DNA of 64,000 nucleotides, taken from Nocardiopsis alba DSM 43377 (GTDB taxonomy: Bacteria > Actinomycetota > Actinomycetes > Streptosporangiales > Streptosporangiaceae). Where the stretch lies: positions 98,970-162,969 of the forward strand of contig NZ_ANAC01000002.1 of NCBI RefSeq assembly GCF_000341225.1, given 5' to 3'. The notes under the pieces were generated by a model. The model searched no databases and was not told where the DNA came from. It saw nothing but the letters and a program-made list of their open reading frames with translations. Made by a program: the position numbers and the translations under genes. Positions 1 to 64,000 of this stretch are shown here, one piece after another (within the stretch, counting starts at the first letter, position 1; every line of letters starts with the position of its first letter).

Positions 1-39
1 ACCGACCGGAACGCGCACCCGCGCGAGGAGCAGACGATC

Positions 40-3000
40 ATGGCCGAGCCGGTGAACCCCGTGGCGAACGACCCCTACGACACCGCCGAACTGCGCAGAC
101 GTGTGCTCTCGGCGTGGGCGGACGCCCCCGCGCGCTTTCGGGAGGACGCCAACGCCGAGGAGGACTTCGGCCTGGGCGGCTACCGCGACCGTGTGGTCGT
201 CGAGCTGGCCCAGAACGCCGCCGACGCGGCCCGTCGGGCCGGGGTGCCCGGGCGCCTCCTGTTGGCCCTGGACGGGGATCGCCTCACCGTGGCCAACACG
301 GGCGAGCCCCTGACCGTCGAAGGGGTGGAGTCGCTCGCCACTCTGCGGGCCTCCGCCAAACGCGACGATCACGGCTCCGCCGGGCGGTTCGGGGTCGGGT
401 TCTCCGCGGTGGTGGCGCTCAGCGACAACGTCATCGTGGACTCCGCCGGCTCGGCCGTGCACTTCAGCGCCGAACGCGCCAGGGCCGTGCTCGCCGACCT
501 GGTCGACGCCGACGGCACCCACGCCGACCTCGCCGACGAGGTGGCCCGCCGCTCCGGCCACGTGCCCATGCTGCGGCTGCCCTTCCCGGCCGACGTCAGC
601 CCCGAACACCCCGAGGGCGGATACGACACGGTCATCACCCTGGTGCTCCGCGACGAACGCTCGGGTGAGCGCGTTCGGGAGCTTCTGGACCGCACCGGGG
701 AGGCGCTCATGCTGGCCCTGGGCGGGCTGTCCGAGGTGCGGGTGGTGGTCGATGGCGTCGAACGCGTCCTCACCCGTGAGGACGGCGACGAGGCCGTCGG
801 CGGCGACCTGATCACGACCCACCGGAACGGGGGCGGCACGCGGGTCACGCACTGGCGCGTCATCGAACGTGCCGGGGAGTTCGACCCCCGACACCTGGAG
901 GAACGGCCCACCGAGGAACGCGAACGCACCTCGTGGTCGCTGACCTGGGCGGTCCCCGTCGACGAGGACGGCGGAATCGGCGCGTTGCCCGCCGACGTCG
1001 AGAGCGTCGTGCACGCGCCCACACCCACCGACACCGAACTCGACCTGCCCGCGGTCCTCATCGGCACCTTCCCGCTGGGATCGGACCGGCGGGCCGTGCG
1101 TCCCGGTGCCGCCACCGACCTGCTGCTCATGGAGGCCGCCGAGGCCTACTGTGCCCTGCTGCGCCGTTTCGCCCCAGGGGCCGCCCTGGACCTGGTCCCG
1201 GCCACCCGGGTGGGCGGCGGCGCCATCGACGCCGTCTTCCGCGCCAGGGTCGCCGAACCGCTCCAGGACACCCCGTTCCTGGCCACCGCCGCAGGGCATC
1301 CGATCGCCCCGCGCGACGCGGTCCTGCTCGACACCGGTGGCTCCTCGAGCTCTCCGGAGCTCGTCGAACGGCTCGCCGAACTCGTTCCGCCGCTGCTGTC
1401 GGGGGACCTGAGCCCCCGCCATCCGGCACCGGCCTCTCTGAGGGTGCGCCGCCTGGGCCTGGCCGACCTGGCCGACCTGCTGGCCGACGTCCAACGCCCG
1501 CCGGCCTGGTGGGCCTCGCTCTACTCGGCGTTGGCCGCGGCCGGGACCGGTGGGGCCGACCTCGACGAACTCGGGGCCCTGCCGGTGCCGCTGGCCGACG
1601 GTCGCCTGGTTCGAGGGCCGCGCTCGCTCCTGTCGCCGACCGACGACTGGACCGAGACCACCGACGCCGACGGAACCCGTATCGACCCGGGCGCCCTGGC
1701 GACGCTGGGCGTGCGGGTGGTCCACCCCGAGGCCGCGCATCCGCTCCTGCTGCGTCTGGGCGCCGTGGAGGCCGGAGCCGCCACGGTGCTGGCCGACCCC
1801 CGCACCGAGGCGGCGGTACGCGATTCGCTGGACGCCGATGACCCCGAGCCGATCGCCGAGGCGGTCCTGGACCTGGTCGCCGCCTCCGGCAGTACGGTCG
1901 AGGATCTTCCCTGGCTCTCCGAGCTGGCCCTGCGCGACGACGAGGACGGCTACTCGATCGCCGCCGAGCTCCTCGTCCCCGGCGCCCCGCTCGCCGACCT
2001 GCTGGCCGAGGACGCGCCCTTCGGGACCGTGCACGAGGACCTCGTCCACCGCCACGGGATCGACGCCCTGCGCGCCGTGGGGGCCGTCTGGGAGCTCACC
2101 GTGCTCCGCGCCGAGGAGGTGGCCCTGGGGGAGGACCCGGCGTCCGCCTTCGACGGGACCGCCGGCGAGGGCGGGCCCGACGGGCTGGAGGAGTGGGCGG
2201 ACGAGGTCGTCGAACGGCTCGGCGATCCGGACCTGCCCCCCGTCGTCCCCGAGCTGGTGTGCGTCGCCGACCTGGACTACATCGCCGACGACGCCTGGCC
2301 CCGGGCGTTGGAGATGCTGGCCACGGGGCCGTTGCGCGAGGCCGTCACCGAACCGGCCCGACTGCTCATGCCCGACGGTCGGGTCGTGGACCTGCCCTCC
2401 TACACCGCCTGGTGGCTGCGGAGCAGGGCGCTGCTGGGCGGGCACGCGCCGGTGGAGCTGCGCACCGCCGACGCCGATCCGGCGCTGCGCGGACTCTACG
2501 ACGAGGTGCCCGCCGAGGTGGACCCGGAGTTCGCCCGGGCCCTGGGGGTGCGGACCTCGCTGGAGGAACTGCTCGCCGACCCGGACGGGCCCGACGACCT
2601 GCTGGCCCGCATGGCCGATCCGGAGCGGCACGTCGACCGGGCGTCCCTGCGCCGCCTGTGGACGGCGCTGGCCGACGTCGACGCCGACCTGGTCTCACCG
2701 CCCACCCTGGTGCGGGCGGTCGGCGAGGGACGGATCGTGGTCGCCGACGCCGATGACGTCGTGGTGGTGGACTCACCCGACCTGTTGCCCCTGTTGGAGG
2801 AGCGGCCGGTCGTCCTGGCCGCCACCGAGGTCGCCGAACGCCTCGCCGACGTGCTCGACCTGGACCTGGCCTCGGAGATCGTCGTGGGCAAGGTGACCTC
2901 CGCCGGGCGGGTCAGGGCGGTGCCGGACGAGATGGAGCCGTTCCTCGCGGACGCGGAACGGGCCGACCGCACCTACCTGCACCACGAGAGGCTCGTCGTG

Positions 3001-3180
3001 GACGGGGTCGAGGTGGACTGGTACGTCGGAGACGGCACCGTGCACGCCTCCGGGACCGAGGGGCTGGCCCGGGCGCTGGCCCTGCGGGCCGGACGATGGT
3101 CGCGTCGTCACCTGCTGGCGGCCGTCCTGCGCGACCCCTCGGCCGCCGCGCGGCTGCTCACCGAGGTCGACCTGGAGTAG
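40..3180 (+). CDS. Sacsin/HSP90-type N-terminal ATPase domain protein
   Basis: A 1046-residue cytoplasmic protein whose N-terminus has a GHKL (Bergerat-fold) ATP site as in HSP90 and sacsin. The N-box ELAQNAADA lies near residues 55-63, an ANTGEPL motif near 86-92, and GRFGVGFSAV near 114-123. The remaining ~850 residues are rich in Asp, Ala and Leu and match no catalytic domain I recognise; no membrane segment or signal peptide is visible. The ATG follows a GAGGAG ribosome site. It ends 9 bp from the convergent MOSC gene. The ATPase fold is clear from the motifs; a chaperone-like or scaffold role is inference from the family. The partner or client is unknown. Confidence 0.85.
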   Translation: MAEPVNPVANDPYDTAELRRRVLSAWADAPARFREDANAEEDFGLGGYRDRVVVELAQNAADAARRAGVPGRLLLALDGDRLTVANTGEPLTVEGVESLATLRASAKRDDHGSAGRFGVGFSAVVALSDNVIVDSAGSAVHFSAERARAVLADLVDADGTHADLADEVARRSGHVPMLRLPFPADVSPEHPEGGYDTVITLVLRDERSGERVRELLDRTGEALMLALGGLSEVRVVVDGVERVLTREDGDEAVGGDLITTHRNGGGTRVTHWRVIERAGEFDPRHLEERPTEERERTSWSLTWAVPVDEDGGIGALPADVESVVHAPTPTDTELDLPAVLIGTFPLGSDRRAVRPGAATDLLLMEAAEAYCALLRRFAPGAALDLVPATRVGGGAIDAVFRARVAEPLQDTPFLATAAGHPIAPRDAVLLDTGGSSSSPELVERLAELVPPLLSGDLSPRHPAPASLRVRRLGLADLADLLADVQRPPAWWASLYSALAAAGTGGADLDELGALPVPLADGRLVRGPRSLLSPTDDWTETTDADGTRIDPGALATLGVRVVHPEAAHPLLLRLGAVEAGAATVLADPRTEAAVRDSLDADDPEPIAEAVLDLVAASGSTVEDLPWLSELALRDDEDGYSIAAELLVPGAPLADLLAEDAPFGTVHEDLVHRHGIDALRAVGAVWELTVLRAEEVALGEDPASAFDGTAGEGGPDGLEEWADEVVERLGDPDLPPVVPELVCVADLDYIADDAWPRALEMLATGPLREAVTEPARLLMPDGRVVDLPSYTAWWLRSRALLGGHAPVELRTADADPALRGLYDEVPAEVDPEFARALGVRTSLEELLADPDGPDDLLARMADPERHVDRASLRRLWTALADVDADLVSPPTLVRAVGEGRIVVADADDVVVVDSPDLLPLLEERPVVLAATEVAERLADVLDLDLASEIVVGKVTSAGRVRAVPDEMEPFLADAERADRTYLHHERLVVDGVEVDWYVGDGTVHASGTEGLARALALRAGRWSRRHLLAAVLRDPSAAARLLTEVDLE

Positions 3181-3189
3181 GGGCGAGTC

Positions 3190-4065
3190 TCAGCCGAGGG
3201 CGGCGAGGAGCCGCTCTCCCAGGCCCTCCTCGGGGTCGTCCCAGGCGGTGACCTCCACCGGGTCCCCCACGGACACCGTCCCGGGGGCGGTCACGGCGAA
3301 CTTCGACCCGAAGGCCACACCGCCCGTGTCCACCCGACGGTAGCCGGCCAGGGCGCGCAGCGGCTCGGGGCCGGAGCGCACTCCGGTCGTCTGGTCCACG
3401 GTGGTGACCGCGCAGCGGACGCACACCTTGGCGTAGCCGAGCTCCGCCCCGCCCACGCGGACCGAGCGCACCCGGTCCTCGGTGTGCGGATCGTCCCAGC
3501 CCGACACCACGATGTTGGGGCGGAAACGCTCCATGGGCACCGGGGAGCCGCCGGAGGCGAGGACGCGTTCGTTGAGCAGGTCCAGCGAGGACAACGAGGT
3601 CATCAGCGCGGCGTGGCCGTCGGCGAAACCGGCCGTGCCCGCGATCAGGCCGCCGGTCACACGCCGGTGGTCGGAGGGCACCCGCACCAGACGGCTCGGC
3701 GTCCCCAGGGTCTCCGTCAACCACGCTGCGGCCTCGTCGCCCTGGTCGACGCCCTGGAACGGCTTTCCGTGCATGGTCACGTCCAGACGGGGCCCCTCGA
3801 CGACGGTCTCCAGTTCCACGGGCGTGTGTCCGTCGATGGACAGTGAGAGCCGGGAGCCGTCGGAGGAGAGGCCGGGGACGATCCGCGCCATCCGAGGGTC
3901 CTTGCGCTGACTGCGGAAGGTCCCCGCGTCGTCCACCACCATGAACTCGCGGTCGTGGGCGATACCGGCGGGGGTGAGTCGGGCGGTGGTCAGGGTCAGG
4001 CCCGCGCACCCCTTCACGGGATGGACGGTGAGCGCGTGCACACGTGCGAGAGGAGCGGCGGTCAT
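3190..4065 (-). CDS. MOSC domain-containing protein (YcbX-like)
   Basis: 291 residues with an N-terminal MOSC beta-barrel region (VKGCAGLTL, then HDREFMVVDD in the first 45 residues) and a C-terminal MOSC domain with the conserved cysteine in the segment KVCVRCAVTTVD. Proteins of this family bind molybdenum cofactor or transfer sulfur; YcbX-type members detoxify N-hydroxylated compounds. The natural substrate cannot be read from sequence. The ATG has no ribosome site, but TAGCGT ends 6 nt upstream, which suggests a leaderless message. It is last of three same-strand genes (DUF2530, methyltransferase, MOSC), each with its own candidate -10 box. Confidence 0.88.
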   Translation of the reverse strand: MTAAPLARVHALTVHPVKGCAGLTLTTARLTPAGIAHDREFMVVDDAGTFRSQRKDPRMARIVPGLSSDGSRLSLSIDGHTPVELETVVEGPRLDVTMHGKPFQGVDQGDEAAAWLTETLGTPSRLVRVPSDHRRVTGGLIAGTAGFADGHAALMTSLSSLDLLNERVLASGGSPVPMERFRPNIVVSGWDDPHTEDRVRSVRVGGAELGYAKVCVRCAVTTVDQTTGVRSGPEPLRALAGYRRVDTGGVAFGSKFAVTAPGTVSVGDPVEVTAWDDPEEGLGERLLAALG

Positions 4066-4071
4066 GCGTTC

Positions 4072-4077
4072 ACGCTA
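4072..4077 (-). promoter_or_regulatory. Candidate leaderless -10 box of the MOSC gene
   Basis: On the minus strand TAGCGT is followed by 6 nt and the ATG, so transcription would begin at or next to the start codon. No ribosome-binding sequence is present. Confidence 0.5.
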
Positions 4078-4118
4078 TCCGGACCCGGTCGGGAGGGGTA
4101 TCACCAGGCCCCTCGTGA

Positions 4119-5615
4119 TCAGCGGGCGACCCGGAAGAAGCCCTCGGAGATGAGGGTGCGCAGAGCCTCGGGGGTGCGCTCGCGGATCATCTCGGGGTCC
4201 TCGCCCATGAGTTCGGCGATGGCGTCGAGCAGCGGCCCCACCGGCATGGTGCCGTCGCAGACGCTGGCCAGGGCGGCCTCCACCGTTCCGACCCGTGCCA
4301 CACGACGGGCGCCCTCACGCTGGCGGAGCAGGATCTTCTCCGGGTCGGGGGCCCCGGGGACGGCCACACGCTCCTCGATCACGCCCGGTGCGAGCGCCAC
4401 GTGGGCGGACAGCAGCGCCGCGTCGGTGAGACGGTGGGCGGTCATAGCCCCGTCCACGACGTCGGGAAGGTAGCGGCCGACCGGCTGCTCCACCTCGTGG
4501 CGCAGCTCCTCCACCCGGACGGTGGCGTCCTGGGCGACGTCGTTGCGCAGGCTGATCCAGCCGAAACCGATGCCCTTGATGCCCTCGCGCTCGAAGTAGT
4601 CCAACCAGGCGTCGTAACGGCGGGTGTACTCGGGGGTGCCGTGCTCGCAGGAGTCGCGCAGCCACAGTTCCACGTACTCGGCCGGGTCCTGGACGTCACG
4701 CTGGACCACCCAGCCCGAACAGCCGGTGCCGGTGATCCATCCGCCGACGCGGTCGGCCCAGTCGTCGCCGTCGGTGTGCGTCCAGTTGGCGAGGAACTGG
4801 GCCCAGCCGCCCTCGGTGAGGTGGGCCGGTGCCTGGCGGACCAGCTCGGCGCAGACGGTGTCGCCGGGAAGGTCGGACTCGCGGTAGGTGAATCTGGCGG
4901 TCTCCGGGGTGATGACGAACGGGGGGTTGGAGACGATCAGATCGAAGCGCTCGCCCTCCACCGGCTCGAACAGGGACCCCTGGAGAAGACGCGCGTCGGT
5001 GATGCCGGACAGCGCCAGGCTGATCCCGGCCAGGCGCACGGCGCGCGGGTTGAGGTCGGTGGCGACCACCTCTTGGGCCCGGGAGGCCAGGTGCAGGGCC
5101 TGGACACCACAGCCGGTGCCCAGGTCCAGGGCGCGTTCGAAGGGCCCGTCGACCATCAACCGGGAGAGGTTGGCCGAGGCCCCGCCCGCGCCGACGACGT
5201 GGTCGTGACCGGGGACGTCGCCGCTGCCCGGACGCACCTTGGGGTCGGAGACCACGAAGCCGGGACGGTCGTCCTCCAGTTCCCACGGGCCCAGGTGGAC
5301 CAGGGCGCGCACGACCGGGCCCTCGGGGCCCTCGTCGACGGTGACCAGCCCGGTCCGGACGAGTTCGTCCACGGGAAGGATGGCGGCGGCGGCGCGCAGC
5401 GGGATGGGGCTGCGCAGCCACCACAGGCGAAGGAGCAGCCCGAGACGTTCCTCCCCGCCGGTGGCGCGCAGGGCGGGCACCAGCTGTTCGCGGGCCAGGG
5501 CCTTGGCCGCGGCGTCGCCGAGGCGATCGCGGACCCCGGACACCGTGTAGTCGGCATCGATGAGGATGCCGCGGAGGCGGTCGGCGAGAGCGCGTGGGAA
5601 TTCTGTCTCAGACAC
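4119..5615 (-). CDS. Class I SAM-dependent methyltransferase (DUF7059/DUF7782 type)
   Basis: 498 residues. The SAM-binding motif I LDLGTGCG is at residues 163-170, followed by the acidic strand VVATDLNP, and the NPPF catalytic signature of N-methyltransferases of the PrmC/RsmC kind is at 230-233. About 150 residues precede the catalytic domain and a long C-terminal domain follows, matching a conserved actinobacterial family of about 500 residues. The substrate is unknown; glutamine, adenine or guanine amines are plausible from NPPF. I start it at GTG 5615 because the reading frame further upstream would run through the DUF2530 gene, and because GATAAT lies 6 nt before this GTG (leaderless). 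Confidence 0.82.
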   Translation of the reverse strand: MSETEFPRALADRLRGILIDADYTVSGVRDRLGDAAAKALAREQLVPALRATGGEERLGLLLRLWWLRSPIPLRAAAAILPVDELVRTGLVTVDEGPEGPVVRALVHLGPWELEDDRPGFVVSDPKVRPGSGDVPGHDHVVGAGGASANLSRLMVDGPFERALDLGTGCGVQALHLASRAQEVVATDLNPRAVRLAGISLALSGITDARLLQGSLFEPVEGERFDLIVSNPPFVITPETARFTYRESDLPGDTVCAELVRQAPAHLTEGGWAQFLANWTHTDGDDWADRVGGWITGTGCSGWVVQRDVQDPAEYVELWLRDSCEHGTPEYTRRYDAWLDYFEREGIKGIGFGWISLRNDVAQDATVRVEELRHEVEQPVGRYLPDVVDGAMTAHRLTDAALLSAHVALAPGVIEERVAVPGAPDPEKILLRQREGARRVARVGTVEAALASVCDGTMPVGPLLDAIAELMGEDPEMIRERTPEALRTLISEGFFRVAR

Positions 5616-5621
5616 CCGCCC

Positions 5622-5627
5622 ATTATC
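5622..5627 (-). promoter_or_regulatory. Candidate leaderless -10 box of the methyltransferase gene
   Basis: GATAAT on the minus strand, one base off the TATAAT consensus, ends 6 nt before the GTG start. It supports the short start of the downstream gene. Confidence 0.5.
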
Positions 5628-5667
5628 GGTCAGGCCGGCGGTGCCCCGGTGGTGGCGAGGGTGTGAG

Positions 5668-5943
5668 TCAGGAGGTTCCGCTTCGACGTTCGGCCCGATC
5701 GGCGGCGCGTTCCGCCGCGTTCTCCCGCTTACGGAACAGACGGGGGATGTAGAGGAAACCGAAGACACCGAGGGCGATTCCGGTCACACAGACGCCGATC
5801 CACCACCGTTCCGAGGCGGGGAGCCCGTCGCCCATGGCGAGCAGCACGACGAGGGCGACCGCCCACGCGATGGTGCCGATGGCGGCCGGCACTCGGTAGT
5901 CGCTTTCGTGAACTTCCGGGTCGGGCCGGCGAGGTGTACGCAC
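5668..5943 (-). CDS. DUF2530 family small membrane protein
   Basis: 91 residues with two hydrophobic segments (about residues 20-37 and 49-66) and a basic C-terminal tail rich in Arg, Ala and Glu ([17 protein letters not shown]), expected in the cytoplasm. Length and layout match the DUF2530 family, found next to a MOSC gene and the NPPF methyltransferase in several actinobacteria as far as I recall. No function is known. The start is GTG without a ribosome site; TAGCCT ends 6 nt upstream, so the transcript is probably leaderless. The gene is divergent from the purine permease. Confidence 0.75.
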   Translation of the reverse strand: MRTPRRPDPEVHESDYRVPAAIGTIAWAVALVVLLAMGDGLPASERWWIGVCVTGIALGVFGFLYIPRLFRKRENAAERAADRAERRSGTS

Positions 5944-5949
5944 GGCCTC

Positions 5950-5955
5950 AGGCTA
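5950..5955 (-). promoter_or_regulatory. Candidate leaderless -10 box of the DUF2530 gene
   Basis: TAGCCT on the minus strand followed by 6 nt and the GTG start codon; no ribosome site lies between them. Confidence 0.5.
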
Positions 5956-6163
5956 TCCGGTGCGGCCTTCGGGGGAGTGAGGTGGACCGTACCGCGAGGT
6001 CGGAGCGGAGATGCGTTGGTCACATCCCATGAGCAGGTCATCCGACCATATGGCGATTCCTATGAATCTCGTGCGAAAGGTGTGTCCCGGGTTGTATGAA
6101 GATGCAACTAATCTGGCCCCGAATCCTCGTTGTCCCGTAACACGACCAGGTCAGGCTGATGAC

Positions 6164-7621
6164 GTGAACGCACCAACTCCCTCCTCCTCGGACACCCGCA
6201 GAGCCCCTGCGGGGCCCCTGGACGCCTACTTCAAGATCACGGAACGGGGCTCCACCCTCGGAACCGAGATCCGCGGTGGTCTGGCGACCTTCTTCGCCAT
6301 GGCCTACGTCGTGGTCCTCAACCCGCTGATCCTCGGCACGGCCGAGGACGTCAACGGCGACCTGCTCGGGATCCCCGAGGTCGCCGCCATGACCGCCCTG
6401 GTCGCCGCGATCTCCTGCGTCCTCATGGGCATCGTCAGCCGCTACCCCTTCGCCATCGCGGCGGGCATGGGGCTCAACGCGGTCGTCGCCTACGGGATCG
6501 CGCCCCTCATGCCCTGGGCGGACGTCTTCCTGCTGATCATCGTCGAGGGCATCTTCCTGCTGATCCTCGTGCTCACCGGGTTCCGCACCGCGGTCTTCGC
6601 GGCGATCCCGCCCGGGCTCAAGGTGGCCATCGCCGTCGGTGTGGGCCTCTTCCTCGCCATGATCGGTCTGGCCAACGCCGGCTTCGTCCAGGCGGGCGAG
6701 GGCACCCCGGTCCAGCTCGGTAACGGCGGCCTCAACGGCTGGCCCATCCTGATCTTCGTCATCGGCCTGCTGATCAGCATCGCCCTCTACGTGCGCAAGG
6801 TCCGGGGCGCCCTGCTCCTGGGCATCGTGATCACCACGGTCCTCGCCATCATCGTCGAGGCGGTCTTCGGCGACGGCGGCGACCGTCTCGGTTGGGGCGC
6901 GATCGTCCCGAGCCTGCCGAGCAGCCTCGGCGACGTCGTCGCCATGCCCGACGTCTCCCTGTTCCTCCTCTTCACCGACGGTGGTTTCAACATCGTCGCG
7001 CGTTGGTCGGACGTCGGGATCGCCACGGTCCTGATGCTGATCTTCACCCTGCTGCTGGCCGACTTCTTCGACACCATGGGCACCATGGTCGGCGTCGCGC
7101 GTCAGGGCGACCTGGCCGACGAGGACGGCAACATCGAGGGCACCCGCGAGGTGCTGGTCGCCGACTCCCTGGGCACCGTCCTGGGCGGTATGGGTTCGGC
7201 CTCGGTCGCCACGCTGTACGCCGAGTCCGCGGCGGGTGTCGCGGAGGGAGCCCGTACGGGTCTGGCCCCGATCGTCACCGGCTTCATGTTCGTGATCGCG
7301 GCGTTCTTCACCCCGCTGGTCAGCCTGATCCCGTTCCACGCCGCCACCCCGGTGCTGGTGATGGTGGGCTTCATGATGCTGACCCAGGTCACCAACATCG
7401 ACTTCAAGGACCCGGCGATCGCCATCGGATCGTTCATGGCGATCACGATGATGCCGTTCACCTACTCGATCGCCAACGGCATCGGCTTCGGTCTGATCGC
7501 CTACGCCTTCGTCATGATGGTGACCGGTCGCGCCCGCCAGGTGCACCCGCTGCTCTGGCTGATCTCGGTGGTCTTCCTGATCCACTTCGCGGAGGCGCCG
7601 ATCTATGCGCTGATCGGCTGA
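6164..7621 (+). CDS. NCS2 family purine permease (AzgA/PbuG-like)
   Basis: 485 residues with about a dozen membrane segments. The opening DAYFKITERGSTLGTEIRGG followed by LATFFAMAYVVVLNPLIL is typical of the AzgA-like branch of NCS2 transporters (hypoxanthine, guanine or adenine uptake by proton symport). Later blocks FFDTMGTMVGVARQ and the GGMGSASVATLYAESAAGVAEGARTG region, split here only for reading, match the substrate-binding helices of the family. I start at GTG 6164; longer in-frame starts would add about 50 non-homologous residues. TTGTCC and CAGGCT 16 nt apart end 6 nt before this GTG, a possible leaderless promoter. A strong hairpin with a U-rich tail follows the gene. Confidence 0.88.
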   Translation: MNAPTPSSSDTRRAPAGPLDAYFKITERGSTLGTEIRGGLATFFAMAYVVVLNPLILGTAEDVNGDLLGIPEVAAMTALVAAISCVLMGIVSRYPFAIAAGMGLNAVVAYGIAPLMPWADVFLLIIVEGIFLLILVLTGFRTAVFAAIPPGLKVAIAVGVGLFLAMIGLANAGFVQAGEGTPVQLGNGGLNGWPILIFVIGLLISIALYVRKVRGALLLGIVITTVLAIIVEAVFGDGGDRLGWGAIVPSLPSSLGDVVAMPDVSLFLLFTDGGFNIVARWSDVGIATVLMLIFTLLLADFFDTMGTMVGVARQGDLADEDGNIEGTREVLVADSLGTVLGGMGSASVATLYAESAAGVAEGARTGLAPIVTGFMFVIAAFFTPLVSLIPFHAATPVLVMVGFMMLTQVTNIDFKDPAIAIGSFMAITMMPFTYSIANGIGFGLIAYAFVMMVTGRARQVHPLLWLISVVFLIHFAEAPIYALIG

Positions 7622-7700
7622 TTCCTCCCGAATCACCAGGGTGTTCCCTCCGGCACATCGGGCTCGAACCCGTGTGTCGGGGGAATGAGAACGACTGTGG

Positions 7701-7745
7701 ACGGCGTTGGCTCGAGTGATGAGTCAACGCCGTTTACTTCTTCTC
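7701..7745 (+). terminator. Rho-independent terminator after the purine permease
   Basis: A 13-bp stem (ACGGCGTTGGCTC with GAGTCAACGCCGT, one G-U pair, 7-nt loop) is followed by TTTACTTCTTCTC. A weaker imperfect hairpin lies just before it at about 7650-7680. Confidence 0.75.
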
Positions 7746-7816
7746 GCCCCTCACACCACCGTCGCGGTGGTGGTTTCAGCCTCCCTCCACGGACACGTTC
7801 CCGCGGGGAGGGGATG

Positions 7817-9235
7817 ATGCGACGAATCGCGATGTTCCGTTCCCTCGGTGTCCGTAACTACCGGATCTACGCCCTCGGTCAACTGGTCTCCAACCCCGGC
7901 ACCTGGATGCAGAGGATCGCCCAGGACTGGCTGGTCCTCCAGCTCAGCGGCGGCAGCGGGATCGCGCTGGGCATGACCACCGCCCTCCAGTTCCTGCCGA
8001 TGCTGTTCTTCGGGCTCTGGGGCGGGGCCATGGTCGACCGCTTCGACAAGCGCCGACTGCTGATCCTCACCCAGTCCGCCATGGGCGTGCTCGCGGTGGG
8101 CCTCGGTGTCCTGGCCACCCTGGGCGCGGCCCAGGTCTGGCACGTCTACCTCTTCGCCTTCGGGCTGGGCATGATCACCGTGCTCGACAACCCGGGGCGT
8201 CAGGCCTTCGTGCCGGAGATGGTCGACCGTGAGCTCCTGCCCAACGCGATCGCCCTCAACAGCGCCAGCTTCCAGCTCGGCAGGGTCACCGGCCCCGCCA
8301 TCGCCGGTCTGCTGATCGCCGCCATCGGCAGCGGCCCCGTCTTCATGATCAACGGCGCCTCGTTCGCCTTCACGATCGTCGCCCTGACCATGATCCGCAC
8401 GGCCGAGCTCAACCCCACCGAGCCCGTACCGCGTGGCAAGGGGCAGATCCGCGAGGGCCTGCGCTACATCGGGGGCAGACACGACCTCGTCCTGCTGCTG
8501 ATCCTGGCCGCCTCGGTGCAGTTCTTCGGAGCCAACAGCCAGAACCAGATCGCGCTCGTGGTCAACAACGTGTTCGAGAACGGAGCCGAGGCCTTCGGCG
8601 TGGCGGCGGCCGCGCTCGCGGTCGGTGCTCTGGCCGGCGCGCTATTGGCCGCCCGACGCGAGCACCCCCGGCTGCGGCTGGTCCTCATCGGCGCGATGGG
8701 GTTCGGAGCGGCCCAGGTGTTCGCGGGCCTCATGCCGGGCTACGTGTCCTTCGTGGTGGTCCTGGTGCCCATGGGCGTGCTCTTCATGACCTACGTGACC
8801 ACGCTCAACGCCACCTTCCAACTCAGCGTCGACCCGAGGATGCGGGGACGGGCGATGAGCATGTTCCTGCTGGTCTTCATGGGCGTGGCGCCGATCGGGG
8901 CTCCGGTGGTGGGCCTGCTCGCCGACGCCTTCGGCCCCCGGGTCAGCCTCATCGTCGGCGGTGTGGTGACGGTCCTGGTGGTCGGGGTGCTCTCCGCCCT
9001 GCTCATGCGGGTCAAGGAGGTGAGGGTGCGCGACCTGCTGTCCCGGAAGTCCGACGCCGCGACCGTCGAGGTCCCCGAGAAGGGGGAGACGGGCCCGGAA
9101 CCGACCGGAACGGACGGGGCCGCGCGCACCCTGGATGCCCCCACGGACGAGGTGATCCCCGAGACGCCACGTCCTCCGGAGAAGCCGTCGACCGCGGAGG
9201 ACGAGGACGAGGACGAGAGAACGGTCAGGCGGTGA
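7817..9235 (+). CDS. MFS exporter (MFS_3/EntS-like)
   Basis: 472 residues. The start MRRIAMFRSLGVRNYRIYAL and the following WMQRIAQDWLVLQL block are typical of the MFS_3 branch of the major facilitator superfamily, which holds enterobactin-type exporters and putative drug pumps. About twelve membrane segments end near residue 405, followed by an acidic cytoplasmic tail of ~65 residues (EVPEKGETGPEPT...). Of two adjacent ATGs, the second (7817) has better spacing to GGGAGGGG. No linked regulator is present. The last 11 bp overlap the convergent TSUP gene. The exported compound is unknown. Confidence 0.85.
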   Translation: MRRIAMFRSLGVRNYRIYALGQLVSNPGTWMQRIAQDWLVLQLSGGSGIALGMTTALQFLPMLFFGLWGGAMVDRFDKRRLLILTQSAMGVLAVGLGVLATLGAAQVWHVYLFAFGLGMITVLDNPGRQAFVPEMVDRELLPNAIALNSASFQLGRVTGPAIAGLLIAAIGSGPVFMINGASFAFTIVALTMIRTAELNPTEPVPRGKGQIREGLRYIGGRHDLVLLLILAASVQFFGANSQNQIALVVNNVFENGAEAFGVAAAALAVGALAGALLAARREHPRLRLVLIGAMGFGAAQVFAGLMPGYVSFVVVLVPMGVLFMTYVTTLNATFQLSVDPRMRGRAMSMFLLVFMGVAPIGAPVVGLLADAFGPRVSLIVGGVVTVLVVGVLSALLMRVKEVRVRDLLSRKSDAATVEVPEKGETGPEPTGTDGAARTLDAPTDEVIPETPRPPEKPSTAEDEDEDERTVRR

Positions 9236-9956
9236 CCACACGGGTCACCACGGACACCGAGCTCACCAACAGCAGCACCAGGATCGTGCGACGGAAGAGC
9301 TCGGCGTCCAACTTCCGGAACAGCCGTTCTCCGATGAACGTGCCGATCAGCAGGGCGGGGGCGCCCGAGAGGACGAGCCCGCCCACCTCCGGAGTCAACT
9401 GACCGCCGAACACGAAACCCACCAGTGTCGCCACGCTCGTCGCGGAGAACGCCACGGCGAGCGTGGCCCGCTGGACCCGAGGCGCCAGGTCGGCCAACCG
9501 CGACCCCTGGAGGCCGGCCACCAGGATCGGTCCGTCGATCGCCGTCGCCGCGAACGAGGCGCCCGACAACGCGCTCATGCCCGCCACGGCGACCATCCCG
9601 CCCGGGACCCGCACCCGGCGCCACACCAGCAGGGTCCCCGCCACCACCGACGCCGCGATCAGCGTCAACAGGGTCGACTCGGACAGGACGTTGAGCGCCC
9701 ACAACCCGAACGGGACACCCGCCAGGGTGCACACCACCAGCAGTGACGCCCCTCTCCGGTCGACGTGCGCGCGGTCGCGCGCCATGACCCACAGGTTCAA
9801 CGGCACCGCCAGCGTCGCCGCGACCACGACCGCGCTCACCGGGTCCAAGAGGAGCGCCAACGGTGGGACCGCGACGAGGGCGAAACCGAAGCCGGCGGCG
9901 ATCCGGACCATGGCGGCCACGGTCAGCACGACGAAAACGCAGATGAGAACGGACAT
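9225..9956 (-). CDS. TSUP family permease (TauE/SafE-like)
   Basis: 243 residues with about eight hydrophobic segments arranged as two related halves (GFGFALVAVPPLALLLDPV near the N-terminus and GFVFGGQLTPEVGGLVLSGA in the second half). This duplicated pattern and length fit the TauE/SafE or TSUP family, inner-membrane carriers of sulfite, sulfonates or other organic anions. No sulfur-metabolism gene sits next to it, so the substrate remains open. It is convergent with the MFS exporter, overlapping by 11 bp, and divergent from the phosphodiesterase gene. Confidence 0.85.
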   Translation of the reverse strand: MSVLICVFVVLTVAAMVRIAAGFGFALVAVPPLALLLDPVSAVVVAATLAVPLNLWVMARDRAHVDRRGASLLVVCTLAGVPFGLWALNVLSESTLLTLIAASVVAGTLLVWRRVRVPGGMVAVAGMSALSGASFAATAIDGPILVAGLQGSRLADLAPRVQRATLAVAFSATSVATLVGFVFGGQLTPEVGGLVLSGAPALLIGTFIGERLFRKLDAELFRRTILVLLLVSSVSVVTRVVTA

Positions 9957-10031
9957 GAGGGCTGCTCACTGGAAAGGTGGGAGGGACTCGAAGACCCTAC
10001 TCGGGGTCGAGCGGTGGAGAAAGAGGAGAGC

Positions 10032-10580
10032 ATGAGGTCGTTCGTCGCGCTGTGGCCCTCCCCGGAGGTCGTCGAGACCCTGGACCGCGCGGTGCGGCAC
10101 GTCCGACGGCGGGTGCCGGAGGCCAAGTGGACCAGACGGGAGGAATGGCACCTCACCCTGCTCTTCCTCGGCGAGGTGGACGGCGCCCTCATGCCCGGCC
10201 TCCTCGAGGCCCTCGACCACGTCCTCGACGGATATCCACCCCTCGACCTCTCCCTCGACGGCTGGGGGGTCTTCCCCTTGAGCGCCCCGCGCGCCTCCGT
10301 GGTCTGGGCGGGGGTGACCGGGGAGCACCTCATCGGGCTGGTGGACGGGCTACGGGAGGCGGCCCGATCGGCCGGGGTCCGGGTCGAGTCACGGCCCTTC
10401 GTTCCCCACCTGACCCTGGCCCGCGCCCGCCCGCCCCTGGTCACCGAGCGGATCCTGCGCACACTGGGCCCGCCGCCCCGGGCCGGTTGGCGCTCCGACC
10501 GGATCGACCTCGTCGAGAGCCGCCGTGTGGGAGAGAGCCGCTACCGCGCCGTCCGCTCCTGGGAGACGTCCGGACGGTAG
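10032..10580 (+). CDS. thpR: RNA 2',3'-cyclic phosphodiesterase (2H family, ThpR)
   Basis: 182 residues with the two HxTx motifs of 2H phosphoesterases: HLTLLFLG near residues 39-46 and HLTLAR in the second half, preceded by the usual FVALWP start. ThpR/LigT proteins hydrolyse 2',3'-cyclic phosphate ends of RNA and can ligate tRNA halves in vitro; cytoplasmic. AAGAGGAGAG upstream of the ATG is a good ribosome site and fixes the start inside a longer open frame. It is followed by a convergent methyltransferase gene 22 bp away. Confidence 0.9.
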   Translation: MRSFVALWPSPEVVETLDRAVRHVRRRVPEAKWTRREEWHLTLLFLGEVDGALMPGLLEALDHVLDGYPPLDLSLDGWGVFPLSAPRASVVWAGVTGEHLIGLVDGLREAARSAGVRVESRPFVPHLTLARARPPLVTERILRTLGPPPRAGWRSDRIDLVESRRVGESRYRAVRSWETSGR

Positions 10581-10602
10581 CGGACATGGGTGGAGCCCGA
10601 GG

Positions 10603-11388
10603 TCAGGGCTTGCGGGCCAGCCCGCCGTACTGGTCGACGTGCTCGGGCACACCGGCGTCGGTCGTGTCCGGGCGCCAGCGGGACACCGAGACCACGCCGG
10701 GCTCCAACAGCTCCATGCCGTCGAAGAACTCCTCGATGCGCTCGGGAGAGCGCAGGTGCATCGGAGCGGCGCTGTTGGCGTTCCAGTGCTCGGCGGCCTC
10801 GACGACCTCCGCGGAGGTGTTCGTGGAGTCGTTGGCGGCGAAGTGGCTACCGGAGGGGAGGGCGTCCACGTAGGCCCGCACCAGGGAGCGGGCCGTGGCG
10901 TCGTCGGCGATGTGGCCGAGGGTGCCCATGATGGTCAGCCCGATCGGCCGGGTGAAGTCCAGGTGCTCCCGGGCGGCGGCCAGAACCTTCTCCGGCTCGT
11001 GCATGTCGGCGTCGACGTAGTGGGTCGTCCCCTCGGGAACGCTCGTGAGTAGGGCACGGGCGTGGGAGAGCACGAGGGGGTCGTTGTCGACGTAGACGAC
11101 ACGGGACTCGGGGGCCAGGGCCTGGGCGACCTCGTGGGTGTTGTTCGCCGTGGGAAGGCCGGTGCCGATGTCCAGGAACTGGCGGACCCCGGCCTCGCGC
11201 ACCAGATGGGTGACGACCCGGACGAGGAAGGCCCGGTCGGCGCGGGCCGCGGTGACGATGCCCGGGAAGATCTCCCTGATGTGGTCGCCGACCTCGCGGT
11301 CGGCGGGATAGTTGTCCTTGCCGCCCAGCCAGTGGTTCCACACTCGGGCGGAGTGCGCGGTGGCGGTGTCGATCACGGGTTCGTTCAC
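10603..11388 (-). CDS. SAM-dependent methyltransferase (DUF574 family)
   Basis: 261 residues matching the S-adenosyl methyltransferase family known as DUF574, abundant in actinomycetes. Features: the opening ARVWNHWLGGKDNYPADRE, motif I FLDIGTGLPTANNTHE, the acidic strand VVYVDNDPLVLSHARALL, and the GTLGHI segment. Substrates of this family are largely unknown. The GTG at 11388 is chosen because GAAGG lies about 9 nt upstream and homology-like sequence begins there. A 130-bp gap separates it from the lipoprotein gene upstream on the same strand. Confidence 0.85.
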   Translation of the reverse strand: MNEPVIDTATAHSARVWNHWLGGKDNYPADREVGDHIREIFPGIVTAARADRAFLVRVVTHLVREAGVRQFLDIGTGLPTANNTHEVAQALAPESRVVYVDNDPLVLSHARALLTSVPEGTTHYVDADMHEPEKVLAAAREHLDFTRPIGLTIMGTLGHIADDATARSLVRAYVDALPSGSHFAANDSTNTSAEVVEAAEHWNANSAAPMHLRSPERIEEFFDGMELLEPGVVSVSRWRPDTTDAGVPEHVDQYGGLARKP

Positions 11389-11518
11389 TGTGCCGGCCTT
11401 CGTGCAGGGGGTAGGGCTGACAGGGTAACCCCGGCGCCACCGGAACCCTTGCCTCGTAAGGCCTCCGTCCCCGATAGCGGAAGAGAGGTCCCCGTGCGTC
11501 GGGGCTCTCGGCGGCAGG

Positions 11519-12667
11519 TCAGAACAGGGCGATCTCGATCTCATCCCTCAAGGGGAAGACGTAGGCCTCTGGAGAAATATTCCACTGCCTAGGATTCTCG
11601 GCGAGCTCACCCTCGATCTTGAGGCTCTCGTCCACGTCGTCCTCGGAGAAGGGGACGCTCTCGTCCTCGACGAGCGCGTGAATCGAACGAACGATCAGAA
11701 GATTCTCGGTCATGTTCCGATCGTCGGTGAAGATGATCCGTTCCGGGGTCGGATCCATGTCCAGTAGGGGTTTCTCGATGAACTCGTTCAGATCCGGGAT
11801 CGCCCTCCACGGGTCGAGCACCTCGGGGGCGTAGCCATTCTCCCGGAGAGTGAGAATCGAAGTCCGACCGGTGGCGCCGTCGGCGAACATCGTCGTCACG
11901 GGCTCGACACCGTCGCCGGGAACCTCCTTGGATAGCCAAGGCTGAACCTCGGGAACGGAGTCGCCATTCCAGAAACGCTCCCAGAACGTCTCCCCGGACG
12001 CGGCGTGAAACGCCTCGACGTGCACCGTCCCCTCGCCCGGGCACGCGTACGAGGCCAGCACTCTCCTTTCCAGAGTGGCCACCCTGACCTCTCGGGGGTC
12101 TCCGGAGGCGCACGCCTCGCTCAGATCCCGCTCCCATAGCGCCTCGGCTCCGGCCAACGAGGAGAAGGTCACGACGGTGTCCTGCTCGACCAGGACCCTG
12201 GAGTCCTCGGTCAGCTCACCGATGCCCTCCGAAGCCGAACCCCACGAGCGGTGCGAATCCAGCACGTTCCCGGTCTTCGAGCCGAGCACCACCGTCCACA
12301 CGGATTCGATCGGCCCCAGCGCTTCGCGGTACTCGACGACGACGGAGGCCCCATCGGCGGTCACCCCCACATCCGTGACGTCCTCGGCCGGGTAACTCCA
12401 GACCTCCTCCACGGGGTCCATCGCCACGGAGACGACCTCGTCCGCGAGAACAGCCACCGCTCCGTCCGAGGAGACCAGGAGATCCTCCTCCACGACCCGT
12501 CCGCTCTCCGCCAGGAATTCCTCGACCGCGGCCAGATCCCGCAGGGTCAGAGGGGGCCGGAAGTACTCGGTGTCGGTGTCGTGGCGCACCGCCTCCATGG
12601 GGGTCCCACAGGCGGAAAGAAGGAGAACCGAAGCGACGCAGAGCGCCGTTCCGTTCAGCGATCTCAT
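11519..12667 (-). CDS. Putative lipoprotein with beta-propeller-like repeats
   Basis: 382 residues. The N-terminus MRSLNGTALC-VASVLLLSAC ends in a lipobox with Cys20, so the mature protein should be lipid-anchored outside the membrane. The body has PQQ/WD-like strands (VLADEVVSVAMDPVEEVWSY, ASGETFWERFW) suggesting a beta-propeller, but no catalytic motif. I do not recognise a specific family. The frame is open far upstream, but the lipobox fixes the start. Base usage looks slightly less GC-biased than neighbours. A binding or sensing role at the cell surface is only inference. Confidence 0.65.
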   Translation of the reverse strand: MRSLNGTALCVASVLLLSACGTPMEAVRHDTDTEYFRPPLTLRDLAAVEEFLAESGRVVEEDLLVSSDGAVAVLADEVVSVAMDPVEEVWSYPAEDVTDVGVTADGASVVVEYREALGPIESVWTVVLGSKTGNVLDSHRSWGSASEGIGELTEDSRVLVEQDTVVTFSSLAGAEALWERDLSEACASGDPREVRVATLERRVLASYACPGEGTVHVEAFHAASGETFWERFWNGDSVPEVQPWLSKEVPGDGVEPVTTMFADGATGRTSILTLRENGYAPEVLDPWRAIPDLNEFIEKPLLDMDPTPERIIFTDDRNMTENLLIVRSIHALVEDESVPFSEDDVDESLKIEGELAENPRQWNISPEAYVFPLRDEIEIALF

Positions 12668-13112
12668 AGACGAACCGGTTCCGTTCTTCTCTTCTCTCAA
12701 CGTCGACGAAGGGGACTTTAACCGCTCGGTGGGACCAAGCGCCGATCGAGGGACATCGGAACCCTTCGTGGGACCTCGCGGGCGACCTTTCCACGCCGAA
12801 CACGCGCCCCTCACCGGCGACGCGTCATCGACAGAGCCGCGTTCCCCCGGTGGCCGTTCCCGGGTCACCGGAGCGGACGATCGTGCCCACAGGGGGCGGT
12901 CGAGGTCGCGCAGAGCCCACGAGTGTTCGGGGGCGGTGTGGTTGATCACGTCCGGTGCTCGGCGATCCCGCGTAGACCGTGAGGATCCGCCCGGCCATGA
13001 GGTTCGGGGCCCTTCGGACAGGAAGGCACGGGTCGGACCCCTGCCGGACCGCCCGGACCCTGGGGCTAACCTGGGGTGGCGAATCCCAACGAGCACCGGA
13101 GCGGGGCACGTC
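12668..13112. other. 445-bp intergenic region
   Basis: Lies between the divergent lipoprotein gene and the 32-aa microprotein gene. Open frames here have poor, arginine-rich translations and I do not accept them. A TAACCT box at 13067-13072 could serve the microprotein with a leader of about 40 nt. No convincing RNA structure is seen. Confidence 0.4.
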
Positions 13113-13211
13113 ATGAGCATGCTCACCAACAACCGCAAGCAGCGCTGGCTGCTGCCCGTGGTGCTCGGAACGATCATGCTGATCGTGGTCCTGGGCTCCT
13201 TCTTCGGCTGA
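13113..13211 (+). CDS. 32-residue single-span membrane microprotein
   Basis: A very short gene encoding 32 residues: a polar, basic head (MSMLTNNRKQRW) and one hydrophobic helix (LLPVVLGTIMLIVVLGSFFG) ending at the C-terminus. A GGGG-containing ribosome-site candidate precedes the ATG by 8 nt. The topology, positive-inside charge and compact frame argue for a real product rather than noise, though I know no function. It ends 64 bp before the MFS efflux gene, whose own MerR-type promoter lies in that gap, so the two are probably transcribed separately. Confidence 0.55.
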   Translation: MSMLTNNRKQRWLLPVVLGTIMLIVVLGSFFG

Positions 13212-13236
13212 ACCGGTCCGGCCGGCGTCCCCCGGC

Positions 13237-13269
13237 TTGACCTTGACACAGGTGTCAGGCTTTTAGCGT
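13237..13269 (+). promoter_or_regulatory. MerR-type promoter/operator of the MFS-MerR efflux pair
   Basis: A -35-like TTGACC at 13237 leads straight into the inverted repeat CCTTGACAC/GGTGTCAGG (13241-13259). The best -10 candidates (TTTAGC or TAGCGT, 13262-13269) are 19-21 bp from the -35, longer than the usual 17, which is the hallmark of MerR-regulated promoters. TAGCGT ends 6 nt before the ATG, so the message would be leaderless. Confidence 0.7.
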
Positions 13270-13275
13270 GCCGGC

Positions 13276-14493
13276 ATGTCCTCGCACACGCTCCGTTCGG
13301 GAGCACCCTGGTACCTGGCCCTGGTCGCCTTCGCGGTCGGGACCGACGACCTCGTCATCGCCGGCCTTCTACCCGCCATCGCCCGCGACCTCGACATCGG
13401 GGTCGCCGCCGCCGGACAGGCGGTGACGGTCTTCTCGATCACCTACGCCGTGGCCGCCCCCGTGCTGGCCGTGGCCACCGCCCGGCTGCCCCGCCGCGCC
13501 CTCCTCCTGACCGGGCTCGCCCTGTTCGCGTGCGTCAACCTCGCGACCGCGCTCGTCCCCGGCTACGCGTCCCTGCTGGTGATGCGGGTGGTCGCCGCCC
13601 TGATCGCGGCGGTGCTCACCCCGGTGGCCTTCTCCATGGCGGCCCGACTGGTCGCGCCGGAGCACACCGGACGCGCGGTCGGCACCGTGGCCGCCGGGCT
13701 GACCGTCTCCCTCTTCCTCGGAGTGCCGATCGGCTCCCTCCTGGGCTCCCTCTTCGGCTGGCGCGCGACCTTCCTGGCCGTGGCCCTGTTCACCGGTGCG
13801 GTCCTCGCCATCGCCGCCTCACGTCTGCCCGCCCTCGACGGGGCGCCGGAGGCCGGGCTTCGGCACCAACTGGGCAGTCTGGGGAGACCGGCCATCCTGA
13901 CCTGTGTGCTCGGAACCGTCATGGGGGCGAGCGGCGGGTTCATGGTCTACACCTACATCGCGCCCCTGACCCGCGACCTCACCGGCGCCGGAGGGGTCGC
14001 TCTGGCCCCCCTGATCGCCGTCGTCGGCGCGGCCGGGGCCGTCGGGACCATGGTCTGCGGTCGGGCCACCGACCGGTGGGGCGCCGACCGGGTCCTGCTC
14101 GTCTCCTTCGCCGGGATGATCGCGACCAGCCTGACCCTGGCCGCGCTCGGGTACCTCGGCGGGGGAGCGGTCCCCGTGTGGACCCTGGCCGCCGTGCTGG
14201 CGCTGTGGGGGTTCGCCGCCTGGGGTTTCGCGGCGCCGATGAGCGCACGGCTGCTGGGGTTGGCCGGGGAGGAGGGGACCGAGGCGTTGGCCCTCAACAC
14301 CGGCGGCCTCTACGTGGGCACGGCCGTGGCCGGAGCGCTCGGCGGCGTGGTCGTCTCCTCCCAGGGAGGGGCCGGGGTGGCCGCGACCGCCACCGCGATC
14401 GGCCTGCTCGCCTTCGTCGCCATGGCGCTCTCCGTCCGGCGTTTCCCCACGTCCGGTCAGGTCGGAACGGTACGGGAGGACACCCTTTCGTAG
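13276..14493 (+). CDS. MFS drug-efflux transporter (DHA1, Cmx/CmlR-like)
   Basis: 405 residues with twelve predicted membrane helices. The opening WYLALVAFAVGTDDLVIAGLLPAIARDL corresponds to the first helix of DHA1 multidrug and chloramphenicol exporters, with the usual ...TDD/E...AGLLP signature. No ribosome site precedes the ATG; the promoter above suggests leaderless translation. The MerR-family gene follows 34 bp downstream on the same strand, so the pair forms an autoregulated efflux module. The compound exported cannot be told from sequence. Confidence 0.87.
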   Translation: MSSHTLRSGAPWYLALVAFAVGTDDLVIAGLLPAIARDLDIGVAAAGQAVTVFSITYAVAAPVLAVATARLPRRALLLTGLALFACVNLATALVPGYASLLVMRVVAALIAAVLTPVAFSMAARLVAPEHTGRAVGTVAAGLTVSLFLGVPIGSLLGSLFGWRATFLAVALFTGAVLAIAASRLPALDGAPEAGLRHQLGSLGRPAILTCVLGTVMGASGGFMVYTYIAPLTRDLTGAGGVALAPLIAVVGAAGAVGTMVCGRATDRWGADRVLLVSFAGMIATSLTLAALGYLGGGAVPVWTLAAVLALWGFAAWGFAAPMSARLLGLAGEEGTEALALNTGGLYVGTAVAGALGGVVVSSQGGAGVAATATAIGLLAFVAMALSVRRFPTSGQVGTVREDTLS

Positions 14494-14527
14494 ACTGGCG
14501 TCCGGTTCGAGGAGAGAGGGGGACGGC

Positions 14528-14872
14528 ATGCGGATCGGAGAGCTCGCCGAACGCACCGGGGCCAGCCCGCGGTCGTTGCGGTACTACGAACAGCGGGGCC
14601 TGCTCGCCTCGGAACGGTCCGCCAACGGCTACCGGGAGTACGGCGCCGACGCGGTGGAGCGGGTGCGCAACATCCGGCTCCTGCTGGAGTCCGGACTGAC
14701 CTCGGAGGACGTCCAAGAGCTCCAGGCCTGCCTGGAACTGGACCTGGTCCGTGAGCCCGCCTGCGCCGAGGCCGTCGCCCTGTACGAACAGCGCCTTCAA
14801 GCGGTCCGGGAGCGGATCGACACCCTCACCGCCACGGAGCGGCGCCTGGAGGAACGGATCGCGGAGCTCTAA
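14528..14872 (+). CDS. MerR family transcriptional regulator
   Basis: 114 residues. The N-terminal winged helix MRIGELAERTGASPRSLRYYEQRGLL is a textbook MerR DNA-binding domain, followed by a coiled-coil dimerisation helix (QRLQAVRERIDTLTATERRLEERIAEL) and almost no effector domain. The single CLELDLVREPAC pair of cysteines near residues 77-88 could bind a metal or sense thiols, but this is speculative. GGAGAGAGG precedes the ATG. It very probably controls the MerR-type promoter in front of the MFS gene and its own operon. The stop overlaps the convergent BKACE gene by 4 bp. Confidence 0.87.
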   Translation: MRIGELAERTGASPRSLRYYEQRGLLASERSANGYREYGADAVERVRNIRLLLESGLTSEDVQELQACLELDLVREPACAEAVALYEQRLQAVRERIDTLTATERRLEERIAEL

Positions 14873-15594
14873 GAGGACTCGGCGGCCAACCCGACGGCGT
14901 GGGCCACCAGGGCCGCGTTGTCGAAGGCCTCCGAGCCGTCCGGAAGCCGCATCGTGTCCTCCAGCCCGATCCGGATGTCGTGGCCGATGTCCAGGGCCGT
15001 CTCCAACATGGGCCAGGCGGTGGCGTCCGAACCGTGCAGGGTCCTGGGCGCCGTCACCTTCGCCCGGTCCAGCAGGGACTCGATCCGCTCCGCGTTGCGC
15101 CGGGCGTCATCGACCCCGACCTGGGTCGGCTCCACCAGCACCGACGCCACCTCGAGCCCCGTGGCGATCAGAATGCGGGCCGCCTCCACCGTCCACACCC
15201 CGGCCTCGACCGCCACCCGGCGGTCGCCCAACAGATGGACCAGATCCACCGAACCGGCCTCGTGCAGGTTCACCGAAACCGAGTCGGGCAAGGCCGGGGA
15301 CGCCCACCGTTGCACCAGGTCGTAGCGTCTCCAAGGGTCCGATTCGGCCGACAACGCCGTGGTCAACGACACCGGGACGTCCGGACCGTCGGCGCGCAGC
15401 CGCTCCATCAGCGCGGACACCACCGATGGTTCCAGTGACTCGGCCCCTTCGGGATCGCGCGGATGGACGTGGATCGCGGTCGCGCCCGCCTCCACCACGG
15501 CGTGGGCGTCGGCCACGATCTGGTCGACGGACACGGGCAGCGAGGGGTGGGCGCCCGGCCGGCGATCACCGTTGAGACAGGCGACGATCCTCAT
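14869..15594 (-). CDS. BKACE family beta-keto acid cleavage enzyme
   Basis: 241 residues resembling 3-keto-5-aminohexanoate cleavage enzyme (BKACE), TIM-barrel proteins that split beta-keto acids with acetyl-CoA. Visible family traits are the metal-binding AIHVHPRD segment, the SLTTAL strand, the SVNLHEAG and GLEDTMRLPDG blocks near the C-terminus. It is shorter than the usual 270-310 residues. AGGAGAG precedes the ATG at 15594; the frame upstream has no family-like sequence. No lysine-fermentation genes are adjacent, so the substrate is uncertain. It is convergent with merR and divergent from the secreted propeller protein. Confidence 0.8.
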   Translation of the reverse strand: MRIVACLNGDRRPGAHPSLPVSVDQIVADAHAVVEAGATAIHVHPRDPEGAESLEPSVVSALMERLRADGPDVPVSLTTALSAESDPWRRYDLVQRWASPALPDSVSVNLHEAGSVDLVHLLGDRRVAVEAGVWTVEAARILIATGLEVASVLVEPTQVGVDDARRNAERIESLLDRAKVTAPRTLHGSDATAWPMLETALDIGHDIRIGLEDTMRLPDGSEAFDNAALVAHAVGLAAESS

Positions 15595-15685
15595 GGAGTC
15601 TCTCCTTACGGTGCTCTGTAAGCGAATGTGCCCGTTCGCACCCGGGTACAAGCCCCCCGTCGGATCCCCTGGCAGGATGGCGGGC

Positions 15686-16747
15686 ATGAGAAGACCTCTC
15701 GCCCTCGCCGCGGCGGCCCTGTTCGCCCTCGCGCCCGCAGCCCCCGCCTCGGCCGATCCGGAGGCCCCCGACGACGGGACCGGCGGCCTGGACTACCCGC
15801 GTGGAGGCGAGGGCCCGGAGGGGTCGGAGATCGCCTTCGAGTTCCAGGACGAGCGCATCGCCGAGTCCAGTGGGATCGCCCCCTCGCTTCGCCATGAGGG
15901 CGTGTGGTGGACCCACAACGACAGCGGGGACTTCCTGCCCGAGGTGTTCGCGGTGAACGAGGAGGGGGAGACCCTCGCCACCGTCACCCTGAACGTGGAG
16001 TTGCGGGACTGGGAGGCGATCAGTCTGGCCCAAGGCCCGGGCGGGGAGCCCGAGGTGTTCGTGGGCGACATCGGCGACAACTTCGCGGGCGGCTGGACCG
16101 AGGTCCGCGTGTACCACTTCGTCGAACCCGAGGTCCTGGCCGACGTGACCCTGGACCCGTCGGTGCTGACCTTCACCTACGAGGACGGCGGCCGCGACGC
16201 CGAGGGGATGATGATCGACCCGCGCGACGGCCGGCTCTACGTGGTGTCCAAGGAGTTCGCGGGCGGTGTGTACGCGGCACCCGAGAACCTGGACCCCGAG
16301 GGTGGGAACGTCCTGTCCCGGATCGACTCGGCCCCGCTGTTCGCCACCGACGCCGCGTTCAGCCCCGACGGCACCCGCTACGCGATCCGCACCTACTGGG
16401 GCGTGACGATCTACGACGCCTCCGACGGGGTCCCTGGGTCCTCCCTGGGCTCCTTCGACCTGCCGGAGATGGAACAGGGCGAGTCGGTGGCCTTCACCCC
16501 GGACGGGACGGCGCTGATGGCGGGTACCGAAGGGATGAACTCCCCGGTCTGGCGGGTGCCCTTGGAAGGGAGAAAGCTCCCCGAGATGGTCGCCGTCGAG
16601 GAGGAGGCCGCCGCGAGCGACGAGGCCGAGGAGCCGGAGAGCGCCGGGGCCGGGACCTCGATCGGGGCCCTTCCGCTCATCCTGGGCGGCGCGGCCGTGG
16701 CCGTCGTGCTGATCGGCGGCATCGTGGTGCTGGCCCGGCGCGGCTGA
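15686..16747 (+). CDS. Secreted, membrane-anchored beta-propeller-like protein
   Basis: 353 residues: signal peptide (MRRPLALAAAALFALAPAAPASA), an exported body with propeller-like repeats (GVWWTHNDSGD, EVFVGDIGDN, GMMIDPRDGRLYVVSKEF, DAAFSPDGTRYAIRTY, VAFTPDGTALMAGTEG), an acidic linker, then a C-terminal membrane helix (ALPLILGGAAVAVVLIGGIVVL) with ARRG on the inside. This is a type I membrane protein displayed outside the cell. The DNDSGD and DIGDN strands suggest calcium sites; function unknown. Two ATGs are possible (15677 and 15686); the second has better spacing to an AGGA. VOC gene follows on the same strand 79 bp away. Confidence 0.78.
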   Translation: MRRPLALAAAALFALAPAAPASADPEAPDDGTGGLDYPRGGEGPEGSEIAFEFQDERIAESSGIAPSLRHEGVWWTHNDSGDFLPEVFAVNEEGETLATVTLNVELRDWEAISLAQGPGGEPEVFVGDIGDNFAGGWTEVRVYHFVEPEVLADVTLDPSVLTFTYEDGGRDAEGMMIDPRDGRLYVVSKEFAGGVYAAPENLDPEGGNVLSRIDSAPLFATDAAFSPDGTRYAIRTYWGVTIYDASDGVPGSSLGSFDLPEMEQGESVAFTPDGTALMAGTEGMNSPVWRVPLEGRKLPEMVAVEEEAAASDEAEEPESAGAGTSIGALPLILGGAAVAVVLIGGIVVLARRG

Positions 16748-16826
16748 GCCCGGAACGTCGGTGCCTCCGGGTAGGACGGGGGCGAGGGAGCGGCGCATCC
16801 GTCGCTCACGTATCGCGGGAGAAACG

Positions 16827-17276
16827 ATGGCACTCGACTACCAGATCGTCATGGACTGCGCCGACCCGATCGCGCTCGCGGGGTTCTGGGCCGAGGCTCT
16901 CGGCTACGAACGCGAGGACAACAGCGCCCTCATCGACCACGTGGTGGCCCAAGGGCTGGCCGGGGAGGACGACTACACGCTCCTCGACGGGCGCAAGGCC
17001 TGGGTCGCGATCTCGGTGATCCGGCACCCGGACGACCCGGTGCACGGGTTCACCGGGGCCGGGCTGGGGCGACGCGTCCTCTTCCAGCGCGTGCCGGAGC
17101 CCAAGACGGTGAAGAATCGCGTGCACCTGGACCTGCGCGTGGGGCCGGAACGGCGCGCGGAGGAGGTGGCCCGGTTGGAGGCGTTGGGCGCCACCGTGGT
17201 CGCCGAGGTCGAGGAGCCCGGGGCCTCGCACGTGACCATGCGGGACCCCGAGGGCAACGAGTTCGACGTGCAGTGA
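16827..17276 (+). CDS. VOC (glyoxalase-like) family protein
   Basis: 149 residues with the paired beta-alpha-beta-beta-beta units of the vicinal oxygen chelate fold: the start YQIVMDCADPIALAGFWAEALGY and the end SHVTMRDPEGNEFDVQ are characteristic of glyoxalase_6-type proteins. Such proteins range from metal-dependent enzymes to antibiotic-binding resistance proteins; here the metal residues are not obvious and the activity is unknown. GGGAGA precedes the ATG at 16827. A strong bidirectional hairpin follows 10 nt after the stop. Confidence 0.8.
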   Translation: MALDYQIVMDCADPIALAGFWAEALGYEREDNSALIDHVVAQGLAGEDDYTLLDGRKAWVAISVIRHPDDPVHGFTGAGLGRRVLFQRVPEPKTVKNRVHLDLRVGPERRAEEVARLEALGATVVAEVEEPGASHVTMRDPEGNEFDVQ

Positions 17277-17285
17277 CGCCCGATG

Positions 17286-17321
17286 AGGTCCCCCGGGGCC
17301 GACTCCGGCCCCGGGGGACCT
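17286..17321. terminator. Bidirectional terminator between VOC and GDPD genes
   Basis: A perfect 16-bp inverted repeat (AGGTCCCCCGGGGCCG and its complement) with a 4-nt loop lies between the two convergent genes and can end both. Confidence 0.75.
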
Positions 17322-17332
17322 CCCCGGGCGAG

Positions 17333-18337
17333 CTAGTCGACGGGCTGGGGGTCCAGGAAGTGTTCGCGGCACAGGAAGGCGTGCCGGGAGAAGTCGGTGA
17401 ACACCCCGTCCACGCCGACCTCGAAGAAGATCTCGTACTCGGCGGCGAAACCCCCGTAGTCCTTGGGGTCGCCGTCCGAGCGCAGGTCGGTGGGCAGGAA
17501 GTGGTTCTCGCTGCGGAAGGTGTAGGGGTGCACCAGCAGACCGGCCGCGTGGGCGTTCTCCACCAGGTCGGTGGGCTCGCCCAGAGCGCCCTCCTCGTCG
17601 GTGGGGACGATCAGGCTCTTGTGCGGGCCGATGGCGTGCGCGAAGGTCGCCACCTCGGCCAGACCGTCCGGCGTCGTGTAGTGCAGCCAGTGCTCCTCGG
17701 TGCCCATCAGGTACACGAGGGGGACCCCGGTCTCGGCGAGCCGGCGCAGGCTCTCGGCCTCGAAGGACTGGAGGAAGACCGGCACCTTCGGCTCCTCGCC
17801 GACCAGCTCCGCCTCGCGCAGCGCCGCGATCAGCGGCGGCTCCAGGTCCAGGCCCTGGGACACGTGGTAGGCGGGGTGCTTGGTCTCGGGGTAGATCCCG
17901 ATCGGGCGCCCCAGCTCCTTGGTGAGGGAGAAGGCCAGCTCGATGACCTCTTGGAGCGTCGGGATCTCGTAGACGCCGTTCATGACCGCGTTCTCGGGGC
18001 GGATCTTCCCCATGCGCTCGATCGCGCGCAGGGTCTTGATCTCCGCGAGGGTGAAGTCCTGGGCGAAGAAACCCTCCACCGTGTGGCCGTCGATGGTCCG
18101 GGTGGTGCGCCGGTCGGCGAACTCGGGACGGTCGGCCACGTCCGTGGTGTCGCCGATCTCCTGCTCGTGGCGGCAGATCAGGTGACCGTCCTTGGTGGCC
18201 ACCAGGTCCATCTCGATGAAGTCGCCACCGTGCCTCGCCCCCAGTTCGTAGGAGGCCAGGGTGTGCTCGGGCCGATGACCCGAGGCGCCCCGGTGGGAGA
18301 TGATCTTGATGGGGGGTTCCTTCTTGTTCCTGCGCAC
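17333..18337 (-). CDS. Glycerophosphodiester phosphodiesterase (GlpQ-like)
   Basis: About 334 residues. IISHRGASGHRPEHTLASYE and the following FIEMDLVATKDGHLICRHE carry the catalytic His, Arg, Glu, Asp and His of GDPD enzymes, which hydrolyse glycerophosphodiesters to glycerol-3-phosphate and an alcohol. An insertion after the first strands and the VPVFLQSFEAESL block fit GlpQ-type enzymes. The start is uncertain. GTG 18337 has GGACGG 7 nt upstream, but a GTG at 18469 in frame would add a basic, hydrophobic lipoprotein-like leader (RPTRRTWVGLLISLPLIAC). That leader would be encoded by the terminator hairpin of serC, which is why I prefer the shorter form, though export is usual for this family. 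Confidence 0.8.
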   Translation of the reverse strand: MRRNKKEPPIKIISHRGASGHRPEHTLASYELGARHGGDFIEMDLVATKDGHLICRHEQEIGDTTDVADRPEFADRRTTRTIDGHTVEGFFAQDFTLAEIKTLRAIERMGKIRPENAVMNGVYEIPTLQEVIELAFSLTKELGRPIGIYPETKHPAYHVSQGLDLEPPLIAALREAELVGEEPKVPVFLQSFEAESLRRLAETGVPLVYLMGTEEHWLHYTTPDGLAEVATFAHAIGPHKSLIVPTDEEGALGEPTDLVENAHAAGLLVHPYTFRSENHFLPTDLRSDGDPKDYGGFAAEYEIFFEVGVDGVFTDFSRHAFLCREHFLDPQPVD

Positions 18338-18378
18338 AGTCGAACCGTCCAGACAAGCGATGAGCGGAAGTGAGATGA

Positions 18379-18411
18379 GGAGGCCGACCCACGTGCGGCG
18401 GGTCGGCCTCC
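18379..18411 (-). terminator. Terminator after serC
   Basis: Perfect 12-bp stem (GGAGGCCGACCC with GGGTCGGCCTCC, 9-nt loop) 25 nt beyond the serC stop on the minus strand, before the GDPD gene. Confidence 0.7.
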
Positions 18412-18435
18412 ATTCTCCAATGGTGTGGGACCGGT

Positions 18436-19722
<1,287 letters not shown>

Positions 19723-19780
19723 CTAATAAGGCCTCCGCTGAAGGTGACGAGCGCCACGATCGCGGAGGAGGGGGTGTGAC

Positions 19781-22700
19781 GTGACCGACCGGAAGTCCGA
19801 TGAGCGGAGTCCCGTGAGGACCCTGGGGGCCTCGAAGGACAGGCCTCGTTTCCTTCAGATCTTCGACGAACTGCGCAGGCGTCCGTCCCGGAGCCGCGAC
19901 CGGGCCCTGCGCAGGATGGCCTCCCGCGCGACCCGTCGTCACGTTCCGGAGCGTGGCGCCCTCCAACGCGGCGACCTCGCCGAGCCCCCTCCCGTGCTCG
20001 ACCTGGTCCTCGACCGGGACTCCGACCGCGCGAGGGTCCAGAGCATGCTCGTGGAGAGCTGTGCGGTCGGTCCGGTCTGGACCCTGCCCCTGGGGGGTCC
20101 GACCGCCGACACCGAGGTCGAGGAGAAGGACGAAGAGGGCGCGGAGAACCCCTCCCGGTCTCGACCCGCGAAGAGAGCCTCCCTCCGGCGGTCGCGTCTG
20201 CTGTCCCGGTGGTCTCGACCCGCGCCGGACGAGGTCGTTCGTCCGGCCCTCGCCCCTCCTCCCGGAGAGAGGGAGGGTCCCGAGGCCGACGTCACCACCG
20301 ACCAGCTCTACGAGCTGATCGGGAGCCTGGTGGACGGCGGCTTCGCCTGGACGCGGAGCGAGGAGGGCCGGAAGGAGCTCGTCCCGCCACGGCGCCGTCG
20401 TTTCCCGCCCTCACCCCGGCTGCCCCGGCTGCACTCCCTCCTGTGGCTGCACCGTTGCGGCCTCGGCTCGAACGAGGACGACGGTGGCCGGGGAGTCCCG
20501 GACCGTCGGTTGGAGAATGACAGCCGCTCACAGATCGAGGTGATCGGCAGGCTGCGCGAGACGCGCCTGGAGGCCGCCGTCGAACAGCGGGACCGGGCCT
20601 TGGAGGAGGCCTCCTCGTCCACCGACGACGGGAGGGGGCGACGTTGGACGCTCCTGTACAAACGCGCCCTGGTGCACTGGCGCAGGGCGGCGTGGAGCGC
20701 CACGGCCGTCTCCCGGTGGGTGACACGGGTGTCCGAGAAGGCGACCTTCGGCCTGCTCGACGAGAAGCTCCTCACCCCACTCTCGTTCCTGGTCTCCCTC
20801 ATCGTGGCCGCCACCCCCTTCGCCTTCCTCGGCCTGGCGGCCCAGCGGCTCAACGAAGTCGCCCAGCGGTTCAACGACCTCGTCTCCCTGGCGTCCGGGT
20901 TCCTCCTGGCCGCCGTGTACCTGCTCACCGTGTTCTTCTTCTTCCTCCCCTGGCGCCCCTACCTGTGGCTCGGCGACTACCGGAGCACGTTGGACGAGGG
21001 GGCGCGCAAGAGCTCGGACGGAACCGGGACGGGTCGTCTCGGCCGTTCCCGGGTCCTGGGCCTTCACCTCTTCAACGAACTTCACCACCCCGACCGTGAT
21101 ACGGGAAGGCTCGGAGCCGGCAGGGGGGAGAAGGGGACGCTTCCTCCCCCCGCCCACCGGATCGCCGTGAGTGCTCTGCTCGACGACCTTCACCGCCTCT
21201 ACGGGGCCTCATCGCTGTGGCGAGGTGGTGCGCGGGACGCGCGTCCGGTGCTGATCTACGACCAGCGTGAGCTCGGCCCGGTCGGTCGTTACCTCGTCCG
21301 CCTGATCGAGGACGAGCGTCTGCGGCGTGCGCTTCCCGACCCTCTACTGCTGGTCCAGATCCGTGACGGTGAGCGCCCCGCGCTGGTCTCGGAGTCGATC
21401 GAGAGTGCCAGGTACGGTCACCTGCCCGAGTACGACGGGTCCGCCAAGACCTCACGAGAGGTCCGCGCGTGGCTTCGCGATCGCCATCTGGCCGGAACGC
21501 TCGGTGTCTCCCGGGTTCTGACGACGAAGGTCGCGCCTCTGGCCCGGGAGGCCCGGGAGCGGAGATGGCACACCCCGCCCGCCTGGGTCCCGACCCGATC
21601 CGCCTGGGCGACCCGTGCGCTCGGAGGATGTGCCGTGGTCGTCGCGCTCGTGCTCTTCTCTCAGGAGGTCGTGAACCCCCTTCAGACGAAGATGGGATTC
21701 TGCGTCGGTGAAGGGGTGACCAAACCACGGGGCATCTTCAGGGTCGACCGTTCATCGGGTGGTCCGGGCGCCAAGGAATGCGTCGGGGTGACCTATGGCG
21801 AAGTCAGGTTCCATGGTCGGCTGGACGGTGTCATCGAACTCATCCGGGAGCAGAACGAGGAGGTCGACAAGAGCGGAGAATCCTACGTCACGATCGCTCA
21901 CATGGCGGACATGAGCGCTTCGACCAAGGAAGGCAAGGAAGGCAAGGAAGACTACGCCCTCGCCGGGGTCCAAGGGGAACTTTTCGGGATGGCCCTGGCG
22001 CAGAGAGAGCACAACGAGGACCCCGGGGACAGGCCCATGATCAAGCTGCTCCTGGGCAACGCGGGTGAGGGTTGGGCACACGCCGAGACCACGGCGGAGG
22101 AGATCGTCAGAAGGGCGAGGAACGAACGGTCGGGTATGGACCGTCCCATCGCGGCGGTCGGTTTCGGGCAGAGCCTGGTCCCCAACGGCACCGCCATACA
22201 GAAGATCTCGGAGGCCTTCATCCCGATCGTGGGGACCACCGCGACCTACGACGACGTGGCCTTGTCCGAGCCCTGGGGGCACAGCGGGTTCTACTTCCCG
22301 ATCGCGCCCTCCAACAGCCGGATCGCCGAGCAGGCCGCCTACTGGGCCCGGCACGGGGCCTCCTGGAAGGACGGCGACTCGGAGGAGGGCCTGCCCGCCC
22401 ACGCGACCGCGGTGGCCATCGCCCACAACCCGCCTCCCCCGGGGGGCGAGAAGGAACACGAGCAGTACGGCCCACACCTGGCCGAGAGGTTCATGGACTT
22501 CTTCGAGGGCTTCGACGGAGAGCCGTGGAGGGGTTCCGAGGGCTTGGGCGAGTCCGAGCAGGCGGGCGTTCTGCTCTACCAGGAGGAGCGTGAGGGGGAC
22601 GGGCCCACACTTCGTGAGGTGGTGAAGAAGGTATGCGCCCCGAAGGAGCCACCGGAACTGCTCTACTACGCGGGGCGTGCTCAGGACTTCAAAGCGTTCT

Positions 22701-23122
22701 ACGAGGAGTTCCGGAAGTCCGCGTGGGAGGCCTGTCATAGAGGGGAGATGACCATCCTGGGGGGCGACGACGTCTCCAAGTTCATTTCCGATGAGGAAGT
22801 GCTGATCGAGGGCAATTCCGAGCGTCATCGGGTGTTCTACACGCCGTTGGCGCCCAGTGATTCCTGGGGCGTCCAGGCTGAGGAGGGCTCCGGGGCCGAT
22901 GATGAGAGCGTCGAGAACGGTGATGAGAACGCCGGGACCGATGACGAGGAGTTCTACGACGAGGTCCGGGGGCTGGTTGCAGAGTCCCAGGGAGTGAAGA
23001 AGGAGCCGGAGGAGGGCGAAGAGGAGACCACCGAAGAGGATCCGAAGGCGAGCGCCAAGGAGGAGGGGGCAACAAGAAGGCGCCCTCTTACGCACACGCC
23101 GTCGTGGGCTACGACGCCCTGA
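19781..23122 (+). CDS. Large membrane protein with C-terminal type 1 periplasmic-binding fold (frameshifted)
   Basis: 1113 residues in this frame. Layout: a basic, low-complexity cytoplasmic N-terminus; two membrane segments near residues 330-355 and 366-390; a second cytoplasmic part (~390-600, PVLIYDQRELGPVGRYLVRL, LLLVQIRDGERPAL); a third membrane segment near 612-630; then a large outside region resembling a receptor-type ligand-binding (ABC substrate-binding, branched-chain amino-acid type) domain, with IKLLLGNAG, IAAVGFGQS, PIVGTTAT and SGFYFPIAPSNS. No Walker A is visible. A GGAGGAGGGGG site precedes the GTG start. The last 17 residues (ATRRRPLTHTPSWATTP) are out of character: the domain continues in the next reading frame after the G-run at 23065-23069. 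Base composition seems lower in GC than the neighbours, and the gene splits serC from pdxH. Function unknown. Confidence 0.6.
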   Translation: MTDRKSDERSPVRTLGASKDRPRFLQIFDELRRRPSRSRDRALRRMASRATRRHVPERGALQRGDLAEPPPVLDLVLDRDSDRARVQSMLVESCAVGPVWTLPLGGPTADTEVEEKDEEGAENPSRSRPAKRASLRRSRLLSRWSRPAPDEVVRPALAPPPGEREGPEADVTTDQLYELIGSLVDGGFAWTRSEEGRKELVPPRRRRFPPSPRLPRLHSLLWLHRCGLGSNEDDGGRGVPDRRLENDSRSQIEVIGRLRETRLEAAVEQRDRALEEASSSTDDGRGRRWTLLYKRALVHWRRAAWSATAVSRWVTRVSEKATFGLLDEKLLTPLSFLVSLIVAATPFAFLGLAAQRLNEVAQRFNDLVSLASGFLLAAVYLLTVFFFFLPWRPYLWLGDYRSTLDEGARKSSDGTGTGRLGRSRVLGLHLFNELHHPDRDTGRLGAGRGEKGTLPPPAHRIAVSALLDDLHRLYGASSLWRGGARDARPVLIYDQRELGPVGRYLVRLIEDERLRRALPDPLLLVQIRDGERPALVSESIESARYGHLPEYDGSAKTSREVRAWLRDRHLAGTLGVSRVLTTKVAPLAREARERRWHTPPAWVPTRSAWATRALGGCAVVVALVLFSQEVVNPLQTKMGFCVGEGVTKPRGIFRVDRSSGGPGAKECVGVTYGEVRFHGRLDGVIELIREQNEEVDKSGESYVTIAHMADMSASTKEGKEGKEDYALAGVQGELFGMALAQREHNEDPGDRPMIKLLLGNAGEGWAHAETTAEEIVRRARNERSGMDRPIAAVGFGQSLVPNGTAIQKISEAFIPIVGTTATYDDVALSEPWGHSGFYFPIAPSNSRIAEQAAYWARHGASWKDGDSEEGLPAHATAVAIAHNPPPPGGEKEHEQYGPHLAERFMDFFEGFDGEPWRGSEGLGESEQAGVLLYQEEREGDGPTLREVVKKVCAPKEPPELLYYAGRAQDFKAFYEEFRKSAWEACHRGEMTILGGDDVSKFISDEEVLIEGNSERHRVFYTPLAPSDSWGVQAEEGSGADDESVENGDENAGTDDEEFYDEVRGLVAESQGVKKEPEEGEEETTEEDPKASAKEEGATRRRPLTHTPSWATTP

Positions 23123-23544
23123 ACGTGGTCAAATGGTCTCTGTCGTCGGTGGGTTCCGAAGGAAACGTGTCATGGGCCCGAAAACTCCTGAGAGGAGTAG
23201 GGATGGATCGCTCCGCCTTCCTGAACTCCGACGAGGGATACGAGAAGGAACGGAACGAACTTTACAGAGAGATCCGGGGCACCGAGTTCACCGGGGTCTC
23301 CGGCTACATCGCGTTCGGTTCGGGCCAAGAGGATGAAGGAGATGAAGGGGGTGAAGAGGGCAACAGGGGGAACTGGCTCGGCGGGCGGATGGTGCAGTTG
23401 GTGCTGGCCGGCGCGGAGAGGTACAACGAGGACACCGAACGTGGGCAGCGCCAGCACGTGATCCAAAGATGCGGTCTGCGCAACGCCGACAAACCCGAAG
23501 AGGGTGAGCAGTGCGTGCCTGTGGAGCTTCAGAGGGGCGACTGA
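23104..23544 (+). CDS. C-terminal part of the receptor-like protein in the -1 frame
   Basis: This frame carries the natural end of the ligand-binding fold. Read back from GTG 23104, the sequence AHAVVGYDALNVV and then TEFTGVSGYIAFGSG (about residues 60-74 here) are the last strands and helices usual in type 1 periplasmic-binding proteins. One extra G in the GGGGG run at 23065-23069, or a -1 slip there, joins it to the upstream gene as a protein of about 1254 residues. An independent start (GTG 23104 or ATG 23203) without a good ribosome site is less likely. So it is either a fragment of a disrupted gene, the result of a sequencing error, or expressed by frameshifting. Confidence 0.6.
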   Translation: MGYDALNVVKWSLSSVGSEGNVSWARKLLRGVGMDRSAFLNSDEGYEKERNELYREIRGTEFTGVSGYIAFGSGQEDEGDEGGEEGNRGNWLGGRMVQLVLAGAERYNEDTERGQRQHVIQRCGLRNADKPEEGEQCVPVELQRGD

Positions 23545-23616
23545 GCGCCGTGTGGTGTAAGGGGCGCGCGCCGGGCCGCGGGGGCGATTGGCTCCCAGAG
23601 GCCCCGGCGCGAGATC

Positions 23617-24279
23617 ATGCCTTCTGTGGACGACCAGAACCCCGCCGAACTGCGGAAACCGTACATGGGTGAACCCTTGCGCCGATCCGACCTGGCCGAA
23701 CTGCCGATGACCCAGTTCCACCTGTGGTTCGGCGAGGCCTATGAGTCGGGCCTGGCCGAACCCAACGCGATGGTGTTGTCGTCGGTGGAGCCGTCCGGCT
23801 TCCCCCGGTCCCGCACCGTCCTGATGAAGGGCTACGACGGTTCCGGGCTGCGTTTCTTCACCAACTACACCTCGCGCAAAGGGCGGGCACTGGACGCCGA
23901 CCCGCGGGCGTCGGTGGTCTTCCCCTGGCACGCGATCCGCCGTCAGGTGCTGTTCGCGGGCACGGTGGAGCGTCTCGACGACGAGGAGAACGACCGCTAC
24001 TTCGCCTCGCGGCCTCGCGGTTCCCGCCTGGGGGCCTGGGCGAGCGAACGTCAGTCTCAGCCGGTGGACGACCGTGAGGAACTCGATCGGCTCTTCCACG
24101 GCTTCGACACGGTGTGGGGTCTGGACGACCCGATCCCCAGACCCGCCTACTGGGGCGGCTACCGCCTCGTCCCCCACGAGGTGGAGTTCTGGCAGGGCGG
24201 ACAGGACCGTATGCACGACCGTTTCCGTTACCTGCTCCACGAGAACGGTGCCTGGGGCATCGATCGCCTTGCCCCCTAG
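23617..24279 (+). CDS. pdxH: Pyridoxamine 5'-phosphate oxidase
   Basis: 220 residues. The FMN-dependent enzyme oxidises pyridoxine or pyridoxamine 5'-phosphate to PLP. Family blocks: RKPYMGEPLRRSDL at the start, PNAMVLSSVEPSGFPRSRTVLMKG, FFTNYTSRKGRALDADPRAS (FMN site), and the C-terminal WGGYRLVPHEVEFWQGG with RMHDRFRY before the end. Length matches actinobacterial PdxH. No strong ribosome site precedes the ATG. It lies 72 bp after the receptor-like gene; in related genomes I would expect it nearer serC. Confidence 0.93.
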   Translation: MPSVDDQNPAELRKPYMGEPLRRSDLAELPMTQFHLWFGEAYESGLAEPNAMVLSSVEPSGFPRSRTVLMKGYDGSGLRFFTNYTSRKGRALDADPRASVVFPWHAIRRQVLFAGTVERLDDEENDRYFASRPRGSRLGAWASERQSQPVDDREELDRLFHGFDTVWGLDDPIPRPAYWGGYRLVPHEVEFWQGGQDRMHDRFRYLLHENGAWGIDRLAP

Positions 24280-24630
24280 GCCGAGGGGCCGTCGGGCGTG
24301 ATGTCGGTCGCTTCGTACACGGGTTCGGAGATCGGCGGGGTCGAAGGACCGCTCGGGCCGGGGACGGGGTACTCTGCACACCTGTGACCTCAGGCCCTTG
24401 CGAGGCGGAGATCACATGGAACGACCGTGTCCGCATCGTGAGACATCGTCGAAAACCATGCTCGGCACGTCACGATATGCTGGAATCATCGGTGGTCGCT
24501 CGCGCGGTCCTGCGGACGTCCCGGTCCCCACTCGGCCCCTTGGGAATCACTCGGTCCCGGCCCGTGTTGTGCCAGACCCGCCGTACCCGCCGTGACCGTG
24601 CGTCGGGCGCAGAGCCTTGGGAGGGGAGTC
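24280..24630. other. 351-bp intergenic region before the DtxR-family gene
   Basis: No gene-like frame. A TATGCT box at 24476-24481 and a TACTCT box near 24370 are possible -10 elements for the regulator. I see no clear iron box (a DmdR/IdeR-type palindrome) in it. Confidence 0.35.
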
Positions 24631-25329
24631 TTGACCGCACACGGGCTGATCGACACCACGGAGATGTACCTCCGTACGGTCTTCGAGCTCGAGGAGGAGG
24701 GCATCGTCCCGCTTCGGGCCCGCATCGCCGAGCGCCTGCGCCAGAGCGGACCCACGGTGAGCCAGACGGTCGCCCGCATGGAGCGTGACGGTCTCCTCCG
24801 GGTCGAGAACGACCGGCACCTCGTGATGACCGCCGAGGGACGCCGACTGGCCACCCACGTCATGCGCAAGCACCGCCTCGCCGAGCGCCTGCTCGTCGAC
24901 GTGATCGGCCTCCCCTGGGAGGACGTCCACATCGAGGCCTGCCGCTGGGAGCACGTCATCTCCGAGGCGGTGGAGGAGCGCCTGGTGACGCTGCTCAACG
25001 CCCCCTCGGTGTGTCCGCACGGCAACCCCATCCCCGGCCTGGACGAACTGGGCCTCGAGGGTTACGCCCCCGAGCCGTTCACCGACGACTCCATCGTCCC
25101 GATGGCGGACGTCGTTTCCAACACCGACATCACCGTCACCGTGCGTCGCATCAGTGAGCAGCTTCAGCCGGACGCCGACATCATGCTCACTTTGCGCGAA
25201 TCCGGGGTACAACCGGGACAGGAAGTGGTGCTTCGTGCCGCGGACGGCGGGGTGCGCGTCATCGGCGAGAACGGGCACACCGACCTGCCCGAGGGCGTCG
25301 CCGGACACATCTTCGTCGCCAAGCCGTGA
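24631..25329 (+). CDS. DtxR/IdeR-family iron-dependent repressor (DmdR1-like)
   Basis: 232 residues. The start LIDTTEMYLRTVFELEEEG followed by the helix-turn-helix RIAERLRQSGPTVSQTVARM is the DtxR DNA-binding domain. The metal-binding dimerisation domain shows HVMRKHRLAERLLVDVIGL and the C-R-W-E-H motif (CRWEHVISEAVEERL), corresponding to the Cys102/Glu105/His106 ancillary site region. A C-terminal SH3-like domain completes the full-length IdeR/DmdR form. Iron-loaded proteins of this family repress siderophore and uptake genes. The start is TTG 24631, fixed by GGGAGGGGAG and by the family N-terminus; upstream in-frame GTG codons lack both. Confidence 0.9.
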   Translation: MTAHGLIDTTEMYLRTVFELEEEGIVPLRARIAERLRQSGPTVSQTVARMERDGLLRVENDRHLVMTAEGRRLATHVMRKHRLAERLLVDVIGLPWEDVHIEACRWEHVISEAVEERLVTLLNAPSVCPHGNPIPGLDELGLEGYAPEPFTDDSIVPMADVVSNTDITVTVRRISEQLQPDADIMLTLRESGVQPGQEVVLRAADGGVRVIGENGHTDLPEGVAGHIFVAKP

Positions 25330-25481
25330 AACGTTCGTACACGTTGATCGGTTGCTCATCGGGATTGTCCCATTGCGCTGCGGGAACGTTGACGGTGTTG
25401 CTACGCTCGCCCCAAGGTGCGGTCGTTCGGGGTACCCGGAGCGGGCATGTATGCAGCTCATGACGGCGAGGTGGCGGCTAG

Positions 25482-27785
25482 ATGACACGGTGGGGTGAGC
25501 CCTTCCGGGAGAGCGATGCGCTCGCCACGGCCGAAGTCGTCGACCAGGCGCAGATCGCCATCGTCGTCATCGACCGGTTCAGTCTCCTGCGGTACTGGAA
25601 TCCCTACGCGCGCGAACTCTTCGGATTCGTCGACGGGCGCGACTACGTCGGCATGTCCCTGCTCGACATCGGCATCCACGAGTCCGACCGCGAACACGCC
25701 TCCCAGCTGGCGCGCCGCGTCCTGCGCGGAGAGCCCTGGGAGGGCACGTTCGCCGTGCTCAAGGGCGACGCGACCTGGATCCACGTCCGTGCCCAGGCGG
25801 TGCCCATGCTCGACGAGGCGGGCGAGGTCGACGGCATCGCCCTCATCGCCCGCGAGGCGTTGCGCAGCGGCCGGGTCGAGGAGCAGTACGGACTGCTGGA
25901 GCGGATCGGGAGCCGGTTGGCCGGCTCCCTCGAACTGGACTCCACGGTCAAGGGCGTGGCGGGCATCCTGGTGCCCCAGTTCGCCGACCACTGCTTCATC
26001 GACCTCTATGACCACGAACGCCTGGTCAGACAGGTGTCGGTGCACGCCGAAGGGTGGGAGCCCCCGCCCCGTACCTGGTACGAGGTCGGCGACGAGGTCC
26101 GCTACCCCGAACGCCACTTCGTCACTCAGTCGCTGCGTCGACTGGAGACCGTGGTCAGCAGCGAACACCTCTACGAGAGCTCTCCCAACGACCGTTCCGA
26201 CCGGGTGTCCCGCCAGGTCGGGGTCACCTCCGCCATCGCCGCCCCCCTGCGCGCCCGGGGCGAGGTCCTGGGCGTGCTGACCCTGGCCCTGTCCGGACTG
26301 TCCCCGAGACAGAAGAGCAGCTACGGCGGTTTCGATCGGGATCTGGTCGGCGCCATCGCCTCCCGCGTCGCCCTGGCCATCGACAACGCCCGCCTGTACG
26401 AGGAGGAGCGCGGCACCGCTCTGGCCTTCCAGAAGAGCCTGCTCCCCAGCGACTTTCCGACCCTGGACGGGTTGACCCTCGCCCACCGCTACCTGCCGGC
26501 CGGACCGATCAACGGTCGCGGTCTCCAGGCCCAGGTGGGCGGCGACTTCTACGACGCCATTCCGCTGTCGGCCGGGCGCGTGGGCCTGGTCATCGGCGAC
26601 GTGGAGGGACGGGGCCCGCACGCGGCGGCCGTCATGGGGCAGCTGAGGGCCGCCCTGCGCGCCTTCGCCCAGGCCGACCGGGAGCCCGCCGACATCCTGC
26701 GCGAGCTGGACGAGTGGGTGCGTCGACTGGGCGTCCCCGACGGTAACGGCGGGGTCTGGATCCCCAGCGTCAGCTGCCTGTACATGGTCTACGACGCCTG
26801 GTCCCGGGAGCTGTCCTACGCCAACGCCGGGCACGCTCCGCCACTGCTCGTCACCTCCGACTCCGTGGAGACCCTGGACCTGGAGGTCACCGACCGCATG
26901 CTGGGCGTGCGGGCCAAGGGCGGTTCTGGCGAGGACATCGTCTACCACCAGGCCGATCTGCGGCTGCCCATCGGCGCGACCCTGGTCATGTACACCGATG
27001 GTCTGGTGGACCGCAGACCCGTCGGCGGGGAACCCGACCCCGAGGGCGCTCTTGTGCGGCTGAAGGAGCGGGTCTCCGAGGTCGCCGACAAGGACGTGGA
27101 ACAGATCGCCGAGGCGGCCGTGTACAGCGTGCCGGGCGAACTGGAGGACGACACCGCGCTGCTGGTCGTGCGCACGCACTCGGAGGAGCTGGCGCTGCGC
27201 GAGGGCTGGTTCCCCTCGGAGGCCTCCACGGTGGGCGCCGCCCGTCATCTGGCGGCCGACACCTTCAAGGAATGGGGCGTGGACCGGGACCAGGCCGAGC
27301 TGGCCTGTCTGCTGGTCTCGGAGATCGTCACCAACGTGGTCATCCACGCCACCCCGCACCCGGTACACCGGGAGTTCACCGGCGCCGGGGTGCTGGACTC
27401 GGAGAGTCCCCTGTCCTCGAACGGCGGTGGGGCCGACGAGTTCGACGAGGACTGGAGCGACCTTCTGGAGGCCGTCGCCGAGGAGGACGAGTCCAGCGAG
27501 GATCCGGCCGAGAAGGAGTTCCTGCTCCGACTGCGCCGGGGGGCCAACGCGATCTGGGTGGAGGTCTTCGACCACGACCTGAGGCTGCCCCGGATCCGTA
27601 GCGCGGCCGCCGATGACGAGGGCGGTCGAGGACTGTACCTGGTGGAGCAGCTCGCCAGCCGATGGGGTTCGCGTCCGACCCCGGACGGCAAGGCCGTGTG
27701 GTTCGAGATGCCCATGCACGCCGACGGCTCCGAGGGCACCGACGGGGACGCCCGAGAGGAACCGGAGCGGGCCGCCGAGAGGTGA
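25482..27785 (+). CDS. PAS-GAF-SpoIIE phosphatase with C-terminal anti-sigma-type ATPase domain
   Basis: 767 residues, cytoplasmic. Domains in order: PAS (~20-125, VVIDRFSLLRYWNPYARELFGF), GAF (~150-310), PP2C-type SpoIIE phosphatase (~330-565, QVGGDFYDAIPL, VIGDVEGRGPHAAAVMGQLRAALRAF, MYTDGLVDRR), and an RsbW-like HATPase (~585-755, LLVSEIVTNVVIHATPHP; DEGGRGLYLVEQLASRWG). An acidic insert of ~60 residues sits inside the ATPase domain. Such proteins dephosphorylate STAS anti-anti-sigma factors and can also act as the opposing kinase; the STAS gene at 46282 is a possible substrate in this window. GAGG lies upstream of the ATG. A strong terminator follows. Confidence 0.9.
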   Translation: MTRWGEPFRESDALATAEVVDQAQIAIVVIDRFSLLRYWNPYARELFGFVDGRDYVGMSLLDIGIHESDREHASQLARRVLRGEPWEGTFAVLKGDATWIHVRAQAVPMLDEAGEVDGIALIAREALRSGRVEEQYGLLERIGSRLAGSLELDSTVKGVAGILVPQFADHCFIDLYDHERLVRQVSVHAEGWEPPPRTWYEVGDEVRYPERHFVTQSLRRLETVVSSEHLYESSPNDRSDRVSRQVGVTSAIAAPLRARGEVLGVLTLALSGLSPRQKSSYGGFDRDLVGAIASRVALAIDNARLYEEERGTALAFQKSLLPSDFPTLDGLTLAHRYLPAGPINGRGLQAQVGGDFYDAIPLSAGRVGLVIGDVEGRGPHAAAVMGQLRAALRAFAQADREPADILRELDEWVRRLGVPDGNGGVWIPSVSCLYMVYDAWSRELSYANAGHAPPLLVTSDSVETLDLEVTDRMLGVRAKGGSGEDIVYHQADLRLPIGATLVMYTDGLVDRRPVGGEPDPEGALVRLKERVSEVADKDVEQIAEAAVYSVPGELEDDTALLVVRTHSEELALREGWFPSEASTVGAARHLAADTFKEWGVDRDQAELACLLVSEIVTNVVIHATPHPVHREFTGAGVLDSESPLSSNGGGADEFDEDWSDLLEAVAEEDESSEDPAEKEFLLRLRRGANAIWVEVFDHDLRLPRIRSAAADDEGGRGLYLVEQLASRWGSRPTPDGKAVWFEMPMHADGSEGTDGDAREEPERAAER

Positions 27786-27798
27786 CCGACGTGTCGCG

Positions 27799-27834
27799 AG
27801 GGGGACCGGAGGACTCTCCGGTCCCCCTTTCGCG
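27799..27834 (+). terminator. Terminator after the SpoIIE-type gene
   Basis: Perfect 13-bp stem (AGGGGGACCGGAG with its complement, loop GACT) ending in TTT, 14 nt after the stop codon. Confidence 0.8.
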
Positions 27835-28541
27835 TTCTCGGCGGGGGCACCCTCGGGCGCGTACGGTGTCCTTCCAGTGGCTTTCTGTGCGGCGGGGGTT
27901 TGAAACCGTTCGCTCCCGCTGGTCGGGACACCTGGCGCCCTAAACCTTTTTCAGGCCACCAAAAAATGACCCGCGCGACCTTGTTTATCCGTAGTCGTCT
28001 GGTTACTTTATTCAGTGGTAAACGGTTGTCGTGTGCCCTGGAAAGGCCCTGGAGGCATTGTCATTCGGTCGTTCGAAAGTGGTCGCCGCTTCTCTGGAGA
28101 GGGCTCGGGTTCCCGGTCCCGCCGGGGTCGCGGGACCTTCTCGGTTTCCCGAATCGGCTATGTCGCAGGGTTTGTCGGGTGTCGGTCGAAGGGTTTCGGG
28201 GGCTCTCCCATTTCCCCGAAGGTCATCGCACCGTCGACCCGTTCCACCGTCGAAGGGGTCTCGAACCGTTCTCGTCGCGAGAATCCCCGGACTCTCGGGG
28301 ATGTGGTCGCGCGCCATTCGGGACCTGGTCCCATGGGCGCGGTCGAAAGCGCGGCCCCCTTCTCCCGAAGGGAGAGGCCCCCTCTCGGTGGCCCCTCCCC
28401 GAGGGAGGACACGGTCGTGGCCGTCGTCTGAGGGGGTCTCGCCGGAGCACACGTCGACGCCATCGAGACCGAGGCCCGGGCGGCCGGTCCCCACCCGCCT
28501 ACGGGATCGTCCGTTCGTGCCTCGCCGGTCGTCCGAACGCC
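27835..28541. other. Gene-free stretch of about 700 bp, partly AT-rich
   Basis: The section 27890-28070 is notably richer in A and T than anything near it (AAACCTTTTTC, CCAAAAAATGACC, TTGTTTATCC, GGTTACTTTATTCAG). It contains the palindrome GGTTTGAAACC at 27897-27907. The rest is GC-rich with several short stems such as ATCCCCG/CGGGGAT near 28293-28312. Overlapping frames in it translate to improbable proteins. It could hold a small RNA, regulatory sites, or decayed sequence; nothing firmer can be said. Confidence 0.4.
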
Positions 28542-28573
28542 GTGGACCCGCCACCCTCGGGTGGCGGGTCCAC
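28542..28573 (-). terminator. Terminator of the acyl-CoA dehydrogenase operon
   Basis: Perfect 15-bp inverted repeat (GTGGACCCGCCACCC and complement, 2-nt loop, effectively a 14-bp stem with a tetraloop) 31 nt beyond the stop of the small membrane protein gene on the minus strand. Confidence 0.7.
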
Positions 28574-28604
28574 GGATCGTTCGATGTCGGGTGAGGGGTG
28601 CGGC

Positions 28605-28772
28605 TCAGCGCCAGGACCAGGCCCACAGCAGCAGGCAGACGAACATGAAGACCACCACGATCCCGGGGGTCGACCAGGGGACGTGGACCTTCCTGCGAAG
28701 CCTGCGGACGCCGATGATCAGCAGTACTGCCAACAGCCCCATCACGATGAGGCCGTCCCACGCTCCGCTCAT
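28605..28772 (-). CDS. 55-residue two-span membrane protein
   Basis: A short gene of 55 residues with two hydrophobic helices (WDGLIVMGLLAVLLIIGV and TPGIVVVFMFVCLLLWAW) joined by a basic loop (RRLRRKVHVPW), so both ends face outward. GAAAGGG precedes the ATG. It starts 26 nt after the acyl-CoA dehydrogenase stop on the same strand and before a terminator, so it is almost surely co-transcribed. No family recognised; function unknown. Confidence 0.6.
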   Translation of the reverse strand: MSGAWDGLIVMGLLAVLLIIGVRRLRRKVHVPWSTPGIVVVFMFVCLLLWAWSWR

Positions 28773-28798
28773 GACCGGGACCCTTTCGGACGGGGGTT

Positions 28799-29941
28799 CT
28801 ACAGGCCCAGGCCTCGGCCGACGATCTCCTTCATGATCTCGGTGGTGCCACCGTAGATCGTCTGGACTCGCGCGTCCTGCCAGGCCCGTGCCACGGGGTA
28901 TTCCATCATGTACCCGTACCCGCCGTGAAGCTGAAGGCACCGGTCGATGACCCGGTTGCACATCTCGGTGGTCCACCACTTGGCCTTGGCGGCGTCCTCG
29001 ACGGTCAGTTCACCCCGGTTGAGCAGCTCGACCCCGCGGTCCACGTAGGTTCGGGCCAGATCCACCTCGGTGGCCGACTCGGCCAGGACGAAACGTGAGT
29101 TCTGGAAGCGTCCGATCGGGCGGCCGAAGGCGGTGCGGTCCCGGCAGTACTCGATCGTATGCCTCAGTACGAAGTCGGCGGAGGCCACCGCGCAGGTGGC
29201 GATGGAGAGCCGCTCCTGAGGGAGGTTCTCCATCAGGTGGATGAACCCCTGCCCCTCGGTCCCGATCAGGTTCGAGACGGGGACCCGTACGTCGTCGAAG
29301 GACAGCTCGGCGGTGTCCTGCGCCTTCATGCCGATCTTGTCGAGGTTGCGACCCCGGGTGAAGCCGGGCATGTCGCGTTCGACGGCGATCAGGGAGAAAC
29401 CCTGGGCCCCCGCCTCCGGATCGGTCTGGGCGACCACGATGACCAGGTCCGCGTTGATGCCGTTGGTGATGAAGGTCTTGCCGCCGTTGAGGACGAAGTC
29501 GTCCCCGTCGCGTACGGCGGAGGTGGTGATCCCCTGGAGGTCGCTGCCGGTGCCGGGCTCGGTCATCGCGATGGCGGTGATCAGCTCTCCGGAGGCGAAT
29601 CCGGGGAGCCAGCGGCGCTTCTGCTCCTCGGTGGTCAGGCCCACCATGTACGGGGCCATGACGTCGTTCTGCAAGGTGATGCCGAGGCCGCTGGCGTGGG
29701 CTCGACAGATCTCCTCGTTGACGATCTGGTTGTACCGGAAGTCGTCGAGGCCGGTGCCCCCGTACTCCTCGGGGACCCCGTGCCCGAGCAGCCCGACCTC
29801 ACCGGCCCTGACCCATACGGATCGGGGCACGATGCCGTCCTTCTCCCACTGGTCGTGGAACGGGACGACCTCCCTCTTGAGGAACTCGGCGACGGTTTCT
29901 CGGAAGAGGTCGTGGTCGGCGTCGAAGAGTTCCCGTTTCAT
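28799..29941 (-). CDS. Acyl-CoA dehydrogenase
   Basis: 380 residues, the standard length. This FAD flavoprotein makes the first, alpha-beta desaturation in fatty-acid or branched acyl-CoA breakdown. Signatures: AIAMTEPGTGSDLQGI (FAD-binding motif), FITNGINADLVIVVAQT, and the C-terminal RAWQDARVQTIYGGTTEIMKEI. The catalytic Glu is probably the one in IYGGTTEIM-type ends typical of this subfamily. GGAG lies 7 nt before ATG 29941. A 19-bp palindrome 46 nt upstream of the start suggests TetR-type repression shared with the thiolase. Confidence 0.9.
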   Translation of the reverse strand: MKRELFDADHDLFRETVAEFLKREVVPFHDQWEKDGIVPRSVWVRAGEVGLLGHGVPEEYGGTGLDDFRYNQIVNEEICRAHASGLGITLQNDVMAPYMVGLTTEEQKRRWLPGFASGELITAIAMTEPGTGSDLQGITTSAVRDGDDFVLNGGKTFITNGINADLVIVVAQTDPEAGAQGFSLIAVERDMPGFTRGRNLDKIGMKAQDTAELSFDDVRVPVSNLIGTEGQGFIHLMENLPQERLSIATCAVASADFVLRHTIEYCRDRTAFGRPIGRFQNSRFVLAESATEVDLARTYVDRGVELLNRGELTVEDAAKAKWWTTEMCNRVIDRCLQLHGGYGYMMEYPVARAWQDARVQTIYGGTTEIMKEIVGRGLGL

Positions 29942-29986
29942 GCTCTGCTCCAGAGGGTGTCGGGGGTCACGTTGTTCCCACACGTT

Positions 29987-30005
29987 AACCGAATCAGATT
30001 CGGTT
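29987..30005. promoter_or_regulatory. Palindromic operator, copy 1 (acyl-CoA dehydrogenase / MFS)
   Basis: AACCGAATCAGATTCGGTT, a perfect 19-bp palindrome around one central base, in the divergent intergenic region. Read with copy 2 it defines AACCGAA-N5-TTCGGTT, a size and symmetry usual for TetR-family repressors. Confidence 0.75.
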
Positions 30006-30144
30006 TTGAAGTGCGAGAGGCAAGCCGGGGCAAAGTTCCCGTCCGCGTGGGCGGTTCCCCTGAGAAGGGGAGGAACGGGTTCCTACTCTGGCCGCAGCGG
30101 GGCCGCCGTCCGGGGCGGCCCGCCGGACCGGGGGAGACGATTCG

Positions 30145-32178
30145 ATGGCACGCGCCGGCACCGCCGACCGAGGGGAACGGGACGGCCGGCGCGGCGGTCG
30201 CATCGCGCTGATCATGACCTCCCTGATGCTCACCGTCCTGCTCTCCGCGCTGGACCAGACCATCGTCTCCACCGCGCTGCCGACCATCGTGTCCGAGTTG
30301 GGCGGGCTCAACCACCTGTCCTGGGTGATCACGGCCTATCTCCTCGCCGTCACCGCCTGCACCCCGCTGTGGGGCAAGCTCGGCGACCAGTTCGGCCGCA
30401 AACGCCTGTTCCTGACCTGTATCGCGGTGTTCCTCGCCGGGTCGGCGTTGTGCGGGGCCGCCCAGGACATGCTGCAACTGGTGCTGGCCCGCGGCTTCCA
30501 GGGCATCGGCGGCGGCGGGTTGATGGTGCTGGCCTCCGCGATCATCGGCGACGTGGTCTCTCCGCGCGAACGGGGCAAGTACCAGGGACTCTTCGGCGCG
30601 GTCTTCGGGGTCTCCAGCGTCGCCGGGCCGTTGCTCGGTGGCCTGTTCGTCGACCACCTGTCCTGGCGCTGGGTCTTCTACATCAACCTGCCGCTGGGGC
30701 TGCTGGCCTTCCTGACGGTGCTGTGGGTGCTGCCGAGCCGGAGCCCCGTCGGACGGCAGAACATCGACTACGCGGGCATCGTCCTGATCGCGGCGACCGC
30801 CGTGTGCCTCACCCTCGTCGCCTCCTGGGGCGGCAGTGTCCACTCCTGGCTGTCGTGGCAGATCATCGGCCTGTCCGCGGCCGGAGTGATCTTCGGGATC
30901 GGATGGTGGTTCACGGCCCGAAGGGCCCCGGACCCGGTCATGCCGCTCGGCCTGTTCCGCGACCCCACCATCGTCGTCTCCATGGGCATCAGCCTGTGCG
31001 TGGGCTTCGCCATGATGGGTTCGATGGCGTTCCTGCCGCTGTTCCTCCAGATCGTCCACGGTCTGTCGCCCACGGCCTCCGGGCTGCACCTGCTGCCCAT
31101 GGTGCTGGGCATGTTCCTCACCTCGATCACCAGTGGACGCCTGGTCACCCGTACCGGCGTGTACAAGCCGTACCCGATCGCGGGCATGGCGCTCACCTCG
31201 CTCGGCCTGTTCCTGATGTCCCGGATGGGCCCGGAGACCTCCCTGGTGGAGATGGGGCTGTACTTCTTCGTCCTGGGCGCCGGTCTGGGACTGGTGATGC
31301 AGGTGGTGGTCGTGGTCGTGCAGAACGCCGCCTCCTACGACAACCTGGGGGTCTCCACCTCCGCCGCGACCTTCTTCCGCTCGATCGGCGGCTCGTTCGG
31401 CACGGCGGTGTTCGGCGCGGTCTTCGCCGGACAGCTCGCCGGGAATCTGGCGGCACGGGCCGGCGCGCTCGACCTTCCGCCGGGGGTGGACCCCGCTCGT
31501 CTGGAGAGCGACCCGAGGGCGCTGGACTCCCTCTCCCCGGCGACCCAGGCCGGTTTCCTGGAGGCCTACGCCGACGCCATCGACACCGTCTTCCTCTGCG
31601 CGGTCCCGGTGGCCCTGGTCGGGTTCGTCCTGGCGATCTTCCTGAAGCAGATCCCGCTGCGGACCACGATCGGCACCCCGGACCTGGACGAGACCGTCGC
31701 CCCGGTCGCCACCCCGAGTCGCACGGCGATCGAACAGGTCGAGAACGAGATCTACCGGGCCTGCGGGGCGGAGGGCGCCGAGACGATGTACGGGCGTCTG
31801 CGCGAGGCCGCGGGGCTGGACCTCTCCATCGAGGCCTGCTGGGCGCTCAGCCATCTGGGCGTCAAGGGGCCGATGACCGCTGCCGAGCTGGCCCGGATGT
31901 CCGGACTGCACGATTCCCGGTGGGAGGTCGCGCATCGAGAGCTGCTGGAGGCCGGATACCTGGTGTCCGAGGAGGAGCCGTGGGAGTTGAACTGGCGCGG
32001 GGAGGACGCGGTCCGAAGCCTGTACGAGGCGCAGCGCACGGCTCTGCGTTCCCTGCTCGCCGACTTCGGGCCGGACGAACATCCCGACGTGTTCGAGGTC
32101 CTGGAACGGGTCACCGGGGGCACTCTGAGCGCCGAGAACGACATCGGTGGCCTGGGGCGTTCGGGGGAGTCCTCCTGA
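30145..32178 (+). CDS. MFS exporter of the DHA2/EmrB-QacA family with C-terminal winged-helix domain
   Basis: 677 residues. Fourteen membrane helices fill residues ~20-525, with the motif [19 protein letters not shown] in helix 1 and [13 protein letters not shown] after helix 2, typical of proton-driven multidrug exporters. The last ~140 residues are soluble: a winged-helix-like fold ([42 protein letters not shown]) resembling MarR-type DNA-binding domains. GGGGGAGA precedes the ATG. The gene shares its promoter region, and the palindromic operator, with the divergent acyl-CoA dehydrogenase, and thiolase follows 121 bp later behind a second copy. Substrate unknown; the tail may bind DNA or protein. 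Confidence 0.88.
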
Positions 32179-32242
32179 CGCGGACGGCCTCACGCGGTCG
32201 GATCGGATGGAAAGCGGGGGGCGGGGTCTTGCCGGCCCGGTG

Positions 32243-32263
32243 AAACCGAATACAGTTCGGTTT
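32243..32263. promoter_or_regulatory. Palindromic operator, copy 2 (thiolase)
   Basis: AAACCGAA-TACAG-TTCGGTTT, the same arms and 5-nt spacer as the copy at 29987, located 36 nt before the thiolase start. Confidence 0.75.
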
Positions 32264-32299
32264 ATCAGGACGTCACATCCACGCCCTTTGGAGGACCCC

Positions 32300-33442
32300 G
32301 TGGCCGAGGCATACATCGTCGGCGCAGTACGTACCCCCGTCGGCACCAGGAAGGGCGCGCTGGCAGCCGTGCACCCGGCCGACCTGGGAGCCCACGTCCT
32401 CAAGGAACTCGTCGAGCGCACCGGGGTCGACCCGTCCGCCGTCGAGGACGTCATCATGGGCGTCGTCAGTCAGGCCGGCCCCCAGGCCCTCGATCTGGCC
32501 CGTACCGCCTGGCTGTCGGCCGGGCTGCCCGAGACCGTCCCCGGCGTCACCCTGGACCGCCAGTGCGGCTCCTCCCAGCAGGCCGTCCACTTCGCCGCCC
32601 AGGGCGTCATGTCCGGCACCCAGGACCTCGTCGTGGCGAGTGGAGTGGAGAACATGGGCATGGTGCCCATGGGCGCCAACGTCCAGTTCGCCATCGACAA
32701 CGACCTCCCGCTGTACGGCGAGGGGTGGATCGAGCGTTACGGCTTCCAGGAGATCTCCCAGTTCCGCGGCGCCCAGCTCATGTGCGAGAAGTGGGGCTAC
32801 AAGCGCGAACAGCTGGAGCGCTTCGCCCTGGAGAGCCACCGACGCGCCGCCGTCGCCTTGGAGGAGGGCCGCTTCGACTCCCAGATCGCCCCGATCGCCG
32901 GGGTCTCCCGGGACGAGGGCGTGCGTGCCGACACCACCATGGAGAAGATGGCCGGCCTCAAGCCGCTGCGCGAGGGCTGGGAGCTGACCGCCGCCGTGGC
33001 CAGCCAGATCTCCGTCGGCGCCGGCGCCCTGCTCATCGCCTCCGAGCGGGCCGTCGAGCGGCACGGTCTGACCCCGCTGGCCCGGATCGTCCAGCTCTCG
33101 CTGGTCGGCGACGACCCGGTCTACATGCTCACCGCTCCGATCCCGGCGACCAGGATCGCCTTGGAGAAGGCGGGTCTGGGCATCGACGACATCGACGTCA
33201 CCGAGATCAACGAGGCCTTCGCCCCGGTCCCGATGTCGTGGATCGACGAGCTGGGCGCCGACCCGGCCAAGGTGAACCCCAACGGCGGCGCCATCGCCCT
33301 GGGCCACCCGCTGGGCGCCACCGGTTCGATCCTCATGACCAAGCTGGTCAACGAACTGCACCGCACCGGCGGCCGTTACGGCCTCCAGACCATGTGCGAG
33401 GGCGGTGGCCAGGCCAACGTCACCATCATCGAACGGGTCTGA
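32300..33442 (+). CDS. Acetyl-CoA acetyltransferase / 3-ketoacyl-CoA thiolase
   Basis: 380 residues. It cleaves 3-ketoacyl-CoA with CoA, or runs in reverse to acetoacetyl-CoA. Catalytic residues are visible: nucleophile C89 in DRQCGSSQQAVHF, the His of GGAIALGHPLGATG near 337, and the second Cys of QTMCEGGGQAN near 366. The FadA5/FadA6-type wording (EGWIERYGFQEISQFRGAQLM) suggests the lipid or steroid degradation branch, but this is not certain. The start is GTG 32300 behind GGAGG. The operator upstream matches that of the acyl-CoA dehydrogenase, implying joint induction by an acyl-CoA or related ligand. Confidence 0.92.
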   Translation: MAEAYIVGAVRTPVGTRKGALAAVHPADLGAHVLKELVERTGVDPSAVEDVIMGVVSQAGPQALDLARTAWLSAGLPETVPGVTLDRQCGSSQQAVHFAAQGVMSGTQDLVVASGVENMGMVPMGANVQFAIDNDLPLYGEGWIERYGFQEISQFRGAQLMCEKWGYKREQLERFALESHRRAAVALEEGRFDSQIAPIAGVSRDEGVRADTTMEKMAGLKPLREGWELTAAVASQISVGAGALLIASERAVERHGLTPLARIVQLSLVGDDPVYMLTAPIPATRIALEKAGLGIDDIDVTEINEAFAPVPMSWIDELGADPAKVNPNGGAIALGHPLGATGSILMTKLVNELHRTGGRYGLQTMCEGGGQANVTIIERV

Positions 33443-33453
33443 CCCCACGCCTC

Positions 33454-33490
33454 GACGGGGCCGCCTCCCATCCCGGGACGCGGCCCCGTC
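33454..33490. terminator. Terminator between thiolase and the 160-aa gene
   Basis: Perfect 11-bp stem (GACGGGGCCGC / GCGGCCCCGTC) with a 15-nt loop between convergent genes. Confidence 0.6.
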
Positions 33491-33497
33491 CGCCGGT

Positions 33498-33980
33498 TCA
33501 GGGCAGGACCACCTTGATGTTCTCGAAGAAGGCCTCCAGCTCTCCTTCACCCTCCGACCAGGAGCCGAAGGGTTCGGAGCACTTGAAGACGTAGTGCAAC
33601 TCGTCATCGCCCTGCCAGTGGACCCCGACCCGGGCGCCGGCGTCCTGGGCCTCGTCGAAGACCTCCATGCTGGTGAGCTCGACGGTCTCGCCGGTGTCGG
33701 TCGCGAGCTCGACCGGATCGATCGTGGTGACGGTGGCGTCGGCGACGTTCCCGCCGATCTGTACGGCCACCATGTCCGTCCAGTACCCGGCGGCCTCCTC
33801 CTCGGAGTCGAACCGGGCGGCCTGCCCCTCGGTGTGGGCGAGCGTGACACTGCAACCGTTGAACTGGAAGCCCTGCGAGTCGTCGCCGGGCTCGCGGGCC
33901 GACCACTCGGGGATCTCGTCGGGTACGTACCAGGCGTAGTCGCCATCGGCCGGGACCGGTGAGTACTCCCTGTCGTCCAC
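33498..33980 (-). CDS. Hypothetical acidic protein, 160 residues
   Basis: 160 residues, strongly acidic, no signal peptide or membrane segment. Segments such as FNGCSVTLAHTEGQAARF, VGVHWQGDDELHYVFKCSEPFGSW and LEAFFENIKVVLP alternate strands and helices like a small alpha/beta protein. The GTG start has no alternative upstream ATG before an in-frame stop. It lies 48 nt after the YcaQ-type gene on the same strand, so may be co-transcribed. I do not recognise the family. Confidence 0.6.
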   Translation of the reverse strand: MDDREYSPVPADGDYAWYVPDEIPEWSAREPGDDSQGFQFNGCSVTLAHTEGQAARFDSEEEAAGYWTDMVAVQIGGNVADATVTTIDPVELATDTGETVELTSMEVFDEAQDAGARVGVHWQGDDELHYVFKCSEPFGSWSEGEGELEAFFENIKVVLP

Positions 33981-34028
33981 GGCGCCCCCGGTGGTCAGGT
34001 GACGAATCCTGCCAGGGACCCCCGACCT

Positions 34029-35267
34029 TCACCGCATCGATGCCGGAGAGGAAAGGCCCTCCCCGGCCACGCCGTTCTCCAGACCGAGCCAGACGGCCAT
34101 CTCCTTCAACTGTTCCACCAGCTCGGGCATGGTGTCGGCGGGGGCGTCCGGCTCCAGGGTGACCCGGCGGGCGAGCAGGGTGCCCGAGGCGCGGTCGGCC
34201 TTGAGGTCCACCCGGGCCACCAGATCGTCGCCCAGCAGGAACGGCAGGACGTAGTAGCCGTGCACCCGCTTGGCGGCCGGCACGTAGATCTCCAGCCGGT
34301 AGCGGAAGCCGAACAACTCCTCGGCCCGATCGCGGGTCCACACCAGTGAGTCGAACGGGCTCAGCAGCGCACGGGCCTCCACCTTGCGGGGTACGCGGGC
34401 GTCCCGATGCAGGTAGGCGGGGCGCTCCCAGCCCTGGACGGTGACCGGGATCAGCTCTCCGGCGTCCACCAGGTCGGCGACGGCCTTGCGGGACTCGACC
34501 GCCTTGAGTCGGAAGTAGTCGCGCAGGTCGGGCTCGGTGGCCACGCCGTGCGCGCGGGCCGCGATGGAGACCAGCCCACGATGGGACTCCTCCGGGGTGG
34601 GGAGGGGCGCGGTGTGGATCTCGGCGGGGAGCGCGCGTTCGGGCAGGTCGTAGCGGCGTTCGAACTGGATGTTGCGTCCATTGGAGGTGAGATCGCCGAT
34701 CCAGAACAGGTACTCCAGGCACTTCTTCACCTCGGACCAGTTCCAGCCCCAGTGGTCCTTGCGGCGCGGGGCGTCGTGCGCCAGGGCCGCCTCGACCTCG
34801 CGGGCGGTGGCCGGACCGATCCGGGCGACCTCCTCGCGCACCGCGGTGAGCAGTTCCGGCCGCTCCTCGCGGATCCCGTTCAACCACCCGACCCGTTCCT
34901 GGGCGCGGTTGCGTTCCATCCGGTGGCGCATCAGCAGGTGGGTCGAGGGCGGTACCAGGCTCGCCTCGTGGGCCCAGCACTCGACCAGGCGGGCCCGACC
35001 GGAACCGACGGTGGAGGTGGCGGCCCGGTCCAGCAGGGCGGTGTCGTAGCCGCCGAGTCTGGCGAAGATCGGCAGGTACTGGCTGCGGGCCAGGACGTTC
35101 ACGCTGTCGATCTGGAGGATCCCGATCCGGCCCAGGACCCGGGCCAGGTGGGCGAGGGTCGGTTCCGCCCTGGGGCGCGGGTCGGCGAAGCCCTGGGCGG
35201 CCAGGGCGATCCGTCGGGCCTGGGGCAGGGAGAGTTCGGCGTCGCGACGAGGATGGGGTTCGGCCAT
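34029..35267 (-). CDS. YcaQ-family winged-helix protein (DNA glycosylase-like)
   Basis: 412 residues of the YcaQ/winged-helix DNA-binding family. Opening [16 protein letters not shown] with [28 protein letters not shown] is the family hallmark, followed by WAHEASLVP and the C-terminal [27 protein letters not shown]. coli YcaQ (AlkX) unhooks DNA interstrand crosslinks, and Streptomyces AlkZ is the self-resistance relative; catalytic Gln residues QxQ are not clearly distinguishable here (QIDS is the position I would examine). TAGGTT ends 6 nt before the ATG, suggesting a leaderless message. Divergent from xth, another DNA-repair gene. Confidence 0.85.
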
Positions 35268-35273
35268 GCCGTC

Positions 35274-35279
35274 AACCTA
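35274..35279 (-). promoter_or_regulatory. Candidate leaderless -10 box of the YcaQ-type gene
   Basis: TAGGTT on the minus strand, then 6 nt, then ATG. Confidence 0.45.
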
Positions 35280-35519
35280 GTCCGTGCCGACGACATTTCT
35301 CGGCACCTCTCTACGGAAGAGAGCTTTTCTCCATTTAGGGTGTCCGAAAGGGGGCTCTGGAAGGCTGAATCCCCACCAAGGGGGGTTGGGAAGTCGCTAT
35401 GACGTCGGATTCCTCCACTTCCTCGAAAAAACCTTGTGCACGATGCGAACCGGAGGGGGCGAGGGCCCGTCCAACGCAACGCGACGGAAACGGACCGATC
35501 ATGTGCCGGGAGTCGCGTG

Positions 35520-35556
35520 ACCCCGGTGCGGAGGACGGCCGCACCGGGGTCTTTCC
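35520..35556 (+). terminator. Orphan terminator-like hairpin
   Basis: Perfect 12-bp stem ACCCCGGTGCGG / CCGCACCGGGGT with loop AGGACGG, followed by CTTTCC. No plus-strand gene lies upstream within the region. Confidence 0.6.
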
Positions 35557-35638
35557 GTATCCGCCCACCGAGCAACGCTCGATGACGCCGTCGCGGAGGT
35601 CCGAGCGCAGGTCAGAGCGGGACGTCGGCGCGATGATC

Positions 35639-35644
35639 TAGCCT
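35639..35644 (+). promoter_or_regulatory. Candidate leaderless -10 box of xth
   Basis: TAGCCT ends 6 nt before the GTG at 35651, which supports that codon over the TTG at 35645. Confidence 0.5.
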
Positions 35645-35650
35645 TTGGCT

Positions 35651-36475
35651 GTGCGTATCGCGACATGGAATGTGAACAGTGCCCGCGCCAGGGCCGAACG
35701 GATCGGCGACTGGCTGGACCGGAGCGACATCGACGTCGTCGCCATCCAGGAGACCAAGGCCCGTGACGACCAGTTCCCCGCCTCGGTCTTCACCGACCGC
35801 GGCTATGAGGTCGCCCACCACGGGCTCTCGCAGTGGAACGGGGTCGCGATCGCCTCGCGGGTGGGGCTCGACGACGTGCGGATCGGGTTCCCCGGCCAGC
35901 CCGGTTACGGCGACCCCGAGGAGCGCGAGGCCCGGGCCATCGCCGCCACCTGCGCGGGCGTCCAGGTGTGGAGCCTGTACGTGCCCAACGGGCGTGAGGT
36001 CGACCACCCCCACTACGCCTACAAACTGCGCTGGTTGGAGGCTCTGCGCGAGGCGGGCGTCGCCCGGTTGGCGGAGGACCCCGAGGCGCAGATCGCCTAC
36101 GTCGGCGACTTCAACATCGCCCCTCAGGACGACGACGTGTGGGACATGGCCGCCTTCGAGGGCCTCACCCACATCACCGAGCCGGAGCGGTCGGCCTTCC
36201 AGGCCCTGATCGACGCGGGGTTCGACGAGGTCGTGCGCGAGCACACGCCGGGTCCGGGCGTGTACACCTATTGGGACTACAAGGGGTTGGCCTTCCCCAA
36301 GCGCAGGGGCATGCGGATCGACTTCGTGCTCGCCTCGCCCGCGCTGCGGGCCCGGGTGACCGGGGCCTCCATCGACCGCGAGGAGCGCAAGGGCAAGGGG
36401 GCCTCCGACCACGCCCCCGTCATCGTGGCCCTCGACGGGGCCGATGACCGGCCGGTCGACCGGCAGAAGAAGTAG
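35651..36475 (+). CDS. xth: Exodeoxyribonuclease III / AP endonuclease
   Basis: 274 residues. It cuts DNA 5' to abasic sites and degrades 3' ends in base-excision repair. Signatures: MRIATWNVNS start, VVAIQETKARDDQFP (metal Glu), YVPNGREVDHPHYAYK, YVGDFNIAPQDDDVWD (catalytic Asp/Asn), YTYWDYKGLAFPKRRGMRIDFVL and the final KGASDHAPV with the catalytic His. I choose GTG 35651 since it gives the family N-terminus and sits 6 nt after a TAGCCT box. The ribokinase gene follows with only an 11-nt gap. Confidence 0.93.
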   Translation: MRIATWNVNSARARAERIGDWLDRSDIDVVAIQETKARDDQFPASVFTDRGYEVAHHGLSQWNGVAIASRVGLDDVRIGFPGQPGYGDPEEREARAIAATCAGVQVWSLYVPNGREVDHPHYAYKLRWLEALREAGVARLAEDPEAQIAYVGDFNIAPQDDDVWDMAAFEGLTHITEPERSAFQALIDAGFDEVVREHTPGPGVYTYWDYKGLAFPKRRGMRIDFVLASPALRARVTGASIDREERKGKGASDHAPVIVALDGADDRPVDRQKK

Positions 36476-36486
36476 TGAGGACGACG

Positions 36487-37404
36487 GTGAACGCGAACAC
36501 GGAGTCGAGAACGCCCGCGGTGGCGGTGCTCGGCAGCGTCAACATGGACCTGGTCGCCTACGTGGACGAGGTGCCGGGCGGCGGCGAGACCGTCACCGGG
36601 ACCGACTTCCGTCAGGTCCCCGGGGGCAAGGGCGCCAACCAGGCGGTGGCGGCCGCGCGGGCGGGCGCCCGGGTGGCCTTCCTCGGCGCGGTGGGCGACG
36701 ACCTCTTCGGCGCGGAGCTGCGCGCCGATCTGAGGGAGAAGGACATCGACGTCACGGGTCTGCGCACCGTGCCCGGGGTGTCGGGGGTGGCGCACATCGT
36801 CGTGGACGGGCGCGGCGGCAACCGCATCATCGTGGTCCCCGGGGCCAACGGCGAGGTCACCGGGGTCCCCGAGGAGCACCGGTCGCTGTTGGAGGGGGTC
36901 GACGCCCTGTTGCTCCAGCTCGAACTGCCGATGGAGGCGGTGACGGCGGGCGCGCGGCTCGGCCGTGAGAAGGGTGTGCCGGTCTACCTGACGCCGGCTC
37001 CGGCGCGGGAGCTGCCGGACGAGCTGCTGGCGCACGTGGACGTCCTGGTGCCCAACCAGCACGAGGCCGCCGCGATCACCGGGTACGACGAACCGCGCGC
37101 GGCGCTGGCCGCGCTGCTGGAGCGGGTGCCCGAGGTGTTGTTGACGTTGGGCGAGGACGGTTCCCTCTACGGCCGTCGCGGGGAGGAGCCGGTGGCGGTT
37201 CCGGCGCGTCGGGTGACGGCGGTGGACACCACGGCCGCGGGCGACACCTTCTGTGGTTCCTTCGCGATCGCGCGCGCGGAGGGACGTTCCCCGCGTGAGG
37301 CGATGGAGTTCGCCGCGGCGGCGGCCGCGATCTCGGTGGGCCGGCGCGGAGCCGGTGCCTCGATGGCGTCGCGGGACGAGGTCGAGGCGCTGCTGCGCGG
37401 ATGA
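36487..37404 (+). CDS. rbsK: Ribokinase (PfkB family)
   Basis: 305 residues. PfkB-family kinases phosphorylate a sugar hydroxyl, here most likely ribose. N-terminal VAVLGSVNMDLVAYVDEVPGGGET and QVPGGKGANQAVAAARAG motifs, and the C-terminal ATP/anion-hole signature VTAVDTTAAGDTFCGSFA with the catalytic Asp, are all present. The conserved NMD and GGKGAN motifs favour ribokinase over fructokinase. GTG 36487 is chosen because GAGGA lies 5 nt before it; a GTG at 36475 overlapping the xth stop is the alternative. No ribose transport genes are adjacent. Confidence 0.88.
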   Translation: MNANTESRTPAVAVLGSVNMDLVAYVDEVPGGGETVTGTDFRQVPGGKGANQAVAAARAGARVAFLGAVGDDLFGAELRADLREKDIDVTGLRTVPGVSGVAHIVVDGRGGNRIIVVPGANGEVTGVPEEHRSLLEGVDALLLQLELPMEAVTAGARLGREKGVPVYLTPAPARELPDELLAHVDVLVPNQHEAAAITGYDEPRAALAALLERVPEVLLTLGEDGSLYGRRGEEPVAVPARRVTAVDTTAAGDTFCGSFAIARAEGRSPREAMEFAAAAAAISVGRRGAGASMASRDEVEALLRG

Positions 37405-37430
37405 CGACGGGGCCCTTCGGGGCCTCGTTC
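37404..37430 (+). terminator. Terminator after ribokinase
   Basis: Imperfect stem ACGACGGGGCC / GGCCTCGTT around a short loop, immediately at the stop codon and before the convergent YceI gene. Confidence 0.5.
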
Positions 37431-37482
37431 GTTTCGGGCGGGGATTCCTACGGCTCCGGGTGGGGACGGCACCCGGAACGGC

Positions 37483-38088
37483 TCAGGAGATGTGCCCGAT
37501 CTGACGCAGGAAGTCGTCGGGGTCCTGGTCCTGGATCCGGACCTCCAGCACGATGTCCACGTTGTCGCCGACCATCCGGCCGCCCCAGGGGAGCGGTCCG
37601 CCGTCTCCGACCTCGAAGTCGGAGAGGGAGAGCCGGGTGGTGGCCGAGAAGAAGTGGCCGTAGGTGCCCTCGGGGTCGCCGTAGTCGGGGGCCTCGCCGA
37701 CCCATTCGGTGCTCAGGGTGACGGGGCGGACCACGCCGTGCAGTTCCAGGTCCCCGTGGAGGCGGAAGGAGTTGCGGCGGCGGTCCGGCTCCACCCCGGT
37801 GGAGGTGAAGTACAGGCTCGGGTGGTTCTCCACGTCGAGGAAGTCGGCGGAGCGCAGGTGCGCGTCGCGGGCGTTCACCCCGGTGTTGAGACTGGCGGTC
37901 TCGATCTCGACCTCGACGGAGGACAGCGTGGGGTCGTCGGCCACGTGGATCCGTCCGTGAGCCTGTCCGAAGGTCCCCTGGACCCGGCCGAAGCGCAGGT
38001 AGTGGGCGACGAAGATGAGGCTGGAGTGCAACGGGTCCAGGTACCACGTACCCGGTCCGGGGCCGAAGGCCGCAGGGGTGGATGCCAT
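37483..38088 (-). CDS. YceI family protein
   Basis: 201 residues forming the YceI lipocalin-like barrel that binds isoprenoid or other lipids. Start MASTPAAFGPGPGTWYLDPLHSSLIFVAHYL, then VEVEIETASLNTGVNARDAHLRSADFLDVENHP, both standard family blocks. It lacks a signal peptide, as in many actinobacterial cytoplasmic copies, so the ligand may be intracellular polyprenoid. GGGAG precedes ATG 38088. It is convergent with ribokinase; no isoprenoid gene is near. Confidence 0.88.
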   Translation of the reverse strand: MASTPAAFGPGPGTWYLDPLHSSLIFVAHYLRFGRVQGTFGQAHGRIHVADDPTLSSVEVEIETASLNTGVNARDAHLRSADFLDVENHPSLYFTSTGVEPDRRRNSFRLHGDLELHGVVRPVTLSTEWVGEAPDYGDPEGTYGHFFSATTRLSLSDFEVGDGGPLPWGGRMVGDNVDIVLEVRIQDQDPDDFLRQIGHIS

Positions 38089-38279
38089 TGGCGAATGCTC
38101 CCTATTTGTCTGGTATGCGTGTTTCGTCCACATACCTTAGGTGCGATGTCCCACCGGTCGATCTGGTTCCGACCGGTCGTTCGCGAGACATTCGACTCGC
38201 CTCGAACACCCTCCGGAGCCTCTCCGGACGGCCGGAAGGGCCGGAGCGAACGCCCCGACCCTTCCAATGGTGACCTCGG

Positions 38280-40025
38280 TCACATGTACTCGGGGGCCTC
38301 CACACCGAGCAGGTCCAGACCCCGGACCAGCACCCGCAGGGCCACGGCGACCAGGGCCAGCCGCGACTCCCGCTCGGCGTCGGTCTCGGCGGTCAGCACC
38401 GGGCAGTGCTCGTAGAACGCGGTGAGCGTCTGCGCCAGCTCGAACAGGTACGTGGACAGGCGGTGCGGCTGGAGGAGGTCGCCGACCTGCTCCACCACGG
38501 CGCCGAAGCCCAGCAGCTTGAGGGCCAGGTCGCGCTCGGCGCGCTCGGAGACCGTGATCGGACCCTCGATCCGGGCCGGGTCCACCTCTCCCTTACGGAA
38601 GATGGAACGGATCCGGGCCTGGGCGTACTGAAGGTAGGGGCCGGTGTTGCCGGTCAGCGCCAGCATCCGGTCGAAGTCGAACACGTACTCGGTGTCGTGC
38701 GAGACCGACAGGTCCGCGTACTTCACCGCGCCGATGCCGACCTTGCGGGCGATCTCCGCCCGGCTCTCGGCGTCCAGGTCGGGACGGTTCTCGGCGACCA
38801 CCGCGGCGGCCCGCTCGACCGCCTCCTCCAAGAGCTGCATGAGCCGGACCGGGGCGCCGCTGCGGGTACGCAGGATCTTGCCGTCGCTCCCGAGCACGTT
38901 GCCGATCTGCACGTGCGTGGTCTCCACGCTCTCGGGCAGCCAGCCGGCCTTGCGGGCCGTGGCCCAGACCATCTTGAAGTGCATGGCCTGCGGGGCGCCC
39001 ACCACGTACAGGATGCGGTCGGCCTTGAGGTCGTCCACCCGATAGCGGACGGTGGCCAGGTCCGTGGTCGCGTAGCCGTAGCCGCCGTCGCTCTTGCGGA
39101 TGATCAGCGGCACCGGCTTGTCCTCACGGCCGGTGAAGCCGTCGAGGAACACGCACAGGGCGCCGTCGCTGATCTCGGCGATGCCCTTGCTCTCCAACTC
39201 GTCGCACACGTCGGCGAGCATGGCGTTGTAGCCGCTCTCACCGGCGAGGTCCTCGTCGGTGAGGGTCACGCCCAGCTTCGTGTAGACCCGGTTGAAGTAG
39301 ACCTTGGACAGACCCACGAGCTTGCGCCACAGACGCAGCGTCTCCTCGTCGCCGCCCTGGAGGGCGACCACCCGGCGCCGGGCACGGGCGGCGAAGTCGT
39401 CCTGGCCCTCGCCCGAGGCGTCGAACTTGTTGCGGGCCGCCTGGTAGAAGGCGTTGGGGTCGGTGGTGAGCAGGTCGGCCTCGTCGGAGGCCTCGCCGAC
39501 CTCCAACAGGTGCTCGATGAGCATGCCGAAGGGGGTGCCCCAGTCACCGATGTGGTTCTGCCGGACGACGTTGTGGCCCAGGAACTCCAGGGTACGGGCG
39601 AGGGAGTCGCCGACCACGGTGGTGCGCAGGTGACCGACGTGCATCTCCTTGGCCACGTTGGGCGCGGAGTAGTCGATCGGGATGTTCAGGCGCTCCTGCT
39701 CGGGCACGCCGAGACGGTCGTCGGTGAGGAGGCGACCGGCCTGCTCGGCGATCCAGTCCTCGCGGAGCGTCAGGTTGATGAAACCCGGACCGCTGACCTC
39801 GACGTCACGGCAGACGTCGGACACGTCCAGATGTTCCATGATCGCCGCGGAGACCTCGCGGGGCTTACGGCCCAGGCGCTTGGCGAGCGCGAGTGCCGCG
39901 TTCGCCTGATAGTCGGCGAACTGGGACGGGCGGATGACGGGGTCGGTGTCGGCGAACTCGGGGCCGAAGGCGGCGCCGAGGGCGGACTGGACCCGTCGCG
40001 AGAGTACTTCCTGCGGGTCGGCCAT
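38280..40025 (-). CDS. argS: Arginyl-tRNA synthetase
   Basis: 581 residues. The class I synthetase charges tRNA-Arg. The HIGH-type motif reads MHVGHLRTTVVGDSLARTLEFLGH; the KMSK motif is degenerate as usual for ArgRS (KILRTRSGAPVRL region). An N-terminal Add-1 domain and the C-terminal DALR anticodon-binding domain (LFELAQTLTAFYEHCPVL ... RGLDLLGVEAPEYM) are complete. TAGGCT ends 7 nt before ATG 40025 with no proper ribosome site, suggesting a leaderless mRNA. Divergent from the PTP-like gene. Confidence 0.95.
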   Translation of the reverse strand: MADPQEVLSRRVQSALGAAFGPEFADTDPVIRPSQFADYQANAALALAKRLGRKPREVSAAIMEHLDVSDVCRDVEVSGPGFINLTLREDWIAEQAGRLLTDDRLGVPEQERLNIPIDYSAPNVAKEMHVGHLRTTVVGDSLARTLEFLGHNVVRQNHIGDWGTPFGMLIEHLLEVGEASDEADLLTTDPNAFYQAARNKFDASGEGQDDFAARARRRVVALQGGDEETLRLWRKLVGLSKVYFNRVYTKLGVTLTDEDLAGESGYNAMLADVCDELESKGIAEISDGALCVFLDGFTGREDKPVPLIIRKSDGGYGYATTDLATVRYRVDDLKADRILYVVGAPQAMHFKMVWATARKAGWLPESVETTHVQIGNVLGSDGKILRTRSGAPVRLMQLLEEAVERAAAVVAENRPDLDAESRAEIARKVGIGAVKYADLSVSHDTEYVFDFDRMLALTGNTGPYLQYAQARIRSIFRKGEVDPARIEGPITVSERAERDLALKLLGFGAVVEQVGDLLQPHRLSTYLFELAQTLTAFYEHCPVLTAETDAERESRLALVAVALRVLVRGLDLLGVEAPEYM

Positions 40026-40032
40026 ACCTCTA

Positions 40033-40038
40033 AGCCTA
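40033..40038 (-). promoter_or_regulatory. Candidate leaderless -10 box of argS
   Basis: TAGGCT on the minus strand, then 7 nt, then ATG. Confidence 0.45.
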
Positions 40039-40155
40039 CCGACCGGCAACACCTGTCCCTACTGATATGAGGGAGGACACGATGCGGACTCCACGAGGGA
40101 TGGAGGCCGCGATCCCCCGCCCCGGAACAGGGGAGGGCCGAAGAAGGGAGAGTCC

Positions 40156-40587
40156 ATGGAGGAACACTGGGATCCGGACGCTCCCGGGGTGATGACGTTG
40201 CCCTCGGGGCGGCTGGTGCGAGGTCGGGCGTTGGCCCTCCCGCTCCCCGAGGGGCCGCGCCCGGGGTTCGCGCTGTATCTGCTGGACCAGGAACCGCCGA
40301 CGGTCCCCTGGGTGTCCCGGTGGGTGCGCTGGGAGGACTTCGGACTGCCCTTCGACGATCGTGACGCCGCGGCCCGATTCCGGGAGGCCCTGGAGCGGGC
40401 GGGCACGGAGCGCGTCGAGGTGGCCTGCCTGGGCGGGAGGGGGCGTACCGGTACGGCGCTGGCCCACCTGGCCGTCCTCGACGGAGTGCCCGCGGAGGAG
40501 GCGGTCGCCTACGTGCGCGAACACTACTCGGCGGCGGCCGTGGAGACCCCCGAGCAGGAGGCCTACGTGAGGGCCTTCGAGGGCTGA
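40156..40587 (+). CDS. Small protein-tyrosine-phosphatase-like protein
   Basis: 143 residues. The segment VACLGGRGRTGTALAHL carries C91-x5-R97, the active-site loop of Cys-dependent (tyrosine or dual-specificity) phosphatases, and the helix after it matches. A WEDFGLP block upstream may supply the general acid Asp. Only about 60% of the usual catalytic-domain size, so this is a minimal member. GAAGGGAGAG precedes the ATG. Cytoplasmic; the substrate is unknown. It converges on plsX 22 bp apart. Confidence 0.75.
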   Translation: MEEHWDPDAPGVMTLPSGRLVRGRALALPLPEGPRPGFALYLLDQEPPTVPWVSRWVRWEDFGLPFDDRDAAARFREALERAGTERVEVACLGGRGRTGTALAHLAVLDGVPAEEAVAYVREHYSAAAVETPEQEAYVRAFEG

Positions 40588-40609
40588 GGCGGGCCGGAAC
40601 GGTCGGTGG

Positions 40610-41692
40610 TCACTCCGACTGGCCGCGGCGGTGGAGCCAGTTCGGGGCGCGGTGCTGCACACGCCGGCGGACCTGTTCGTCGACCCGGCCCCGCGCCAGG
40701 TCGTGGGCGAGCCGGCAGGCCTGGGCGATACCGGTGGGGTGGCTGTCCCCGTGGGCGATCACCACCGTGCCGTTCAGGCCCAGCAGGGCGGCTCCGCCGT
40801 AGGTCTCGCTGTCGAAGCGGTCGCGCATCCTGCGCAGGGCGCCGCGCTGGAGGACCGTCCCCGCCTTGGCCAGGGGGGAGGAGGTCAGCGCCTCCTTCAC
40901 GGCGTTCAGGGTGAACTCGGCGGTGCCCTCGACGGTCTTGAGCGCCACGTTGCCGGTGTGCCCGTCGGTCACCACCACGTCCACGCGTCCGGCGAGCAGG
41001 TCGTGTCCCTCGACGTTGCCCCGGAAGTCCATGCCCTCCGGCCCCTCGGCGGCGGCGGAGAGCAGTTCGACGGTGCGTCGGATCAGCTTGTTGCCCTTGC
41101 CGGGTTCCGAGCCGATGGTCAGCACGCCCACACGGGGGGCGTCGATCCCGAAAGCGGTCCGCGCGTAGGCGCAGCCCAGGTGGGCGAACTGGACGAGCAT
41201 CTCCGGTTTGGCGTCGGCGTTGGCGCCGGCGTCCACCAGGATCGTGGGGGTGGGGAGGGTGGGAAGGGTCACCGCGAGGGCGGGGCGCAGTACGCCGGGC
41301 AGGGTCCGCAGGCGCACCGTCGAGGTGGCCACGATGCCCCCGGTGGACCCGGCCGAGACCAGGGCGTCGGCGTCGCCGCGTCGGATGAGACGACAGGCGA
41401 CCGCGGCGCTGGAACGGGGGCGTCTCCAGCTCGCCAGGGCCCCCTCGTGCATCGCGAGCTCGTCCTCGGCGTGCACCACCGGGACGTCGCGCAGGGCGCC
41501 CTCCTCGGCGAGCAGGGCGGCGATCTCGGTGCGTCTGCCCACCAGCAGGACCTTCAGGCCGTGTTCGCGGACGGCGGTCACGGCCCCCCGCACGATCTCG
41601 TCGGGCGCGTTGTCGCCGCCCATGGCGTCCACCGCGATGATCGGCGACGACGTGAGCGGAGCGGGGAGGTCCGGGTCGGATGTGCCACTCAT
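40610..41692 (-). CDS. plsX: Phosphate acyltransferase PlsX
   Basis: 360 residues. It makes acyl-phosphate from acyl-ACP for phospholipid synthesis, acting at the membrane surface. Family blocks: IIAVDAMGGDNAPDEIVRG at the start, LVSAGSTGG, ILVDAGANADAKPEMLVQFA, and GRVDVVVTDGHTGNVALKTVEG. A basic tail (RRRVQHRAPNWLHRRGQSE) extends the C-terminus. In many bacteria plsX follows rpmF and precedes fabD; neither is here, so it stands alone. ATG 41692 is chosen because residues before it are not family-like. Confidence 0.92.
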   Translation of the reverse strand: MSGTSDPDLPAPLTSSPIIAVDAMGGDNAPDEIVRGAVTAVREHGLKVLLVGRRTEIAALLAEEGALRDVPVVHAEDELAMHEGALASWRRPRSSAAVACRLIRRGDADALVSAGSTGGIVATSTVRLRTLPGVLRPALAVTLPTLPTPTILVDAGANADAKPEMLVQFAHLGCAYARTAFGIDAPRVGVLTIGSEPGKGNKLIRRTVELLSAAAEGPEGMDFRGNVEGHDLLAGRVDVVVTDGHTGNVALKTVEGTAEFTLNAVKEALTSSPLAKAGTVLQRGALRRMRDRFDSETYGGAALLGLNGTVVIAHGDSHPTGIAQACRLAHDLARGRVDEQVRRRVQHRAPNWLHRRGQSE

Positions 41693-42108
41693 CTCGGTCG
41701 CTTTCTCACAGGGTGGATCGGTGGTCCGGGGAAGGTGACGGGACACCCGTTCACGCGGCTCGGAGGGGGCGTGGGCACGGGCCGCGCGCTCCCTTTCCAG
41801 GGTGCCTTCGAGTGGGGTGTCGCCACGTTATCGCGTCGCCCTCGTCACGTCCGTGTGTGGCGCGTTCGTACACTCATGCGAGGATACTTCCAGTATGTCC
41901 AGGTCAGAGCTGGACTTTGCGTGAGATGGGTACAAATCCCCTAGTCGGGGTATATCCGCTCGCTGGTTCCGGTGTTCGGGCTACTCCGTGCACAGGACAT
42001 AACCGAATTTCCATCCCCGGGTGGCCCGGTACCCGTATGCCGGCGTCCCCGGATCAGGGCTGCCCTCCTTCTCCGGAGGGCCCCTGTCTACCGCAGGAGA
42101 GGAGAGGC
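41693..42108. other. 416-bp intergenic region upstream of the KamA-type gene
   Basis: Contains two dyads: GTCCAG/CTGGAC at 41897-41915 (7-nt loop) and CCCCTAG/CGGGG near 41938-41949, next to TATATCC, a possible -10 box. Further on, a GCCCTCC/GGAGGGC stem at 42062-42081 could act on the leader. No open frame is convincing. I do not match it to a known lysine riboswitch. Confidence 0.4.
42062..42081 (+). promoter_or_regulatory. Leader hairpin before the KamA-type gene
   Basis: 7-bp stem GCCCTCC/GGAGGGC with a 6-nt loop 28 nt before the GTG start; possibly a leader structure or weak attenuator. Confidence 0.3.
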
Positions 42109-43470
42109 GTGAGCGTTACGCCAGACGTGGCACAGGGCCCGTCCGCCGGACGTCGGTTTCGTGCCTACACGACGAAACACCTCGACGAGTTCACGGCGCG
42201 AGCCGGGCTCCCCGCCGATGAGCGGCTCGCGGTCAAGGCGGTGGCGCATGTGCTGCCGTTCCGCGTCAACAGCTACGTCATCGACGAGCTCATCGACTGG
42301 GACGCCGCTCCGGACGACCCGATCTACCGCCTGGTCTTCCCGCAGGCGGACATGCTGCCCCACGAGGACGTCTCCAGGATCGCCGACCTGCTGACCTCCG
42401 GCGCCGGGCGCAAGGAGCTCAACGAGGCCGCCAACCAGGTGCGCGCCAAGCTGAACCCGCACCCCGCGGGCCAGATGGACCTCAACGTGCCCACGCTGGG
42501 CAACGAGGAGCCCATCCCGGGGATCCAGCACAAGTACAAGGAGACGGTGCTCTTCTTCCCGAAGCAGGGGCAGACGTGTCACGCGTACTGCACCTACTGC
42601 TTCCGCTGGGCGCAGTTCGTCGGCGACGCCGACCTGAAGTTCGCGTCGGGCGAGATCGACCAGATGGTCGAGTACGTGCGTTCGCACCCCGAGGTCACCA
42701 GTGTTCTGTTCACCGGTGGCGACCCGATGATCATGGGCGAGGGGGTCATCTCCCGCTACATCGAGCCGCTGCTGGAGATCGAGCACCTCGAGGCCATCCG
42801 TATCGGGACCAAGGCGCTGGCCTACTGGCCGCAGCGCTTCACGACCGACCCGGACGCGGAGGACACGCTCCGTCTGTTCGAGAAGGTCGTGGCGTCGGGC
42901 AAGAACCTCGCGTTCATGGCCCACTTCTCGCACCCGAACGAGATGCGTCCGGAGCTCGTGCAGGAGGCCGTGCGTCGGATCCGCGCCACGGGCGCCGTCA
43001 TCCGCACCCAGGCGCCGCTGATCCGTACGATCAACGACGACTCGGCGACCTGGGAGAGCATGTGGCGCACGCACCTGCGTCACGGCATGGTGCCCTACTA
43101 CATGTTCGTGGAGCGCGACACCGGCCCGCAGGACTACTTCGCGGTGCCGCTGGCCGAGGCCTACGACATCTTCCGCGGTGCCTACCAGAAGGTCTCGGGC
43201 CTGGCCCGGACCGTCCGAGGCCCGTCGATGTCGGCGACCCCGGGCAAGGTGTGCGTGGACGGCGTGACGGAGATCGCGGGAGAGAAGGTCTTCGTCCTCC
43301 ACTTCATCCAGGCGCGCGACCCGGAGCTGGTGGGTAAGCCCTTCTTCGCCAAGTACGACGAGAAGGCGGCCTGGCTGTTCGACCTTCAGCCGGCCCTGGG
43401 CGCCACCCACTTCCCGTGGGAGAACGCCCCGGTCGGAGACAACGGCCTGGTGGACCCCACTCGCCTGTAG
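42109..43470 (+). CDS. KamA family radical SAM aminomutase-like protein
   Basis: 453 residues. C157, C161 and C164 in CHAYCTYCFRWAQF form the CxxxCxxC [4Fe-4S] motif of radical SAM enzymes, and the flanking FTGGDPMIMG (GGDP) and IRIGTKALAYWPQRF match lysine 2,3-aminomutase relatives. The PLP-binding lysine position is less certain. Full-length aminomutases interconvert alpha- and beta-amino acids; some KamA homologs make beta-lysine for antibiotics, others act on glutamate. No neighbouring ablB acetyltransferase, NRPS or lysine-degradation gene is present, so the substrate is unknown. GGAGAGG precedes GTG 42109. Confidence 0.85.
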   Translation: MSVTPDVAQGPSAGRRFRAYTTKHLDEFTARAGLPADERLAVKAVAHVLPFRVNSYVIDELIDWDAAPDDPIYRLVFPQADMLPHEDVSRIADLLTSGAGRKELNEAANQVRAKLNPHPAGQMDLNVPTLGNEEPIPGIQHKYKETVLFFPKQGQTCHAYCTYCFRWAQFVGDADLKFASGEIDQMVEYVRSHPEVTSVLFTGGDPMIMGEGVISRYIEPLLEIEHLEAIRIGTKALAYWPQRFTTDPDAEDTLRLFEKVVASGKNLAFMAHFSHPNEMRPELVQEAVRRIRATGAVIRTQAPLIRTINDDSATWESMWRTHLRHGMVPYYMFVERDTGPQDYFAVPLAEAYDIFRGAYQKVSGLARTVRGPSMSATPGKVCVDGVTEIAGEKVFVLHFIQARDPELVGKPFFAKYDEKAAWLFDLQPALGATHFPWENAPVGDNGLVDPTRL

Positions 43471-43556
43471 GCCGGGTCCGAGGTCCCGTCCGCCGCCCCT
43501 TACGGCGGCCGGGGCCGTTCCCGCGCCGCCCCTTGGGCGCGGGCCATGGAGAACAG

Positions 43557-43595
43557 ACGGGGCCCGGCACCTGGTTGGTGCCGGGCCCCGTTGCG
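43557..43595 (+). terminator. Terminator after the KamA-type gene
   Basis: Perfect 15-bp stem ACGGGGCCCGGCACC / GGTGCCGGGCCCCGT with loop TGGTT, then TGCG. Confidence 0.75.
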
Positions 43596-43699
43596 TGTGA
43601 GCGCCGTGGACGGAAGGTGGCCGTCGCAGGACGGGAGTGGACCGCGCGGCCGGCGGCGCACACACGTTTTTTCCGTTGTGGTCTGTGGTTCGTACGAGG

Positions 43700-43933
43700 T
43701 CAGCCCAGGAGGGCGTCGAAGTCGCCCGTCTTGGCCCCTCGTACGAAGGCCTCTATCTCGGCGGAGGTGTAGACGAGCGCGGGGCCCTCGGGGTCGCGGG
43801 AGTTTCGGACCGCGATGTCCCCGTCGGGGAGGGTGGCGATCTCGACGCAGTTCCCGTCCGGGTTGCTCCAACTGCTCTTGGTCCATGTGACCTGCAGCCG
43901 GTCGGCGGGAACGCCGTTGTAGATCGGGTGCAT
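43700..43933 (-). CDS. DUF397 domain-containing protein
   Basis: 77 residues with the DUF397 signature: TWTKSSWSNPDGNCVEIATLPDGDIAVRNSRDPEGPALVYTSAEIEAFVRGAK, cut here only for naming. DUF397 proteins are partners of WhiJ/XRE regulators in actinomycete developmental or stress switches. GAGG lies before ATG 43933. A copy of the sequence TGCACGTGCATC, also present in the XRE/ATPase intergenic region, lies 167 nt upstream. It is on the same strand as the XRE gene but separated by 434 bp and a terminator. Confidence 0.9.
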   Translation of the reverse strand: MHPIYNGVPADRLQVTWTKSSWSNPDGNCVEIATLPDGDIAVRNSRDPEGPALVYTSAEIEAFVRGAKTGDFDALLG

Positions 43934-44099
43934 CCTCAACCTCCTGGAACTTCGGGGGACTGGTGAGCGGGTGTCCACGATGGCTCCAGCACGCCGTGCC
44001 CGTCAGGGCCGGGCCACCATGGCCGGACGTCTCGTCCGAGAATCGGTCCGCTTCTTCCAGGGTGGTCCTCTGTCTCCTTCCGAGCCCACAGCGTAGCTC

Positions 44100-44112
44100 A
44101 TGCACGTGCATC
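44100..44112. promoter_or_regulatory. ATGCACGTGCATC operator-like element, copy 1
   Basis: A 12-bp palindrome ATGCACGTGCAT plus C, followed by GTG. The 12 bases TGCACGTGCATC recur at 45491 near the XRE and ATPase genes, so this may be the binding site of the XRE protein. Confidence 0.6.
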
Positions 44113-44321
44113 CGTGATTGCATCAGTAAAAACTCATGTGCACCCCATAAGGGGAGACAGGGTGAAAGGCCAGGTCATCGCGGGTTTTCGTGTTGCGAGA
44201 ATGGCCGGGTGTTCTCGGATCGTTCTCCACTCGTGGCCAAAGGTGGACACGGTGAAAGTCGATGTCCAGAGCTCAGGGTGATCGAACGATCACAGAAGGT
44301 GTCGACCTCTGTGCGACGAAA

Positions 44322-44343
44322 GGCCCCGGTCGGAGCCGGGGCC
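44322..44343 (-). terminator. Terminator after the XRE gene
   Basis: Perfect 8-bp stem GGCCCCGG/CCGGGGCC on the minus strand, then TTTCG. Confidence 0.6.
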
Positions 44344-44367
44344 GTGGGGATCGCGGTGTCGGGAGGA

Positions 44368-45294
44368 TCAGTCCCGGTGGAGCTCCAGGAAGCGCTCGAG
44401 GATGCCCTGGGTGTCGGAGGGGCGCGGGGCCTGGGTGGCGAGGTGGTCCATGGTCTGCGCGTAGCCGCTGGTGTCGTCGAACTTGTCGAAGTACAGCGCG
44501 CTGTTCAACTGCTCCAGATAGACCACGTCGGGGAGCTGCGGTGTGGGGAAGCGCAGGATGCTGAAGGGGCCGCCGGCCGCCGGGTGGCCGCCCATGGCGA
44601 AGGTGGCGATCTGGATCGTGACGTTGGGGCGGCGGGACATCTCGATGAGGTGCTCGATCTGGCCGCGCATCACCCGGGCGTTCCCGTAGGGGCGGTGCAG
44701 GACCGCCTCGTCGATCACGGCCCACAGCCGAGGGGCGGTGTTCTCGGCGTCGTTCTCGATCGTCAGGCGGCGCTGGCGATGCATGCGCATGTGCACTCGA
44801 CTGTCGACGTCCTCGTCGGAGGTGGCCGTGCGGGAGAGCCGTATGACGGCGCGCGCGTAGTCCTCGCTCTGGAGCAGGCCGGGGACGAACTGCACCTCGT
44901 AGGTGCGGATCATCGAGGCGGCCTCCTCCAGGCCGACGTAGACCCCGAACCAGTGGGGCAGTACGTCGCCGTACTGGTGCCACCAGCCCTGGGCATTGGC
45001 GCTGGAGATCAGCCCGAGAAGTGCCTCTCGCTGTTCGCGATCATCCACTCCATAGAGTTTCAGCAGGTCATCGACATCGCGATGTTTGAAACTGACCTGG
45101 CCCAACTCCATTCGACTGATCTTGGCGTGGGAGGCGCGGATCGCGTAACCGGCGTCGTGCCGGGAAATACCCTTCTCCTGGCGCAACCGCCTGAGCTGGG
45201 TGCCCAGCAGAATGCGCAGAACGGTCGGGCCACCACTGGAATTGGCCAGAAAATCCTGTGTGACCTGGTGGTTCTGTATCGGATCGGCTACCAC
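44368..45294 (-). CDS. XRE-family regulator with DUF5753 domain (WhiJ-like)
   Basis: 308 residues. An N-terminal lambda-repressor-like helix-turn-helix (LRRLRQEKGISRHDAGYAIRASHAKISRMELGQ, residues ~33-65) is joined to a DUF5753 domain (RTYEVQFVPGLLQSEDYARAV, residues ~125-290), the layout of WhiJ-type regulators of Streptomyces development. AGGGAGG lies before GTG 45294, and AGTATA/TATACT on the minus strand ~40 nt upstream is a possible -10 box. The HATPase gene is divergent and the DUF397 gene lies downstream; such XRE-DUF397-ATPase groups occur widely in actinomycetes. Confidence 0.88.
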   Translation of the reverse strand: MVADPIQNHQVTQDFLANSSGGPTVLRILLGTQLRRLRQEKGISRHDAGYAIRASHAKISRMELGQVSFKHRDVDDLLKLYGVDDREQREALLGLISSANAQGWWHQYGDVLPHWFGVYVGLEEAASMIRTYEVQFVPGLLQSEDYARAVIRLSRTATSDEDVDSRVHMRMHRQRRLTIENDAENTAPRLWAVIDEAVLHRPYGNARVMRGQIEHLIEMSRRPNVTIQIATFAMGGHPAAGGPFSILRFPTPQLPDVVYLEQLNSALYFDKFDDTSGYAQTMDHLATQAPRPSDTQGILERFLELHRD

Positions 45295-45490
45295 TTCGCC
45301 TCCCTAGAGCGGTATTGGCGTGAGCGGCGGCTCAGTATACCTACGGAGTTCCCTCTCGAACGGTACTCGGACCCGTTTCACCGAAGGTCCAAGGTCCCCT
45401 TCTTCGCATCTCCGGTAACGGAGGTGAATTCTTCGAGTCGCCCCCTACCGATGGGGGGAGTTCGTCCTATAGGGTTGCCGAACGTTGAGC

Positions 45491-45502
45491 TGCACGTGCA
45501 TC
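45491..45502. promoter_or_regulatory. TGCACGTGCATC operator-like element, copy 2
   Basis: Exact match of 12 bases to the copy at 44101, in the divergent intergenic region of the XRE and ATPase genes and 78 nt before the ATPase ATG; both copies are followed by a GTG and, some 10 nt on, by GTAA. Confidence 0.6.
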
Positions 45503-45579
45503 TGTGTCTTACGTCTGTAAGGCACGCAGGGGCACGGAGGCGGTGGACGCGTGAACCGACATCACCCGTGAGGACAGTG

Positions 45580-46131
45580 ATGAACGTAGAGCTGATGCCC
45601 CTGGAACCGGCCGCCGGGGCATCCTGGGACCCCCCCTCCCCGGCGGAGGCCTCCAAGGCGGTCCCGGGAGGTTGGTGGGATCCCTCACTCGGGAACCTGC
45701 GGATCGACGAGGGCACCCTCGGGGTCGGCATGGCCGGTCACGCCTACGCCGCGGTCCCGACCTCGGTGAGCCGGGCCCGTCGCTTCGCGGTCGCCTGTCT
45801 GGCCGAATGGGGGATGCCCGCGGCCGCCGACGACCTCGGCCTCATCGTCTCCGAACTCGTCGGCAACGCCTGCCGCCACGCGGTCACCGGCCGGATCCCC
45901 TCACGCACACGCGTCCTCCTCCAGCTCCGTCCGCTCCCCTCCATCGACGCCGTCGTTTGCATGGTCTCCGACCCCGAGACCCGAGGGCCCGCCCAGGCGC
46001 CGACGGACCGGTTCGCCGAATCCGGACGAGGGCTCGGCCTGGTCGCCGCGTTCAGTCGAGAATGGGGTTGGAGCACCGTCGCGGGACAGGGCAAGGTCGT
46101 CTGGGCGATCTGCGGTTCCGAACCACGCTGA
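45580..46131 (+). CDS. ATP-binding protein, anti-sigma factor-like (RsbW type)
   Basis: 183 residues. The GHKL ATPase signs are ELVGNACRHA (N-box, in VSELVGNACRHAVTG) and GRGLGLVAAFSREWGW (G-box) around a compact domain of about 130 residues. Such proteins bind ATP and often phosphorylate a STAS antagonist while holding a sigma factor. The N-terminal ~45 residues are Pro/Ala-rich. GAGGA lies 5 nt before ATG 45580. The STAS gene follows 150 bp later on the same strand, a likely partner. Confidence 0.85.
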   Translation: MNVELMPLEPAAGASWDPPSPAEASKAVPGGWWDPSLGNLRIDEGTLGVGMAGHAYAAVPTSVSRARRFAVACLAEWGMPAAADDLGLIVSELVGNACRHAVTGRIPSRTRVLLQLRPLPSIDAVVCMVSDPETRGPAQAPTDRFAESGRGLGLVAAFSREWGWSTVAGQGKVVWAICGSEPR

Positions 46132-46281
46132 CCGGGAACACCCCTCCCCAGGGAACGGAGCGCGCTCGGGGGCGGGGATCCACGGCTCGGGCCTTCGACC
46201 CGAGTAGGCTGTCGGTGCATGTCGGTATTTGCCCGACAGCGACAGAGGATCCCCACAGACCCCGAACAGCGGGAGTAAGGC

Positions 46282-46641
46282 GTGGCCGTACTGGACTCGG
46301 ACCGGGAGCGCTTCCCGTGCGATGGTCTCGCCGTCGTGCGCTTGGAGGGCGAGATCGACATCGCCACGGCCGAGGACGCCTACGTCCGTCTGCGCGAGGC
46401 GGTCCTGGAGAGCTGTACGGTCGTCGACCTGTCCGAGGTCGGGTTCATCGACGCCTCCGGGGTCAACGCCCTGGTCGGGGCGACGCGTCTGGCCACCGGC
46501 CTGGGTCGTCACCTCCTCGTGGCCGGACCTCCCGGGCAGCTCCGTCGGATCCTGGACGTCCTCGACCTCAACGACCTCCTACCGACCCACCCCGACGCCG
46601 AGGCCGCCCGGGCCACGCACGTCACCCACGCGCTGTCCTGA
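46282..46641 (+). CDS. STAS domain anti-anti-sigma factor
   Basis: 119 residues forming one STAS domain. The phosphorylatable serine is S59 in GFIDASGVNALVGAT, and the LEGEIDIATAEDAYVRL opening is typical of SpoIIAA/RsbV-type antagonists. In its unphosphorylated state such a protein releases a sigma factor by binding an RsbW-like kinase. GGGAGTAAGG precedes GTG 46282. Neighbours: the RsbW-like gene upstream (kinase), and in this window a SpoIIE-type phosphatase at 25.5 kb, giving a possible kinase-antagonist-phosphatase set. Confidence 0.87.
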   Translation: MAVLDSDRERFPCDGLAVVRLEGEIDIATAEDAYVRLREAVLESCTVVDLSEVGFIDASGVNALVGATRLATGLGRHLLVAGPPGQLRRILDVLDLNDLLPTHPDAEAARATHVTHALS

Positions 46642-46671
46642 ACGGCCTTCCGAGAGGGGCCGAACGACGAC

Positions 46672-46707
46672 GGGGCGCGCCCGGCGGAGTACCGCCCGAC
46701 ACGCCCC
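46672..46707. terminator. Convergent terminator between the STAS gene and glmS
   Basis: Long imperfect hairpin: outer arms GGGGCG/CGCCCC and inner arms GGCGG/CCGCC with a 4-nt loop. Confidence 0.5.
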
Positions 46708-46728
46708 GCCCCCTCGAGGACGTGAGCC

Positions 46729-48582
46729 CTACTCCACGGTCACGCTCTTGGCGAGGTTGCGCGGCTGGTCCACGTCGTTGCCCTTGGCCAGGGCCAGTTC
46801 ACAGGCGAACACCTGCATCGGGATCGTCGCGACGATCGGCTGGAGCAGGGTCGGCACCGCCGGGATCTCGATGAGCACGTCGGAGTACGGACGCACCGCC
46901 TCGTCGCCCTCCTCCGCGATCACGATGGTGCGGGCGCCGCGGGCGCGCACCTCCTGGATGTTCGACACGATCTTGTCGTGCAGCACCCCGCGCCCCTTCG
47001 GGGAGGGGACCACGACGACGACCGGGAGGTCGTCCTCGATCAGCGCGATCGGACCGTGCTTGAGCTCGCCGGCCGCGAACGCCTCGGCGTGCATGTACGC
47101 CAGCTCCTTGAGCTTGAGCGCGCCCTCCATGGCGACCGGGTGGCCCACGTGGCGTCCGAGGAAGAGCACCGTGCTCGCGTCGGCGAGGGAACGGGCCAGT
47201 TCACGGACGGGCTCGACCGTGTCCAGGACCTTCTCGATCTGCTCGGGCATGGTGGCGAGCTGGGCGATGACGGCGTTGATCTCGTCGCCGAACTTCAGCC
47301 CGCGGACCTGGGCCAGGTAGAGGCCGACGAGGTAGCAGGCGGCGAGCTGGGTGAGGAACGTCTTGGTGGCGGCCACCCCGACCTCCGGGCCGGCGTGCGT
47401 GTACAGCACACCGTCGGACTCGCGCGGGATGGTCGAACCGTTGACGTTGCAGATGGACAGGACCTTGGCGCGCTGCTCCCGGGCGTAGCGGACCGCCATC
47501 AGGGTGTCCATGCTCTCGCCGGACTGGGAGATCGCGATGACCAGGGTCTGCTGGTCCAGGATCGGGTCGCGGTAGCGGAACTCGCTGGCTACCTCCACCT
47601 CGCACGGGACCCGGCACCAGTGCTCGATCGCGTACTTGGCGATCAGGCCCGCGTGGTAGGAGGTGCCGCACGCGATGATGACGATCTTCTCGACCGTGCG
47701 CAGCTCCTCCGGGGTCAGACGCATCTCGTCGAGGGTGAGCCGGCCGTCGGTCGAGACGCGGCCCAGGAGGGTGTCGGCGACCGCGCGCGGCTGCTCGACG
47801 ATCTCCTTGAGCATGAAGTAGTCGTAGCCGCCCTTCTCGGCGGCGGAGGCGTCCCAGTCGACGTGGTACTCGTTCACCTCGACGGGCGTGCCGTCGTAGT
47901 CGGTGACGACCACGGAGTCGGCGCGCAGCTCCACGACCTGGTCCTGGCCCAGTTCGATGGCGTCGCGGGTATGGGCGATGAACGCGGCGACGTCGCTGGC
48001 CAGGAAGTTCTCACCCTGGCCTCGGCCGACGACCAGCGGCGAGTTGCGGCGGGCGGCGACCACCAGGTCGGGGTCGTCGGTGGAGACGGCGACCAGGGTG
48101 AAGGCGCCCTCCAGACGCTTGCACACATCGCGCATGGCGCCGGCCAGGTCACCGTCGCCCCGGCGTCCCAGCTCCACGGAGAGCAGGTGCGAGGCGACCT
48201 CGGTGTCGGTGTCGGAGAGGAACTTGCAGCCTTCCTCCTCCAGCTCCTGCCGGAGGGCGGCGAAGTTCTCGATGATGCCGTTGTGGACGATCGCCACACG
48301 GTTGCCGTTGTCGACGTGAGGATGGGCGTTCACGTCGTTGGGGGCACCGTGGGTGGCCCAACGGGTATGCCCGATGCCGGCGCCCTCGCCGGTCACGGGG
48401 TTCTCTTCCAGGGCCTTCCGAAGGTTGGCGAGCTTGCCCGCCCTCTTCTCGGTGCTCAGGGCGCCGTCGCCCAGGACGGCCACACCCGCGGAGTCATATC
48501 CGCGGTACTCCAACCTTGCCAGGCCGTCCACGACGACCTCGAGCGCCGGTTGCGGCCCGACGTAGCCAACGATTCCGCACAT
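46729..48582 (-). CDS. glmS: Glutamine-fructose-6-phosphate aminotransferase
   Basis: 617 residues. It makes glucosamine-6-phosphate from fructose-6-phosphate and glutamine, the entry into peptidoglycan precursor synthesis. C2 in MCGIVGYVG is the glutaminase nucleophile, GHTRWATHG follows, two SIS sugar-isomerase domains fill the second half (ISQSGESMDTLMAVRYA), and the chain ends QPRNLAKSVTVE as expected. TACGCT ends 7 nt before the ATG, without a ribosome site. Two sites like the DasR dre element lie 75-140 nt upstream, fitting amino-sugar control. No glmS ribozyme is expected or seen. Confidence 0.95.
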   Translation of the reverse strand: MCGIVGYVGPQPALEVVVDGLARLEYRGYDSAGVAVLGDGALSTEKRAGKLANLRKALEENPVTGEGAGIGHTRWATHGAPNDVNAHPHVDNGNRVAIVHNGIIENFAALRQELEEEGCKFLSDTDTEVASHLLSVELGRRGDGDLAGAMRDVCKRLEGAFTLVAVSTDDPDLVVAARRNSPLVVGRGQGENFLASDVAAFIAHTRDAIELGQDQVVELRADSVVVTDYDGTPVEVNEYHVDWDASAAEKGGYDYFMLKEIVEQPRAVADTLLGRVSTDGRLTLDEMRLTPEELRTVEKIVIIACGTSYHAGLIAKYAIEHWCRVPCEVEVASEFRYRDPILDQQTLVIAISQSGESMDTLMAVRYAREQRAKVLSICNVNGSTIPRESDGVLYTHAGPEVGVAATKTFLTQLAACYLVGLYLAQVRGLKFGDEINAVIAQLATMPEQIEKVLDTVEPVRELARSLADASTVLFLGRHVGHPVAMEGALKLKELAYMHAEAFAAGELKHGPIALIEDDLPVVVVVPSPKGRGVLHDKIVSNIQEVRARGARTIVIAEEGDEAVRPYSDVLIEIPAVPTLLQPIVATIPMQVFACELALAKGNDVDQPRNLAKSVTVE

Positions 48583-48589
48583 GGCCGAC

Positions 48590-48595
48590 AGCGTA
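48590..48595 (-). promoter_or_regulatory. Candidate leaderless -10 box of glmS
   Basis: TACGCT on the minus strand, then 7 nt, then ATG. Confidence 0.4.
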
Positions 48596-48656
48596 AGCGA
48601 AAAGGGTGGGCGAATCGACCAACCAGCGTGTCATACCACTGCTTGTTTTCCCAGGT

Positions 48657-48672
48657 AACGGTATAGACCATT
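48657..48672. promoter_or_regulatory. dre-like site 1 upstream of glmS
   Basis: AACGGTATAGACCATT agrees with the Streptomyces DasR element ACTGGTCTAGACCACT at 12 of 16 bases, including the TAGACCA core. A half-site TAGACCAC follows at 48687-48694. Confidence 0.5.
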
Positions 48673-48706
48673 TGGTGTATGGGGGGTAGACCACGCAGGT
48701 GGGGCC

Positions 48707-48722
48707 GCTGGTCGAGACCACG
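48707..48722. promoter_or_regulatory. dre-like site 2 upstream of glmS
   Basis: GCTGGTCGAGACCACG agrees with ACTGGTCTAGACCACT at 13 of 16 bases and keeps the TGGTC/GACCA arms with a 2-nt centre. Confidence 0.55.
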
Positions 48723-48861
48723 AGTGGAACCGGTTCTACCCGGCTCGGCGCGGGCGAAAAAACCTTCGCCGACATGCGGACGAACATGTGGTTTCGGGCA
48801 CGTTCCGGCTTCAGTCGGGAAAATGGGGGACCGTCCGCCCGGAGTGGGAGGGCGGCTCGTC

Positions 48862-48867
48862 TAGGGT
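48862..48867 (+). promoter_or_regulatory. Candidate leaderless -10 box of coaA
   Basis: TAGGGT ends 8 nt before the GTG start of coaA; no ribosome site in between. Confidence 0.45.
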
Positions 48868-48875
48868 GGTCAACC

Positions 48876-49820
48876 GTGTCTCACGCGACGAAGAACGGCT
48901 TCTCCTCGCCCTACGTGGAGTTGGACCGCACAGCCTGGGCCGCGCTCCGCGCCTCCACGCCCCTATCCCTCACCGAAGCCGACCTCAACGAGCTTCGCGG
49001 GACCAAGGACCCCACCTCCCTGGAGGAGGTGAGGGACATCTACCTGCCGCTGTCACGGCTGCTCAACCTCTACGTGGGCGCCACCCAACAGCGACACGCC
49101 GCCGTGCGCGCCTTCCTCGGGGAGACCGGGCGGCCCTCCCCGTTCATCATCGGGGTCGCGGGCAGTGTCGCCGTGGGCAAGTCGACCACGGCCCGGCTCC
49201 TGCGCTCACTGCTCGCCCAGTGGCCCAACCACCCCGACGTCGAGCTGGTCAGCACCGACAACTTCCTGTACCCCAACGCGGTCCTGAAGTCGCGCGGCCT
49301 CATGCGCCGCAAGGGCTTCCCCGAGAGCTACGACCGGCGGGCCCTGGTCCGCTTCGTCTCGGAGATGAAGGCCGGCGCCGACCGGATGGACATCCCCGTC
49401 TACTCCCATCTGCACTACGACATCGTCCCCGACGAGCGTCAGACCGTGCACCGCCCCGACATCCTCATCGTCGAGGGCATCAACGTCCTCCAGCCCGCGA
49501 CGGCCGGACGCCTGGCCGTCGCCGACTTCTTCGACTACTCCATCTACGTCGACGCCAAGGTCGAGAACGTCCGCAACTGGTACCTGGACCGCTTCCTCGA
49601 ACTCCGCCGCACCGCCTTCTCCGACCCCCGCTCCTACTTCCACCACATGGCCACGACGATCGGCGAGGAGGAGGCGCTGGGGTTCGCCTCCGATACCTGG
49701 CGCACCATCAACGAGGTCAACCTCGTGGAGAACATCCGACCCACCCGGGGCCGGGCCACACTGGTCCTGTTCAAGGGGGAGGACCACCGGGTCAGCCGGG
49801 TCCGTCTGCGCAAGACCTGA
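48876..49820 (+). CDS. coaA: Type I pantothenate kinase
   Basis: 314 residues. It phosphorylates pantothenate in the first step of coenzyme A synthesis. Walker [18 protein letters not shown] begins near residue 92; [22 protein letters not shown] and [13 protein letters not shown] are further CoaA blocks, as is the C-terminal [16 protein letters not shown]. The GTG start has no ribosome site but TAGGGT lies 8 nt upstream. Divergent from glmS. A hairpin follows the gene. Confidence 0.94.
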
Positions 49821-49843
49821 CCAGAGGGCGACGAAGGCGACGA

Positions 49844-49864
49844 AACGGGCGGCCCCCGCCCGTT
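49844..49864 (+). terminator. Hairpin after coaA
   Basis: 9-bp stem AACGGGCGG/CCGCCCGTT with a 3-nt loop 23 nt after the stop, then TCGGG; a probable terminator without a clear U-run. Confidence 0.5.
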
Positions 49865-50012
49865 CGGGTAGGCTTCCTCCTTCGGCCTCGTCACCCCACG
49901 GGGTCTTGTACGCGCTCATGGATCGGAACGAACCGGGCCTTCACGGCGACCGGGGCGGGACCGCGCGTACGCGCGAAGCCGCGTCCTGTCCCGCCGACAT
50001 CCGAGGTCCTTC

Positions 50013-52145
50013 ATGACCGCCACCGATCCCACGATCGCGCCCGAAAACCCCGAACTCGTCGCCGAACGCCGTCATCTGGCCGCCGCGCGAGCCGCCCTTC
50101 GCCGTATGCGCGAGGAGGTCGACGCCACCGAGCTGCTCTTCGGCGACGTCGTCAAGGACAAGGTCACCGACGCCGCCCTGCGCCGCGGTCGGGAACGCCG
50201 CCTCGCCGCGCTGTCCGACATCCCCGACGCGCCCCTGTACTTCGGTCGCCTGGACTTCGACCAGGGCACCGTCTTCCTGGAGGAGGACGTGAGGCCGGAC
50301 GAGGAGTACGACCGGATCCACATCGGCCGCCGCCACGTGCACGACCCCGAGGGCCGCCCCATGGTCCTGGACTGGCGGGCGCCGATCAGCATCGCCTACT
50401 ACCGGGCCACCCCCGCCGACCGGATGCTCACGCGTTCCCGGCGTCGCTACGGCTTCACCACCACGACCGGCCCCGGCGGAGAGCCCGAGAGCCACCTGAC
50501 CGCCTTCGAGGACGAGGACCTCCTCGGGGGAGGGCAGGGCGACGGCGTCGGCGGAACGCTCCTCGACGCGGAGATCGAACGCCCCCGCACCGGTCCCATG
50601 CGCGACATCGTCGCCACCATCCAGCCCGAGCAGGACGACCTGGTCCGCGCCCCGCTGGAGACCACCCTGTGCGTCCAGGGCGCTCCGGGCACCGGTAAGA
50701 CCGCCGTGGGCCTGCACCGCATCGCGTACCTGCTCTACACCGAACGCGCGCGCCTGTCCCGTTCCGGGGTGGCGATCATCGGACCCAACCGCTCCTTCCT
50801 CTCCTACATCCGCGACGTGCTCCCCGCCCTGGGCGAGGTGGACGTCCACCAGACCACCGTCCTGGAGCTCATCACCCGGGATCTTCCCGAACGCTCCCGT
50901 CCCGCCAAGGGGTGGGTCGGACGCACGGAGACCCCGAGCGCGGCGCGGATCAAGGGTTCGGCGGTGATGGCCGAGATCCTCCGTCGCGACCTGTGGTCCC
51001 ACCTGCGCTCACCGGAGGAGACGATCGTGGTCCGCAGGGGAGCGCGCCGATGGCGCCTCTACCCCGAGGACGTGCGTCCGCTCCTCACCGAACTGGCCGA
51101 ACGAGGGATCTCCTACGGTTCCGGCCGCGAACTGCTCTCGCACCGCATGGCGCACGTACTCCTCACCCTGATGGAGGCCGAGGGGGAGGTCTGCGACGAC
51201 CGCACCCACACCAGGGTCCGTCGGGATCCGGCGGTGCGTGCGGCGGTCACCGCCCTGTGGCCCAAGGTCGACCCGCTCAGGATGGTCTTCGGTCTGCTCA
51301 CCGACCCCGAACGGCTGGCCCGGGCGGCCGAGGGGCTGCTCGCCCCCGAGGAACAGGCCGCTCTACTGCTGCCGGGCAAACCCCGGGGGCCCAAGTCCGC
51401 CCGATGGTCGGAGGAGGACCTGACCCTGGTGGACGAGGCCGCCTCACTGATCGAACGGCCCTCCGGTATGGGGCACGTGGTCGTGGACGAGGCACAGGAC
51501 CTGAGCCCGATGCGGTGTCGGGCGGTCGGCCGGCGCGGTGGTTCCGGTTCGTTCACGGTGCTGGGCGACATCGCCCAGGGGACCGACCCGTCGGCGGCGC
51601 GTCACTGGTCGACCCTGCTGGAGCACCTGGGCAGGCCCGATGGACACCTGCACGTCCTGGACCGGGGCTACCGGGTCCCCGCTCAGATCATCGACTTCGC
51701 TGCCGGGCTGCTGCCGACCATCGCCCCGGGCCTCGGCGCCCCCGTCGCGGTGCGCCGCTCTCCCGGCTCGTTGCGGGTCGTACCGACCACCGAGGAGGAG
51801 CGGACCGCCGACCTGGCCCGGGCCTGTCGTGAGGCGCTCGAAGGCGACGGCTCGGTGGGGCTGATCGCCGCCGACGACCGACTCCCCGCGCTGTGCGAGG
51901 CCTTGGCGGCGGAGGGGGTGGAGGCACCCCCGATCGGCGAGGTCGGTCTGGACGGCGCCCGTCTGGTCGCCGTCCCCGCGAGCCTGGCCAAGGGTCTGGA
52001 GTTCGACGCGGTGGTGGTCTCCGAACCCGCCGAGATCGTCGAGGCCGAGGAACGCGGGGCCAACCGGCTGTACGTGGTGCTCACCCGCGCGGTGGGTTCC
52101 CTGCACGTGGTCCACGCCCGCCCCCTCCCGGAGCAGCTCGTCTGA
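50013..52145 (+). CDS. helR: RNA polymerase recycling ATPase (HelR/HelD family)
   Basis: 710 residues of the HelD/UvrD-like superfamily. Walker A CVQGAPGTGKTAVGLHR is at about 223-239 and Walker B VVVDEAQDLSPM at about 488-499; an N-terminal coiled coil (LVAERRHLAAARAALRRMREEVDATELLFGD) and a long middle insert match HelD-type RNA polymerase-remodelling factors. In Streptomyces, HelR dislodges RNA polymerase and confers rifamycin tolerance. The name is given by family resemblance. I do not find the rifamycin-associated element in its 190-bp leader, though this was judged by eye. GAGG lies 7 nt before ATG 50013. Confidence 0.85.
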   Translation: MTATDPTIAPENPELVAERRHLAAARAALRRMREEVDATELLFGDVVKDKVTDAALRRGRERRLAALSDIPDAPLYFGRLDFDQGTVFLEEDVRPDEEYDRIHIGRRHVHDPEGRPMVLDWRAPISIAYYRATPADRMLTRSRRRYGFTTTTGPGGEPESHLTAFEDEDLLGGGQGDGVGGTLLDAEIERPRTGPMRDIVATIQPEQDDLVRAPLETTLCVQGAPGTGKTAVGLHRIAYLLYTERARLSRSGVAIIGPNRSFLSYIRDVLPALGEVDVHQTTVLELITRDLPERSRPAKGWVGRTETPSAARIKGSAVMAEILRRDLWSHLRSPEETIVVRRGARRWRLYPEDVRPLLTELAERGISYGSGRELLSHRMAHVLLTLMEAEGEVCDDRTHTRVRRDPAVRAAVTALWPKVDPLRMVFGLLTDPERLARAAEGLLAPEEQAALLLPGKPRGPKSARWSEEDLTLVDEAASLIERPSGMGHVVVDEAQDLSPMRCRAVGRRGGSGSFTVLGDIAQGTDPSAARHWSTLLEHLGRPDGHLHVLDRGYRVPAQIIDFAAGLLPTIAPGLGAPVAVRRSPGSLRVVPTTEEERTADLARACREALEGDGSVGLIAADDRLPALCEALAAEGVEAPPIGEVGLDGARLVAVPASLAKGLEFDAVVVSEPAEIVEAEERGANRLYVVLTRAVGSLHVVHARPLPEQLV

Positions 52146-52150
52146 CCGAT

Positions 52151-52182
52151 CCCCCCGGACACGTCTGGCCTCTTTCGGGGGG
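52151..52182 (+). terminator. Possible terminator after helR
   Basis: 7-bp stem CCCCCCG/CGGGGGG with an 18-nt loop just after the stop codon. Confidence 0.4.
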
Positions 52183-52273
52183 TCCGGCGCGCTCGCCGGA
52201 GAATCGTATGAAACCTCACAGCGGTTTTCCACGTCGGACCGGGTGCGACGGACACGCGAGAAGGGGGAACGGT

Positions 52274-53905
52274 ATGAGGGGCGTGGTCCTCGACGATCTC
52301 AGGAGGCCCTCCGGTACGGGGGACCCGGGGCTGGACCGGCGACTGTGGCGGGCGATGGAGGGCGTGGGGACCATCGATCCCGAACGGGCCGTCGAGGACC
52401 TGCGCGACCTGCACCGGGAGGTGGTGGAACGGGTGGGGGCCGGCCACCCCGAGGCGCTGACGGTCCGTGTCCACATGGCGTTGTGTCTGGAACGCAAGGA
52501 CGACCCGGTGGGCGCCGCCATCGACCTCAGCGGTCTGGTGGGGGAGCTGTCGGAGGACATCGGTCCCCTGCACCCGCACATGCTGGCGTTGCGCGCGGAG
52601 ATCGCCCGCCTGTGGGGCGAGTCCGATCTCGTCGACCTGGCCGCGGACAGCTACGAGCGACTGGCCCGCCTGCTCGAGCAGGCGCGCGGCGCCGACGACC
52701 CGGGGACGCTCGCCGCCCGTGAGCGCTTCGCCTGGTGGACGGGGAAGACCGACCGCCCCGAGGCGACGGCGGAGGCCTACGACGACCTGCTCGACCGGCG
52801 ACGTCGGGCCCTGGGGCCCAACCACCCCGAGGTGTTGGAGACCCGGACCGAGCTCGTGCGGTGGCGTCTGGCGGCGGGGGACCCGGTCGGGGCGGCCCGG
52901 TGCGGCGAGGACGAGGTGGCCGCCTACGAACGGGTGCGGGGCGCGGGCCACCCCGACACCCTGGCCGCTCGGTCGCGGCTGGTGCGTTCCTATGAGGCGG
53001 CCCACGACCCGGCGGGCGCCGTCCGGGCCTGTGAGGGGCTGCTCCGGGCCCGGCTGATGACCCAGGGTCCCGACGAGCGCGAGGTCCTCAACACCCGTCG
53101 GACGCTCGCCCACCACCGTGTCTCCTCGGGCGACCCGTTGCGCGCCGAACGGGACTACGAGGAACTGCTCACCGACCTGGCCCGTCTTCTGCCCGCGGAT
53201 CACCGGATCACCCTGCTCACCCGGTTCGGCCGCGCGCGTCTGCTCTTCCTCCTCGGGGAGACCGAGACGACCGGGGCGGAGCTGACCGCGATCCTCCCCG
53301 ACCTGGAGCGGGTGGTGGGGGAGGATCACGAACACGTGCTGGAGGCCGGCTTCCTCCTGGTGGCCTCGCGCGTCACCACCGGCGACGCGGGGGAGGCCCT
53401 CGACGAGGCGGAGGCGCTCCTGCCGAGGCTGAGTCGCCGTCACGGCGACCGCCACTACGCGACCCTGTTCGTCCGCTCGCAGGTCATGGAGGGCCGGGGC
53501 GATCCCGCCGCGCTCGACGTCCAACGGGAGCTGCTCCGTGAATGGGAGAGGCTGTTGGGGCCGACCCACCCCAACACCCTGGTGGTCCGGTTGCGGCTGG
53601 CCACCGCGGAGGAGTCGTCGGGGGAGCCCGACCGAGGGCGCCTCGACGGGCTGTACGAGGAGTTCGCCCGGTCGCTGGGGCCCGACCACGGGCTGACGGT
53701 GATGTTCCGGGCGCTGCTCATCACCATGGACGAGGACGAGCCCACCGCGCTCGAGGAGCTCGGCGAGCTGTACCACGGGTGCGTACGGGCGCTGGGGACC
53801 GACGCCCCCGGCACCCGGGCGGCCCTGGAGGCCTACACCGAGTGGCTGGGGTTCGTCGTCGGTAGAGAGGGGGCCCCGGAGCGGCCGGAGCGGCGCCCCG
53901 CGTGA
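52274..53905 (+). CDS. Tetratricopeptide-repeat-like protein
   Basis: 543 residues built of about eleven helical-pair repeats, as in LGPNHPEVLETRTELVRWRLAAGDPVGAAR, GAGHPDTLAARSRLVRSYEAAHDPAGAVR and LGPTHPNTLVVRLRLA (shown here in part). The G-HP-TL-R pattern is that of tetratricopeptide repeats found in actinomycete NB-ARC/AfsR-like proteins, but no NTPase or DNA-binding domain is present. A scaffolding or partner-binding role is likely. AAGGGGGAA precedes ATG 52274. It ends 5 bp from the convergent membrane-protein gene. Confidence 0.8.
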   Translation: MRGVVLDDLRRPSGTGDPGLDRRLWRAMEGVGTIDPERAVEDLRDLHREVVERVGAGHPEALTVRVHMALCLERKDDPVGAAIDLSGLVGELSEDIGPLHPHMLALRAEIARLWGESDLVDLAADSYERLARLLEQARGADDPGTLAARERFAWWTGKTDRPEATAEAYDDLLDRRRRALGPNHPEVLETRTELVRWRLAAGDPVGAARCGEDEVAAYERVRGAGHPDTLAARSRLVRSYEAAHDPAGAVRACEGLLRARLMTQGPDEREVLNTRRTLAHHRVSSGDPLRAERDYEELLTDLARLLPADHRITLLTRFGRARLLFLLGETETTGAELTAILPDLERVVGEDHEHVLEAGFLLVASRVTTGDAGEALDEAEALLPRLSRRHGDRHYATLFVRSQVMEGRGDPAALDVQRELLREWERLLGPTHPNTLVVRLRLATAEESSGEPDRGRLDGLYEEFARSLGPDHGLTVMFRALLITMDEDEPTALEELGELYHGCVRALGTDAPGTRAALEAYTEWLGFVVGREGAPERPERRPA

Positions 53906-53910
53906 CCGGT

Positions 53911-54639
53911 CTAGGCCGCGCGTTCGGGGATCCGGCGGGCCCGGCGGGTCCGCTTCCACTGTCCGGGCACCAGGCCCACCGCCAACAGCCACAGGGCGAC
54001 CGTCACCAGGTGGAGACGTTCGGCGAGACCGAGCGCGACGCCGGGGGAACCGTCTCCGGCCGAGGCGTACAGCAGGGACGCGAGTACCAGCACGACCACC
54101 ACCGCCACGGCCTGCGCAGCGGTGATCAGCGCCAGGACCGGCCAGGCGCGCTCCCCGGCCCGACGCCGGTCCAGGGTGAGCGCGATCGCCGACACCAGCG
54201 CCGCGAGGATGGAGATCACGGCGATCGGGGGCTGGACGGCCGTCGCGCCGTCGACCCCCTCGACCAGGGTCTCCACGGCGCACGCCGCGTCCGTGGAGAC
54301 CACGCACCGTCCGGGCAGCAGGGAGGCGGCCAGCGAGGCCGCGCCGAACACGGCCATCGACCACCAGGCGATCGTCAGGAGTCGGCGGGGGCGCGTGGCC
54401 CCCAGGGTCAGGCCCAGGCCCGCGGCGAGCATCACCAGGATCGCGGCGGTCCGATGCGCGCTGTCCAGGAAACGGCCGAAGGAGGAATCGGGATCGGCGA
54501 GCGCCCCGCTCGTGGAGTCCGGGCTCCCGACGAAGACGATCTCCAGTGTCCACAGGCTGTAGACGAGGGCGGCCATGACCGCGGCCACTCGCCCGTCCCG
54601 GTAGTCCCAGTGCAGGGTGCTGGTGTTCGAGTAAGGCAT
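53911..54639 (-). CDS. DUF998-like multi-pass membrane protein
   Basis: 242 residues with about six hydrophobic segments (VMAALVYSLWTLEIVFVG; ILVMLAAGLGLTLGA; IAWWSMAVFGAASLAASLLPG; PPIAVISILAALVSAIALTL; ITAAQAVAVVVVLVLASLLY; and a C-terminal one) and a pair of exported cysteines (RCVVSTDAACAVETL) that could form a disulfide. The pattern resembles DUF998 proteins. Function unknown. GGGGA lies before the ATG. It is convergent with the TPR gene. Confidence 0.65.
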   Translation of the reverse strand: MPYSNTSTLHWDYRDGRVAAVMAALVYSLWTLEIVFVGSPDSTSGALADPDSSFGRFLDSAHRTAAILVMLAAGLGLTLGATRPRRLLTIAWWSMAVFGAASLAASLLPGRCVVSTDAACAVETLVEGVDGATAVQPPIAVISILAALVSAIALTLDRRRAGERAWPVLALITAAQAVAVVVVLVLASLLYASAGDGSPGVALGLAERLHLVTVALWLLAVGLVPGQWKRTRRARRIPERAA

Positions 54640-54872
54640 CGCGTCCCCAATCCGCCGATGACTCTTCTATACCTCTCGGACGCTTCGAAACACCCGTACG
54701 GTTCCATCCCCGTGCGGACACCGGCCGTTCTGGGACCCTACGTCACCCGACTCGCGGCGGCACCGTTACCCACGGGTGCGTGTTCGAGCGGCATCATCGT
54801 GGAACATCACGGGAACACCGGTCGGGCCGGAACCGGAGAAGGCCATCGACGACCGACGGAAGGGCGCATGGG

Positions 54873-55775
54873 ATGAACGGCGCATCCACGACACGATGGA
54901 TGGTCGTGGGGGTGGACGGCAGCGATTCCAGCAGACACGCGCTGGAGTGGTCGGCCCACCAGGCCTCGCTCCGCGGTCTGGGGGTGCTGATCGTGGCCGC
55001 GGCGCGCCCGTTGACGACCGACGGGTTCGAGGTCTGGCCCGAGACGGAACCGCCCGAGGGCGGGGACGAGGGGGCCGGGGCCGGGCGGTTGCTCGACCAC
55101 GCCCAGGACTGGGTCTCGCGGCTCTTCCCCGAACTGGCCGTGCGGACCCGATTGTCGTTCGACCGTCCGGCCCGTGCCCTGGTCTCGGCCGCCTCCGAAC
55201 CCGGGGTGGCCGCGGTCGTGGTGGGTTCGCGAGGGTTGAGCGGGATCGCCGCCGCGTTCGTGGGGTCGGTGGGGATCGAGCTCGCGGCCCGCGCTCCGGT
55301 CCCCGTGATCGTGCTGCCCCGGGACCACGCCGCCGCCTACGGGGTGCGCAGCCGGGTCATCGTGGGTGTGGACGGGTCCGAACCCGGCCGTCGGGCGTTG
55401 GAGTTCGCGTTCGCCCAGGCGGAGTTCGCCGACACCGAGCTGGTGGCGGTCAGCGCCTGGCAGCCGCTGGTGGCCTTCGCCGCGGCGACCGGGCCGATCC
55501 CGCCCGAGTTGTTCGACGACGCCACCGCGGCCGAGGCGGCGCGCCAGGCCTTGGAAGAGGAACTCGCGGAGCCGAGCCTGCTCCGGCCGAACGTCCGGGT
55601 GAGCACGCGCGTGGTGCGGGCCCATCCGGTGGTCGCCCTGCTGGAGGAGGCCACTCCGGCGGATCTGATCGTGGTGGGCTCCCGGGGGCGTGGCGGGTTC
55701 CGCGGCCTGCTCCTGGGGTCGGTGAGCCACGCCGTCCTGCACGGGGCGCGGGGTCCGGTCGCCATATTGCGCTGA
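54873..55775 (+). CDS. Tandem universal stress protein
   Basis: 300 residues with two UspA domains. Domain 1 begins MVVGVDGSDSSRHALEW, domain 2 VIVGVDGSEPGRRALEFA; the second ends with GSRGRGGFRGLLLGSVSHAVL, the G2xG9xGS ATP-binding signature, and domain 1 has VVVGSRGLSGIAAAFVGSVG. Such proteins bind ATP and aid survival in stress or dormancy; some are DosR-regulated. The frame is open further upstream but the domain start fixes ATG 54873. Confidence 0.9.
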   Translation: MNGASTTRWMVVGVDGSDSSRHALEWSAHQASLRGLGVLIVAAARPLTTDGFEVWPETEPPEGGDEGAGAGRLLDHAQDWVSRLFPELAVRTRLSFDRPARALVSAASEPGVAAVVVGSRGLSGIAAAFVGSVGIELAARAPVPVIVLPRDHAAAYGVRSRVIVGVDGSEPGRRALEFAFAQAEFADTELVAVSAWQPLVAFAAATGPIPPELFDDATAAEAARQALEEELAEPSLLRPNVRVSTRVVRAHPVVALLEEATPADLIVVGSRGRGGFRGLLLGSVSHAVLHGARGPVAILR

Positions 55776-55805
55776 GCCCGTCCCCGGCGTCGTTCGCGGT
55801 CAGGG

Positions 55806-55842
55806 GGCCGGGCGCGACGTCGCAGGGTGTCGCGCCGGGGCC
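55806..55842 (+). terminator. Terminator-like hairpin after the stress-protein gene
   Basis: Stem GGCCGGGCGCGAC / GTCGCGCCGGGGCC (inner 8 bp perfect) with a 10-nt loop. Confidence 0.5.
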
Positions 55843-56064
55843 GTCGCACAGGTCTATTCGCGATGCCGGCGGGTGAGATCGGGTATGTGACGAACAGCAC
55901 CGAGTGTCGGTGTCGACCGGGCGTTTTCCCCGTGTGGTGGGGGAAACCGCCTCCGATCAGCATCGAGAGGGGAGCGTTCGTCCCTGCTTCGGTGCACGGA
56001 CTCGCGTGACCGAATCGCCTGCTGTGCAGTGGGATCGGGGGTTTTCGCGACCCAAGTTTAGACC

Positions 56065-56085
56065 ACTGGCCTAGACCAATTGGTC
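56065..56085. promoter_or_regulatory. Overlapping dre-like and GACCAATTGGTC operators upstream of pckA
   Basis: ACTGGCCTAGACCAAT (56065-56080) matches the DasR dre ACTGGTCTAGACCACT at 14 of 16 bases. It overlaps the perfect palindrome GACCAATTGGTC (56074-56085), and a half-site TAGACCACT lies at 56059-56067. The cluster starts 85 nt before the pckA start codon. Confidence 0.65.
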
Positions 56086-56143
56086 AGTGTTGCCACTCGT
56101 CGTTCATGATGCGAGGGATCTCGTAATTCGAAGAGGAGTCGTT

Positions 56144-57964
56144 GTGACCGCTGACGTGGGTATCGATCTGGGCGTAGTCCCGACCAAGAACGAGGAGCTC
56201 GTCGCCTGGGTTCGCGAGGTCGCCGAGCTCACCAGGCCGGACGAGGTCGTGTGGTGTGACGGGTCCGAGGAGGAGTGGACGCGACTGACGGACCTGCTCG
56301 TCGAGCAGGGCACGTTCACCCGCCTCAACCCGGAGAAGCGCCCCAACAGCTTCTACTGCACGTCCGACCCGACGGACGTCGCCCGTGTCGAGGACCGCAC
56401 CTTCATCTGCTCCGAGCGTGAAGAGGACGCGGGTCCCACCAACAACTGGATCGCCCCCGACGAGATGCGCGCCACCTTCGGCGAGGTCTTCAAGGGCTCG
56501 ATGCGCGGCCGCACCATGTACGTGGTGCCGTTCTGCATGGGCCCCCTCGGCGGCGACATCTCCCAGCTCGGCGTCGAGATCACCGACTCCCCCTACGTCG
56601 TCGTCTCCATGCGCATCATGGCCCGCATGGGCGAGGCCGCCCTGCGTCTGATCGAGGAGCGCGGCGACTTCGTCAAGGCCGTCCACTCCGTCGGCGCCCC
56701 GCTGGAGCCCGGCCAGGAGGACGTCGCCTGGCCCTGCAACTCCACCAAGTACATCTCGCACTTCCCCGAGACCCGTGAGATCTGGTCCTACGGCTCCGGC
56801 TACGGCGGCAACGCCCTGCTGGGCAAGAAGTGCTACGCGCTGCGCATCGCCTCGGTCATGGCCCGCGACGAGGGCTGGCTCGCCGAGCACATGCTGATCC
56901 TCAAGGTCACCTCGCCCGAGGGCGCCTCGCACTACGTCGCCGCCGCCTTCCCGAGCGCCTGCGGCAAGACCAACCTGGCCATGCTCCAGCCGACCATCCC
57001 CGGCTGGAAGGTCGAGACCGTCGGCGACGACATCGCCTGGATGCGCTTCGACTCCGAGGGCCGTCTGCGCGCCATCAACCCGGAGGCCGGCTTCTTCGGC
57101 GTCGCCCCCGGCACCGGCGAGAAGACCAACGCCAACGCGATCGAGACGCTGTGGGGCAACAGCATCTTCACCAACGTCGCGCTGACCGAGGACGGCGACG
57201 TGTGGTGGGAGGGCCTCACCGAGGAGGCCCCGGCCGGTCTCACCGACTGGAAGGGCCGCCCCTGGACCCCCGAGTCCGGTGAGCCCGCCGCGCACCCGAA
57301 CTCCCGCTTCACCACCCCGGCCGGTCAGGCTCCGACCATCGCCGACGAGTGGGAGGACCCGGCGGGCGTGCCGATCTCGGCCATCCTCTTCGGCGGCCGT
57401 CGCGCCACCGCGGTCCCGCTGGTCAACGAGTCCTTCAGCTGGCAGCACGGCGTCTACATGGGCGCCAACGTCTCCTCCGAGAAGACCGCCGCCCAGGAGG
57501 GTTCCGTCGGCGAGCTGCGCCGCGACCCCTTCGCGATGCTGCCGTTCTGCGGCTACAACATGGGCGACTACTTCGCCCACTGGGTGAAGCTGGGCCAGAG
57601 CGCCGACGAGACCAAACTGCCGAAGATCTTCTACGTCAACTGGTTCAAGAAGGACACCGACGGTCGGATCGTGTGGCCCGGCTTCGGTGAGAACAGCCGC
57701 GTCATCAAGTGGATCATCGAGCGCCTCGAGGGCAAGGCCTCCGCCGTGGAGACCCCCATCGGGTACGTTCCGACCGCCGACGCCATCGACACCGAGGGTC
57801 TGGACATCTCGGACGAGGACATGCGCTTCGTCCTCGACGTCGACCGTGAGATCTGGAAGCAGGAGGCCGCCCTGGTCCCCGAGTTCTTCAAGACCTTCGG
57901 CGACCACCTTCCCGCCGAGCTGTGGGACGAGTACCACGCGCTGCTCGACCGTCTGGAGAAGTAG
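56144..57964 (+). CDS. pckA: Phosphoenolpyruvate carboxykinase (GTP)
   Basis: 606 residues, the usual size for the GTP-dependent enzyme that converts oxaloacetate to PEP in gluconeogenesis. P-loop [12 protein letters not shown] begins near residue 269, the metal site is GDDIAWMRF, and [15 protein letters not shown] with [10 protein letters not shown] are GTP-PEPCK blocks. AAGAGGAG precedes GTG 56144. The upstream dre-like operators suggest control by amino-sugar or carbon-state signals. A long perfect hairpin follows. Confidence 0.95.
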
Positions 57965-58008
57965 CGCCTCCATGATCGGCCCCGCTTCCGCGCACGGGGC
58001 CGACCGAC

Positions 58009-58044
58009 CACGGGGCGCGGACACCGCACGGTGTCCGCGCCCCG
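58009..58044 (+). terminator. Terminator after pckA
   Basis: Perfect stem of 16-17 bp (ACGGGGCGCGGACACC and complement, tiny loop) then TCGTG. Confidence 0.7.
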
Positions 58045-58238
58045 TTCGTGTGTCCGGCCGGTGCTCGGCGCTCCCCCGGGGCATCGGGTGATGTGTCCGG
58101 GCAGATCATGACATGGGGGAAACCGCAGGTCCGAGCGTGGGCACGGCCCGATGACGCTTTCCCCTTTTCCACCCGGGCGGTGCCGTACGGCGTGCTAAGG
58201 ATGGTCCGTCCTCTGCCGAGAACCCCCGGGAAACCCTC

Positions 58239-59012
58239 ATGCTCACGTCGTTCGTCGTCATCGCCGTCCTGGTAGCCATGGTCGGTGGTGCCGTGCTGGT
58301 CGCCCGGCGCCACCGGATCTCCGGAGACCTCTCCGGTGGTGCCGTGGGCGTCGTCATCGCGCCCTGCGTCCTGTCCCTGTACCTCGTGGCCGCGGCCATG
58401 GCCGTGGTCATCGGATGGGAGGACTACAAGTCGGCCGAGGACGACATGATCGCCGAGGCCGGCGCGGCCCAGGCCCTGTACTGGAGCAGCACCGCGTTCC
58501 CCGGCGAGGAGGGCGAGGCCGTCCGCGGTCACCTGCGCGCCTACCTGTCGACGGTGGTGGAGGACGACTGGCCGCTGATGGAGTCGAGCGGGGAGCTGAG
58601 CCCCGGTGGCGACGACGACCTCGCCATGCTGTCCGCCTCGGTGCGGACCCTCTCGGTCTCCGACACCGGCGACGGGCTGGACCGGTTGACCGCCCGCCAG
58701 GAGCTCACCAAGCTCAGCGACGCGCGCGCCCAGCGCGCCGACGCGGCCGAGGACGGGATCCCCGTGGCCCTGATGGCCATCACCGTGCTGTCGGCCGTGG
58801 TCATCGCGGTACTGCCGTTCGCCATGATCCAGAAGGGGACCAGGACCGCCTACTTCTGGGCCGGGGTGAACCTGGCGTTCCTGTTCGGAACGGTCGTGCT
58901 GCTGCTGTTCATGGGCAACCCCTACAACGGGGTCCTGGCCAATGATCCGGGGGCGATCGAGGACGCCGTGGAGGGGTTCGATCGCGCCGACCTGACCTTG
59001 GAGCGACCGTGA
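58239..59012 (+). CDS. DUF4239/bestrophin-like membrane protein
   Basis: 257 residues with an N-terminal helix pair (FVVIAVLVAMVGGAVLVA; VVIAPCVLSLYLVAAAMAVVIG), a long soluble stretch with EDDMIAEAGAAQALYW, then two more helices (PVALMAITVLSAVVIAVLPF; AGVNLAFLFGTVVLLLFMG). The pattern YKSAEDDMIAEAGAAQALYWSS is typical of the bestrophin-like DUF4239 family, whose function is unclear. No strong ribosome site precedes the ATG; a TAAGGA box lies about 40 nt upstream. A strong terminator follows. Confidence 0.72.
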   Translation: MLTSFVVIAVLVAMVGGAVLVARRHRISGDLSGGAVGVVIAPCVLSLYLVAAAMAVVIGWEDYKSAEDDMIAEAGAAQALYWSSTAFPGEEGEAVRGHLRAYLSTVVEDDWPLMESSGELSPGGDDDLAMLSASVRTLSVSDTGDGLDRLTARQELTKLSDARAQRADAAEDGIPVALMAITVLSAVVIAVLPFAMIQKGTRTAYFWAGVNLAFLFGTVVLLLFMGNPYNGVLANDPGAIEDAVEGFDRADLTLERP

Positions 59013-59029
59013 TCGTCGCCGCGTGACCC

Positions 59030-59070
59030 GGGCCCGTCCCGCCGTGCCACGGCGGGACGGGCCCTTCGTC
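59030..59070. terminator. Convergent terminator after the DUF4239 gene
   Basis: Perfect 15-bp stem GGGCCCGTCCCGCCG/CGGCGGGACGGGCCC, 5-nt loop, followed by TTCGTC; serves the convergent proline-rich gene as well. Confidence 0.75.
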
Positions 59071-59857
59071 ATCCGACCGCGCCGGCCGCCACGGCGCGAC
59101 CGCCGCCGACGGCCGCGCCCACGGCGACGATCGCGACGACGACCATCGTGCGCATCGGGGTGAACGCCTCGGAGGACTCGGCCGAAGCGGACGTACCGGT
59201 GTCCGGAAGGAGCGCCTCCTGGACCGGGGGCGGAAGGTCCGCGGGCGCTTCGGGCTCCTCCGCCGGCGTCTCGAACGGGTCCTCTTCGGAGGGCGGGGCC
59301 GACTCGGGCGGTGCCTCCGAGACCTCCGGGCCGGGCTCGTCCGCCTCGGGCTCCTCCGGCTCGCCGGGGGGCACACGCGGCGCCTCCGAGTCGGGCGGCG
59401 GCGCCGGTTCCTCCGGCACGGGCTCCTCCCGGGGCGGCTCCTCCGGGGCGGGCGGCTCTGGAGACGGGGGCGGCGGAGGCGGTGGCGTGCACATCGGAGC
59501 CCGATCCGTGTGGATGACCACGTGGGTGCCGTTGGCGCACACCACGACGTGCGGGCCGGGCCGGATGTCGACGTACGCGTTCGGGGTCTCCACCTGGGTG
59601 CCGGAGGGGTCCACGTCCACCTGTGAGGCGCCGGCGTCGGTGTCCGTCTCCGACGGCATGACCCGCGTGGCGGGGGCGGCCCGTTCGACGAAGGCCGACA
59701 CGGGGCCGGCCGTGATCGCGAGCGCTCCCGCCGCCAGGCAGACGAGGGCCGAGACGCGACGGCGGGTGGCGGGGGTCCGTTTCCTCAAGGGGCGGTTCCG
59801 GTGCGATGCGGGGGGAGAGGAGGGGGGTCGTGACTCCTCGTGCTTCTGTCTGTTCAC
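59069..59857 (-). CDS. Proline-rich surface protein with LPDTG sorting signal
   Basis: 262 residues. A long basic N-terminus (~35 residues) leads into a signal-like hydrophobic segment (ALVCLAAGALAITAGPVSAFV, 37-57), a short folded region with two cysteines, then ~90 residues rich in Pro and Glu that would form an extended stalk. LPDTG at 217-221, 15 residues before a final hydrophobic helix (237-252), is a sortase sorting signal, but the usual basic tail is weak (one Arg, then AVAAGAVG). The GTG start has no ribosome site; TAGCAT ends 6 nt upstream. A cell-wall anchored protein is the best guess; its partner sortase is not in the window. Confidence 0.65.
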   Translation of the reverse strand: MNRQKHEESRPPSSPPASHRNRPLRKRTPATRRRVSALVCLAAGALAITAGPVSAFVERAAPATRVMPSETDTDAGASQVDVDPSGTQVETPNAYVDIRPGPHVVVCANGTHVVIHTDRAPMCTPPPPPPPSPEPPAPEEPPREEPVPEEPAPPPDSEAPRVPPGEPEEPEADEPGPEVSEAPPESAPPSEEDPFETPAEEPEAPADLPPPVQEALLPDTGTSASAESSEAFTPMRTMVVVAIVAVGAAVGGGRAVAAGAVG

Positions 59858-59863
59858 ACGGTG

Positions 59864-59869
59864 ATGCTA
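59864..59869 (-). promoter_or_regulatory. Candidate leaderless -10 box of the LPDTG protein gene
   Basis: TAGCAT on the minus strand, then 6 nt, then GTG. Confidence 0.45.
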
Positions 59870-59909
59870 CGGGGCGGGGGCGCTCCCCCAAGACGGAATC
59901 GAGCCGGTC

Positions 59910-61565
59910 CTAGGGGGAGTGCAGGCGCAGGACCGCGTGCTCGGCCCACTCCGGGGGACGGGTGAGACGGGAGACGACCATCATCGTCAGAAAGGCCAGT
60001 GGAATGGTCCAGGCGGCGGGCTGGGCCAACAGCACCGTGACCCATCCGGGCGGGGTGGAGAACAGGATCGACCAGCCCACGGCGCCCGTGGCGGTCACCC
60101 CGCCCACGATCAGGCCGGCGGCGGCCCCCGGCAGGGTCAGACGACGCCACCAGATGCCCAGCACCAAGAGGGGGCAGAAGGTCGACGCGGCCACGGTGAA
60201 CGCCCACACCACCAGGACGTTGATGTCGATGGTCCGGGCGGGCAGCGCCAGGAGCACCGAGACACAGGCGCCGATCACCACCGCCAGCCGTAGCCGGGGC
60301 ACACTGCCCTGGAAGAGGTCGTGCGAGAGCCCTCCGGCCAGGGCCAGCAACAGTCCGGAGGAGGTCGACAGGAACGCTCCGAAGGCGCCCGCGGCGACCA
60401 GCGCGGTCAGGAGGGTGCCCACCGCGCCCGGGGCGGCCTGGGCGGGCAGGACCACCGCCACGGTGTCGGTGCCCTGGAGCATCACCAGTTGGGGGGTGAG
60501 CACCCGGCCGAGCAGTCCGTAGACGGCGGGGAAGAGGTAGAACAGCCCCAACAGGGCGATCACGCCGACCGCGACGCGGCGGGCGGTACGCGCGGTCGGG
60601 CTGGTGTGGAAGCGCATGATCACGTGCGGAAGGCCCATACAGCCCAGGGTGATGGCCAGCAGTGTCGACCAGGTCTCGAACAGAGGTCGCCCGCCCACGC
60701 TCAACAACGGGGTGCTCCACTGTTCCCCGCCCAGTTCCGGTAGTCCCTCCGGGTGCGGGATCCCGGTGCCCTCGGGGAAGACGTACTCGGTGCCCGGCGC
60801 GACCGTGTGCGCCCCCGCGGACAGTTCCCGCTCCCCGCCATCGGCCGTGACGACGGTGACCGGCTCGTCGAGGGTGAAGTCGGTGGGGACGGAGAACTCG
60901 ACCCGGGTGTCGGCGGGGAAGTGGGTGCCCCACTCCGGGTGCAGGGCCTCGGCCCGGGTGTCGGCCCCGGCCTGTACCACCAGGTAGATCGCGGGGACGG
61001 CGAGGAAGATCAGCTTGACGACGTAGTGGAAGGCCTGCACGTAGGTGGCCGAGCGCATGCCGCCCGCCGCGATGGATCCGCTCACCACCAGCCCCGCCAG
61101 CACCACGCCCACCCAGTAGGGGGTGTCGCTGACCAGGCTCAGCACCACACCCGCGCCCTTGAACTGGGGCACCAGGTACAACAGCATGATCACCAGGACC
61201 ACGCAGCCGCACAGCTTGCGCAGCCGGGGCGCGCCCAGGCGGTACTCGGCGAAGTCCGGGACAGTGAAGGCGCCCGAACGTCGCATCGGCCCCGCCACCA
61301 GGGCGACCACGGCGACGTAGCCGGCGGTGAACCCCACCGCGTACCACATGGTGCCCAGACCGTTCTTGAGCAGCAGCCCCGCCAACCCCAGCACGGAGGC
61401 GGCCGACAGGTACTCGCCCGCGATCGCCAGGGCGTTCCAGTTGGGGGACACCCGACGGGAGGCCACCAGGAAGTCCGACGTGGACCGGGCGGCCCGCACC
61501 CCGTAGACCCCGATGATCAGACTCGTGACGAGCACCAGACCGATGGCCGGTACCGCAGCCGTCAT
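59910..61565 (-). CDS. Sodium/solute symporter (SSS family, ActP/MctP-like)
   Basis: 551 residues, about thirteen membrane segments. DFLVASRRVSPNWNALAIAGEYLSAASVLGLAGLL is the helix 1 region typical of monocarboxylate or acetate symporters (ActP, MctC), and a soluble insert of ~90 residues (GADTRAEALHPEWGTH...) is present in the middle, as in that subfamily. Likely substrates are acetate, pyruvate or propionate taken up with sodium. The ATG overlaps the preceding gene by 4 nt, so translation is coupled. It is the last gene of the LytS-LytTR operon. Confidence 0.85.
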   Translation of the reverse strand: MTAAVPAIGLVLVTSLIIGVYGVRAARSTSDFLVASRRVSPNWNALAIAGEYLSAASVLGLAGLLLKNGLGTMWYAVGFTAGYVAVVALVAGPMRRSGAFTVPDFAEYRLGAPRLRKLCGCVVLVIMLLYLVPQFKGAGVVLSLVSDTPYWVGVVLAGLVVSGSIAAGGMRSATYVQAFHYVVKLIFLAVPAIYLVVQAGADTRAEALHPEWGTHFPADTRVEFSVPTDFTLDEPVTVVTADGGERELSAGAHTVAPGTEYVFPEGTGIPHPEGLPELGGEQWSTPLLSVGGRPLFETWSTLLAITLGCMGLPHVIMRFHTSPTARTARRVAVGVIALLGLFYLFPAVYGLLGRVLTPQLVMLQGTDTVAVVLPAQAAPGAVGTLLTALVAAGAFGAFLSTSSGLLLALAGGLSHDLFQGSVPRLRLAVVIGACVSVLLALPARTIDINVLVVWAFTVAASTFCPLLVLGIWWRRLTLPGAAAGLIVGGVTATGAVGWSILFSTPPGWVTVLLAQPAAWTIPLAFLTMMVVSRLTRPPEWAEHAVLRLHSP

Positions 61566-61990
61566 GAGGCGACCTCGGCGTCCCCGGCCTCGCGCGACCC
61601 GTACGAGGGGTCCTCGCCCGGTCGGACGTCGCCCTTCTCCTCCTCGGCCCTGCGTTCCAGACCCTCGGCCGACCGCACGTGCCACAGGGCCAGGGCGAGC
61701 AGGGCCGGATAGATCGCCACCGTCAACAGCAGCCAGGAGACCGGGACCCCCGACCACCTGAGCTCGCCGAGCGCCGGGAACAGGGCGAAGGCCCCGCTCA
61801 ACCCGAACAACAGGGTCCCCAACGCCACCACCGTGCGTATCGCGGCGCGGCGCTGGGCCTTGAAGAGGGTGCGCGCCGCCAGGGTGTCCACCGGTCCGGG
61901 CACCGGTTGCAGGTGCTGGACCGGCCGGTTGCCCCGGGCCAGGGCGATCCTCGTCTGCGGGCTCGTGAGCTTCTCCCGGCGCGGGCTCAC
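61562..61990 (-). CDS. Small two-span membrane partner of the symporter
   Basis: 142 residues. A basic N-terminus, then two hydrophobic helices (VVALGTLLFGLSGAFALFPAL and VSWLLLTVAIYPALLALALW), and a charged tail. Position and shape recall the small partner proteins (DUF485, DUF4212) found in front of ActP-like symporters. AAGGAG precedes GTG 61990. Its stop and the symporter ATG overlap by 4 nt. A subunit of the transporter is the likely role, by inference. Confidence 0.65.
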   Translation of the reverse strand: MSPRREKLTSPQTRIALARGNRPVQHLQPVPGPVDTLAARTLFKAQRRAAIRTVVALGTLLFGLSGAFALFPALGELRWSGVPVSWLLLTVAIYPALLALALWHVRSAEGLERRAEEEKGDVRPGEDPSYGSREAGDAEVAS

Positions 61991-62781
61991 GGTTGCTCCT
62001 TGGCCGTCCCCGACGGACGCGCGGTCGCCGAACGGCCGAGCTGGTCCCGCTTGGCCGCCTCCAACAGACGGGCGCGCAGATGCCGTCCGTGCCTGCGGCT
62101 CACCGGGACGTCCCCGGCGGGGGTCCCGGCGACCAGCCCGGAGGATGAGGTCACGCGCAGGTCCCGGACCCAGGGGATGGCGATGAGGAAACCGCGGTGG
62201 ACCCGGACGAACCCGGCGGCGGCCCACACCTCCTCCAGGTACGACAGAGACAACCGGATCAGGTGGGTGCCGTCGGCGGTGTGCAGCCGCACGTAGTCGC
62301 CCTGGGCCTCCACGAACTGCACGTCGTCGCGTTTGACGAACACGGTGCGTCGGCCGGTGTCGATCTGGACCACGTGCAGGTCCTCGGCGGGGGAGGAGTG
62401 CCCGCTCGGGTTGCGCAACTGGGCGATCCGTCCCACCGCCTCGGCCAGCCGCTCGGGTCGGATCGGCTTGAGCAGGTAGTCCACCGCCCCGATCCCGAAG
62501 GCCTCCACGGCGTGCGCCTCCGAGGCGGTCACGAACACGATCGACGGGGGGTCCGACATGACGGTCAGGACCCGGGCCACGTCCATGCCGTCCAGCCCGG
62601 GCATGAGGATGTCGAGGAAGGCGGCGTCGATGGTCCGCGTGCCCAGCAGACGCACCGCGGTGGCCCCGTTGGGGGCCACCAGGACCTCCGACACCTCGGG
62701 CATGTCCTCCAGCAGGGCCGCCATCTCCTGGCGGGTGGAGGACTCGTCCTCCACCACCAGGACACGGAGTTCGGGTCTCAT
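61987..62781 (-). CDS. LytTR-type response regulator
   Basis: 264 residues: receiver domain (LRVLVVEDESSTRQEMAALL; phospho-Asp in FLDILMPGLDGMDVARV; KPIRPERLAEAV) and a C-terminal LytTR DNA-binding domain (RRTVFVKRDDVQFVEAQGDYVRLHTADGTHLIRLSLSYLEEVWAA). It pairs with the LytS-type kinase whose stop overlaps its ATG by 4 nt. In E. coli the same pair types (BtsSR, YpdAB) sense pyruvate and activate carboxylate transporter genes, so the symporter downstream is a likely target. Confidence 0.9.
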   Translation of the reverse strand: MRPELRVLVVEDESSTRQEMAALLEDMPEVSEVLVAPNGATAVRLLGTRTIDAAFLDILMPGLDGMDVARVLTVMSDPPSIVFVTASEAHAVEAFGIGAVDYLLKPIRPERLAEAVGRIAQLRNPSGHSSPAEDLHVVQIDTGRRTVFVKRDDVQFVEAQGDYVRLHTADGTHLIRLSLSYLEEVWAAAGFVRVHRGFLIAIPWVRDLRVTSSSGLVAGTPAGDVPVSRRHGRHLRARLLEAAKRDQLGRSATARPSGTAKEQP

Positions 62782-63872
62782 CCGACCACCACTCCGGGGG
62801 CGAATCTCGGTACGCGCACGGTCACCTTCGTCCCTTCTCCCAGCGCGGTCTCGATCACCAGACCGTACTCCGGTCCGTAGACCGCCCGCAGACGCTGGTC
62901 GACGTTGGCCAGACCGACGCCGCGCGACTCCGGCCCGGTCCCGGCGAGCAGGGCCCGCGCGAGCTCGGGGTGCATCCCCACCCCGTCGTCCTCGATCTCG
63001 ATCACGCACAGGGGTCCCTCGCCGAAGCCGGACACGCTGATGTGCCCGCGCCCCTCCTTGCGCTCCAGTCCGTGCCGGATCGCGTTCTCCACGATCGGCT
63101 GCACCACCAGGAAGGGGACGGCCACGGGCAGCACCTCCGGGGCCATCCGCACGGTGATGTCCAGCCGGTCGTGGAAACGGGCCCGCTGGAGTTCGAGGTA
63201 GGTCTGGGTGGCCTCCAATTCGTCGGCGACCGTCGCGTAGTCGCCCTTGTCGGAGAAGCCGTACCGCAGGTAGTCGGCGAAGTCCGAGAGCAGCCGGCGG
63301 GACCGGTCCGGATCGGTGCGGACCAGGGCCGCGATCACGGCGAGGGCGTTGTGCACGAAGTGCGGGGAGATCTGGGCGCGCAGGGTGCGCAGGTCGGCGG
63401 CGGCGATCCGGGCCCGCGCCCGTCGCAGCGCCGCGTGGTCCAGGTTGTCCGACACCAGGGCGGCGGCGGCCTCGACGTCGGCGTCGACGGGATCGCCGAT
63501 CGCCACCAGGGCGCCGTCGAGCTCGTCGGCGACGTGGAGCGGCACGGCGCACATCGAGGAGCCGTCGGCCGTACGGGCGCGTACGCCACCGCCGTATTCG
63601 AAGACCTGGGCGAGGACGCCGTCGATCTCGGCCGCGTCCGGCCGTGTCCCGTTCGAGGTGACGGGTCCGTCGAGGTCGGCCAGGAGGACCCCGTCCACGG
63701 ACAGGAGGCGGCGCAGGCGTCGGGCGGCCGCGCCGACACCGCGGCCGTGCAACCCGTCACGAAGGTCGGCTCCCAGGGCGTGGATCTGACGCATCAATTC
63801 CACACTCGCCCGGTGCTCCGACGTCGTGGGGCGTCGGGAGGGGGAGAACCACGACAGCCACCGATACGACAC
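62778..63872 (-). CDS. LytS/YehU-type sensor histidine kinase
   Basis: 364 residues, no membrane segment. A GAF-like N-terminal region (~30-150) is followed by the His_kinase domain with LRAQISPHFVHNALAVIAALVRT (phospho-His in the SPHFVHN motif) and a HATPase domain (VVQPIVENAIRHGLERKEG; IEIEDDGVGM; GVGLANVDQRLRAVYGPEYGL). The lack of membrane helices implies a cytoplasmic signal, perhaps sensed by the GAF part. GTG 63872 has TAGGAT ending 6 nt upstream (leaderless). Confidence 0.88.
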   Translation of the reverse strand: MSYRWLSWFSPSRRPTTSEHRASVELMRQIHALGADLRDGLHGRGVGAAARRLRRLLSVDGVLLADLDGPVTSNGTRPDAAEIDGVLAQVFEYGGGVRARTADGSSMCAVPLHVADELDGALVAIGDPVDADVEAAAALVSDNLDHAALRRARARIAAADLRTLRAQISPHFVHNALAVIAALVRTDPDRSRRLLSDFADYLRYGFSDKGDYATVADELEATQTYLELQRARFHDRLDITVRMAPEVLPVAVPFLVVQPIVENAIRHGLERKEGRGHISVSGFGEGPLCVIEIEDDGVGMHPELARALLAGTGPESRGVGLANVDQRLRAVYGPEYGLVIETALGEGTKVTVRVPRFAPGVVVG

Positions 63873-63878
63873 GGGCCG

Positions 63879-63884
63879 ATCCTA
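63879..63884 (-). promoter_or_regulatory. Candidate leaderless -10 box of the LytS-LytTR operon
   Basis: TAGGAT on the minus strand, then 6 nt, then GTG, the first codon of the four-gene operon. Confidence 0.5.
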
Positions 63885-63947
63885 TCGCCGTGCTCTGTGT
63901 CGACGGTCACGTCCGGGTCTCCCTTTCCCGACGAAGGAACGCACGGA

Positions 63948-63976
63948 CCCGCCGGTCCCCGAAGGAGACCGGCGGG
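63948..63976. terminator. Hairpin near the right edge of the window
   Basis: Perfect 10-bp stem CCCGCCGGTC/GACCGGCGGG, 9-nt loop; it may end a gene beyond the window. Confidence 0.5.
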
Positions 63977-64000
63977 CCGGGGGGACGGGCGGCGGCGTGG

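Follow-up and report, generated by a model that had tools for sequence, protein, structure and literature searches.

Within the window, the 64,000-nucleotide stretch of Nocardiopsis alba DSM 43377 analysed here (contig NZ_ANAC01000002.1, positions 98,970 to 162,969), a gene for a large receptor-like membrane protein lies between two conserved neighbours that we take to be serC on the left and pdxH on the right (Table 1). Its upper reading frame encodes, in order, an N-terminal part, a predicted membrane hairpin, a further cytosolic part, a third predicted membrane helix, a truncated ectodomain, and a 17-residue out-of-frame tail. The N-terminal parts would face the cell interior and the binding domain the outside, and a region with alpha/beta elements is predicted between the hairpin and the third helix.

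Table 1. Features of the receptor locus in the window.
Feature	Positions	Strand	Remarks
serC-like gene, conserved left neighbour	18436-19713	-	start as annotated may differ from true start
Upper reading frame	19781-23122	+	GTG start, 1113 aa, TGA 23120-23122
Predicted membrane hairpin	20786-20944	+	residues 336-354 and 370-388; hydropathy
Third predicted membrane helix	21617-21673	+	residues 613-631, just past the module boundary; hydropathy
Predicted type I periplasmic-binding ectodomain, portion still in frame	21701-23064	+	alignment, model of an intact homolog
CCCCCGGGGGG run (C5G6)	22436-22446	+	position where P0003 leaves frame
AAGGAGGAGGGGG, ribosome-site-like	23057-23069	+	2 nt separate AGGAGG (23058-23063) from the in-frame GGG codon (23066-23068)
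GGGGG run, point of departure from the homologs' frame	23065-23069	+	alignment with homologs
-1 frame, closing segment of the family	23068-23544	+	158 codons and stop
Out-of-frame codons (17) and stop	23069-23122	+	common to P0002, one residue differing
pdxH-like gene, conserved right neighbour	23617-24279	+	

The earlier note had proposed that a frame change at the G run splits this receptor and that its closing strands lie in the -1 frame. Comparison with homologs bears this out. Homology leaves the upper frame at the run and resumes in the -1 frame, which is open from 23068 through 23541 (TGA at 23542-23544), encodes NKKAPSYAHAVVGYDALNVV and GVSGYIAFG as the note had read them, and carries the homology to the usual end of the family without a stop. 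The 17 residues that follow the run in the upper frame, described there as alien to the domain, indeed match nothing in those aligned homologs that lack the interruption. The arithmetic behind a joined protein of about 1254 residues is correct, and 35 of the 42 homologs found (the window protein, P0001, among them) are 1144-1256 aa long. The nearest named homologs are N. alba proteins, and the seven relatives retrieved from named genomes all come from Nocardiopsis. A profile search returned 27 proteins, 26 of them already within the set of 42.

By tblastn, the 158-residue segment aligns with the end of the relatives' proteins at 31 of 36 loci (E 9e-14 to 2e-39) and gives no match at the other five. 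These 31 loci represent 24 genomes, with L002-L008 duplicating seven. At 30 of the 31 (23 of the 24 genomes) the segment shares its frame with the matched body, the sole out-of-frame locus, L033, being a decayed remnant, and the frame is likewise uninterrupted in P0004 and P0005, two proteins that bear the name N. alba. Because the closing segment is in frame with the body in these relatives, one frame change, not a boundary between two genes, divides the pieces. An independent gene with its start at 23104 or 23203, for which the open lower frame and its possible start codons might speak, is exceedingly improbable: 20 candidate predicted proteins of 80-255 aa yielded 0 matches at E <= 0.001, and the segment belongs to a long frame at those 30 loci. 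On the absence of stand-alone proteins and the in-frame continuation in relatives, we rejected it. The note had named two observations that would tell against a split receptor, a conserved stand-alone gene and homologs ending naturally near 23122. The former was looked for and not found, and among 20 aligned proteins only P0002, which itself carries the frameshift, ends there.

The outer domain was modelled in an intact homolog, L008 (pTM 0.81), which adopts a two-lobed LivK-type alpha/beta fold in Foldseek and VIA-align comparisons. This model of a relative, as distinct from the window product, backs the type I periplasmic-binding fold that the note had recognized from sequence. The window frame stops at about residue 424 of the 570 in the model, leaving the domain incomplete with roughly a quarter missing. 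Family databases give the protein little purchase. Pfam returned only weak, below-cut-off matches of the window to other families (F-93_WHD, E 0.15; MscS_TM, E 0.42), ANF_receptor was hit by one of 20 family members (E 0.081), and the ectodomain fold has no match to a curated family. For the N-terminal 640 residues neither Pfam nor NCBIfam gave a significant match, and a whole-family profile found no match in the PDB by sequence. A fold search with an N-terminal model (mean pLDDT 67) found nothing at E <= 0.001; its weak rows (E >= 0.08), several of them AAA-type, were not used.

The lesion is found in more than one independent sequence, the second, as a protein, being P0002. This protein, also named N. 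alba, is 90% identical to P0001 (103 substitutions) and terminates with an identical out-of-frame tail apart from one residue. In P0003, from Nocardiopsis sp. LDBS1602, the frame is left at the C5G6 run, a different lesion; for P0002 and P0003 alike, the shift is deduced from protein frames alone. In 90% clusters P0001 represents 6 members and P0002 14, each cluster being known from its representative. Many apparent pseudogenes turn out to be assembly artefacts according to published work (PMC11017572, as far as its available text goes), which lends some general plausibility to an error in the window, made in sequencing or in assembly. Such an error is nevertheless very unlikely here, because P0002, from another strain and divergent from P0001 by those 103 substitutions, bears the same tail; on this ground we rejected it.

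A frameshift shared by two divergent haplotypes, with apparent maintenance in both frames and a G run contained in a ribosome-site-like sequence, could also reflect programmed -1 frameshifting, or polymerase slippage at the G run, that would yield both a short and a full-length product. The gene is moreover rich in the relevant motifs, with 13 runs of at least five G (2-11 in ten relatives) and 10 copies of AGGAGG (3-8 in the same relatives). This same abundance cuts the other way, as both motifs are common in the gene and its relatives alike. The frame change is not conserved among homologs and is common only to P0002 among those seen. With 23 of the 24 segment-bearing relative genomes, as well as P0004 and P0005, in frame, no intact relative needs recoding.

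The local signals are also poor. In bacteria, stimulatory ribosome-site sequences are placed 9-14 nt upstream for -1 and 3 nt for +1 shifts in the portion of PMC5009743 available; here AGGAGG stands 2 nt from the GGG codon, outside the -1 range. Read from the sequence, GAG GGG GCA gives good re-pairing to one tRNA only. In E. coli tests, in the accessible part of PMC4066793, a single Z_ZZ.N motif hardly caused shifting unless a stimulator was present, and G_GG.G signals were ascribed to probable initiation, which likewise speaks against a shift at this run. Folding of the downstream RNA, compared with shuffles, is ordinary (z 1.18, -0.36 and 0.02, with pseudoknots outside the model). Thus the G run does sit within AAGGAGGAGGGGG as the earlier note stated, but its suggestion that this context promotes slippage finds no support in the 2-nt spacing or the RNA folding. 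Given the in-frame relatives, the spacing, the motif data and the folding, we regard programmed frameshifting as unsupported and rather improbable. Phase variation through a long tract is unsupported as well: the run has only five G in a gene with 13 runs of at least that length, and the unusually long hypermutable repeat expected at the switch of a phase-variable contingency gene is absent. Among the three options that the note had offered, a broken gene therefore fits best; a base missing from the read is unlikely given P0002, and the production of two products is unsupported.

The history of the locus in the genus bears on what kind of broken gene this is. Across 40 Nocardiopsis genomes, the site between serC and pdxH holds one uninterrupted frame in 21, a broken one in four and no such gene in 15, so that uninterrupted orthologs, as expected of the kin of a pseudogene, are present at the same site. 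The four broken loci are that of the window and those of G007, G008 and G031. Compared with P0033, to which it is otherwise 96-98% identical, the G007 locus has changed frame and lacks a stretch, and one piece of it lies on the opposite strand. In G008 there are several frame changes relative to P0021, possibly errors since the assembly is 84% complete, and G031 holds a decayed remnant. The serC and pdxH matches lie 67-284 nt apart in 13 of the 15 gene-free genomes; the gaps are wider in G014 and G039, the latter with a weak trace. In a sample of 200 genomes from the taxonomic family, the N-terminal half was matched in 19, from 12 of 68 genera with Nocardiopsis included, and serC adjoins the gene at two of the three loci examined outside the genus.

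The part of the gene upstream of the shift appears to be under constraint. Over 418 compared ectodomain residues, P0001 and P0002 differ by 18 substitutions, one of which falls at a conserved column (conserved at >=85%; background 0.38; binomial P = 0.002), and other close pairs are similar, with 0-5 conserved-column substitutions each. Conservative changes account for nine of the 18, compared with 17 of 21 and 18 of 22 in two other pairs and 6 of 9 and 10 of 17 in others. The ectodomain length change between P0001 and P0002 amounts to three whole codons, and the upstream frame is free of further stops or shifts. These analyses, and those of module exchange below, cover 36 of 43 proteins, all except P0003, P0032, P0034 and P0040-P0043; four proteins derived from loci were added for the constraint analysis, and some pairs therefore repeat one gene. 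For the conserved-residue count, P0001-P0003, P0042, P0043 and proteins lacking the segment-cutting motifs were set aside, the two pieces of the window stood for P0001, and the P0002 ectodomain was added back.

Downstream of the shift, decay of the tail is slight at most. The window retains 28 of 32 conserved tail residues, P0004 29 and P0005 30. With 11 homologs as outgroups, the window tail is less like them than that of P0004 in 11 of 11 comparisons and than that of P0005 in seven of 11; the window ectodomain is less like them than that of P0004 in seven of 11. The GC3 of the tail is 75.9%, against 83.7% for the ectodomain. Substitutions at residues 1067 and 1101 flank the junction closely, so a shared origin by recent recombination requires a short tract or later changes. 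Judged from these substitution patterns, the upstream constraint argues against free drift since the P0001 and P0002 haplotypes split and, together with the junction substitutions and the retained tail residues, disfavours a long-dead pseudogene shared by descent. Upstream constraint beside a tail with at most slight decay leaves two readings: a shift that is recent or recurrent or has spread by recombination, and a shortened product that works.

The truncated 1113-residue protein might still function, for instance with its cytosolic and membrane parts preserved but blind to ligand or altered. Upstream constraint between two frameshifted haplotypes, the absence of further stops or shifts, and the occurrence of the truncated version on two different N-terminal backbones are what one would expect of it. 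Against this, the missing quarter or so belongs to a single compact fold, the locus is broken elsewhere or lost in other genomes, and the lack of clear tail decay fits a recent event equally well; we consider a working short form unlikely. Because the gene is lost so often at this locus, we favour a shift that would be recent, recurrent or recombination-spread. The window strain and at least one other N. alba strain thus probably carry an inherited loss-of-function allele, a predicted receptor whose shared shift removes the last quarter of the ectodomain. In the intact receptor, closure of the outer domain on its ligand would be passed via the third helix to the cytosolic part. Without its last helices and final two strands, the truncated ectodomain would misfold or fail to close, and if it is misfolded or unable to close, the signal would be lost.

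The backbones on which the lesion occurs point to a further property of the family. P0002 follows P0005 as far as about residue 578 and P0001 from there on, and a single breakpoint (best placed at residue 578) accounts for 238 of 254 informative sites; the frameshifted ectodomain is thus present on two different backbones. P0002 and P0005 are 97% identical in the cytosolic half and 62% in the ectodomain. The reverse holds for P0017 and P0022 (64% cytosolic, 97% ectodomain) and for P0015 and P0019, both named N. terrae (66% and 97%). Among the 36 proteins compared (630 pairs), the strongest contrasts occur in both directions, yet across all pairs the two halves still correlate (r = 0.71). The ectodomains of P0001 and P0005 are 62% identical though the proteins are named as one species. 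The plain reading of these alignments is that recombination lies behind the half-wise exchange. The ectodomain and the cytosolic half appear to evolve as separate modules, the outer half being swapped between strains. More tentatively, the gene may encode a two-module receptor whose ectodomains move between different cytosolic backbones, both inside one Nocardiopsis species and from one species to another, and whose individual ectodomain alleles are repeatedly frameshifted off. Such a pattern would be expected if diversifying selection acted on a surface receptor, one for phage, rival or kin recognition, and not of a fixed nutrient sensor. A literature search on recombination and frameshift in Nocardiopsis substrate-binding proteins found no paper, and further searches gave nothing on this locus among the top matches listed (titles and abstract openings).

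The domains closest to the ectodomain are the LivK/LivJ-like type I periplasmic-binding proteins and the class C ligand domains of mGluR and CaSR. In contrast to LivK- and mGluR-type domains, the one described here is fused to a membrane protein for which three helices are predicted, and the window copy is truncated. The domains of the myxobacterial surface receptor TraA differ from those of the Nocardiopsis receptor. TraA is encoded at one locus and highly polymorphic among related isolates in the account accessible in PMC6372800; the Nocardiopsis locus is likened to it by analogy only, and the present data do not imply cell-cell recognition. A second analogy is offered by GlnH-GlnX of Corynebacterium, also an actinobacterium, where an outer binding domain would likewise report to the cytosol via a membrane protein (PMC9769921, available in part). 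GlnH and GlnX are two separate proteins in that source, GlnX having four helices, and the likeness is one of analogy, not sequence kinship. The clusters of frameshifted genes and pseudogenes from GeneTack, in the part of PMC3711429 available, also show a homolog-backed frame change within one genus without a recoding signal. The present case differs from those clusters in that one species also carries uninterrupted, strongly divergent alleles.

Most likely, then, the frameshift is what ordinarily befalls a dispensable gene, and on this reading one candidate for programmed frameshifting is removed. The locus outweighs the lesion. Its fixed chromosomal site is occupied by a receptor family to which no Pfam or NCBIfam entry matches significantly and whose outer half appears to be exchangeable, with ectodomains of alleles that differ by nearly 40% even between proteins under one species name. 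If recognition drives this, the family would provide an actinobacterial example of a polymorphic surface receptor that could be put to the test.

Between species, the receptor gene is 42-55% alike over long matches, a level below that of both of its neighbours: the pdxH-like gene and its relatives stand at 69-89%, and the serC-like gene and its relatives at 64-91%, with partial matches counted in. Because the two flanking genes are thus the better conserved, the receptor gene evolves faster than what surrounds it.

The acidic linker is variable, ranging from 32 to 70 residues across 34 relatives.

Several genomes carry disrupted copies of the receptor gene. A further broken copy (L032, genome G007) combines a frame change, an absent stretch and a piece on the opposite strand; the homolog P0033 is an uninterrupted protein, otherwise 96-98% identical to it. 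Between serC and pdxH in G031 (L033 and L046), the receptor gene persists as a decayed remnant. At L021 (G008), the frame of the closing segment, the last part of the family's proteins, is stop-free and extends through the pdxH match, a read-through that may be an assembly fault since the G008 genome is 84% complete.

A second, shorter family, with frames of 535-585 aa, has a related binding domain without the large N-terminal part.

Coordinates of the receptor gene, its neighbours and related features
Feature	Location	Remark
serC-like gene	window 18436-19713 (-)	left neighbour
Receptor upper frame	window 19781-23122 (+)	1113 aa
Acidic linker	window 22853-23064	directly upstream of the junction (GGGGG run)
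pdxH-like gene	window 23617-24279 (+)	right neighbour
Shorter second family	L034-L037 and G000:C11:134414-134896	elsewhere in five genomes, the window's own among them

The window's receptor frame was also compared half by half with homologs P0002, P0005, P0015, P0017, P0019 and P0022. Some pairs within the family that share 97% over one half fall to 62-66% over the remaining half, a contrast that runs both ways. These comparisons indicate that the cytosolic and outer halves of the receptor family are modules that evolve separately.
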